This document shows positions 1-45,363 of a DNA stretch of 45,363 nucleotides, one piece after another. The DNA lies in the NCBI GenBank assembly GCA_021205205.1, contig JAJPXY010000107.1, forward strand, positions 1 through 45,363, read 5' to 3'. This DNA is from Clostridiales bacterium (GTDB lineage Bacteria; Bacillota; Clostridia; Oscillospirales; Oscillospiraceae). Position 1 is the first letter of the stretch, and each line of letters opens with the position of its first letter. The notes beneath the pieces were generated by a model. It had not been told where the DNA came from. It searched no databases and worked only from the letters and a program-made list of their open reading frames with translations. The translations under genes were made by a program, and so were the position numbers.

Positions 1-49
1 TTTCCAGCAGGGTGATTTGTGCTTTCAGAAAATCAAGCTGTTCATTCAT
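1..49 (-). CDS. 5' end of a truncated hypothetical ORF (MNEQLDFLKAQITLLE...), runs off the window edge
   Basis: Reverse complement from ATG at 49; overlaps the stop of the upstream ORF in an operon-like way. Confidence 0.4.
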   Translation of the reverse strand, partial: MNEQLDFLKAQITLLE

Positions 50-353
50 CCTGTTCCACCTCTTTTCCCTCTTTCAGAATTTCCAGCAGGGCAAACCGCG
101 GCGGGTAAGGCGCAGGTTCAAAAAACAGACGTTTTTCCTCTCCCCGGATGACTACGGTGTAGCAGTCGCCGGAATAGGAAGTCCCAGCAGTATGAGCTGG
201 CCGAAAGTCGCGCACTTCTTCGATAGGATAGATACGTCCGTTGGTCCATTCCAATGTTTTCGGATGCATAAAACCGGTGGTGTCGATCTCCGAAGTGACC
301 GTTACATAGACCCTTTCCTTATGCGGATACAATGCTCTGCCAGTCGTACTCAT
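42..353 (-). CDS. hypothetical protein, 103 aa
   Basis: Compact ORF, co-oriented with the next two genes. Confidence 0.7.
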   Translation of the reverse strand: MSTTGRALYPHKERVYVTVTSEIDTTGFMHPKTLEWTNGRIYPIEEVRDFRPAHTAGTSYSGDCYTVVIRGEEKRLFFEPAPYPPRFALLEILKEGKEVEQDE

Positions 354-383
354 GCTGCGGTCACCTCCCTGCTAATTCGTCAT

Positions 384-854
384 TTAGGATGCACATTCTG
401 CCGGTTCAAGTCCGACCACCTCGTAGATTTCGTTTTTTGCCGCAGTGTCCAGTCCACAAAGTTCGATTTTCTGGTCGAGCAATTCCTTCGTCCATTTACC
501 ACGAGCATTTTTCGGCGTGTGCTGAATTTGGTTCAAAATCGCATCCCGACAGTAAAGCTCCAGGAGCGAATCCAATACGCCTGCCCAGTCAACACCTTTT
601 GTTCGCATGGGAGAGGGACCCGTGTAAAACTGTTCCATATACTGCTTGAGCCTTCTTGCGGCAGAACGGCAGTCGGCGGCGATCAATCTTCTTTTCGTTT
701 TTTCATATGCCTTTTGGCAATAGGCGGCAAGCTCGCCGCCTTCTGTATCTTCCATGTATTTCGTGCCATTTTCATTCTCGATGCCGGCATTTGGTCCGCC
801 ATGCTCCACAAAGGCCAAAGGTTCCCCTGTATTCATCATTTCACACAACCTCAT
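384..854 (-). CDS. hypothetical protein, ~156 aa
   Basis: ORF directly downstream of the repressor gene, same strand. Confidence 0.7.
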   Translation of the reverse strand: MRLCEMMNTGEPLAFVEHGGPNAGIENENGTKYMEDTEGGELAAYCQKAYEKTKRRLIAADCRSAARRLKQYMEQFYTGPSPMRTKGVDWAGVLDSLLELYCRDAILNQIQHTPKNARGKWTKELLDQKIELCGLDTAAKNEIYEVVGLEPAECAS

Positions 855-857
855 AGT

Positions 858-1730
858 TTAGTTCAGAACACGGCCAACGATTTGAAAACCAAGAGCCGGA
901 TTGATTTCGATGGGTTCATATTCTTTGTTGTGGGAAACCAGAAGGACTTTCGGGTATATTACACCATCGACCAGGTAGTCATTCATCTCCTCCTCGTCAG
1001 GCATAACTTCCTGGTACTCCTTGATGTATCCACAGCCGTCGTAAATGAAAATGCCGATTTCGCCAGGATTAAGTTCCTCGCACTGTTCCACCCAAACGAT
1101 TTGGTTGTCCGTATAGGTTGGCATCATACTGTCTCCACTGACACGCAGGCCAAAGTCCGCTGCCTCGATGGTTGGTGAAGATGGAAATTCCTTCATCTCG
1201 AAGTTATCTTCGTCCAAAAAGTTGCCGGTGCCGGCGGACACGGGGAGCTTGCTCACCGCTTTGCTGATTTTCTGGATCTGCTCAAAATACTTTGTCGTTC
1301 TGCGGCGTTCCTTCGGCACGAACTGGCCGGACGTGATGAGTGCCTCCTTAAAGGATTGCAGGATATTCAATCCCTTCTGGTTCAACTCCGGGGAAAAAGC
1401 AGGAGATTCCGGCACATCTCCAAGAAAATAATTCCTTATATCTGTGATGCCGAAAATGTCACTGAGGGCAAGCAGTTGGAGGGCGCTGGGTATTGATTCG
1501 CCCTTTTCCCACTTACTGATAGCGGCCGGGGTGATGCTGTTTCCGTACTGGCTCAGAATTGCAGGCAATTCCTTCTGGCTCACGTTCTTGCTCTTACGAG
1601 CCTCAGTCAACTTCCTGCCGATCACATTATCATTCCTCATGTCCTGGAACTGAAACGTGATGGTGCTTTTCTTCTTCCGGTCTGTAATCAAAGCGTTCAT
1701 CTTAATCATTTTCGGGCTGTTGTCAGCCAT
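858..1730 (-). CDS. XRE-family HTH / S24 (LexA-like) transcriptional repressor
   Basis: N-terminal XRE HTH (IGRKLTEARKSKNVSQKELPAIL..ITPAAISKWEKGESIPS) and C-terminal S24-like domain (FGLRVSGDSMMPTYTDNQIVWVEQ..GIFIYDGCGYIKEY). An internal start at about 1640 is possible. Confidence 0.88.
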   Translation of the reverse strand: MADNSPKMIKMNALITDRKKKSTITFQFQDMRNDNVIGRKLTEARKSKNVSQKELPAILSQYGNSITPAAISKWEKGESIPSALQLLALSDIFGITDIRNYFLGDVPESPAFSPELNQKGLNILQSFKEALITSGQFVPKERRRTTKYFEQIQKISKAVSKLPVSAGTGNFLDEDNFEMKEFPSSPTIEAADFGLRVSGDSMMPTYTDNQIVWVEQCEELNPGEIGIFIYDGCGYIKEYQEVMPDEEEMNDYLVDGVIYPKVLLVSHNKEYEPIEINPALGFQIVGRVLN

Positions 1731-1762
1731 AGGTCATGCCCACTTGCGTTTTGGTTAAGTCC

Positions 1763-1791
1763 ATTATAAATCAAACTTAATTCTATGTCAA
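1763..1791 (-). promoter_or_regulatory. Consensus sigma70-type promoter of the repressor (TTGACA-17-TATAAT)
   Basis: TGTCAA 1786-1791 and ATTATA 1763-1768 on + strand = TTGACA/TATAAT on -, 17-bp spacer. Confidence 0.8.
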
Positions 1792-1816
1792 CAAAAATAA
1801 AAGAATCTAGTTTGAT
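1770..1816. promoter_or_regulatory. Inverted operator pair ATCAAACTTAATTCT / AGAATCTAGTTTGAT
   Basis: Arms 1770-1784 and 1802-1816 are reverse complements at 13/15; left arm lies inside the minus promoter spacer, right arm abuts the plus promoter. Confidence 0.7.
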
Positions 1817-1822
1817 TTTTTC

Positions 1823-1851
1823 TTGACAACGTCCATGACAGTGATTATACT
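1823..1851 (+). promoter_or_regulatory. Divergent promoter TTGACA-17-TATACT
   Basis: TTGACA 1823-1828, TATACT 1846-1851. Confidence 0.75.
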
Positions 1852-2128
1852 GTTCATCATGACCAGAGAGGAGGGCGTGGATCATATCCCGCAACAGCAT
1901 CCTGCTTCACGGGGAGGTAAAAAAAGTATACGGCGGAGGTTTCGCATCTGGATGTGAAGCAGTTGGTGGAACAGTCGCAACCGCAGTCGAGGAGGGAAAA
2001 ATATAATTTTATCACATAGCGACATCGAAAATATAGCCGCAGCCGTAATCTGGGATTTTGACCGGTTCTTTTTCGGTGCAGATGACAGGGAGAAACGACA
2101 ATATGTTCAACCAACTCCGATTGACCAG

Positions 2129-3103
2129 TTGGCCAAAGAATACCTCAACCTCAACGTGACCTTTGCAAATCTGTCACAGGACGGGAGTATTCTGGGGCTG
2201 ACCACCTATGCTGACACACAATTTGAGTTCATACAGACTGGTTGCTCACGCATTCTGCCACTGAAACGCAACCAAATCGTCCTTGATTCGAGCTTTATTC
2301 AACCAGGTAACGTCCGAAGAATGTGCGGGAGACGCAGATTTACTCTTGCTCATGAATGTGCGCACCAGATTTTATTCCAGCTTGAAAAAGACGAGAGTAA
2401 ACCGACCCACAGACGGGCCTATGCTGAACGCAGAGTGCATACGCCAAGATCGCTGAAAACCCATGAAGATTGGAACGAGTGGCAGGCAAACGCCTTGGGC
2501 GCGGCTATCCTTATTGAGGAAACACTGAAAAGACATGAAGCAATTTTGGACAAGATGGCGAACGACAGAGGGTATTGCATTGCGAAAACCTATTATGAGG
2601 TCGTTTCTGGCGAATCTATCGCGGCCAGGCCGGAGATTCAAAAAATGCTGGAGGAGGTGAGCGCCGGGCTATATGCCGGTGTCCTCGTGGTTGACGTGGA
2701 ACGTCTGGCCAGAGGCAACGGCGCAGATCAGGCATACATCAGCCAGGTGTTCCAGTTCTCCGGCCCGAAAATCATCACGCCCACGAAGGTCTATGACCCG
2801 TCCAATGAGTTTGATGAAGAATACTTCGAGTTCGGCCTGTTCATGAGCCGGAGAGAGTACAAAACCATCAACCGACGGCTCATCCGCAGGCGCGACAGCA
2901 GCGCCTCCGAGGGCAAATACCTGGGCAGCATTGCTCTTATGGATACAATCAAAGCCAACCAGGAAAAGAGCCGCTTTTTCTCAACGCTGGCAAACACCTT
3001 CTTTTTCCATAGAAAAAGCGTGCCGGATGCACCGACACGCTTTCCGCGCTCCGTGCGTTACCCGCCGCAGGCGTCCAGCATGGTTTCCGCCAGGATGCCA
3101 TAG
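2129..3103 (+). CDS. ImmA/IrrE-family metallo-endopeptidase (possibly decayed at both ends)
   Basis: HECAH zinc motif in FTLAHECAHQILFQ, typical upstream LNVTFANLSQDGSILGLT. Family-like sequence continues upstream in frame to ~2003 (IILSHSDIENIAAAVIWDFDRFF) without an ATG/GTG/TTG. Confidence 0.75.
   Translation: MAKEYLNLNVTFANLSQDGSILGLTTYADTQFEFIQTGCSRILPLKRNQIVLDSSFIQPGNVRRMCGRRRFTLAHECAHQILFQLEKDESKPTHRRAYAERRVHTPRSLKTHEDWNEWQANALGAAILIEETLKRHEAILDKMANDRGYCIAKTYYEVVSGESIAARPEIQKMLEEVSAGLYAGVLVVDVERLARGNGADQAYISQVFQFSGPKIITPTKVYDPSNEFDEEYFEFGLFMSRREYKTINRRLIRRRDSSASEGKYLGSIALMDTIKANQEKSRFFSTLANTFFFHRKSVPDAPTRFPRSVRYPPQASSMVSARMP
3011..3043 (-). terminator. Intrinsic terminator downstream of spoIVB
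   Basis: AAAGCGTG..CACGCTTT stem followed by a T-run on the minus strand. Confidence 0.7.
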
Positions 3104-4119
3104 CCACGGGTGGGGTCGTTGACGAGAACGTGTGTCACCGCCCCCACCAGCCGTCCATCCTGCAAAATGGGCGAACCGGACATTCCCTGGACGATGCCGC
3201 CGGTGGCGTCCAGCAGGTCGGGGTCCGTCACTTGGAGCAGCAGATTCCGGGTCTCCGAGGCCGCCGCCGGATAAAGCCGCAGAATCTCCACAGAATACTC
3301 CTTGACCTCGTCCCCATCCACGTTGCAGAGGATGGTGGCCTTACCGGTGCTGACCTGGCTCCGTTCCGCCACTGGCAGCGCCTCTCCGTCCAATTCCCCG
3401 CAGAACTGGCCGAACACGCCGCAGTCGGTGTTTTCCGTCAGGCTGCCCAGGTCCTGGGTCAGGTCAAAGGTGCCGTGGAGCTGCCCCGGGTGTCCGCTGC
3501 TCCCCTTCACGGCGCTGGTCACGGTGGCGCTCATAATGCCGCCGGTTTTCAGCGGCATTAACAGGCTGGTATCCACATCGTTGATGCCGTGGCCCAGGGC
3601 GCAGAACCGCCCGGTGGCCGGGTCATACCAGGTGACGGTGCCGATGCCCGCCATGGAGTCCCGCACCCAAGCGCCCAGCTTATAGCTGCCGTCGGCCAGA
3701 CAGGGCGCGGCCTCCGCGGCCACCTCCAGCCGCCGCCCCGCCCGCAGGGCGGTGACGGACAGCGTCTCCCCGCTCTGCTGGCGCAGGATCTCCTCCACCT
3801 GCTCAATGGTGTCCACCTGCTGGCCGTCCAGCTGGGTGATGATGTCCCCCACCTTCAATCCGCTCTCTTTGGCCGGGGAATAACTGCCCTGGGCGGTGCT
3901 GATCTCCTCCAGCCCCACCACCATGACGCCGTGGGAAAACAGCTTGATGCCCACCGTTTTGCCCACCGGCACCAGCATGGTCGGCTCCGCCTGCCCGGAG
4001 CAGCGGACGGCCGGACGCCATCTCCCCCACCCCACGGCGGCCAGCAGGAGCGCCAGCGCCAGAACCATCGCCAGCCCTGCCAGCACGGCGGGGTGCGCCG
4101 TCTGTTTTTCTTCCTTCAT
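3058..4119 (-). CDS. spoIVB: SpoIVB-type peptidase S55 with PDZ domain (stage IV sporulation protein B)
   Basis: N-terminal TM segment, PDZ (AKESGLKVGDIITQLDGQQV), GHGIND and QGMSGSPILQDGRLVGAVTHVLVNDPTRGYGI motifs. Confidence 0.92.
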   Translation of the reverse strand: MKEEKQTAHPAVLAGLAMVLALALLLAAVGWGRWRPAVRCSGQAEPTMLVPVGKTVGIKLFSHGVMVVGLEEISTAQGSYSPAKESGLKVGDIITQLDGQQVDTIEQVEEILRQQSGETLSVTALRAGRRLEVAAEAAPCLADGSYKLGAWVRDSMAGIGTVTWYDPATGRFCALGHGINDVDTSLLMPLKTGGIMSATVTSAVKGSSGHPGQLHGTFDLTQDLGSLTENTDCGVFGQFCGELDGEALPVAERSQVSTGKATILCNVDGDEVKEYSVEILRLYPAAASETRNLLLQVTDPDLLDATGGIVQGMSGSPILQDGRLVGAVTHVLVNDPTRGYGILAETMLDACGG

Positions 4120-4310
4120 TCTCCATCCCTCCATCAGCGGCCTGTTTTGTGGAAAAACGCGCCAGTTCAGGGACGTTTTCCCCCTCACAGGCCAAGTCAC
4201 GCTGCCAGATTACTATTTCTCGCAGAGACGAAAAAACCGCGCCGCCGCTGCCAAAGTCGGGCAACGTTGGGCGCGCGGAACGGTGTCGAAGCTGCGCCGC
4301 TGTGAATGGG

Positions 4311-4339
4311 AGCTTTTCTTTGGGAAAAGCTGCTTTTTT
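4311..4339 (+). terminator. Terminator-like hairpin with U-tract and no obvious upstream gene
   Basis: AGCTTTTC-TTTGG-GAAAAGCT then GCTTTTTT. Confidence 0.5.
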
Positions 4340-4391
4340 GCGTGAAAGAGAAAAAACCAGAAAAAGGAAAATATTTTTTCCTTTTTTTCGC

Positions 4392-4420
4392 TTGTACTGC
4401 ACCACCACCTGTGATACAAT
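4392..4420 (+). promoter_or_regulatory. Promoter TTGTAC-17-TACAAT upstream of the DUF1002-type gene
   Basis: Hexamers at 4392-4397 and 4415-4420. Confidence 0.6.
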
Positions 4421-4454
4421 ATCTTCTTACATCAGACAGAAAGGCAGATGCGGA

Positions 4455-5348
4455 ATGAAACGACTGATGGCACTATTTCTGGCGGTCTGTATGGCACTCT
4501 CGGTCAGCGCCCTGGCCCTGGCCGACGGTACCGGCACGGAAAACAAAGGGTATCTTGTCCTGGGCGAGGACCTGACCAGCCAGGAGCTGGAAACCGTACT
4601 GTCCTTCCTCCAGGTGGACGACATGGACGACTACGTGGTCAGCTACACCACCAACGAGCAGGAGCACGAGGCCTTCGACAGCTATCTCAGCGCCTCGGTG
4701 GTGGGCAGCCGCGCCCTGTCCTCCATCCTGCTGGTCCCCGGCGAGGAGGGAGACGGCATCTCCGTCACCTCCTATAATATCACCTACTGCACGGTGGAGA
4801 TGTACCAGAACGCGCTGATCTCCGCCGGAGTGGAGGACGTGGCCATCTACATCGCCGCGCCCTACGCCGTCTCCGGCACCTGCGCCCTGGTCAGCGCCAT
4901 GAACGCCTACTCCACCCTGACCGGGGAGGAGATCGACCAGGCCAGCGCCGACGCCGCCGTGGACGAGCTGGTGACCACCGGCGAGCTGGGCGACGCCATC
5001 GGCAGCAACGACACCGCCGCCGAGCTGATTGCTCTGCTCAAGCAGCAGCTGCTGGAGCAGGACCTGACCGAGGAGGAGCTTTCCGAGGCCATCGACAACG
5101 CCTGTGAGGAAATGGACGTGACCATCGACGACGACCTGAAGCAGCAAATCATCGACCTGCTGCTGAAACTGAAGGAGACGGACATCGACGTGGACGCCCT
5201 ATCCAAGCAGGCCAGCAATCTCTACAGCAAAATCAGCGAAACCATGGATTCCATGGGTATCACCCGGGAATCGGCGCTGAACTTCTTCCAGAAGGCGCTG
5301 CAATTTGTGCAGAACCTGCTTGGCAGCCTGTTCGGCAGCGGCGAATGA
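4455..5348 (+). CDS. DUF1002-domain secreted protein
   Basis: Signal peptide MKRLMALFLAVCMALSVSALALA; DUF1002-like body (TSQELETVLSFLQVDDMDDYVVSYTTNEQEHEAFDSYL...). Confidence 0.85.
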   Translation: MKRLMALFLAVCMALSVSALALADGTGTENKGYLVLGEDLTSQELETVLSFLQVDDMDDYVVSYTTNEQEHEAFDSYLSASVVGSRALSSILLVPGEEGDGISVTSYNITYCTVEMYQNALISAGVEDVAIYIAAPYAVSGTCALVSAMNAYSTLTGEEIDQASADAAVDELVTTGELGDAIGSNDTAAELIALLKQQLLEQDLTEEELSEAIDNACEEMDVTIDDDLKQQIIDLLLKLKETDIDVDALSKQASNLYSKISETMDSMGITRESALNFFQKALQFVQNLLGSLFGSGE

Positions 5349-5381
5349 GCCTCCGGCGGCAGATGGCTCTCGCCGCCGGAC

Positions 5382-5412
5382 AAAAAAAGACCAGGCGATT
5401 CAACCTCTCGCC
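5382..5412 (-). terminator. Candidate intrinsic terminator of a minus-strand noncoding transcript
   Basis: On minus: GAC-tc-GGCGA-gaggttgaa-TCGCC-tg-GTC then TTTTTTT. Confidence 0.5.
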
Positions 5413-5916
5413 GAGTCACTTCTGTTCGTTGTCCAAGGGTCTTTACCTCAACTTTTATCAGGGTTCATTCAGGACTATTCACTGCGCCGTCACTGATGGC
5501 TGTTCTGAATTGTTCTTTGGTCTCAGTCCTTTCTTCCGTCGTCTAAGAAATCTTGAGCACACGCTTCATGTCACGCGCCTCCTCTATAGGCGGAATGTGG
5601 ATAGGGACGAACTTACCTGTACATGGGACCGTACCTCCTGCGTTATTTGATTGCGGCTCTAAAAGCAACCCTCATAACACATCATCCTTTCGGAAACGGG
5701 GGTGGTGGATAGGGACGAACTTACTTGTACATGGGACCGTACCTCCTGTGTTACTGAATAGCTGACCTGAAATCATACCACATAACACATCATCCTCTCA
5801 AACGGTCAAGCGGATGGGGCGGAAGGGACATTGCTGCTTGACGGAACAGCTGCCGTTTTCACTGCGTCTTGGGAACCGACCCCTTTCTGTAGTGAAGTTT
5901 GTATCCTCTTTTGGAT
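5388..5916 (-). ncRNA. Candidate ~530-nt noncoding / micro-ORF transcript
   Basis: Strong minus promoter, terminator at the other end, no long ORF, tandem structured modules. Confidence 0.4.
5597..5812. repeat. Tandem duplication of a 108-bp module (2 copies)
   Basis: Block A (44 bp, 1 mismatch) at 5597-5640 and 5705-5748; block B cataacacatcatcct at 5673-5688 and 5781-5796; both offset by 108. Confidence 0.85.
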
Positions 5917-5922
5917 GAATTA

Positions 5923-5951
5923 AGAATACCACAGTTCCGCGCATCTGTCAA
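5923..5951 (-). promoter_or_regulatory. Promoter TTGACA-17-TATTCT for the minus-strand noncoding unit
   Basis: TGTCAA 5946-5951 and AGAATA 5923-5928 on + strand. Confidence 0.65.
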
Positions 5952-6017
5952 GTGTTTTGTAAAAAAATTTTATTAAGTTCGATATGGGAACGATTTGCGT
6001 CCCCGGAGGGTTTTTCT

Positions 6018-6620
6018 ATGACAAAAAATATCGTGATGGACATGGGAAATGTGCTGCTGGACTTCGACCCGCAGGTCCCCCTGGACCGGTACTGCTCCAC
6101 CCCGGAAGAAAAGGAGCTGGTGCGCCGGGAGCTGTTTCAGGCTCCGGAGTGGCTGATGGCCGACCAGGGCCTGATCCGGGACTGTGAGCGGTTCGACCAC
6201 ATCAAGGACCGGGTGCCGCGGCAGCACTGGCCCGCGCTGAAAGCCTGCGCGGACAACTGGTGGGTGTGTATGCACAACCCCATCCCCGGCGCGCTGGACT
6301 TCCTCCACGACTGCAAGGCGGCGGGATTCGGGCTGTACATCCTCTCCAACTCCTCCGACCTGTTCTTCACCTACTTCCCGGCCTTCTGCCCCCTGGAGTT
6401 CTTCGACGGGGCGGTGGTCTCCTGCCAGGAGAAGCTGCTGAAACCCGACCCGGAGATCTACCGGCGGCTGCTGGAGCGGTACCGCCTGACGCCGGAGACC
6501 TGTTATTTTGTGGATGACCGACAGGACAACGTGGCGGCGGCTCAGGCCCTGGGCATGGGCGGCCATGTGTTCCGCATGGATTACCCCGCCATCCGCCGGG
6601 AACTGGGGATGCAGCCATGA
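6018..6620 (+). CDS. HAD-superfamily hydrolase (subfamily IA)
   Basis: VMDMGNVLLDFD, LSNSSD, KPDPEIYRRLLER, FVDDRQDNVAAA; GGAGGG RBS upstream. Confidence 0.88.
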   Translation: MTKNIVMDMGNVLLDFDPQVPLDRYCSTPEEKELVRRELFQAPEWLMADQGLIRDCERFDHIKDRVPRQHWPALKACADNWWVCMHNPIPGALDFLHDCKAAGFGLYILSNSSDLFFTYFPAFCPLEFFDGAVVSCQEKLLKPDPEIYRRLLERYRLTPETCYFVDDRQDNVAAAQALGMGGHVFRMDYPAIRRELGMQP

Positions 6621-7462
6621 AAAAGGCCGCAGTCATCAACGACCTGTCCGGCTTTGGCCGGTGCTCCCTGACTGCTGCCCTGCCGGTGCTGGCCACCCTG
6701 GGGACACAGCCGGTGCCGCTGCCCACGGCGCTGCTCTCCGCCCAGACGGGCTACCCCAGTCACACTTATCTGGACCTGACCGGCCAGATGGACAGCATCC
6801 GCCGTTCGTGGCAGGCTATGGGCGTCCATTTCGACGCCATTTCCACCGGTTTTGTGGCGGAACCGGCCCAATTCGACCAGCTCAACGCCTTTTTGGACGC
6901 CTTTCAGCGGGAGGACACGCTGGTGCTGGTGGACCCGGTGATGGGGGACGGCGGCCGCGCCTTCGGGATGTTCAGCCCCGAACTGCTGGAGGGGATGCGG
7001 GGGCTGTGCCGCCGGGGGACGCTGCTGGTCCCCAACCTGACGGAGTGCTGCCTGCTGACCGGGTGGGACTATGTCGCGCTGACCGCCCACCAGCGGGAGC
7101 AGGATTACATCGAGCGGGTAGCCGCCTGCGGCGAGGCCCTCCGCCGCCCCGGGCAGACGGCGGTCATCACCGGCGTCCAGGCCCCCGGCGCGGACGGCAA
7201 GCCCGCTGTGGGCAACCTGGCCCTGTGGGACGGCGGGACCTTTTTCCTGGCCCAACCCTACAACGGCAAAAGCTACTCCGGCACCGGCGACCTGTTCGCC
7301 GCCGCCCTGCTGGGAGCGCTGCTGCGGGGGGAGACGGTTCCACAGGCTGTGGAACGGGCGGAGCGATTTCTCTCCGCCGCCATCGCCGCCGCTGCCCGGG
7401 AGGGAACGGATCGCAACGACGGCGTTCCCTACGAGGCGTTTTTGGGGATGCTGCTGCCATAA
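6617..7462 (+). CDS. pdxY: pyridoxamine/pyridoxal kinase (PfkB/ribokinase superfamily)
   Basis: INDLSGFGRCSLTAALPVLATLG, LVDPVMGDGG, YSGTGDLFAAALLG; ATGA overlap with previous gene. Confidence 0.88.
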   Translation: MKKAAVINDLSGFGRCSLTAALPVLATLGTQPVPLPTALLSAQTGYPSHTYLDLTGQMDSIRRSWQAMGVHFDAISTGFVAEPAQFDQLNAFLDAFQREDTLVLVDPVMGDGGRAFGMFSPELLEGMRGLCRRGTLLVPNLTECCLLTGWDYVALTAHQREQDYIERVAACGEALRRPGQTAVITGVQAPGADGKPAVGNLALWDGGTFFLAQPYNGKSYSGTGDLFAAALLGALLRGETVPQAVERAERFLSAAIAAAAREGTDRNDGVPYEAFLGMLLP

Positions 7463-7538
7463 ATGTGCAATGAGCGATGAGCAATGTGTAATGGCTCTGT
7501 TTTCAACCGCACTCGTAAAAAAAGCCGAAACGAAACGC

Positions 7539-7571
7539 AAAACCGCCCTCTGGACAAACCAGGGGGGCGGT
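7539..7571 (-). terminator. Intrinsic terminator of the acyl-CoA ligase gene
   Basis: ACCGCCC..GGGCGGT stem followed by TTTT on minus. Confidence 0.65.
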
Positions 7572-7590
7572 CAATGGTTTTAGTCGCGGT

Positions 7591-9306
7591 TTATTCCTCC
7601 GGTTCCAGGGCCGGAGCCGCGGGGTCGGTGGGCGCGGCGTCCTCCGGCTCCTCCTGTTTGGGGGCGGCCTTGTAGCGCTTGATTTTCCGGGTGGAGGTCT
7701 TTTCAAACTCCTTGTCCCGGATCTTCAGCCGCTGGATGTGCTTGTAGCTGGGCAGAGAGGCGTTGAGCTTGTCGATCTGCTTCTGGATGCGCCGGACCAG
7801 CTCCTTCCGGTTCAGACCGGTCTCCGGGTCGGGGTAGACCTCGGCAGTGATGGCGTTTTCGTCGGCGTAGACCACCACCTCCTGCACCTCGTCGATGCGC
7901 TCCACATACTGCTCGATCTCCTCCGGGGAGACGTTTTCCCCGTTGGAGAGAATGATGACGCTCTTTCTCCGCCCGGTGATGAAGAGAAAACCGTCCTCAT
8001 CCAGATAGCCCAGGTCGCCGGTGTGGAACCAGCCCTCGCTGTCGATGACCTCGGCGGTGGACTTGGGGTCGTTGTAATAGCCCAGCATGACGTTGGGGGC
8101 CTTCACCGCCACCTCGCCCCGGCCCTTGCCGTCCGGGTCCACGATTTTCAACTCTACGCAGGGCAGCAGCTGTCCCACGGAGCCGTCCCGGTGGTAGTTG
8201 TTCCGGTTGGCGGACAGCACCGGGGCGCACTCGGTAATGCCATAGCCATTGATCAGTTCCACGCCCAGGCTGCGGAACTCCTTCACAAAGCGGGGGTCCA
8301 GCGGCGCGCCGCCGCAGATCATGGTGTGCAGCTGGCCGCCAAATTTGTCGTGGACCGAGGCGAACAGCTTGCGGCGGCGGTCGATGCCCAGCCGCAGCAT
8401 GGCGTCGCTGGCGGCCATCCCCCGGCGGAGGGTCTTGGCCTGGCCCTGTTTCTCGGCGGTGCGCCAGATGGTCTTGGAGAAGGTCTCCACAAACAGCGGC
8501 ACCAGTACCAGAATGGTGGGCTTTGCCACCGGTATTTCCCGCATGAAGTTGGACAGGCTGGAGCAGATAAACACCGGCATCTGGCAGAAGAAGGGCACCA
8601 TCAGGCCCACCACCAGGCCGAAGGCGTGGGTGTAGGGCAGCACCGACATGGTGGAACCAGTGGGGTCGAAAATCTGCAGCATCCCGGTGATGTCGGCGGT
8701 GATGTTGCGCTGGGAGAGCATGACCCCCTTGCTGAACCCGGTGGAGCCGGAGGTGAAGAAGATGCAGGACAGGGCTTCCGGGTCCACCGTGACCCGGTCA
8801 TAGTGCTTCTTGCCCTTCTCCAGAGCCTTGTAACCGGCGGCCAGCCACTTGTTCATGTGGCTCATGGAGTAATAGCGGCGTTTGCGGCCATATTTCGTCT
8901 TGCAGAACCGGGCGATGCTCTCGCACGCCTCGCTGGTGACGATGATCTCCGCGTCGCTCTGGAACACCAGGGTGGCCGTCTCCACGTCGGTGGAGTCCTT
9001 GGAAATCAGCACCGCCACGTTGCCGGTGGTGACGATGGCGAAATAGGCCACCAGCCAGTGATAGGAGTTCTCGCTGATAAGGGCGATTTTCCGGCCTACG
9101 GTGTAGTGCTTCAACAGGTAGGTCCCCAGGGCACGGACGTCCCGGTAAAACTGGCCATAGGTGCGCTCCACCATGGCCTTGCGGCTCACCATATAGCGGA
9201 AGGCCGGTTCATCGGGGCAGGCCACGGCCTTTTGCTCCAGCAGTTGGCGCAGGTCGGTCAGCTCCCGCGCCGGATAGAGTGGATAGTCGGCATTTTTCAT
9301 TCGCAA
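7591..9306 (-). CDS. AMP-dependent synthetase/ligase, long-chain acyl-CoA ligase type
   Basis: FFTSGSTGFSKGVMLSQRNI, GYGITECAPV, GWFHTGDLGYLDEDGFLFITGR. Confidence 0.92.
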   Translation of the reverse strand: MRMKNADYPLYPARELTDLRQLLEQKAVACPDEPAFRYMVSRKAMVERTYGQFYRDVRALGTYLLKHYTVGRKIALISENSYHWLVAYFAIVTTGNVAVLISKDSTDVETATLVFQSDAEIIVTSEACESIARFCKTKYGRKRRYYSMSHMNKWLAAGYKALEKGKKHYDRVTVDPEALSCIFFTSGSTGFSKGVMLSQRNITADITGMLQIFDPTGSTMSVLPYTHAFGLVVGLMVPFFCQMPVFICSSLSNFMREIPVAKPTILVLVPLFVETFSKTIWRTAEKQGQAKTLRRGMAASDAMLRLGIDRRRKLFASVHDKFGGQLHTMICGGAPLDPRFVKEFRSLGVELINGYGITECAPVLSANRNNYHRDGSVGQLLPCVELKIVDPDGKGRGEVAVKAPNVMLGYYNDPKSTAEVIDSEGWFHTGDLGYLDEDGFLFITGRRKSVIILSNGENVSPEEIEQYVERIDEVQEVVVYADENAITAEVYPDPETGLNRKELVRRIQKQIDKLNASLPSYKHIQRLKIRDKEFEKTSTRKIKRYKAAPKQEEPEDAAPTDPAAPALEPEE

Positions 9307-9385
9307 TTTCTCCTTATTTAAATAAATCTTTTCATTTCTACAAATATTTTAAAGGAACCAACTGCAAAATGCAAGCACTGTTTTT

Positions 9386-9400
9386 CTGACTTGCAGTCAG
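9386..9400. promoter_or_regulatory. Palindromic operator candidate CTGACTTGCAGTCAG upstream of the acyl-CoA ligase
   Basis: 12 of 14 paired positions symmetric; just upstream of a minus promoter TTGCAT-17-TAAAAT. Confidence 0.45.
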
Positions 9401-9480
9401 TTTTTGCAAAGAGGAAACAAAAAGAGATATTTCGCAGAATAGAACTACAAAAAAACAGTAAAACTGCCACAAAATACGCA

Positions 9481-9517
9481 AAAACAGGGCGGGTAAAAAA
9501 ACACCCGCCCCGTTTTT
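9481..9517. terminator. Intrinsic terminator, possibly bidirectional, 3' of the dnaK-like gene
   Basis: GGGCGGGT..ACCCGCCC stem flanked by A- and T-rich tracts. Confidence 0.75.
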
Positions 9518-9535
9518 GTGTACAATAGCGCCGAT

Positions 9536-11365
<1,830 letters not shown>

Positions 11366-11584
11366 GTAAAAGCCTCCAAAATGTGGAGCAGGGAAGGTCG
11401 GCAGGACGGCGGCTTTCCCCTCCATCGTTCATTCTGGGATTACTATATCACACGAACATGAAGAAACTGTAAAGAATTCAGGAAAAAAGTAAAAATCGCA
11501 AAAATTTTTGTTTTTGAAGCAGAAGGATCCTCATCGACCGTGGCCGACGGCCACTGACTCACCCGCCCCTGCTCCAAATATTCC

Positions 11585-11618
11585 AAAAAAGAAGCTCCCC
11601 GGCCAAAAGCCGGGAAGC
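11585..11618 (-). terminator. Intrinsic terminator downstream of the GGGtGRT gene
   Basis: GCTTCCCGGC-TTTT-GGCCGGGGAGC then TTCTTTTTT on minus. Confidence 0.75.
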
Positions 11619-11724
11619 CCCTCGTGATGAGATTTGAGAACTTTTCAGAACCAAAACCGCTAATCCATTGCATTAACGGCAGTTTTTTGAACTGTCCACG
11701 CGCCCCTACTCTGGTTGGAGCGGT

Positions 11725-12723
11725 TTACTTGAGCGCTTCGGCCACAGCGACGGCCACGGCCACGGTAGCGCCGACCATGGGGTTGTTGCCCATGCCCAGG
11801 AAACCCATCATCTCCACGTGAGCGGGGACGGAGGAGGAACCGGCGAACTGAGCGTCAGAGTGCATACGGCCCATCGTATCGGTCATACCGTAAGAGGCAG
11901 GGCCGGCGGCCATGTTGTCGGGATGCAGGGTACGGCCGGTACCGCCACCGGAGGCGACGGAGAAGTACTTCTTGCCCTGCTGGATGCACTCCTTCTTGTA
12001 GGTGCCGGCAACAGGATGCTGGAAGCGGGTGGGGTTGGTGGAGTTGCCGGTGATGGAGACATCGACGCCCTCCATGTGCATGATAGCCACGCCCTCGCGG
12101 ACGTCGTCCGCGCCGAAGCAGCGGACAGCGGCCCGCTCGCCGTCGGAGTAGGCGGTCTCCTTGACCACGTCCACCTTGCCGGTGTAGTAGTCAAACTTGG
12201 TCTGCACATAGGTAAAGCCGTTGATGCGGGAGATGATCTGGGCGGCGTCCTTGCCCAGGCCGTTCAGGATGACGCGCAGGGGCTCTTTGCGGGCCTTGTT
12301 GGCGTTGCGGGCGATGCCGATGGCGCCCTCAGCGGCGGCGAAGGACTCGTGACCGGCCAGGAAGGCGAAGCACTTGGTCTCGTCCCGGAGGAGCATGGCG
12401 CCCAGGCCGCCGTGGCCGATGCCGACCTTGCGGTCGTCAGCGACGGAGCCGGGGATGCAGAAGGACTGGAGGCCGATGCCGATGGCGTCAGCGGCGTCGG
12501 CGGCGGTCTTCACGCCTTTTTTGATGGCGATGGCCGCGCCCACGCAGTAAGCCCAGCGGGCATTCTCGAAGGAGATGGGCTGGATGCCGGCGACGATCTC
12601 ATAGGGGTCGAAGCCCTTCGCCTGGCAGATCTCCCGGCACTCCTCCACGGAGGAGATGCCATACTCGGCCAGCACAGGCTGGATCTGGCCGATTCTTCTA
12701 TCGTAAGATTCAAACAGTGCCAT
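11725..12723 (-). CDS. GGGtGRT protein (conserved, function unknown)
   Basis: SVASGGGTGRTLHPDN motif; overall composition matches the named family. Confidence 0.9.
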   Translation of the reverse strand: MALFESYDRRIGQIQPVLAEYGISSVEECREICQAKGFDPYEIVAGIQPISFENARWAYCVGAAIAIKKGVKTAADAADAIGIGLQSFCIPGSVADDRKVGIGHGGLGAMLLRDETKCFAFLAGHESFAAAEGAIGIARNANKARKEPLRVILNGLGKDAAQIISRINGFTYVQTKFDYYTGKVDVVKETAYSDGERAAVRCFGADDVREGVAIMHMEGVDVSITGNSTNPTRFQHPVAGTYKKECIQQGKKYFSVASGGGTGRTLHPDNMAAGPASYGMTDTMGRMHSDAQFAGSSSVPAHVEMMGFLGMGNNPMVGATVAVAVAVAEALK

Positions 12724-12734
12724 GTTCGTTCACC

Positions 12735-13427
12735 TTATTCCTTTCTGGGGTCGATGTACTTGGCGGCGTTGGCAAACTGGCCGTAAGTACCCTTCGCCTT
12801 CTCCAGGGCCTCGTTCGCGTCTACGCCATTCTTGATGGACTCCATCATCTTTCCAAGGTGGACGAACTCATAGCCACAGATCTCGGAATTGTCATCCAGA
12901 GCCAGACGGGTGATGTAACCCTCGGTCAGGGAGAGATAACGGGGGCCCTTGGCCTTGGTGGCAAAGATGGTGCCCACCTGACCGCACAGGCCCTTGCCCA
13001 GATCCTCCAGGGAGGTGCCGATAGGCAGGCCGCCCTCGGAGAACGCGGTCTGGGTACGGCCATAGACGATCTGCAGGAACAGTTCACGCATAGCGGTGTT
13101 GATGGCGTCGCACACCAAATCGGTGTTCAGCGCCTCCAGGATGGTCTTGCCAATGAGGATCTCACCGGCCATAGCGGCAGAGTGGGTCATGCCGGTGCAG
13201 CCGATGGTCTCGACCAGAGCTTCCTCAATGATGCCGTCTTTGACGTTCAGGGATAGCTTGCAGGCACCCTGCTGAGGGGCGCACCAGCCAATGCCGTGGG
13301 TGAAGCCGGAGATGTCCTTGATCTCCATGGCCTGGACCCACTTGCCCTCCTCGGGGATGGGAGCGGGACCGTGATAGGCGCCCTTGGTAACGGAGCACAT
13401 GTTTTGCACTTCTGCGGAGTAAATCAT
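12735..13427 (-). CDS. NifU/IscU-like iron-sulfur scaffold-related protein
   Basis: MIYSAEVQNMCSVTKGAYHGPAPIPEE..., conserved Cys (WCAPQQGACKLSL, ETIGCTGMTHSAAMAGEI); adjacent to the GGGtGRT gene. Confidence 0.85.
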   Translation of the reverse strand: MIYSAEVQNMCSVTKGAYHGPAPIPEEGKWVQAMEIKDISGFTHGIGWCAPQQGACKLSLNVKDGIIEEALVETIGCTGMTHSAAMAGEILIGKTILEALNTDLVCDAINTAMRELFLQIVYGRTQTAFSEGGLPIGTSLEDLGKGLCGQVGTIFATKAKGPRYLSLTEGYITRLALDDNSEICGYEFVHLGKMMESIKNGVDANEALEKAKGTYGQFANAAKYIDPRKE

Positions 13428-13534
13428 GAGATGTTCCTTCCTTTCTTGAAATACAGCCAACGGACCCAGTCAACAAATCCGCATGGCAACGCAGGTGGTG
13501 GACAGTTCCTTAAAGAAATCTCACTTCTAAAAGA

Positions 13535-13563
13535 ATTATAGGACAAAATGCGGGGCTTGTCAA
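13535..13563 (-). promoter_or_regulatory. Consensus promoter TTGACA-17-TATAAT for the NifU-like/GGGtGRT operon
   Basis: TGTCAA 13558-13563, ATTATA 13535-13540 on +. Confidence 0.75.
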
Positions 13564-13698
13564 TACGAAACAAGCTATGAGCTGTGAGCTTTTGGCGGTT
13601 CTTCGACGCGGTGCGCGGCGAACGGCTGACCGCCTGAACGGCCCTCGGTTTCCACAAAAAAATTGACTCCGGGTTTTCCTCTTTTTCTTGAATAACCC

Positions 13699-13727
13699 TT
13701 GACAGCTCCAAAGAGACTGTGTAATAT
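13699..13727 (+). promoter_or_regulatory. Promoter TTGACA-17-TAATAT for the thiolase operon
   Basis: Hexamers at 13699-13704 and 13722-13727. Confidence 0.7.
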
Positions 13728-13786
13728 AGTATCGAAAACTAGATTCTTTAATTTGGAATTTTATATCTCTTTTGGAGGTCCTGTTT

Positions 13787-14980
13787 ATGGATGAAATTGT
13801 CATCGTCAGCGCCGCCCGCACGCCTTTTGGCAAGTTCGGCGGCAGTCTTGCTTCTTTCTCCGCTCCCCAACTGGGCGGTCTGGCTATCAAAGAGGCCCTG
13901 CGCCGGGCCAACCTCTCCGGCGACCAGGTAGACGAGGCCATTATGGGCATCGTGGTCCCCGCTGGGGTGGGGCAGGTCCCCGCCCGGCAGGCGGCTGTGG
14001 CCGGGGGCATTCCCCACAACGTCCCCTCTTTTACCTTAAATAAAGTCTGCGGCAGCGCCTTGAAGGCCGTCACACTGGGGACGCAGATCATCAAGGCGGG
14101 CGACGCCGACACCATCGTGGCCGGCGGCATGGAGAGCATGAGCAACGCCCCCTATCTGGTGCCTGGCGCGCGCTGGGGCCAGCGGATGTTCGATGGCAAG
14201 CTGGTGGACGCCATGGTCAAAGACGGCCTGTGGTGCCCGGATGACGACGTTCACATGGCGGTCATCGGCGGCCAGGTGGCCCTGGAATCCGGTGTGACCC
14301 GGGAGATGCAGGACCGCTGGGCGCAGCGGAGCCAGGAGCGGTGGGCCGCAGGCGAGGCCAAGGGCGCTTTCGACCAGGAGCGGTTCCCTGTGGAAGTCAA
14401 ATCCAAGCGCAAGAGCTTCACCCTGGAGAAGGATGAAGGCCCCCACCCCACCTCCACCCTGGAGGGCCTGCAAAAGCTCAAGCCCCTGTTCGTCCCCGAC
14501 GGCTGCGTCACCGCGGGCAACGCCCCCGGCGTCAACGACGGCGCGGCGGCGGTGGTCATCATGCGCCGCAGCCACGCCGAGGCGGTGGGCGCGCCCATTC
14601 TGGCTACCATCAAGGGCTACGCCCAGGTCTCCCGGGAGTCCCGGTATATCTCCACCGCGCCGGGGTTCTCCATCCAGGCGCTGATGGAAAAGTACGGCCG
14701 GACGCTGGCTGACTTCGACATCATTGAAATCAACGAGGCTTTCGCCGCCGTGCCTCTGGTATCCTGCCTGAAAATTTTGGGCATGAGCTGGGAGGAGATG
14801 GACGAGAAGGTCAACGTCAACGGCAGCGCCGTGGCGGTGGGCCACCCCATCGGGGCCAGCGGCGCCCGCATCCTGATGACCATGATCTGGGAGCTGAAAC
14901 GCCGGGGCCAGAAGAACGGCGTCTGCGCCATCTGCTCCGGCATGGGCCAGGGCGACGCGGTCTGGATCGAAGTGGAGTAA
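13787..14980 (+). CDS. thl: acetyl-CoA C-acetyltransferase (thiolase)
   Basis: VIVSAARTPFGKFGGSLA, NKVCGSALKAV, NVNGSAVAVGHPIGASGARI, CSGMGQGDA. Confidence 0.95.
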   Translation: MDEIVIVSAARTPFGKFGGSLASFSAPQLGGLAIKEALRRANLSGDQVDEAIMGIVVPAGVGQVPARQAAVAGGIPHNVPSFTLNKVCGSALKAVTLGTQIIKAGDADTIVAGGMESMSNAPYLVPGARWGQRMFDGKLVDAMVKDGLWCPDDDVHMAVIGGQVALESGVTREMQDRWAQRSQERWAAGEAKGAFDQERFPVEVKSKRKSFTLEKDEGPHPTSTLEGLQKLKPLFVPDGCVTAGNAPGVNDGAAAVVIMRRSHAEAVGAPILATIKGYAQVSRESRYISTAPGFSIQALMEKYGRTLADFDIIEINEAFAAVPLVSCLKILGMSWEEMDEKVNVNGSAVAVGHPIGASGARILMTMIWELKRRGQKNGVCAICSGMGQGDAVWIEVE

Positions 14981-14998
14981 AACGAGGGGGTATTTGCA

Positions 14999-15856
14999 AT
15001 GAAAATCATGGTCGTTGGAGCCGGACAGATGGGCCTGGGCATCGCCCAGGTCATGGCGGACGCCGGTCATATCACGCTGCTGAACAATCTGGACCACACG
15101 CCCCCGGAGCAGGGCATCCGCCAGGTGGCGGAGCGGCTGGCCCGGGCGGTGGTCAAGGGTCGCACCCAGGAGTCGGTGGACGCCGCCCTCTCCGGATTCA
15201 CTCCCTCCCACAGCCTGAAAGACGCGGCGGACTGCGACATGGTCTTTGAGGCCCTGGCCGAGGATCAGGACGTAAAGGAATACGCCCTCCGGGAACTGGA
15301 CAAGGTCTGCAAGCCGGAGTGCATTTTTGCCACCAACACCTCCTCCCTGCCCATCACCAAGCTGGCCAGCTTCACCAACCGCCCGGATAAAGTGGTGGGG
15401 ATGCACTTCATGAACCCCGTCCCCGTGATGAAGCTGGTGGAGGTCATCCCCGGCCTCGCCACCAGCAAGGACACCCTTCAGAAGGTCCACCTGCTGGCAA
15501 AAGAGTTGGGCAAGACCCCCGTGGAGGTCCGGGACGTGCCGGGCTTCGTCTCCAACCGGGTGCTGCAAGCCCTCATCAACGAGGCGGTGTGGTGCGTCTA
15601 CGAGGGCGTGGGGACCCCCGAGGCGGTGGACACCATCATGCGCCTGGGCATGAACCACCCCATGGGGCCGCTTGAGACCGCCGACCTGATCGGGCTGGAC
15701 ACGGTGCTCTCCATCCAGCAGACCATGTACGAGGGCTACGGCCAGGAGAAGTACCACCCCTGTCCCCTGCTCCAGCAGTACGTCAACGCCGGGTGGCTGG
15801 GCAAAAAGTCCGGCCGGGGCTTTTACGAGTATGAAAACGGCAGAAAGAAGTCCTGA
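14999..15856 (+). CDS. hbd: 3-hydroxyacyl-CoA (3-hydroxybutyryl-CoA) dehydrogenase
   Basis: MVVGAGQMGLGIAQV Rossmann motif; FATNTSSLPIT; GMHFMNPVPVMKLVEVI. Confidence 0.95.
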   Translation: MKIMVVGAGQMGLGIAQVMADAGHITLLNNLDHTPPEQGIRQVAERLARAVVKGRTQESVDAALSGFTPSHSLKDAADCDMVFEALAEDQDVKEYALRELDKVCKPECIFATNTSSLPITKLASFTNRPDKVVGMHFMNPVPVMKLVEVIPGLATSKDTLQKVHLLAKELGKTPVEVRDVPGFVSNRVLQALINEAVWCVYEGVGTPEAVDTIMRLGMNHPMGPLETADLIGLDTVLSIQQTMYEGYGQEKYHPCPLLQQYVNAGWLGKKSGRGFYEYENGRKKS

Positions 15857-15859
15857 GCC

Positions 15860-16996
15860 ATGTTTGAACTGAAACCGGAATACCTGCTCATCCAGAAAAT
15901 GGCCCGGGAGTTCGCCCAGAACGAGGTCAAGCCCCTGGCGGCGGAGATCGACAAAACCGAGCGTTTCCCCACCGAGACGGTGGAGAAGCTGTTCCGCACC
16001 GGGCTGTTCGGCACCACCTGCCCCAAGGAGTACGACGGACAGGGGGGCGACACCATGGCCTATGTGCTGGCCCTGGAGGAAGTGGCCAAGTGCTGCGCCA
16101 CCACGGCGGTCATCTGGTCGGTCCACGGGGGACTGTGTATGTACCTGCTGAACCGCTACGGCACCGAGGCCCAGAAGCGCCGGTGGCTCCCCAAAATGAA
16201 CCGGGACACCCTCTGCGCCTTCGCCCTGACCGAGCCGGACGCGGGCACCGACGCCTCCACCGTCTCCACCGTGGCGGTGCGGGACGGGGACGACTATATC
16301 CTCAACGGCACCAAGACCTTCATCACCAACGCGGGACAGGCGGGGCTGTATATCATCCTGGCCAGCACCGACCGCAGCAAAAAGACCCGGGGCATCACCG
16401 CCTTTCTGGTCTCGGCGGACAACCCCGGCCTGACCGTGGGGCCGCCGGAGGACAAAATGGGCATCCGGGCCAGCGCCACCTGCGAGGTGGTGCTGACCGA
16501 CTGCCGGGTGCCCGCGGCGGACATTCTGGGCGTCGAGGGGCAGGGCTTTAAGCTGGCGCTCGCCGGGCTGGATTGCGGGCGCATCGGAATCGGCACCCAG
16601 GCGGTGGGCATCGCCCAGGGGGCCATCGACGAGACCATCGCCTACGTCAACACCCGCGTCCAGTTCGGCCAGCGGCTGAGCCAGATGCAGAACACCCAGT
16701 TCGTGCTGGCGGGGCTGCAAACCAAGGTGGACGCCGCCCGGCTGCTGGTGTGGCGGGCCGCAGAGCTGCGGGACGGGGGTCAGCCCTTCGGCAAGGAGGC
16801 GGCCATGGCGAAGCTGTTCGCCAGCGAGACCGCCAACGAAGTGACCCGGGCCTGCGTCCAGCTGTTCGGAGGCTATGGCTACACCCGCGCCTATCCCATC
16901 GAGCGGATGATGCGGGACGCCAAAATCACGGAGATCTATGAGGGCACCAGCGAGGCCCAGAAGATCGTTATCTCCCGGGCCATCGGGGTGAAATAG
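15860..16996 (+). CDS. acyl-CoA dehydrogenase (butyryl-CoA dehydrogenase-like)
   Basis: FALTEPDAGTDAS, YGYTRAYPIERMMRDAKITEIYEGTSEAQKIVISR. Confidence 0.94.
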   Translation: MFELKPEYLLIQKMAREFAQNEVKPLAAEIDKTERFPTETVEKLFRTGLFGTTCPKEYDGQGGDTMAYVLALEEVAKCCATTAVIWSVHGGLCMYLLNRYGTEAQKRRWLPKMNRDTLCAFALTEPDAGTDASTVSTVAVRDGDDYILNGTKTFITNAGQAGLYIILASTDRSKKTRGITAFLVSADNPGLTVGPPEDKMGIRASATCEVVLTDCRVPAADILGVEGQGFKLALAGLDCGRIGIGTQAVGIAQGAIDETIAYVNTRVQFGQRLSQMQNTQFVLAGLQTKVDAARLLVWRAAELRDGGQPFGKEAAMAKLFASETANEVTRACVQLFGGYGYTRAYPIERMMRDAKITEIYEGTSEAQKIVISRAIGVK

Positions 16997-17015
16997 CTAT
17001 TCGCTATCAGAAATA

Positions 17016-17049
17016 AAACGGGCCTCTCCTCTGCGGGGAGGCTCGTTTT
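17016..17049 (+). terminator. Intrinsic terminator of the thl-hbd-acd operon
   Basis: AAAACGGGCCTCTCC-tctgc-GGGGAGGCTCGTTTT. Confidence 0.7.
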
Positions 17050-17071
17050 CGCTGTGAAATTAAAATGTTAC

Positions 17072-17106
17072 AGAAGAAAAACCGCTGACCGTCCGGCCAG
17101 CGGTTT
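17072..17106 (-). terminator. Intrinsic terminator of the Na/Pi cotransporter gene
   Basis: AAACCGCTGG..CAGCGGTTT then TTCTTC on minus. Confidence 0.65.
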
Positions 17107-17142
17107 GCGCGCTTATTTGTTGCCTGTATTTTCGGGGACGGT

Positions 17143-18786
17143 TCACACTTCCTCATCGTCCTCGTCCCGACCGCTGAGGGAGTAGGCCACGTTGTAGGCG
17201 TGGTCGGCACAGCGTTCCAGGTCGGTGATGAAGTCGGAATAGATGACGCCACCAAAAGCTTCGCACTGGCGGTTCATCAACCGCTCCACATGGCGGGAGG
17301 TACAGGAATCCTGGAGGTGGTCCACCTTCTGCTCCAGCTCGTCCACCAGATCCAGGTTCTCGTAGCTGTCCATAGAGAACACCTCCAGGCTGCACTGGAC
17401 GCTGTCCAGCGTGGCCTTTGCCATCAGCTGCAAGTCGTCCAACCCCTCCTGAGAGATCGTCCCCTTCCGGTCCCGGAGCTTTTCCGCGTACTCGGTCAGA
17501 TTCACCGCGTAGTCGCTGATGCGCTCAATGTCAGCCACGTCCAGCAGCAGCTTGGTCAGGCGGGTGCGGTCCTTATCGGACAGGCGGTAGGAGCGCAGCT
17601 CCACCAGGGCCATGGTGATGTTGTGGTCCAGGTAGTCCACGGTGTCCTCCCCGTCGATGACCTCCTGGAGCCGGTCATAGTCGTCCGCAAAGAAGCACTT
17701 GATGGCGGTGGTCAGGTTTTGCAGGGCGAAGTGGCCCATGCGGACGATCTCCAGCTTGGCGTTGGACAGGGCCACCGCCGCCGGGATGCTGGTGAAGTGG
17801 TTGATGTAGATGAGCTGCTGTTCCCGGGCCTTCCGGGTCTCCTCCGGCAGGACGGGGATGATGGTCTGGGCCAGCTTGACGATCATGGGGGCAAACCAGA
17901 ACTCCACCGCCACGGCGATGATGGCGAAAATCGTGTGGGTGTTGGCGATCTGCCGCCCCACGTTGTCGGGGGAAAGGGACTGGATGGCCGTCAAAATCTG
18001 GGGGAAGATGGTGATCAGCGCGGTCAGCAGGACGGCGCGAATCAGGTTAAAGACCAGGTTCAGGATGGCGGTGCGCTTACCGTTGCGGTTAGCGGTCAGG
18101 GAGGCCAGCAGGTTGGGGGTGACGGACCCCACCGCTGCGCCGATGACCAGATAGACGGCCGTCTGGTAGTCCAAAACCCCCTGCACGGCGAACGCCTGGA
18201 AGATGACCGTGGAGGAGGAGGAGCTTTGCAGCAGGGCGGTGAACGCCACGCCGAACAAAATCGCCAGGAAGGGGTTGTGCAGATTGGACATCAGGTCGAT
18301 AAACGCCTCCGACTCCGACAGAGGGGCGATGGCGCTTTTCATAATGGAGATGCCCACGAACAGCATACCAAAGCCCAGGATGATGGACCCCACATCCCGG
18401 ACGAAGGTCTTGGAAAAGAACAGGTACATGACGGCGCCCACAAAGAGGATCAGCGGAGCGTACGCGCTCAGGTTGAATGCGGTCAGCTGGGCGGTGATTG
18501 TGGTGCCGATGTTGGCGCCCATGATGACGCCGATGGCCTGGGACAGCGTCATCAGCCCGGAGTTGACGAAGCCGATGACCATCACATCGGTGGCGGAGGA
18601 GCTTTGAATCATCAGGGTGACAAGAATACCCACCAGCACCGCCATGACCCGGTTGCTGGTGGCCCTTTCCAAAATCAATCTCAGTCTGTCGCCGGCGGCG
18701 TTGCGCAGGCCGGCTGACATCAGCGTCATGCCGTAGAGAAAAAGCCCCACTCCGCCCAGCAGGGAAAAAGTGTCTAAAACGGTCAT
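17143..18786 (-). CDS. Na/Pi cotransporter family protein with PhoU-like C-terminal domain
   Basis: LFLYGMTLMSAGLRNAAGDRLR, IQSSSATDVMVIGFVNSG, LLQSSSSSTVIF; PhoU-like helices at the C-terminus. Confidence 0.9.
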   Translation of the reverse strand: MTVLDTFSLLGGVGLFLYGMTLMSAGLRNAAGDRLRLILERATSNRVMAVLVGILVTLMIQSSSATDVMVIGFVNSGLMTLSQAIGVIMGANIGTTITAQLTAFNLSAYAPLILFVGAVMYLFFSKTFVRDVGSIILGFGMLFVGISIMKSAIAPLSESEAFIDLMSNLHNPFLAILFGVAFTALLQSSSSSTVIFQAFAVQGVLDYQTAVYLVIGAAVGSVTPNLLASLTANRNGKRTAILNLVFNLIRAVLLTALITIFPQILTAIQSLSPDNVGRQIANTHTIFAIIAVAVEFWFAPMIVKLAQTIIPVLPEETRKAREQQLIYINHFTSIPAAVALSNAKLEIVRMGHFALQNLTTAIKCFFADDYDRLQEVIDGEDTVDYLDHNITMALVELRSYRLSDKDRTRLTKLLLDVADIERISDYAVNLTEYAEKLRDRKGTISQEGLDDLQLMAKATLDSVQCSLEVFSMDSYENLDLVDELEQKVDHLQDSCTSRHVERLMNRQCEAFGGVIYSDFITDLERCADHAYNVAYSLSGRDEDDEEV

Positions 18787-19141
18787 ACTCGTTACCTTCC
18801 AAAAGCATACATAAAATTTGCAAACTGTTTAATTGCACTTTACTATATCATATTTGCGCCGTCGATGCAAGGGGAATTGCGAAAAAATGACGAAACAAGC
18901 GGAATATAGCGAAAAAAGGAAACAATATGACCGAAATAATGCAAAATAAATATCTAAAAAGCACCTTTTTTTCATTTTTGCGCAGCGTTGGACGGAGAGG
19001 CGGCGAACCCGTGCGGAGGGCGGAGGGCAAAGGGAATTTTGCCCAAGCGTCAGACCGTAAAGGAGGTTCAGCGGAGGGACAGTCCTCCTCGCGTTAGCCA
19101 CCCGGTTCCCCTTCCGCCCTTTAAAACAGCCAAAGGTGCAA

Positions 19142-19176
19142 AAAGAAAGCCCGTAACGAAACCGTTACAGGCTTTT
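19142..19176 (-). terminator. Terminator downstream of tRNA-Pro
   Basis: AAAGCCTGTAACG-GTTT-CGTTACGGGCTTT then CTTTTT on minus. Confidence 0.75.
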
Positions 19177-19180
19177 CTCC

Positions 19181-19257
19181 TGGTCCGAGTGTTGAGATTC
19201 GAACTCAAGGCCTCTTGAACCCCATTCAAGCGCGATACCAAACTTCGCCACACCCGG
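19181..19257 (-). tRNA. tRNA-Pro (anticodon GGG), CCA encoded
   Basis: Minus: CCGGGTG TG GCGA-AGTTTGGTA-TCGC G CTTGA-ATGGGGT-TCAAG AGGCC TTGAG-TTCGAAT-CTCAA CACTCGG ACCA; all four stems pair. Confidence 0.95.
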
Positions 19258-19487
19258 ATGTCTGTCATCTCCTGACGACTTGTATATAATAGCACGGCCC
19301 GCAGAAAAAAGCAAGAGCAAATTTTGAAAAAGAACGAATAAATTTCGGGGTCGGAAAGGCGGAAAAATCGACGACTTTGCCAGAGCCAATGTTTAGAACT
19401 GGAAAAAAGGGAACAGAATAACAGGCAGCGGCAGCGGGCAGACAGGGTCTCCCGCCGCCCAACTGGAATCACAAGGAGCGAATCAGG

Positions 19488-21962
19488 ATGAACTGCGAAT
19501 CGGGAACCGGGACGGGCCTGACCAAATGCGCCCAAAACGCCCTGCGACTGGCCCGGAACGAGGCCAGAGGGCTGGGCCACAACTATGTGGGCAGCGAACA
19601 TCTGCTGCTGGGCCTGGCGGAGGAGTCGGAGGGACGGGCCGCCCGGCTGCTCCGCGCCTCCGGGCTGGAACCGGACGGCCTGCGGGAGACCGTGGCGAAG
19701 CTGGTGGGCGTGGGGGCCGCGGGCTGTGCGCCCATGCAGGTGCTGACCCCCCGGTGCCGGAAAATCGTCGAGCTGGCCGCCGCCGAGAGCCGCCGGATGC
19801 AGAGCGGCGGCGCGGGGACGGAACACCTGCTGGTGGGCATTCTCCGGGAAGGAGAGGGCGCCGCCGCCCGTATCCTCAGCAGCGGCGGCGTAGAACTGCG
19901 GACGCTGTACAGCACCCTTTTCGCCTCTATGGGCGAGAGCGGCGGCGCGGTCTTTTGGGAGCGAAAGGGCCGGGAGGGGGAACCGGCGCGGGAGTCCAAG
20001 CTGCTGGACCAGTTCGCCCGGGACATGACCCGGCTGGCGGAAACAAAACGTCTGGACCCGGTAACAGGCCGGGAACCGGAGTTGAACCGGGTCATCCAAA
20101 TCCTCTGCCGCAGGACCAAGAACAACCCCGTTCTGCTGGGAGAGCCGGGGGTGGGCAAGACGGCGGTGGCCGAGGGGCTGGCCCAGCGGCTGGCCGCCGG
20201 GGAGGTGCCGGAGGCCCTGCGGGGCAAGCGGCTGCTGTCCATGGACCTGTCCGCCACCGTGGCGGGCACCAAGTACCGGGGCGAGTTCGAGGAACGGGTC
20301 AAGCGGCTCATCCGGGAGGTCCAGCGGGTGGGCAACGTCATCCTCTTTCTGGATGAGCTTCACACCATCGTAGGGGCAGGCAGCGCGGAGGGGTCCATCG
20401 ACGCGGCCAACATCCTCAAGCCCGCCCTGTCCCGGGGAGAAATTCAGGTGCTGGGGGCCACCACTCAGGAGGAATACCGCCGCTATATCCGTAAGGACGC
20501 CGCGCTGGAGCGGCGGTTCCAGCCGGTGATGGTGGAGCCGCCCAGCCGGGAGCAGGCGGTAGAGATTTTGCAGAATCTGCGCAGCCGCTATGAGGCGCAC
20601 CACCGGCTGACCATCGACTCCGACGCCATCGAGGCGGCGGTGGAACTGAGCGTCCGCTATCTGCCCGATCGCTACCTGCCCGACAAGGCGGTGGACCTGA
20701 TGGACGAGGCGGCGGCCCGGGCCAAAATCGCCGCCGAGCTGCCACCGGAGTCCCTCCGCGCCCTGGAGAACAAGCGGCAGGAGGCGGTGGCCGCCCTGGA
20801 GAATGCCATCCGGGGCCAGGACTACGAAAAGGCCGCCCTGTTCCGGGACGCGGAGCAGAGCTACCGCCGCCAGATGGAGGAGGCCCGACGGGCGTGGTAC
20901 CGCTCCCCCCAGCGGCAGGCGGTGACGGTCCGCCGGGAGGACGTGGCCGCGGTGCTGGCCGACTGGACGGGCATCCCCGTGGCCTCTATCACCGAGGACG
21001 AGAGCCGCAGGCTGCTGGCCCTGGAGGACACCCTTCACCGCCGGGTGGTGGGCCAACAGCAGGCGGTGGCCGCCGTGGCCCGGTGCATCCGCCGCAGCCG
21101 CTCCGGCTTAAAGGAAGAAAGTCGGCCCGTCGGCTCCTTCCTGTTCGCGGGGCCATCCGGCGTGGGCAAAACCGAGTTGTGCCGCGCTCTGGCCCAGGCC
21201 CTCTTTGGCACGGACGAGGCGCTGTTGCGGCTGGATATGTCGGAGTATATGGAGGCCCAGTCCGCCTCCCGGCTCATCGGCTCCCCTCCCGGCTATGTGG
21301 GCTACGAGGAGGGCGGACGGCTGACCGAGGCCGTCCGCAAGCGGCCCTACCGGGTGATTCTGTTTGACGAGCTGGAAAAGGCCCACCCGGAGGTGTGGAA
21401 TCTGCTGCTGCAGATCCTGGAGGACGGCGCTCTCACCGACAGCCAGGGCCAGAAGGCGGACTTCCGCAACGCGGTCATCGTCATGACCACCAACGCGGGG
21501 GCGGACGCCCTTTCCGCCCAGGAACGCCCCCTGGGCTTCGGCAGTCGGGGGGAGGAGAGCCGCCAGAGCGCCGTCCGGTGCGCGCTGAAAAAGCTGTTCC
21601 GCCCGGAGTTTTTGAACCGCATCGACGAGATCATCTGCTTCCAAAAGCTGACCGGGGACGAGGTGCAGGAGATCGCCCGGCTGATGCTCCAACAGTCCGG
21701 CCAGCGGCTGGCCGCCCAGGGCGTCCGGCTGGAGGCCGACGACGGGGCGGCGGAGTTGATTGCCCGGGAGGGGCAGGACCCCACCATGGGGGTGCGCCCC
21801 CTGCGGCGGTATATCCGCGCCCACCTGGAGGACCCGGCGGCGGAGCTGCTGCTGTCCGGTAAGCTGAACCGGGGAGACGTACTCCATGTGTCGGCGGAGG
21901 GACAGGAGCTGGCGCTGACTGTTCAGCGACCAGACACGTCCCCGGCGGGGGAGAGAGCGTGA
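19488..21962 (+). CDS. clpC: ATP-dependent Clp protease ATP-binding subunit, ClpC type
   Basis: Two Clp_N repeats (NYVGSEHLLLGLAEE / GTEHLLVGILREGEG), two Walker A motifs (GEPGVGKTAVAEG, GPSGVGKTELCRAL), UVR-like segment between them. Confidence 0.93.
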   Translation: MNCESGTGTGLTKCAQNALRLARNEARGLGHNYVGSEHLLLGLAEESEGRAARLLRASGLEPDGLRETVAKLVGVGAAGCAPMQVLTPRCRKIVELAAAESRRMQSGGAGTEHLLVGILREGEGAAARILSSGGVELRTLYSTLFASMGESGGAVFWERKGREGEPARESKLLDQFARDMTRLAETKRLDPVTGREPELNRVIQILCRRTKNNPVLLGEPGVGKTAVAEGLAQRLAAGEVPEALRGKRLLSMDLSATVAGTKYRGEFEERVKRLIREVQRVGNVILFLDELHTIVGAGSAEGSIDAANILKPALSRGEIQVLGATTQEEYRRYIRKDAALERRFQPVMVEPPSREQAVEILQNLRSRYEAHHRLTIDSDAIEAAVELSVRYLPDRYLPDKAVDLMDEAAARAKIAAELPPESLRALENKRQEAVAALENAIRGQDYEKAALFRDAEQSYRRQMEEARRAWYRSPQRQAVTVRREDVAAVLADWTGIPVASITEDESRRLLALEDTLHRRVVGQQQAVAAVARCIRRSRSGLKEESRPVGSFLFAGPSGVGKTELCRALAQALFGTDEALLRLDMSEYMEAQSASRLIGSPPGYVGYEEGGRLTEAVRKRPYRVILFDELEKAHPEVWNLLLQILEDGALTDSQGQKADFRNAVIVMTTNAGADALSAQERPLGFGSRGEESRQSAVRCALKKLFRPEFLNRIDEIICFQKLTGDEVQEIARLMLQQSGQRLAAQGVRLEADDGAAELIAREGQDPTMGVRPLRRYIRAHLEDPAAELLLSGKLNRGDVLHVSAEGQELALTVQRPDTSPAGERA

Positions 21963-21971
21963 GAGCTGCCA

Positions 21972-22047
21972 GTTCAAACCCCTCCGCCACCGCCGAAAGG
22001 CGGCGGCCCTCCTCCCCTGTCAGGGGGGGGGGCAAGAGGGGTGGCCT
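21972..22047 (+). repeat. Dispersed intergenic repeat, copy 1
   Basis: tcaaacccctccgccaccgccgaaaggcggcggccctcctcccctgtcagggggggggcaagaggggtgg; inverted near-copy at 34123-34187. Confidence 0.8.
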
Positions 22048-22199
22048 ATTGAAAAATGTAGGTTGTAAAATGGGATTTCTATGCGAAATTTGAGTAAAAT
22101 AGATAACCCAAATCTCCCTCTCTGCTCTGGCGTTTTGCCTCCCAACGTGTTATACTCTCGTAAGAAAATCTCCTAAAAGAAAAGAGATGGAGCTAAACC

Positions 22200-23561
22200 A
22201 TGTGGGAGAAAATCAAGGACGCACTGACGGAAGTCCTCATTGAAATACTGGAGCTGTGGGCCAGATTCCAGGTCTACGCCGAGCGGGAGTGGGTGGCCTT
22301 TTTTCAAGTGGTGCGGCTTTTCCATCGTGGTGGGCGTCGTAGTGGGCGTCGTAGGCGCGGCCTTCCACCACGCGGTGGAATGGGCCACCGCCACCCGGAT
22401 GGCTTACCCCTGGCTGCTCTACCTGCTGCCGGTGGCGGGCCTGGCCATCGCGGGGCTGTACCACCTGTTCAAAATGGACAACGACGCCGGGACGGAGTTC
22501 GTGCTGGCCTCGGTCCGGGACGCCAGGGTCCTGCGCATCAGCATGGTGCCGCTGATTTTCATCTCCACGGTGCTGACTCACCTGTGCGGCGGCTCCGCCG
22601 GACGGGAGGGGGCCGCCCTCAAAATCGGCGGCGGCATCTCCGCCTGGCTTGGGCGGCTGCTCCACCTGGACAACCGGGACCGGCGCATCACTACCATGGC
22701 GGGCATGGCGGCGGGGTTCTCCGCCCTGTTCGGCACGCCGCTGGCGGCGGCAGTCTTTGCCATGGAGGTGGAGAGCGTTGGCGTCATGTACTACGCCGCC
22801 ATCGTCCCCTGCTTCCTCTCCGCGCTGCTGGCCAGCATTGTGGCCGGGCTTTGCGGCGGGGAGGCCACCAGCTTCGTGGTCTTTAACGCGCCGGACCTGA
22901 CGGTGCTCTCCATGGCACAGATCATCGTGCTGGGGGCGCTGTGCGGGATGTTGGCCAACATCTTCTGCCGGGTCATGCGGGGCGTCAGCAAGGCGTACCG
23001 CCACTTTTTCCACAAGCCCTGGCAAAAGGCGCTGGTGGGCGGCTGCCTGGTGATTTTGCTGACGCTGGTCTTTGGCCGGGACTACAACGGGGCGGGCATG
23101 AGCGTGATCTCCGCCGCCCTGGGCGGCAGCGCGGACACCTGGGCCTTCCTGCTGAAAATTCTCTTTACCGCCGTCACCTGGGGGCGGGGTTCAAGGGCGG
23201 CGAGATCGTCCCCTCCTTCTTCGTGGGGGCCACCTTCGGCTGTGTCGTCGCGCCGCTGCTGGGCCTGTCGGCCAGCTTTGGCGCGGCGGTGGGCATGGTC
23301 TCCGTGTTCTGCGGCGTGACCAACTCCCCCATGACCTCCATCCTGCTGGGCTATGAGCTGTTCGCCGGGGTGGGCGTGGCCCCGCTGGCCCTGGCGGTGG
23401 CGGTCAGCTATATGCTCTCCGGCTACACCGGCCTGTACCACGAGCAAAAAATCGTCTATTCCAAAACCAAGGCCGTTTACATCAATAAGAAGGGCGACCA
23501 GGAGTATTTCAGCCGGGAACACGACCTGGACGACGCCGACACGGGGAAAAAGGACTCGTGA
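22200..23561 (+). pseudogene. ClC-family chloride channel/transporter, interrupted by two compensating single-base frameshifts (pseudogene or sequencing error)
   Basis: ClC motifs GSAGREGAALKIGGG, GFKGGEIVPSFFVGATFG, GVTNSPMTSILLGYELF spread over frames 0/+1/0; switches at the T6 tract ~22299-22304 and near 23175-23180. Confidence 0.88.
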
Positions 23562-23636
23562 CCGGCAGGGCGGGCGGTCTCCCGTCCAAGGCACAACAGA
23601 CATTATAATATGGGAACATAATATAGCAACGCTGCG

Positions 23637-23683
23637 GAAGCCTCCAGAGAGATCCCTGATTCTGGATGCTTCTGTCTTTTTTT
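23637..23683 (+). terminator. Intrinsic terminator of the ClC gene
   Basis: GAAGC-c-TCCAGA..TCTGGA-t-GCTTC followed by TTTTTTT. Confidence 0.7.
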
Positions 23684-23735
23684 GTTTGAAACAGGCGGGT
23701 CAGCGGAATTTTTTTGCCGAAAGGCACAAAACAGG

Positions 23736-23752
23736 TGTGTAAAATTTTCACA
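23736..23752. promoter_or_regulatory. Palindromic operator candidate TGTGTAAAATTTTCACA upstream of the uxuA operon
   Basis: 7 of 8 base pairs symmetric; followed downstream by TTGACA-17-TATTCT. Confidence 0.5.
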
Positions 23753-23877
23753 TGTTTGGTGAAAATCTTCCCCTGTTTCTTGATGAAACTTGACAAAGGG
23801 AGGAATCTGTACTATTCTAATTTTGAAGCAACTTATGCAATTCTAATTCTAAAACTTAGGTGAGGAGGAATCAGACT

Positions 23878-24927
23878 ATGAAAAGCTCTTTCCGTTGGTA
23901 CGGTGACAGCGACCCGGTCACGCTGGACGAGATCCGCCAGATCCCCGGTATGCGCTCCATCGTCTCCGCCGTCTATGACGTCAAACCCGGTGAGGTCTGG
24001 CCGGAGGAAAGCATCAAGAAAATGGTGGACGAGTGCGCCGCCAAGGGCCTGGTGTTCGACGTGGTGGAGTCTATCCCGGTCCCCGAGGAGATCAAGCTGG
24101 GCCGCCCCGAGCGGGACCAGATGATTGAGAACTACTGCGAATCCATCCGCCGCTGCGCCAAGTACGGCATCAAGTGCGTGACCTACAACTTCATGCCCGT
24201 CTTTGACTGGACCCGCACCCAGCTGGATAAGGAAGCCCCCGACGGCTCCACCAGCCTGGTCATGTATTGGGACCAGATGCGGGGCCTGGACCCCCTGAAG
24301 GACGACATCCACCTGCCCGGCTGGGACTCCAGCTACACCCAGGAGGAAGTCCGCGACCTGATCACCGCCTACGGCGAGATCGGCGAGGAGGGCCTGTGGG
24401 CCAACCTGGAGTACTTCCTCAAGCGGGTCATCCCCGTGGCGGAGGAGTGCGGCGTAGTTATGGCCATTCATCCCGACGATCCCCCCTACCCCATTTTCGG
24501 CCTGCCCCGCATCATCACCTGCGAGGAGAACCTGGACCGGTTTCTGGCCCTGGTGGACAGCCCCGCCAACTCCCTGTGCCTCTGCACCGGCTCCCTGGGC
24601 TGCTCCCCCAAGAACGACATCCCCGCCATGGTGCGCAAGTATTCCGCCATGGGCCGTATCGGCTTTATGCACCTGCGCAACGTCAAGATCCTGCCCGACA
24701 CCTCCTTCGAGGAGTCCGGCCACCTGTCCCAGAAGGGCAGCCTGGACATGAACGCCATTGTCAAGGCCCTGGTGGAGACCGGGTTCGACGGATACTTCCG
24801 TCCTGACCACGGCCGCATGATTTGGGGCGAGACCGGCAAGCCCGGCTATGGCCTGTATGACCGCGCCCTGGGCAGCGCCTACCTCAACGGCCTGATCGAG
24901 GCCAACGGCGGCGTCATCGAGGAATAA
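23878..24927 (+). CDS. uxuA: mannonate dehydratase
   Basis: [56 protein letters not shown]. Confidence 0.95.
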
Positions 24928-25011
24928 GTACATCTATTTGTCACAAAACGGGGCGGCAGTCCGCCGCCCCGGTGAAAAAATATTTTTATCACGAAAAGGA
25001 GCTTAACTATC

Positions 25012-25857
25012 ATGATGGATCTGCCTTATAATGTTGATTTTTCCGGTAAAGTCGTCGTCGTCACCGGCGCGGGCGGCGTGCTGTGCGGCACCATGGCCCG
25101 CGCGTTCGCCCAGGCTGGCGCCAAGGTCGCCGCTCTGGACCTGAACGAGGACGCGGTCAAGAAGCTGGCCGACGAGTGCAAGGCCGAGGGCTTCATCTGC
25201 GAGGGCTACAAGGCCAACGTGCTGGACGCCGAGGTGTTGGAGAGCGTTCATCAGCAGGTTCTGGCCGACCTGGGTCCCTGCGACATCCTGGTCAACGGCG
25301 CAGGCGGCAACAACGCCCGTGCGCAGACCGACAACGAGTATCAGCATGAGGCCAAAGAGGGCCAGAAGACCTTCTTCGACCTGGACCAGGGCGGCGTGGA
25401 CTTCGTGTTCAAGCTGAACTTCCAGGGCACCCTGCTGCCCACCCAGGCTTTCGCCAAGGACATGGTGGAGCGCAAGTCCGGCTGCATCCTGAACATCTCC
25501 TCCATGAACGCCTACACCCCGCTGACCAAGATCCCCGCCTACTCCGGCGCGAAGGCCGCTGTCTCCAACTTCACCCAGTGGCTGGCCACCCACTTCGCCG
25601 GCACCGGCATCCGCTGCAACGCCATCGCCCCCGGCTTCCTGGTCTCCAACCAGAACCGCGCTCTGCTGTTCAATGAGGACGGCACCCCCACCGCCCGCTC
25701 CGGCAAAATCCTGGCCGGGACTCCCACCGGCCGCTTCGTGGAGAGCGAAGAGCTGCTGGGCGGCGTGTTCTTCCTGTGCGACGACAAGGCGGCCAGCGCC
25801 ATCACCGGCGTCATCCTTCCCATCGACGCGGGCTTCTCTGCTTACTCCGGAGTGTGA
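25012..25857 (+). CDS. SDR-family oxidoreductase, probable fructuronate reductase / D-mannonate oxidoreductase
   Basis: TGAGGVLCGTMARAFA, ILVNGAGGNN, YSGAKAAVSNF; directly follows uxuA. Confidence 0.88.
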   Translation: MMDLPYNVDFSGKVVVVTGAGGVLCGTMARAFAQAGAKVAALDLNEDAVKKLADECKAEGFICEGYKANVLDAEVLESVHQQVLADLGPCDILVNGAGGNNARAQTDNEYQHEAKEGQKTFFDLDQGGVDFVFKLNFQGTLLPTQAFAKDMVERKSGCILNISSMNAYTPLTKIPAYSGAKAAVSNFTQWLATHFAGTGIRCNAIAPGFLVSNQNRALLFNEDGTPTARSGKILAGTPTGRFVESEELLGGVFFLCDDKAASAITGVILPIDAGFSAYSGV

Positions 25858-25863
25858 TTTTAA

Positions 25864-27162
25864 ATGGCTTTGCACGTAATGGAAGAGGCCAACCGTTGCC
25901 TGGGCTGTAAAAACCCACGCTGCCAGGCTGGATGTCCTATCCATACCAACATTCCCGAGGTGATTCGCCTGCTCAAGGCGGGCAAGCTGGACGAGGCAGG
26001 ATGGATGCTGTTTGAGAACAATCCGCTGACCACCGTTTGCAGCCTGGTGTGCAACCACGAGGGACAGTGCGAAGGCCATTGTGTCCGGGGCATCAAGGGA
26101 GCGCCGGTCCACTTTTCCATCATTGAGAACTATATTTCCACCACCTATGCCAACAAAATGGTCAAGGGTCCCGTCCCCTCCAACGGCCGCCGCGCGGCGG
26201 TCATTGGGGCGGGTCCCGCCGGGCTGACCATCGCCATTATCCTGGCCCGCTACGGCTACCAGATGACCATCTTCGACAGCAAGGACAAAATCGGCGGCGT
26301 TTTGCGCTACGGTATCCCGGAATTCCGTCTGCCCGATGACGTGCTGGACGACATCGCCTACCGCCATCTGGAGCTGAAGGGCATCCAGTTCCGGCCCAAC
26401 ACCTACATCGGCAGCGCCCTGACCATCGACGACCTGTTCCGGGACGGCTACCAGAGCATTTTCGTCGGCTCCGGCCTGTGGAAACCCAACAAGCTCCACG
26501 TCCGGGGTGAGAGCCTGGGCAACGTCAGCTACGCCATCAACTACCTGGCCAACCCCGACGCCTTCCGCCTGGTGGAACGGGTGATGATCATCGGCACGGG
26601 CAACTCCGCCATGGACTGCGCACGCACCGCCGTGCGCAAGGGCGTGCGGTACGTCACCTGCGTCAACCGGACGGATGAGCTCACCGCCAGCCAGTACGAG
26701 TCCAGCTACGCCAAGCTGGAGGGCGTGGACTTCCTGATGAACAAATGCACCCTGGAGATTCAGGACGGCGGCGTCATCCTGTCGGACAGCAACGTCACCG
26801 AGGACGGCAAGACCGAATCCATCCCCGGCACCGAGAAGCTGTACCCCTGCGACTTCGTCATCATCGCGGTCAGCCAGGGGGCCGAGAGCAACCTGATTGC
26901 CAGCACCAAGGGCATCGACACCCAGCGGGGTCTGTTGACGGCGGACACCGACGGCCACACCAGCCGCCCCGGCGTGTTCGCGGCGGGCGACGCGGTGAAC
27001 GGCGCGCGGACTGTGGTGGAGGCTGTGGCCAATGGCAAGAAGGTGGCCGAAGCCATGCACCAGTATATGCAGAGCCTGCCCATGCCCGTTTTGACCGACT
27101 ACCCGGAGGCCCCTGTGGTGGAGGACATCGCCGCCGCAGCCCAGGCCGAACAAATCATTTAA
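25864..27162 (+). CDS. FAD/NAD(P)-dependent oxidoreductase, glutamate synthase small subunit-like
   Basis: N-terminal Cys clusters (RCLGCKNPRCQAGCPI; CSLVCNHEGQCEGHC), VIGAGPAGL, GTGNSAMDCART, GVFAAGDAVNGA. Confidence 0.88.
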   Translation: MALHVMEEANRCLGCKNPRCQAGCPIHTNIPEVIRLLKAGKLDEAGWMLFENNPLTTVCSLVCNHEGQCEGHCVRGIKGAPVHFSIIENYISTTYANKMVKGPVPSNGRRAAVIGAGPAGLTIAIILARYGYQMTIFDSKDKIGGVLRYGIPEFRLPDDVLDDIAYRHLELKGIQFRPNTYIGSALTIDDLFRDGYQSIFVGSGLWKPNKLHVRGESLGNVSYAINYLANPDAFRLVERVMIIGTGNSAMDCARTAVRKGVRYVTCVNRTDELTASQYESSYAKLEGVDFLMNKCTLEIQDGGVILSDSNVTEDGKTESIPGTEKLYPCDFVIIAVSQGAESNLIASTKGIDTQRGLLTADTDGHTSRPGVFAAGDAVNGARTVVEAVANGKKVAEAMHQYMQSLPMPVLTDYPEAPVVEDIAAAAQAEQII

Positions 27163-27204
27163 GGCAACACCGCACGATTCGTTTTCCGAGTCATGCGGCG
27201 CCGC
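27163..27204. repeat. Intercistronic REP-like hairpin
   Basis: CCGCACGATTCG-TTTTC-CGAGTCATGCGG (one mismatch, one wobble). Confidence 0.6.
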
Positions 27205-27235
27205 CCTGCGTATTTTAATAAAGGAGCCAATTTGT

Positions 27236-27880
27236 ATGAACGCATTGAATGAAGCCATCTCCAAAATTGGCGTTGTTCCCGTCATTAAGCTCACCAACCC
27301 CGAGCGGGATGCCGCTCCTCTGGCCAAGGCCCTCTGCGCTGGCGACGTGCCGGTGGCCGAGGTCACCTTCCGTGCGGCCGGTGCGGACAAGGCCATCGCC
27401 CTGATGAAGGAAGCCTGCCCCGACATGATCGTGGGCGCGGGCACCGTCACCAACACCGACCAAATCGACGCCACCATCGCCGCTGGCGGTCAGTTCATCG
27501 TTACCCCCGGCTTCGATGCCGAGCTGGTGGCCTATGCCCAGTCCAAGGACATTCCCATCTATCCCGGCTGCACCACCCCCACCGACTACCATGCGGCGTT
27601 GAAATTCGGCCTGGAGCTGATCAAGTTCTTCCCCGCGGAGCAGTCCGGCGGCCTGGCTAAAATCAAGTCCATGAGCGCCCCCTTCCCCATGTTCAAGGTC
27701 ATGCCCACCGGCGGCATCTCCCTGAAGAACCTGGCCGAGTACCTGAAGAGCCCGGTCATCGCGGCCTGCGGCGGCTCCTATATGGTCACCGCCGACCTGA
27801 TCGAGAACCAGAAGTGGGACGAGATCACCGCTCTGTGCGTTCAGTCCCGGGACATCGTGAAGGAAGTCCGCAATGGCTGA
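27236..27880 (+). CDS. eda: KDPG/KHG aldolase
   Basis: VVPVIKL, VAEVTFRA, GAGTVTNTDQID, PGCTTPTDYHAALKFG, FPAEQSGG, MPTGGIS. Confidence 0.94.
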   Translation: MNALNEAISKIGVVPVIKLTNPERDAAPLAKALCAGDVPVAEVTFRAAGADKAIALMKEACPDMIVGAGTVTNTDQIDATIAAGGQFIVTPGFDAELVAYAQSKDIPIYPGCTTPTDYHAALKFGLELIKFFPAEQSGGLAKIKSMSAPFPMFKVMPTGGISLKNLAEYLKSPVIAACGGSYMVTADLIENQKWDEITALCVQSRDIVKEVRNG

Positions 27881-28217
27881 TTACACTCTGGCCCATGTGG
27901 GCCTGAACGCCGCCAACCGGGAGGAGGCCAAACAGGCCGCCGAGATGTTTGAGCTGCTCTTTGGCTTGAAGGTGGAGGAGGGCAACAGTTCCTTCTTCGC
28001 CGGTGGGGTCATCGAAACCATGAAGGAGCCGTACAAGGGCACCCACGGCCACATCGCCATCGGCACATCGGACGTTCCCGCCGCCAAGGCCGAGCTGGAA
28101 GCCCGAGGCTTCACCTTCGACCCCTCCACTGCCAAGTACCGGAAGGACGGCGTGCTCAACGCGATCTACCTCTCAGAGGAGATTTTGGGCTTCGCCGTCC
28201 ACCTGGTGGGCAAATAA
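27873..28217 (+). CDS. VOC-family (glyoxalase-like) protein
   Basis: Small ORF, translationally overlapping eda; VOC-like HVGLNAANREEA...GFAVHLVGK. Confidence 0.75.
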   Translation: MADYTLAHVGLNAANREEAKQAAEMFELLFGLKVEEGNSSFFAGGVIETMKEPYKGTHGHIAIGTSDVPAAKAELEARGFTFDPSTAKYRKDGVLNAIYLSEEILGFAVHLVGK

Positions 28218-28256
28218 GCAAATTATAGCGTTAAAACAAGTTAGGAGACTGTATAC

Positions 28257-29279
28257 ATGGCGAAAATTGTAACATTTGGCGAAATTATGCTGCGCCTCGC
28301 CCCCAACGGGTATTACCGCTTCTTCCAGAACGACCAGATGCAGGCCACCTTCGGCGGCGGCGAGGCCAACGTGGCCGTCTCCCTGGCCAACTATGGCATG
28401 GACGTTTCCTTTGTCACCAAGCTGCCCACCCACGCCATCGGCCAGGCCGCTGTCAACTCTCTGCGCTACTTCGGCGTGGACACCAGCGACATCGTCCGGG
28501 GCGGCGACCGCGTGGGCATCTACTACCTGGAGAAGGGCGCTTCCCAGCGCGGCTCCGTGTGCATCTATGACCGCGCCCACTCCGCCATCCAGGAAGCCGC
28601 TCCCTCCGACTTCGACTGGGACAAGATTTTCGACGGCGCTGAGTGGTTCCACTTCACCGGCATCACTCCGGCCCTCGGCCCCAACGTGGTGGAGATCTGC
28701 CGGGACGCCTGCAAGGCCGCCAAGGCCCACGGCGTCAAGATCTCCTGCGACCTGAACTACCGCGGCAAGCTGTGGACCCGCGCCGAGGCCCGGGCGGCCA
28801 TGACCGACCTGTGCCAGTATGTGGACGTCTGCATCTCCAACGAGGAGGACGCCAAGGGCGTGTTCGGCATCGAGGCCGAGAACACCGACATCTACGGCGG
28901 CAAGCTGAACAAAGAGGGCTACAAGTCCGTGGCCAAGCAACTGGCCGACAAGTTTGGCTTCGAAAAGGTCGCCATCACCCTGCGTACCTCCATCTCCGCC
29001 AGCGACAACGACTGGGCTGCCATGCTCTATGACGGCACCGACTACTGCTTCTCCAAGGAGTATCACCTGCGCATCACCGACCGCGTGGGCGGCGGCGACA
29101 GCTTCGGCGGCGGCCTGATTTACGCTCTGATGAACGGCAAGTCCACCCAGGACGCCGTGGAGTTCGCTGTAGCGGCTTCCGCCTTGAAGCACTCCGTCGA
29201 GGGTGACTACAACCGTGTTACCGTCTCCGAGGTGGAGAAGCTCTCCGGCGGCGACGGCTCCGGCCGCGTCCAGAGATAA
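28257..29279 (+). CDS. kdgK: PfkB-family sugar kinase, probable 2-keto-3-deoxygluconate kinase
   Basis: VTFGEIMLRLAP, GGGEANVAVSLANYG, DRVGGGDSFGGGLIYALMNG. Confidence 0.9.
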   Translation: MAKIVTFGEIMLRLAPNGYYRFFQNDQMQATFGGGEANVAVSLANYGMDVSFVTKLPTHAIGQAAVNSLRYFGVDTSDIVRGGDRVGIYYLEKGASQRGSVCIYDRAHSAIQEAAPSDFDWDKIFDGAEWFHFTGITPALGPNVVEICRDACKAAKAHGVKISCDLNYRGKLWTRAEARAAMTDLCQYVDVCISNEEDAKGVFGIEAENTDIYGGKLNKEGYKSVAKQLADKFGFEKVAITLRTSISASDNDWAAMLYDGTDYCFSKEYHLRITDRVGGGDSFGGGLIYALMNGKSTQDAVEFAVAASALKHSVEGDYNRVTVSEVEKLSGGDGSGRVQR

Positions 29280-29396
29280 CGAGGGGCTTTGCCCATTCCC
29301 CAAGCCAGTCCGTAAGGTCTGACCTTCCTTTCCAGCAGACAGAGCGGGGCGGCGGCGCTGCCATTGTCCCGTTTTGTCTGCACCTTTTGACGACAA

Positions 29397-29435
29397 ACTC
29401 CCTCTGCGGCCCAACACCGCAGAGGGAGTCTTTTT
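29397..29435 (+). terminator. Intrinsic terminator of the uxuA-kdgK operon
   Basis: ACTCCCTCTGCGG-cccaaca-CCGCAGAGGGAGT then CTTTTT. Confidence 0.9.
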
Positions 29436-29452
29436 GCACCTATTTAAGCTAT

Positions 29453-30106
29453 TTACAGCGCCTTGAACGCCTGTACTGCCGCCGCCTTGTCCTCTGCGCA
29501 AAAAACTGCGCTGCCAGCCACCAGCATGGTGGCCCCGGCCTCCACGCACTGGGGGCCGGTGGTGTCGGCTTTGACGCCGCCGTCCACAGAGAGGATGGGG
29601 TTCAGGCCCCGGCGCTGGCACTCTGCCCGGAGCTTGCGCAGCTTGTCCAGCGCGCTGGTCTGGAAGGGCTGCCCGCCGTGGCCCGGGGTCACGCCCATCA
29701 CCAGCACCAGGGAGAGGCCGTCCAGGTAGGGGAACACCGTCTCGGCAGGGGTGTTGGGGTTGATGGCCAGCCCCACCCCGCAGCCAAACGCCCGGACCGC
29801 GGCAATGGTGGCCCGGATGTTGTCGCTGGCCTCGATGTGGAAGGTGATGCAGTTGGCTCCTGCATCCACGAACTCCTTGACATAGGCCAGAGGGTTGGTG
29901 ATCATCAGATGTACGTCAAAATAGGCGTCGGGCAGGGCCTTCCGCAGGCCCTCCAGCACCGGCAGGCCGAAACTCAGGTTGTCCACGAAGTGGCCGTCCA
30001 TCACGTCGAAGTGGATCATGTCCGCACCGGCGTCCAGCACCTCTTTGCAGTCCGCGCCCAGCCGGGCGAAGTCCGCCGACAGGACGGAAGGGCTAACTTT
30101 TGTCAT
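29453..30106 (-). CDS. rpe: ribulose-phosphate 3-epimerase family protein
   Basis: VSPSVLSADFARLGAD, MIHFDVMDGHFVDNLSFG, FDVHLMITNP, VTPGHGGQPF. Confidence 0.9.
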   Translation of the reverse strand: MTKVSPSVLSADFARLGADCKEVLDAGADMIHFDVMDGHFVDNLSFGLPVLEGLRKALPDAYFDVHLMITNPLAYVKEFVDAGANCITFHIEASDNIRATIAAVRAFGCGVGLAINPNTPAETVFPYLDGLSLVLVMGVTPGHGGQPFQTSALDKLRKLRAECQRRGLNPILSVDGGVKADTTGPQCVEAGATMLVAGSAVFCAEDKAAAVQAFKAL

Positions 30107-30183
30107 GGGGAGCCTCCTCCTCTTTTGAAAAATATCCCCCTCCCCGGAGACGGCGGAGGGGGATGGTTGAATATTACGGGAGA

Positions 30184-31125
30184 TTATTTGCCCAGCATGG
30201 CCTTGGCCTGAGCCACGATGCTGTCCGCGCAGAGGCCGAAGGCTTTCAGCAGAGCGGCGGCGGGGCCGGAGTGACCGAACTCGTCGTTGACGCCGATGCG
30301 CTTGACGGGGGTGGGGCACTGCTCAGAGAGCACGCCGCACACGGCCTCGCCCAGGCCGCCGATGATGCTGTGCTCCTCGACGGCGACGATCTTGCCGCAC
30401 TCCTTGGCGGCGGCCAGCACACAGGCCTCATCCAGGGGCTTGATGGTGGCCATGTTGATGACCCGGGCGGAAATGCCCTCGGCAGCCAGGGCCTTGCCAG
30501 CCTCGATGGCCTCGGGGACCATGATGCCGGTGGCGATGATGGCTACGTCGGTGCCGTCCTGGAGGACTTCGGCCTTGCCGATCTGGAACTCGTAGCCTTC
30601 CTCGTGGAACACGGGGGTGGCAGCGCGGCCAAAGCGCATATAGACGGGGCCGGTCATCTCATAGGCAGCCTTGACCATGGCGCGGGCCTCCACGTCGTCG
30701 GAGGGGCACATAACGGTCATGCCGGGGATGGTGCGCATGAGGGCAAAGTCCTCGCAGCACTGGTGGGACGCACCGTCCTCGCCCACGGAGATGCCGCCGT
30801 GGGTGGCGCCGATCTTCGCGTTCAGGTGGGGATAGCCGATGGTGTTGCGAACCTGCTCATAGGCCCGGCCGGCGGCGAACATGGCGAAGGTGGAGGCAAA
30901 GGGGACCAGACCCATGGTGGACAGGCCCGCGGCCACGTCGATCATGTTGGCCTCGGCAATGCCACAGTCAAAATGGCGGTCGGGATAGGCTTTCTGGAAG
31001 ATACCGGTCTTGGTAGCACCGGCCAGGTCGGCGTCCAGCACGACCAGGTTCTCAGCGGTAGCGCCCAGCTCTTTCAGGGCGTTGCCGTAGCTGTCACGGG
31101 TAGCGACTTTCTTGATTTCAGCCAT
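30184..31125 (-). CDS. transketolase, C-terminal subunit
   Basis: VVLDADLAGATKTG, FDCGIAEANMIDVAAGLSTMG, THGGISVGEDGASHQ. Confidence 0.94.
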   Translation of the reverse strand: MAEIKKVATRDSYGNALKELGATAENLVVLDADLAGATKTGIFQKAYPDRHFDCGIAEANMIDVAAGLSTMGLVPFASTFAMFAAGRAYEQVRNTIGYPHLNAKIGATHGGISVGEDGASHQCCEDFALMRTIPGMTVMCPSDDVEARAMVKAAYEMTGPVYMRFGRAATPVFHEEGYEFQIGKAEVLQDGTDVAIIATGIMVPEAIEAGKALAAEGISARVINMATIKPLDEACVLAAAKECGKIVAVEEHSIIGGLGEAVCGVLSEQCPTPVKRIGVNDEFGHSGPAAALLKAFGLCADSIVAQAKAMLGK

Positions 31126-31128
31126 GAT

Positions 31129-31980
31129 TTACGCCTCCTCGATTTCCTTGCGGGCGGCCTCCAGTTCGGCCATGCCCTGTGCGTACTCTGCGTCGTTGGG
31201 GGCCTTGCCGTGCCAGCCGGCCTTGTCCTCCATATAGGAGACGCCCTTGCCCTTGGTGGTCTTCATCAGGATCGCGGTGGGCTTGCCGGAACCCTTGTTG
31301 GCGTGGAACTGTTCAAAGGCGCGCTCGATGTCATCGAAGCAGTGGCCGTTGATCTGCACCACATCGCAGCCGAAGGAGGCGAACTTCTCGTCCACGGGGG
31401 CGGTGTTCATAACGTCGCAGGTGCGGCCGTCGATTTGCAGCCCGTTCAGGTCCACGATGATGCACAGGTTGTCCAGCTTATAGTGGGCGGCAAACATGGT
31501 AGCCTCCCAGATCTGGCCCTCGGCCAGCTCGCCGTCACCCAGCAGGGAATAGACGTTGATGTCCTTGCCCAGGTACTTAGCGCCCTTGGCCATGCCCGCG
31601 GCGGCGGAGAGGCCCTGGCCCAGAGAGCCGGTGGACATATCCACGCCGGGGACGGTGTTCATGTTGGGGTGGCCCTGGAGGTAGGAGTCGATGTGCCGCA
31701 GGGTGGGCAGGTCCTCCACGGGGAAGTAGCCCCGCAGCGCCAGCGCGCTATACAGGCCGGGGGCGGTGTGACCCTTGGAGAGGACGAAGCGGTCCCGGTC
31801 CGGGTTCTTGGGGTCCTTGGGGTCGATGCGCATTTCCTTGAAATACAGATAGGTGAACATATCGGCGGCGGAGAGGCTGCCGCCGGGGTGACCGGCCTTG
31901 GCGCCGTGGGTGCTGGTGAGAACACCTTCCCGCACGCTGACGGCAGTCAGCTTCAGGGCTTTCTTTTCAGCAGAAGTCAT
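31129..31980 (-). CDS. transketolase, N-terminal (TPP-binding) subunit
   Basis: GHPGGSLSAADMFTYLYF, STGSLGQGLSAAAGMAKG, LGDGELAEGQIWEA. Confidence 0.94.
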   Translation of the reverse strand: MTSAEKKALKLTAVSVREGVLTSTHGAKAGHPGGSLSAADMFTYLYFKEMRIDPKDPKNPDRDRFVLSKGHTAPGLYSALALRGYFPVEDLPTLRHIDSYLQGHPNMNTVPGVDMSTGSLGQGLSAAAGMAKGAKYLGKDINVYSLLGDGELAEGQIWEATMFAAHYKLDNLCIIVDLNGLQIDGRTCDVMNTAPVDEKFASFGCDVVQINGHCFDDIERAFEQFHANKGSGKPTAILMKTTKGKGVSYMEDKAGWHGKAPNDAEYAQGMAELEAARKEIEEA

Positions 31981-31995
31981 GTTGGGTGAACCTCC

Positions 31996-32697
31996 TTATT
32001 TCTTAGCCTGGCCGTAATAGGCGTTGGGGCCATGCTTACGCATAAAGTGCTTGTCCTGGATGCACTGAGGGGCGGGACCCACCTTGGGGTTGATCATCTC
32101 AGTGAACATACTCATCTTGGCCACTTCCTCCAGCACCACGGAGTGATAGACGGCCTGGGCGGCGTCCTTGCCCCAGGTGAAGGGGCCGTGGTTGCGGCAG
32201 ATGACCGCCGGGACATAGGCTGGGTTGATGTTGCGGGCGCGGAAGGTCTCCACAATGACGTTGCCGGTGTTGGTTTCGTAGTCCTCCTCGATCTCCTCGG
32301 GGGTCAGGTTCCGGGCGCAGGGGATGGGGCCGTAGAAGTAGTCGGCGTGGGTGGTGCCGTAGGCGGGGATGTCCCGGCCGGCCTGTGCCCAGGCCACGGC
32401 GTGGGGGCTGTGGGTGTGGACAATGCCGCCGATCTCCGGGAAGGCATTGTAGAGGATCAGGTGGGTCTTGGTGTCGGAGGAGGGGTTCATCTCGCCCTCC
32501 ACCTTGTTGCCCTGGAGGTCCATGACCACCAGGTCCTCCGGCTTCAGCTCGTCATACTCCACGCCGGAGGGCTTGATGACAAACAGGCCCTTCTCCCGGT
32601 CGATGCCGCTGACGTTGCCCCAGGTATAGGTGACCAGGTTGCGCCTGGGCAGCTCCATGTTGGCTTCGTAAACTTGGACTTTCAATTCTTCCAGCAT
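31996..32697 (-). CDS. ulaF: L-ribulose-5-phosphate 4-epimerase (AraD/UlaF class II aldolase family)
   Basis: [68 protein letters not shown]. Confidence 0.93.
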
Positions 32698-32914
32698 AAA
32701 TTTACTCCTCCTGTCAATCGTTCGGTAACGGGAGCGCCCCAACGCCCCCTTTGCTCCTATTTGTAGTTTAACAAAATGCCGCTCTTAAATCAACAGCTAC
32801 TTTTGAAATGTCCGCATTTTTAGAGGTTGCCACAAGACCAATTTGGAACAAGCCATGGAAAAATCGGACAAATCAAGGGCACAAATCCGGGACAGCGCAA
32901 GAGAATTGTCCGTC

Positions 32915-33979
32915 TCACTCCGTGACCGTGTACAGAGCCACCTCGTTGATCTCCCGGTTGGTACCGACGATCACGTCCTGCCCCGCGGAGTTGACAAAGT
33001 GCATGGCGTTGGCGCAGCCGGTGTTGCGGTCGATGAACTCGGTCTTATAGGTGCCGGCCTCGGCGTCCCAGGTGATGGCAATGGTGTCCTTGGTGCCCTT
33101 GCGCCAGCCGACGATCCAGGTGGGCTTGCCCAGAATGGTGTCGGCCCAGGTGGCGTGGAGCATTTCGGTGTCGGCCTCCGGCGCGGGATATTTCCACTGG
33201 GGGATGTAGTGGTCGTGCTCATTCAGGTGGTAGATGGTCAGGCTGTTGCCGTGGAAACCGCTGATAACGCCCAGCTCCGGCTTGCCGTCGCCGTCGAAAT
33301 CCACCAGCACGGAGTCGCTGGTGGGGATGTCCAACACCTTGGTAATGACCCAGTCGCCGCCGGGGACCATGGGGGGATCGAAGATAAAGGTGCCTTCCTC
33401 GCAGCCAACCAGCGCCGCGTCGTGACCGCCGTGCTGGAACACGCAGAAGCCGTGGTTCTTCAACATATCGTCCTGGAGCAGGGTCATCTCCAGCTGGTTG
33501 TCGTCGTTAAAGGCGGAGAGGTCCTTGGGCAGCACCGCGCCGTAGACCTCACCGGGGAAGCGGAAGTCGTTCTTGTACTCATGGCCGGATTTCAGGCAGC
33601 AGGCAATGAGGTAGTTGACGCCGCCCCGGTTCAGGATGCCGAACCGATGGACAAAGGGAATGTGGAGCAGGGTGCGGATCTCCCAGTCGTTCTCCGCCTT
33701 GGGAGTGGCGATGACGATGCTGGCGTCCGCGCCGTCGTTGGGACCGTAGAACTTGCGGGTGGACAGGAACTGTCCGTCGGAGCCGGGAACCTGGAGCATG
33801 GTCATGACGCCGCCAGGGCCTTCCCAGACGGTCTCCAGTTTAGTGCCGTCCTCAGAGAACAGATAGCAGGGGTCCTGCTTTTCGGCGGCCACCAGGAAGC
33901 AGGGCTTGCCGTGGTAGTTCAGGCGGGTGGTGGCGTAGCATTTGGTCAGGTTGGCAATGACTTTTTTCTCGACCTTCAT
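32915..33979 (-). CDS. uncharacterised cytosolic propeller-like (VCBS/FG-GAP-like) protein
   Basis: 355-aa ORF, no signal peptide, repeats including LVDFDGDGKPELGVISGFHGNSLTIYHL. Confidence 0.75.
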   Translation of the reverse strand: MKVEKKVIANLTKCYATTRLNYHGKPCFLVAAEKQDPCYLFSEDGTKLETVWEGPGGVMTMLQVPGSDGQFLSTRKFYGPNDGADASIVIATPKAENDWEIRTLLHIPFVHRFGILNRGGVNYLIACCLKSGHEYKNDFRFPGEVYGAVLPKDLSAFNDDNQLEMTLLQDDMLKNHGFCVFQHGGHDAALVGCEEGTFIFDPPMVPGGDWVITKVLDIPTSDSVLVDFDGDGKPELGVISGFHGNSLTIYHLNEHDHYIPQWKYPAPEADTEMLHATWADTILGKPTWIVGWRKGTKDTIAITWDAEAGTYKTEFIDRNTGCANAMHFVNSAGQDVIVGTNREINEVALYTVTE

Positions 33980-34007
33980 AATGTACCTCCTGTAATGATG
34001 AAGCTGT

Positions 34008-34054
34008 TAGCTGTTAGCCAGGTGCTGCAAGCAAGAAACAAAGTGCTAAAATGA
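34008..34054. repeat. Dispersed GTTAGCT-type intergenic repeat, copy 1
   Basis: agctgttagctgttagccaggtgctgcaagcaagaaacaaagtgctaaaa; related sequence at 42757-42888. Confidence 0.7.
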
Positions 34055-34122
34055 ATATGGTTGCCCCTTTTGCTCAGAAAAGTACAAGTTTCCTATGGAG
34101 AATTACTGTTCGGAGATTGACC

Positions 34123-34187
34123 ACCCCTCTTGCCTCCCCTGAAAGGGGAGGAGGGCCGCCGCCTTTAGGCGGTGGCGGAGGGGTTTC
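34123..34187 (-). repeat. Dispersed intergenic repeat, copy 2 (inverted relative to 21972-22047)
   Basis: Reverse complement tgaaacccctccgccaccgcctaaaggcggcggccctcctcccctttcaggggaggcaagaggggtgg. Confidence 0.8.
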
Positions 34188-34249
34188 AGCACATAACTGA
34201 ATAAAAGGGAAAGCCAATATAACTAATTACATACCGTCAGGATTGTTTA

Positions 34250-35092
34250 TTAGGATTGTTTATCCAGGATGGCGCTCATGCTGGAGCAGGCGAACTTGAT
34301 GTCGTCCTTCCAGGCGGGGCTGCCCACGTCCCACATCTCGGTGACGTAGCGGCGGATGCCCATGCTCCACGCCTTGGCGATGACCGCCTCGAAATCCACA
34401 TGACCGGTCAGGAAGGGGATCTCCCGGAACTTGCCGGGGACCGTCTCTTTGAGGTGCAGGGCCACGATGTGGTCCCGGCCGGTCTCCAGGTCGTCCAGCA
34501 CGCTGGTCCCGTAGGTTTTGGCGGCGTTGGTCAGGTTGCCGGAGTCGGGGTAGACACCCAGATAGGGGTTGTCGATAAGGTTGACGTACTTCATGGCCTT
34601 CTCAGTGGTGTTCATGAACGGGGTCTCCATGGTCTCGAAGCCCAGCAGGATGCCCTTGGCGGAGGCCATCAGCGTGGCTTTGGCCAGGTTCTCCCGGAAC
34701 AGCCGCTCGCTTTCGGCGGTGCCTTCCTCATAATAGACGTCGTAACCGGCCAGCTGGATGGTGCGGATGCCCAGGTCGTCGGCCAGCTGGATGGCCTTCT
34801 CCATGATGTCCATGCTCCTGGCCCGGACAGCGGGGTCGGCGGAGCCGAAGGGGTACTTCCGATGGCCGGAGAGGCACATGCTGCGGATGGGAATGCCCAC
34901 TTCGTACATGGTCCTGACCAGGTCCAGCCGCTCCTGGGCGGTCCACTCCAGCCGGGCCAGCTTGTCGTCGGTCTCGTCGATGCTGATCTCGACGAAATCG
35001 TAGCCGCACTCTTTGGCGCACTCCAGCTTGGCGCGCCAGTCCATGGTCTTGGGCATGGCCTTCTCGTACAGTCCGATAGCGTATGGTTTCAT
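34250..35092 (-). CDS. ulaE: L-ribulose-5-phosphate (L-xylulose-5-phosphate) 3-epimerase
   Basis: IGLYEKAMPKTMDWRAKLECAKECGYDFVEISIDE, MCLSGHRKYPFGS, GYDVYYEEGT, KETVPGKFREIPFLTGHVDF. Confidence 0.94.
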   Translation of the reverse strand: MKPYAIGLYEKAMPKTMDWRAKLECAKECGYDFVEISIDETDDKLARLEWTAQERLDLVRTMYEVGIPIRSMCLSGHRKYPFGSADPAVRARSMDIMEKAIQLADDLGIRTIQLAGYDVYYEEGTAESERLFRENLAKATLMASAKGILLGFETMETPFMNTTEKAMKYVNLIDNPYLGVYPDSGNLTNAAKTYGTSVLDDLETGRDHIVALHLKETVPGKFREIPFLTGHVDFEAVIAKAWSMGIRRYVTEMWDVGSPAWKDDIKFACSSMSAILDKQS

Positions 35093-35237
35093 AAGCGGTC
35101 ATCCTTCCTTCTCGTCATTTTGTCCTGATGTTTGGGCCGGTAAAAGTGACATTATTGCGGTTTAAAGTTGCAGAAAAGCCGGAGAAACCGGGGTTTTAAT
35201 CGGTTTTGGTCATTTTAACGAAAAGCGCACATAAAAT

Positions 35238-35266
35238 CGAACAATTAAACGAACGTTAAAACGAAC
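35238..35266. promoter_or_regulatory. Three CGAAC repeats with 12-bp period, candidate DeoR-family operator
   Basis: CGAAC at 35238, 35250 and 35262 in the ulaE/ulaG divergent region. Confidence 0.55.
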
Positions 35267-35302
35267 ACAAAAAGCGACGGATTTTCTGCGCCAGCTATTT
35301 GT

Positions 35303-35331
35303 ATTATATACGGTCATATTTGCAATTTCAA
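35303..35331 (-). promoter_or_regulatory. Promoter TTGAAA-17-TATAAT for the minus-strand ulaE operon
   Basis: TTTCAA 35326-35331 and ATTATA 35303-35308 on +. Confidence 0.7.
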
Positions 35332-35504
35332 GGGCTTTTTTCGTTTTTTCTCATTTCTTTCTTGAAAATGGCGTCATAAAATTTCGTCGTTTTGCCAAAC
35401 GCAGAACAGCTTAAATCAAAAATAAAACATATAAAAGTTAGAAATTAGACGTTATATGGTCTTATTTTTATTCTAATTTGTAAAAATGTTTTCGTCAAAT
35501 TCCT

Positions 35505-35543
35505 GAATCTCGGCCTCAAAAGTCCATTTTGGTGCTGAGATTC
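35505..35543. promoter_or_regulatory. Long imperfect inverted repeat upstream of the ulaG promoter
   Basis: GAATCTCGGC-ct-CAAAA-gtcca-TTTTG-gt-GCTGAGATTC. Confidence 0.55.
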
Positions 35544-35566
35544 AAAAAATTTGAACCATAAAACAC

Positions 35567-35595
35567 TTGCAATTTGAGCGATTTTACGTTATAGT
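35567..35595 (+). promoter_or_regulatory. Promoter TTGCAA-17-TATAGT of the ulaG operon
   Basis: Hexamers at 35567-35572 and 35590-35595; palindrome TTCAAA-aaa-TTTGAA immediately upstream. Confidence 0.65.
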
Positions 35596-35655
35596 TTGAT
35601 TCACGGAAGCAAAAACATATATTCGTCATCTGTTCGCATCAAAAGGAGGAGCATT

Positions 35656-36759
35656 ATGAGCAAAGTATCTGAAATGTCCCGCGAAAAATGGATCATGAGC
35701 ACCTTCCCCGAGTGGGGGACCTGGCTGGTGGAGGACATCGAGAACGAAGTCGTCCAGCCGGGTAACGTGGCCATGTGGTGGCTTGGCTGCACCGGCATCT
35801 GGTTCAAGACCCCCGGCGGCGCCAACATCAGCATCGACCTGTGGTGCGGCAACGGCAAGCGCACCCACGGCGACGGCAAGATGAAGGTGGGCCACCAGAT
35901 GGCCAACATGTGCGGCGGCCGCGCCATGCAGCCCAACCTGCGCAACGTCCCCTTCGTCATCGACCCCTTCGCCTTCAAGCAGGTGGACGCCGTTCTGGCC
36001 ACCCACTACCATCAGGACCATATGTCCGCCGAGTGGGCCGCCCATGTGCTCCAGAGCGGCATGACCACCACCGACGACAAGGGCAACGTGATCCCCGTCC
36101 CCTTCATCGGCCCCAAGAAGTCCGTGGAGACCTGGATCAAATGGGGTGTCCCGGCAGACCGTTGCATCACCGTCAAGCCCGGCGACAGCATCAAGATTAA
36201 GGACATCGAGATCATCGCCCTGGACAGCTTTGACCGCACCTGCATCGTCACCACCGATTCCACCGGCCCCGACCGGGAGGAGCTGACCGGCGTCTGCCCC
36301 ACCGATATGGACGACAAGGCCGTCAACTACCTGGTCAAGACCCCCGGCGGCAACATCTATCACTCCGGCGACTCCCACTTCTCCATCTACTTCGCCAAGC
36401 ACGGCAAGGACTACGACATCGACGTGGCCTTCGGCTCCTTCGGCGAGAACCCCATCGGTATGCAGGACAAGATGACCTCCATCGACGTGCTGCGTATGGC
36501 CGAGAACCTCCAGTGCAAGGTGGTCATTCCCATCCACTGGGATGTGTGGACCAACTTCCAGGCCGACTGCGAGGAGATCAAGCTGCTCTACGACTTCAAG
36601 AAGGACCGCAACGAGTACAAGTTCCATCCCTTCTTCTGGCAGGTGGGCGGCAAGTACGTCTATCCCCAGGATAAGGACAAGATCTATTACCACCATCGCC
36701 GCGGCTTCGAGGACTGCTTCGAGGCGCCCCAGAACATCCCCTATCGTTCCTGCCTGTAA
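35656..36759 (+). CDS. ulaG: L-ascorbate-6-phosphate lactonase (metallo-beta-lactamase fold)
   Basis: [83 protein letters not shown]. Confidence 0.95.
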
Positions 36760-36780
36760 TGGGGAAAGGAGACAGTTACT

Positions 36781-37260
36781 ATGGCCACTGTTTTACAGAC
36801 GATCGTTGAGAAGAAGCACTACAAGTTCATCGACGAGCCTGTCACCTGGCAGGAGGCGGTCCGCCTGAGCACCGAGTCCCTGGTCGCCGACGGCAGCGTG
36901 GACGCCGACTACTATCAGCAGATCGTGGACTGCATCACCAAGTACGGCCCCTACGTGGTCTTTGACCACTACGTGGCCATGCCCCACTCCCAGGAGAACG
37001 CCGCCGGTGTCCACAAAACCGGCATCGGCTTCATGGTGTCCAAGCAGGTCGTGGACTTCGGCGAGGACGAGGACGGCGAGAAGAAGGAAGCCAAGCTGTT
37101 CTTCACCCTGGCCGCCTGCAACCCCGACGAGCACCTGAACAACATCCAGCAGCTGATGGGCGTGTTCACCAACGAGGAGCTGCTGGACGCCCTGATGGAG
37201 GCCAACACCCCCGAGGACATCCTGGCCGCCGAAGCCAAGTATCCCTGCGAAGAGATGTAA
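36781..37260 (+). CDS. ulaC: PTS IIA component, ascorbate (UlaC) type
   Basis: YVVFDHYVAMPHSQENAAGVHKTGIGF active-site His region; adjacent to UlaA. Confidence 0.9.
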   Translation: MATVLQTIVEKKHYKFIDEPVTWQEAVRLSTESLVADGSVDADYYQQIVDCITKYGPYVVFDHYVAMPHSQENAAGVHKTGIGFMVSKQVVDFGEDEDGEKKEAKLFFTLAACNPDEHLNNIQQLMGVFTNEELLDALMEANTPEDILAAEAKYPCEEM

Positions 37261-37302
37261 AATGTACATCGAACCCTTTAAATTTGAAAGAGAGGATAAG
37301 TC

Positions 37303-38814
37303 ATGATCGTTCTTAATGTCCTGAGCGCGATTTGGACCTTCTTTGCCACCTACGTGTTGCAGAAGGCCCCCTACATGGTCGGTTTCCTGACCTTGCTGGG
37401 CTACTGCCTGATGGGCAAGCCCTGGTACGACACCCTGGGCGGCACCCTGAAAGCCATCATCGGTATGCTGATCCTGAACGCCGGTTCCTCCGGTCTGACC
37501 AGCACCTTCCGTCCCATCCTGGCCGGTTTGAAGGACCGCTTCAATCTGACCGCCGCCGTCATTGACCCCTACTATGGTCAGAACGCCGTCACCGCCGGTG
37601 TGGAGGAGGTCTTTGGCAAGGGCTTCTCCCAGGCGATGACCCTGCTGCTCATCGCATTTATCGTCAACATCCTTTTGGTCCGCTTCAATAAAATCACCAA
37701 GTGCCGCGCGCTGTTCACCACCGGTCACGTCCAGGTGCAGCAGGCTGCCACCGCTTACTGGCTGATCATGTTCGCCCTGCCCGGCCTGCTGGACAACAAC
37801 ACCGCGCTGCTCATCGTCATGTCCGTCGTCCTGGGCGCTTACTGGGCTGTCGGTGCCAACCTGACCATCAAGCCCATGCAGGAGCTGTCCGGGGGCGCTG
37901 GCTTCGCCATCGCTCACCAGCAGATGTTCGGCATCCGCCTGAGCGCGTTCCTGGCCGATAAGTTCTTCGGCAAGGACGGCGGCAAGCATGAAGAGCGCGA
38001 GATCAAGAAGGTCGGTGAGCTGGAAATGCCCGGTTTCTTCTCCATCTTCAACGAGAACATGGTTTGTACCGCCATCCTGATGACCGTCTTCTTCGGCGCC
38101 ATCATGGCCATCATCGGCAAGCCCTACTTCGTCGGCACCGGCGATATCGAAGAGAGCACCAACTTCGTGTGGTACTGCTTCGACACCTCCCTGAACTTCG
38201 CCGTCTACCTGGCCATCCTCCAGCTGGGCGTCCGTACCTTCGTTACTGAGCTGACCGCTTCCTTCCAGGGCATCGCGGACAAGTTGCTGCCCTCCTCCGT
38301 CCCCGGTGTGGACTGCGCGGTCTGCTTCGGTTTCGGCGACGCCAACGCTGTCACCTTCGGCTTCCTGGCCGGTCTGGTGGGCCAGATCATCGCTATCCTG
38401 GTCTTGATTTTCGCCGGTTCCCCTGTTATTATTATTTGTGGTTTCGTGCCCGTGTTCTTCGACAACGCCACCATGGGTCTGGTCGCCAACGACAAGGGCG
38501 GCTTGAAGGCCTGCCTCATCATCCCCTTCATCGCCGGACTTGTTGAGGTCTTTGGCGCAGCCATCATCGCCGGTTGGTGCGGTCTGGCTGACTACGGCGG
38601 ATACCTGGGTATGTTCGACTGGGATACCGTCTGGCCTGTGTTCACCTTCCTGATGAGATACCTGGGCTACATCGGCGTGGCGCTGGTGGTTATCATCCTG
38701 CTGGCCATCCCGCAGATCGAGTACCGCATGGACCCCGAGGGCTACTTCCTCATCACCGAGGACTACGACGCCTATCTGGAGCACGTAGAAGCGAAAAAGG
38801 CTGCCAGAAAGTGA
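37303..38814 (+). CDS. ulaA: PTS ascorbate-type IIC transporter
   Basis: Multi-TM; APYMVGFLTLLGYCLMGKPWYDTLGGTLKAIIGMLILNAGSSGL, VCFGFGDANAVTFGFLAGLVGQI. Confidence 0.94.
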   Translation: MIVLNVLSAIWTFFATYVLQKAPYMVGFLTLLGYCLMGKPWYDTLGGTLKAIIGMLILNAGSSGLTSTFRPILAGLKDRFNLTAAVIDPYYGQNAVTAGVEEVFGKGFSQAMTLLLIAFIVNILLVRFNKITKCRALFTTGHVQVQQAATAYWLIMFALPGLLDNNTALLIVMSVVLGAYWAVGANLTIKPMQELSGGAGFAIAHQQMFGIRLSAFLADKFFGKDGGKHEEREIKKVGELEMPGFFSIFNENMVCTAILMTVFFGAIMAIIGKPYFVGTGDIEESTNFVWYCFDTSLNFAVYLAILQLGVRTFVTELTASFQGIADKLLPSSVPGVDCAVCFGFGDANAVTFGFLAGLVGQIIAILVLIFAGSPVIIICGFVPVFFDNATMGLVANDKGGLKACLIIPFIAGLVEVFGAAIIAGWCGLADYGGYLGMFDWDTVWPVFTFLMRYLGYIGVALVVIILLAIPQIEYRMDPEGYFLITEDYDAYLEHVEAKKAARK

Positions 38815-38892
38815 CCGGAAGCAGGCGGTTGTTTCCCCCTCCTTTCCTGTATAACCTCCCTCCATCCAAGTGCTTGTTCCCGGTTTCCATCT

Positions 38893-38954
38893 GGAAAGCT
38901 CCTTATAAACGCGGCGTTTGGCCGACGGGCCAGACGCCGTAGGGGGAGCTTTCC
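38893..38954 (+). ncRNA. Nested intercistronic stem-loop between PTS IIC and IIB
   Basis: Outer perfect 10-bp stem GGAAAGCTCC/GGAGCTTTCC; inner CGGCGT-t-TGGCC/GGCCA-g-ACGCCG. Confidence 0.6.
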
Positions 38955-39035
38955 CGAGAGCAAGTCCCCGTCCCGTCCCTGTCCGGGCAAAACCCGGCGT
39001 AATATATCTATCTATTTATAAAGGAGTTTTTTATC

Positions 39036-39344
39036 ATGGCAAAACTGGACAACAAGAAACTGATGGTCTGCTGCGCCAACGGCGCCGGTTCCTCCCTGAT
39101 GATGAAGATGGCCGTGCAGAAGGTCATGGACAAGTACAAGATCAAGCCCGCCGACCTGCACCACTGCGCCGTCTCCGATGGCAAGACCGCCGCGATGAAC
39201 TACGACGTGGTTTTCTGCGCCCGCAACTTCGCAAAGACCTTCGCCGATGCCGAGAAGAAGGGCGTCACCGTCATTCCTCTGCGCAACGTCATGTCCAACG
39301 TGGAGATCGAGAAGGCTCTGAAAGAGCGGGATCTGCTGGACTGA
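39036..39344 (+). CDS. ulaB: PTS IIB component, ascorbate (UlaB) type
   Basis: VCCANGAGSSLMMKMAVQKVMD active-site Cys loop. Confidence 0.92.
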   Translation: MAKLDNKKLMVCCANGAGSSLMMKMAVQKVMDKYKIKPADLHHCAVSDGKTAAMNYDVVFCARNFAKTFADAEKKGVTVIPLRNVMSNVEIEKALKERDLLD

Positions 39345-39402
39345 TTCACCAGTGCCGTGATTGGCGGTTCCCCGCCGGTCACGGACAGTAAAGCATAAAA
39401 CC

Positions 39403-39442
39403 AAAAAGGTTCTGGGTGCAGCAGTGCGCTCAGAACCTTTTT
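39403..39442 (+). terminator. Intrinsic terminator after ulaB
   Basis: AAAAAGGTTCTG..CAGAACCTTTTT. Confidence 0.8.
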
Positions 39443-39519
39443 CAAAAACGGAGAACATTTCGCAAAAACAGATATGGCAGCGAGAAACCTTCTTGCGAAA
39501 AAGGACGGACTGTGTTATT

Positions 39520-40224
39520 ATGATAAAAGTAATCATTTTCGATATTGATAACACGCTGTATAGCTTTGACACCGCCCACCAGGTCGCCTTTGGCGCGTTG
39601 CTAGACTACGCGCAGCGGGAGCTGGGCGTCGCTCCCGACGAGCTCCGGCGGCTCCACAGGGAGATGAACCAGGAGCTGAAGGGGCGCATGGGCAGCTGCG
39701 CCGCCATCCACAACCGGCTCATCCGCTACCAGAACATTCTGGAGCGGCTGGGCAAGCCCCTCGGCCACGCCCTGCGGATGTCCGACCTGTATTGGAACAC
39801 CCTCCTGGACGCGATGGAGCCATCTCCCGGGGCGGCGGAGACAGTGCGGCAGCTGAAAGCACAAGGGCTGAAAATCGGCGTGGGGACAGATATGACCGCC
39901 CGAATGCAGTTTATCAAGCTGGAGCGGCTGGGTCTGCTGCCCTATATCGACTTTCTGGTCTCCAGCGAGGAGGCCCAGGCGGAGAAGCCCGCTCCGGCCC
40001 TGTTCGCCCGCTGCGTGGAAAAGGCGGGCGTCCGCCCGGCGGAGTGCCTTTTCGTGGGGGACAATCTGGAAAAAGACGTACACGGCGCACAGGCGGCGGG
40101 GCTGTACGCCCTGTGGTATCGGCCCCAGGGCGCGGCGGAGGAAACGGCAGAGCCGTTTGTCACCACCCTGCGCCAGCTGCCCGGCCTCCTGGCCGCCGAC
40201 GGAGAGATTGAGAGAAGGAGCTGA
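39520..40224 (+). CDS. HAD-superfamily hydrolase
   Basis: IIFDIDNTLYSFD, VGTDMTARMQ, EKPAPALFARC, FVGDNLEKDVHGAQAAG. Confidence 0.88.
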   Translation: MIKVIIFDIDNTLYSFDTAHQVAFGALLDYAQRELGVAPDELRRLHREMNQELKGRMGSCAAIHNRLIRYQNILERLGKPLGHALRMSDLYWNTLLDAMEPSPGAAETVRQLKAQGLKIGVGTDMTARMQFIKLERLGLLPYIDFLVSSEEAQAEKPAPALFARCVEKAGVRPAECLFVGDNLEKDVHGAQAAGLYALWYRPQGAAEETAEPFVTTLRQLPGLLAADGEIERRS

Positions 40225-40228
40225 GAAC

Positions 40229-41026
40229 ATGAAACGAGATCGCAAGTCCGTGGACGAGCGGCAGAACCGCATCCTCCAGATGATCCGGGAACAGGGCGAG
40301 GTCAATGTGGAGGATCTGGCAAAGACGTTCGACATTTCCCTGATGACCGTCCGTCGGGACCTGCAACATTTGGAGGAGCAGAAGCTCATCAGCCGCTTCT
40401 ACGGCGGCGCCACTGTGGTCAACCAGCGCCATGTGATGACCCGGGAAGAGGAGATCTCCATGTATCGGGACCTGATCTCCAAGTACGCGGCCCAGTTCGT
40501 GGAGGACGGGGACCATCTGTTCATTAACGGCAGCCGCACGGCGCTGAATATGCTGGAATATGTGGAGCGGCAGCACGTCTCTGTCATGACCAACAACGGC
40601 TGGGCCGTTGGGAAGCAGTTCCCCAAGGGCGTGAACGTGACCCTGACCGGCGGCGAGGTGCGCAGCCACATCATGATTGGCGACTACGTCATGCGCAACC
40701 TGTTGAACATCACGGCGGACAAGACCTTCCTGGGCTGCTCCGCCGTCTACGAGAACGGGGAGTTCCGCTACGACATCCCCACGGAGATCGGAATCAACGA
40801 GGCCATGATCACCCGCACCACCAAGGAGCTGTATATCCTGGCGGACCACACCAAAATCATGAGCGGCAGCGCCCACCAGAACGAGTATGGCAGCTGCACC
40901 TACGAGGGGTCCTGGACTCTCATCACCGACGAGCTGGCCAACGCCACCACCATAGAGCGTCTCCGCCAGACCGGGCGAAAGGTGATTCAGGTCCACGCGG
41001 AGCGGTCAGAGGAGGAGGCAGGCTGA
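40229..41026 (+). CDS. DeoR/GlpR-family transcriptional regulator
   Basis: QNRILQMIREQGEVNVEDLAKTFDISLMTVRRDLQHLEEQKLISRFYGGA HTH. Confidence 0.93.
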   Translation: MKRDRKSVDERQNRILQMIREQGEVNVEDLAKTFDISLMTVRRDLQHLEEQKLISRFYGGATVVNQRHVMTREEEISMYRDLISKYAAQFVEDGDHLFINGSRTALNMLEYVERQHVSVMTNNGWAVGKQFPKGVNVTLTGGEVRSHIMIGDYVMRNLLNITADKTFLGCSAVYENGEFRYDIPTEIGINEAMITRTTKELYILADHTKIMSGSAHQNEYGSCTYEGSWTLITDELANATTIERLRQTGRKVIQVHAERSEEEAG

Positions 41027-41126
41027 GCATTTTCCGGACGTTCGCCTCTGTTTTTTCTCGGAACGATTTTATTCTGTCATAACTGTTGTTCGTTGTTTTT
41101 TCTCCCCCCACTCTCGATATAGAACC

Positions 41127-41160
41127 GAAAACCCGGCTCCGCAGTTCGGAGCCGGGTTTT
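41127..41160 (+). terminator. Intrinsic terminator after the DeoR gene
   Basis: AAAACCCGGCTCC-gcagtt-CGGAGCCGGGTTTT. Confidence 0.85.
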
Positions 41161-41232
41161 AAAGTGCCCAAAAATAGTTGCTGTTCGCTGTCGGTTTGCC
41201 ATTCCCGGCGAGCAGCGGATGCTGAGCCAAAT

Positions 41233-42327
41233 TCACACGATCACGCCGCCGCCCACTACGTAATCCCCGTCGTACAAGACCAGAGACTGCCCCGGGGCGA
41301 CAGCCCGCTGGGGCTGGTCGAAGGTGACGTGGACGCTGTCCGGGCCGGTCTGCTCCACCCAGGCAGGCTGTTCCCGGTGGTGGTAACGAATCTTGGCGTT
41401 CAAGCGGACGGGCTGGTCCAGCCGTTCCAGGGCGGTCAGGTTCAGCCGCACCGCGTCCAACTCCCGCCGGTAGAGGCGGGATTCCTCCGCCAGGGTGACG
41501 GTGTTGGCGGCGGGATCCTTATCGCAGACATAGAGCCGATGGGAGGCGGAGACCCCCAGCCCCCGGCGCTGTCCGATGGTGTAGCAAAGCTGCCCCCGGT
41601 GGGTGCCCAGCACCTGGCCCTCCGGGTCCACGAAAGGCCCCGGCTCCGGCGTCCGGCCGGTGTGCCGTCGGAGGAACGCCGTATAGTCCCCGTCGGGGAC
41701 AAAACAGATGTCCTGGCTGTCTGGCTTGGCGGCGGAGGTCAGCCCCCGCTCCTGGGCCAGACGGCGCACCTCGTCCTTGGTCAGTCCGCCCAGCGGGAAC
41801 ACCGTGTGGGCCAGCTGGGTCTGTGTCAGGGTGTAGAGCATATAGCTCTGGTCCTTGGCGGCGTCTTTCCCCTTTTTCAGCAGATACCGGTCCCCGCTGC
41901 GCTCCACCTGGGCATAATGCCCCGTGGCGATGACGCTGCCCCCCAGCGTCTCCATGGTCTGGTACAGGGCGGGAAACTTGACCGAGCGGTTGCAGTCGAT
42001 GCAGGGGTTTGGGGTGCGGCCCTCCTCGTAGGTCTCCACAAAGGGGTCGATGACCTCCCGCAGGAACAGATCCTTCCGGTTCAGGGTGTAGTGGGGGCAG
42101 TCCAGCCGCCAGCAGGTGCGGCGGGCATCCTCCACGTCCTCCAGAGAGCAGCAGGTGCGCCCCGGCCCCAGCCCGGCGGTCTCATTGTCGTAGAGGTGGA
42201 GGGTGACGCCCACCACCTGCCAGCCCTGTTCCCGCAAAAGCAAGGCGGCGGCGGAGCTGTCCACTCCGCCGCTCATCCCCACGACAGCCAGCCGGTCAGA
42301 TGCCGCAGGCTTCACAGTTGTGGTCAC
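41233..42327 (-). CDS. mnmA: tRNA 2-thiouridine(34) synthase
   Basis: VVGMSGGVDSSAAALLL, NPCIDCNRSVKF, GHYAQ, YTIGQRRGLG. Confidence 0.95.
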   Translation of the reverse strand: MTTTVKPAASDRLAVVGMSGGVDSSAAALLLREQGWQVVGVTLHLYDNETAGLGPGRTCCSLEDVEDARRTCWRLDCPHYTLNRKDLFLREVIDPFVETYEEGRTPNPCIDCNRSVKFPALYQTMETLGGSVIATGHYAQVERSGDRYLLKKGKDAAKDQSYMLYTLTQTQLAHTVFPLGGLTKDEVRRLAQERGLTSAAKPDSQDICFVPDGDYTAFLRRHTGRTPEPGPFVDPEGQVLGTHRGQLCYTIGQRRGLGVSASHRLYVCDKDPAANTVTLAEESRLYRRELDAVRLNLTALERLDQPVRLNAKIRYHHREQPAWVEQTGPDSVHVTFDQPQRAVAPGQSLVLYDGDYVVGGGVIV

Positions 42328-42733
42328 AGGCGGCCTGACATTCCTCCGGCACCGGCAGGCCCTGCTTGGTGTAGTAGTCGGCCAGAGCCGCTTTCACCGC
42401 CTCCTCCGCCAGAACGGAGCAGTGCAGCTTGACGGGGGGCAAACCGTCCAGGGCCTCCACAACGGCCTTGTTGGTCAACTGGAGGGCCTCGTCCACGGAC
42501 TTGCCCTTGATCATCTCAGTGGCCATGGAGCTGGTGGCGATGGCTGCGCCACAGCCAAAGGTGTTGAACTTCACGTCGGTGATGACGTTGTCCTCGATTT
42601 TCAGGTACATCTTCATGATGTCGCCGCAGACGGCGTTGCCGACCTCGCCCACGCCGCTGGCGTCCTCAATTTTGCCCACGTTGCGGGGATTGGCGAAGTG
42701 ATCGCGCACTTTGTCGCTGTATGCCATTGCCAT
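42296..42733 (-). CDS. iscU: Fe-S cluster assembly scaffold IscU/NifU
   Basis: YSDKVRDHFANPRNVGKIED, GNAVCGDIMKMYLKI, NTFGCGAAIATSSMATEM, LHCSVLAEEAVKAAL. Confidence 0.94.
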   Translation of the reverse strand: MAMAYSDKVRDHFANPRNVGKIEDASGVGEVGNAVCGDIMKMYLKIEDNVITDVKFNTFGCGAAIATSSMATEMIKGKSVDEALQLTNKAVVEALDGLPPVKLHCSVLAEEAVKAALADYYTKQGLPVPEECQAACDHNCEACGI

Positions 42734-42756
42734 AATATCAAAGTCCTTTCATTTTT

Positions 42757-42885
42757 ATGAGCTTTTAGCCGTTAGCTGTTAGTCAGGCGCTGCCAGCCAA
42801 AAGCAAAGTGCTAAAAACCAAGCGTTTCTGTTAAGAGGTAGGCGCTGTTAGTCAAGCATTACAAAGCCAAAAGCTAACAGCTATT

Positions 42886-42888
<3 letters not shown>
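42757..42888. repeat. Dispersed GTTAGCT-type intergenic repeat, copy 2 plus a degenerate third copy
   Basis: gcttttagccgttagctgttagtcaggcgctgccagccaaaagcaaagtgctaaaa followed by gcgctgttagtcaagc...agccaaaagctaacagct. Confidence 0.7.
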
Positions 42889-44061
<1,173 letters not shown>

Positions 44062-44147
44062 CAGGGAACCTTCTTTCTGTTATGGAACCTTTTGGAACCG
44101 AGCCGCCGAAAAGGGGATTTTTGCGGCCCGTCTCCAATCTACTAAAG

Positions 44148-44183
44148 GGTATATCATATCAATTCCTATTTGTCAAGTAGGAA
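44148..44183 (-). promoter_or_regulatory. iscS promoter TTGACA-17-TATACC with TTCCTA-N9-TAGGAA inverted repeat over the -35
   Basis: TGTCAA 44171-44176, GGTATA 44148-44153 on +; arms 44163-44168 and 44178-44183. Confidence 0.6.
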
Positions 44184-44289
44184 ATGAGAAATATGCGCCG
44201 CCGCGCCGGATGTTTTCCTCTTGCAAGGCGGGGCCAACTCTTTTATAATGTCCCTGTACGCGAAAAGTCATTCCCGAAGGAGGCGCGAC

Positions 44290-45345
44290 ATGAACGAGAG
44301 CATTGCCAGGCTGACCCGAACCAGAGATTTGCCGGACGGGGAGCTGCTGACTCTGATTTCTGACCCCATGGGAGAATCTGAGCTGGCACAGGCAGCGGAC
44401 GCCCAGCGCCGGAACTGGTACGGCACGGAGGTCTACGTCCGGGGCCTCATCGAGTTCACCAACTACTGCAAAAACGACTGCTATTACTGCGGCATCCGCA
44501 GGAGCAACGGCAAAGCCGACCGCTACCGGCTGACGGATAGGCAGATTTTGAACTGCTGCCGCCAGGGGTGGGCGCTGGGGTTCCGCACCTTCGTCTTGCA
44601 AGGGGGCGAGGACCATTGGTACACCGATGAGCGCATCTGCCACATCGTCCTGGCCATCAAGGGAGAATTTCCCGGCTGCGCCGTCACCCTCTCCATCGGG
44701 GAGAAGGAGCGGGAGAGCTACGCCGCCTACCGGGTGGCGGGGGCGGATCGCTACCTGCTGCGCCACGAGACGGCCAGCGACGACCACTATCAGATGTTGC
44801 ACCCGTCCTCTCTCTCCCTGGCGCACCGGAAGAACTGCCTGTTCACCCTGAAAGAGCTGGGGTATCAGGTGGGGTCCGGGTTTATGGTGGGGTCCCCCGA
44901 CCAAAGACCGGAACATCTGCTGGCAGACCTGCGGTTTTTGCAGCGGCTCCAGCCCGCCATGATCGGCATCGGCCCCTACATCACCCACCCGGACACGCCC
45001 TTTCATGACCAGCCCAGCGGCGACCTGCACCTGACCCTGCGGATGGTGTCTATTCTGCGGCTGATGTTCCCCTACGCCCTCATCCCCGCCACCACCGCGT
45101 TGGGGACCATCCACCCCAGAGGGCGGGAGCTGGGCTTGCAGGCCGGGGCCAACGTGGTCATGCCCAACCTCTCCCCTGTCGGCGTGCGGGAAAAGTATGC
45201 GCTGTACGAGAATAAAATCTGCACCGGCGAGGAGGCGGCAGAGTGCCGCTCCTGTCTGGAGGGCCGGGTGCGGCTGGCGGGCTACGAAATCGTCACCGCC
45301 CGCGGCGACGTGAAGCCTGCAAATAAAAAGTCAAGCCCAAAATGA
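44290..45345 (+). CDS. hydE: [FeFe]-hydrogenase H-cluster radical SAM maturase HydE
   Basis: Radical SAM motif NYCKNDCYYCGI; VLQGGEDHWYTD; YLLRHETASDDHYQMLHP; GIGPYITHPDTPF. Confidence 0.94.
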   Translation: MNESIARLTRTRDLPDGELLTLISDPMGESELAQAADAQRRNWYGTEVYVRGLIEFTNYCKNDCYYCGIRRSNGKADRYRLTDRQILNCCRQGWALGFRTFVLQGGEDHWYTDERICHIVLAIKGEFPGCAVTLSIGEKERESYAAYRVAGADRYLLRHETASDDHYQMLHPSSLSLAHRKNCLFTLKELGYQVGSGFMVGSPDQRPEHLLADLRFLQRLQPAMIGIGPYITHPDTPFHDQPSGDLHLTLRMVSILRLMFPYALIPATTALGTIHPRGRELGLQAGANVVMPNLSPVGVREKYALYENKICTGEEAAECRSCLEGRVRLAGYEIVTARGDVKPANKKSSPK

Positions 45346-45363
45346 GCTTGACGAAAAAATATT
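45329..45363. terminator. Terminator-like stem at the window end, better suited to a minus-strand gene to the right
   Basis: GTCAAGC-ccaaaatga-GCTTGAC; T-run follows the stem on the minus strand. Confidence 0.55.

Follow-up and report, generated by a model that had tools for sequence, protein, structure and literature searches.

A conserved minus-strand transcription unit of Clostridia carries a tandem array of probably translated mini-ORFs

In the window, which is the whole 45,363-nt stretch of DNA analysed here, two plus-strand genes, one for a DUF1002 protein (ending at 5348; Pfam E 1.5e-61) and one for a HAD-type hydrolase (starting near 6018; Pfam E 4.7e-16), flank a gap. This gap is occupied by a minus-strand unit that is very probably a conserved stand-alone unit rather than a chance arrangement. 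Its transcript, predicted to run for about 535 nt on the minus strand from promoter to terminator, contains five mini-ORFs led by Shine–Dalgarno (SD) sequences. Because these tiny genes carry their own ribosome-binding sites and the family is conserved, ribosomes probably read the unit, which would then be no plain noncoding RNA. We tentatively propose that it belongs to an undescribed family of mini-ORF transcripts that may work by engaging ribosomes.

The two ends of the unit are defined by the following elements.

5923–5951, minus strand: sigma-70-type promoter TTGACA-17-TATTCT, its -10 element extended by a preceding TG, kept in homologues
5382–5417, minus strand: intrinsic terminator GACTCGGCGA-GAGGTTGAA-TCGCCTGGTC-T7, with a 10-position stem containing one mismatch and the loop GAGGTTGAA

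A sequence-only reading of this stretch had proposed a minus-strand promoter and, about 530 bp downstream, a terminator-like hairpin followed by U7, and both hold up. The promoter lies at 5951–5923 and is shared by homologous units, which carry TTGACA-17-TATCCT, TATAGT or TATAAT at the equivalent position; in a promoter scan, 3.5 kb of sequence contained 2 sigma-70-like sites versus 0.6 in shuffles. The hairpin at 5417–5382 is more stable than its shuffles upon folding (z -2.0) and is kept in relatives, whose terminators have the identical loop and a longer, nearly perfect stem. A simple scan overlooked the terminator of the window because its stem has one mismatch. As had also been noted, the gap holds no long plausible ORF in the ORF list of the window, though the five SD-led mini-ORFs are present. 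No same-strand gene lies downstream of the unit within the window, and the next gene is convergent.

The tandem repeat that had been seen between promoter and terminator consists of two 95-nt copies with 84% identity and a spacing of 108 nt, and the mini-ORFs are arranged as follows.

5705–5799, minus strand: repeat unit 1, from repeat comparison
5597–5691, minus strand: repeat unit 2, from repeat comparison
5751–5783, minus strand: mini-ORF MWYDFRSAIQ* (10 codons), SD GAGAGGATG
5721–5732, minus strand: mini-ORF MYK* (3 codons), SD AGGAGG at 5747–5742
5643–5675, minus strand: mini-ORF MRVAFRAAIK* (10 codons), SD GAAAGGATG
5613–5624, minus strand: mini-ORF MYR* (3 codons), SD AGGAGG at 5639–5634
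5543–5569, minus strand: mini-ORF MKRVLKIS* (8 codons), SD GAGGAGG
5416–5436, minus strand: likely sixth mini-ORF, LDNEQK* from a TTG start, with its stop codon at the opening of the terminator stem

Each repeat copy, read along the minus strand, runs from a G(A)AAGGATG-type SD through the 10-codon ORF to AGGAGG, nine further bases and the 3-codon ORF, with the AGGAGG of the tripeptide ORF beginning about 3 nt after the stop of the 10-codon ORF. Five SD-led mini-ORFs in the transcript compare with a mean of 0.18 and a maximum of 3 in dinucleotide shuffles, 0 of 2000 of which reach five. In a census of the 45-kb window, 5 of the 7 ORFs of at most 12 codons with an SD-like sequence and ATG fall in this unit, and a search of the own genome that allowed up to 3 mismatches in the SD-tripeptide motif gave 4 sites, none of them outside the two known copies of the unit. 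Three ORF types recur family-wide, namely the 3-codon MY[KRSN], the 10-codon M[KR][LV]xFKxxIK and the 3'-terminal M(x)LDNKxEQK. The homologues of LDNEQK* are ATG-started, as in (M)MLDNKxEQK*, MVLDFKSEQK* and MKLQIDSEQK*. SD, start and stop are retained in nearly all copies of the unit. In addition, the SD (window 5629–5639 and 5737–5747, and homologues) nearly always lies within GGA-N(4-8)-UCC just 5' of the AUG. By eye, GGAGGU plus UCCAA complements the 16S 3' end (UUGGAUCACCUCC) beyond the anti-SD, and the case for such extended 16S pairing of GGAGGU-N-UCCAA is weakened because many own-genus copies have UCCCA.

Homologous units emerged from the search of related genomes for which the sequence-only reading had called. 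The own genome contains a second copy (G000:C29) with two units, encoding MRLNFKSPIK*, MYS*, MRVAFQAPIK*, MCN* and MVLDFKSEQK*. A DNA search of 59 genomes gave matches in 18, all from the own genus (own genome included), which amounts to 18 of the 32 genomes of the genus and counts one short and weak match (G016). Own-genus copies contain varying numbers of repeat units. The repeat spacings in relatives vary by non-multiples of three. In a group of species, a version of about 1.6 kb with its own promoter and terminator sits at a conserved place. This version (L035, L036, L037 and L039 in G017, G028, G021 and G029; also L017, L020 and L030) has a single promoter and terminator, several mini-ORF units and a 3' domain of about 700 nt, which holds repeated modules (GCATTCGCTGAA..CTTCCG); the long version has no Rfam match.

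Beyond the genus, the covariance model R1, built on the repeat, found weak matches in four genomes from three other genera of the family. All four sit in intergenic units that have a promoter and, at the 5' end, a mini-ORF starting MY, and three of the four units end in a hairpin with another short ORF before it. The pattern AAGGA-N(2-10)-GTCCAATGTACA was found in one more genus (g63) and in two more families of the order, and was absent from 245 genomes of the class, of which nearly all lie outside the order, a null result that doubles as a false-positive control for the pattern. In g63, 26 of 61 genomes carry one copy each, with MYK*, MYR* or MYS* in the vicinity of the predicted start of transcription and MMLDNK[TNS]EQ[KEG]* ending at the terminator. 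Promoter, SDs, stops and terminator are conserved between genera, and the neighbour genes of the copies differ both within a genome and between genera. Additionally, a phage contig (L104, IMGVR_UViG_3300031853_001950) carries on its minus strand, at about 11150–11300, a minimal version of about 150 nt that comprises the promoter, MYN*, about 20 bases, MDISL* and the terminator, and nothing more; by eye, the ORFs of the contig resemble genes of nucleotide metabolism, among them dUTPase and anaerobic ribonucleotide reductase. Phage and plasmid records searched by blastn contained no homology to the window unit, the exact patterns GGTCCCATGTACANGTAAG and AGGAGGN{4,7}TCCCATGTACANNTAA had no match in viral contigs, and three further viral matches (L105–L107) lie inside long genes and were set aside as chance.

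Comparison across the family suggests that its mini-ORFs are probably translated. Among 18 distinct 10-codon ORFs, differing codons have a mean BLOSUM62 score of 1.28 versus -0.19 ± 0.47 in column shuffles (0/1000) and a synonymous fraction of 0.28 versus 0.14 (4/1000), the other two frames score negative, and 19 distinct 3' ORFs score 1.12 versus -0.19 (9/1000); because the shuffles preserve column make-up and ignore ancestry, these values are strong hints of coding rather than proof. In line with a coding role, nine-codon versions of the 10-codon ORF exist, a length change in a step of three. Among six orthologues of the window unit, 4 of the 8 variable columns inside mini-ORFs are synonymous and the other four fall in one ORF of one species, and variable columns make up 8 of 138 in mini-ORFs versus 39 of 397 elsewhere, a difference that is not significant in this small set (p 0.17). 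On the other hand, every tripeptide of the MY forms has TAC as codon 2, never TAT, AAG replaces ATG in the 5'-most motif copy of some species, and in some terminal units of the long variant the ATG is missing and the stem is kept. First and last repeat units of L018, L019 and L035 likewise retain the hairpin and the tripeptide ORF, with the ATG of the 10-codon ORF lost. The invariant TAC codon and the loss of ATG from some terminal units indicate that part of the constraint sits on the RNA. The original description as a noncoding unit stands in that a conserved stand-alone minus-strand transcription unit is present, whereas the word noncoding probably does not fit mini-ORFs that vary codon-wise.

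At the RNA level, three local structures were identified.

5747–5789, minus strand: hairpin UGUGUUA/UAACACA around the first 10-codon ORF, with two-sided changes among 28 units
5639–5681, minus strand: hairpin UGUGUUA/UAACGCA around the second 10-codon ORF, with two-sided changes among units
5833–5859, minus strand: 5' module AAAACGGCAGCTGTTCCGTCAAGCAGC, a candidate H-type pseudoknot (CGG/CCG plus GCUG/CAGC) with covariation in the first helix

Across the 28 units, the stem that encloses the 10-codon ORF shows two-sided change in 4 of 6 pairs, a result matched by 0 of 500 shuffles, and the compensatory forms include TGCGTTA/TAACGCA and TATGTTA/TAACATA versus TGTGTTA/TAACACA. This covariation is no by-product of codon constraint, because the best-varying pairs fall outside the ORF. 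The candidate pseudoknot has two covarying pairs in its first helix and a nearly invariant second helix. Two-sided change was found in 13 of 73 predicted pairs of the g63 version and in 4 of 103 pairs in the first half of the 3' domain of the long variant, where the sequence is too conserved for the count to be informative. Folded as a whole, the window transcript gains no stability over its shuffles (z +0.97). A pairing between the starts of ORF1 and ORF2 that RNAalifold predicted in g63 was rejected, its pairs never varying and its duplex reaching -10.6 versus -11.2 kcal/mol in shuffles.

We know of no described kind of RNA that matches the mini-ORF array. The covariance models of Rfam 15, which the sequence-only reading had proposed to run, gave no match for the unit at gathering or lax thresholds and no credible one for its homologues, with tmRNA, RNase P, 6S and SRP RNA, to which the sequence-only reading had not matched the unit by eye, among the families covered; lax-threshold microRNA matches on the terminator hairpin fall far below their cut-offs and were rejected. 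The bar minigenes of phage lambda are reportedly single two-codon ORFs that deplete tRNA. Titles on these minigenes (Hernandez-Sanchez 1998; Ontiveros 1997) stand in the reference list of PMC8012679. Near-minimal ORFs, a strong SD and, on the reading proposed here, translation itself rather than a protein product as the point are common to these and the proposed family, and MYK* and MYR* with AGGAGG each combine a strong SD with a two- or three-codon ORF as bar-type minigenes do; distinct from bar, the present family is a conserved chromosomal array whose ORFs span 3–10 codons and which brings its own promoter, hairpins and terminator. Leader and ribosome-arrest peptides are likewise encoded by short residue-conserved ORFs near hairpins and a terminator and act within the ribosome. 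The window unit has ORFs of this sort in such a setting, but several different ones stand in tandem, and no regulated gene lies downstream in the window. Dual-function regulatory RNAs are structured RNAs that also encode one ORF of tens of codons. Conserved structure together with conserved peptide-encoding ORFs is found here too, in the covarying stem and the coding signature, whereas up to about a dozen mini-ORFs form the bulk of the conserved sequence.

Among larger RNAs, ROOL, GOLLD and OLE are long RNAs that stand alone in bacterial genomes, have no assigned role and also occur in phages (PMC12286853). The present family is similarly a stand-alone RNA family with a phage member, but it differs from them in having no Rfam match, a mini-ORF array and, in the window copy, a weak overall fold; the earlier suggestion that the unit might be one of these RNAs found no support, as their Rfam covariance models detected none. 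One survey of human microbiomes lists 3161 uncurated intergenic RNA candidates (PMC8040213), among which parts of the family may be included; passages of its main text describe no mini-ORF array. A type III antitoxin (ToxI) was considered and rejected, since no same-strand toxin gene follows in the window and the repeats are about 108 nt long and hold ORFs. A limited check of open papers on minigene arrays and mini-ORF RNAs found nothing alike. Taken together, the RNA family of the window unit is apparently undescribed.

How such an array might engage ribosomes can be outlined from its layout. Each strong SD would load a ribosome. A ribosome on the 10-codon ORF would melt the stem, because the ORF lies inside the hairpin, and upon terminating it could re-initiate on the tripeptide ORF, given that about 3 nt separate the stop from the next SD; initiation, termination and re-initiation would then repeat serially down the array. 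Selection on the encoded residues would most simply reflect slow termination or pausing, because peptides of this length would not emerge from the exit tunnel. The transcript would thus act by holding ribosomes, whether for self-protection, for sensing the translational state or for tying up ribosomes or tRNAs, with no protein product, and long variants would add a structured domain. We prefer ribosome engagement because it covers most of the observations, namely the SDs, the near-minimal ORFs, the closeness of SD and stop, the hairpins and the residue conservation; it also covers the last stop at the foot of the terminator, the lack of a downstream regulated gene in the window and the stripped phage version. 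It is a still more speculative, though conceivable, extension that the family represents a new class of RNA device, in which tandem mini-ORFs of 3–10 codons would do the work as ribosomes step through them by termination and re-initiation, translation would be reported or controlled by the state of the array, and the phage copy may act on this process in its host.

The main rival to ribosome engagement is a micropeptide operon, in which cationic peptides of 8–10 residues (MRVAFRAAIK, MKRVLKIS) act after release in signal, antimicrobial or membrane roles and the tripeptide ORFs couple translation. The 10-codon and 3' ORFs are indeed conserved at the residue level and several of the peptides are cationic, but a tripeptide with a variable third residue is an unlikely product and yet the most widespread element, 5'-most in g63; with no linked export or processing gene in the window and a phage version that carries MYN and MDISL alone, we consider such an operon rather unlikely. 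Much the same doubt attaches to a structured noncoding RNA, in which SD, ATG and stop would form a recurring, untranslated motif, GGA-N-UCC-AAUG-NAC, for some protein or RNA to bind. The covarying repeat stem, the pseudoknot candidate, the two-sided pairs of g63, the invariant TAC codon and the stem retained where ATG is lost would all suit this explanation, whereas codon-wise variation, in-frame length steps, strong SDs at canonical spacing and a window transcript no more stable than shuffled sequence argue against it.

The remaining explanations fare far worse. A leader or attenuator of a neighbouring gene, with leader peptides acting at the terminator, would suit the last mini-ORF, which stops at the terminator stem in the manner of attenuators, but is made very improbable by the convergent downstream gene in the window and the differing neighbours of the copies. 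A decayed protein-coding or mobile element, which the sequence-only reading had named as the outcome that would overturn its proposal, could explain repeats and several copies per genome; it is slightly less credible again, given that blastn found no phage or plasmid homology, repeat spacings shift the frame in relatives, SD, start and stop are kept in nearly all copies, and promoter, SDs, stops and terminator are shared between genera. Many AGGA-like motifs in the transcript could also point to a CsrA-sequestering sponge RNA of the CsrB/RsmZ type, but the genome, rated 100% complete, has no PF02599, whereas three control genomes score, and, barring a divergent CsrA, a sponge of this type can hardly be expected here.

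Three-codon genes are invisible to annotation pipelines, yet those described here recur with SD, start and stop across species. If translated, the arrays would constitute a regulatory element built from near-minimal ORFs, and the phage copy suggests a process worth hijacking. If they are RNA motifs instead, the family would still be an uncurated class of Clostridia RNA, whose variants range in length between about 150 nt and 1.6 kb.

As for the wider genomic surroundings, the window also encodes a SpoIVB-type peptidase S55 with a PDZ domain (3058–4200, minus strand), which suggests a spore-forming lineage. In another species, an Rfam pemK RNA element (39.2 bits; L034 6131–6220, minus strand) lies about 6 kb from a homologous unit.
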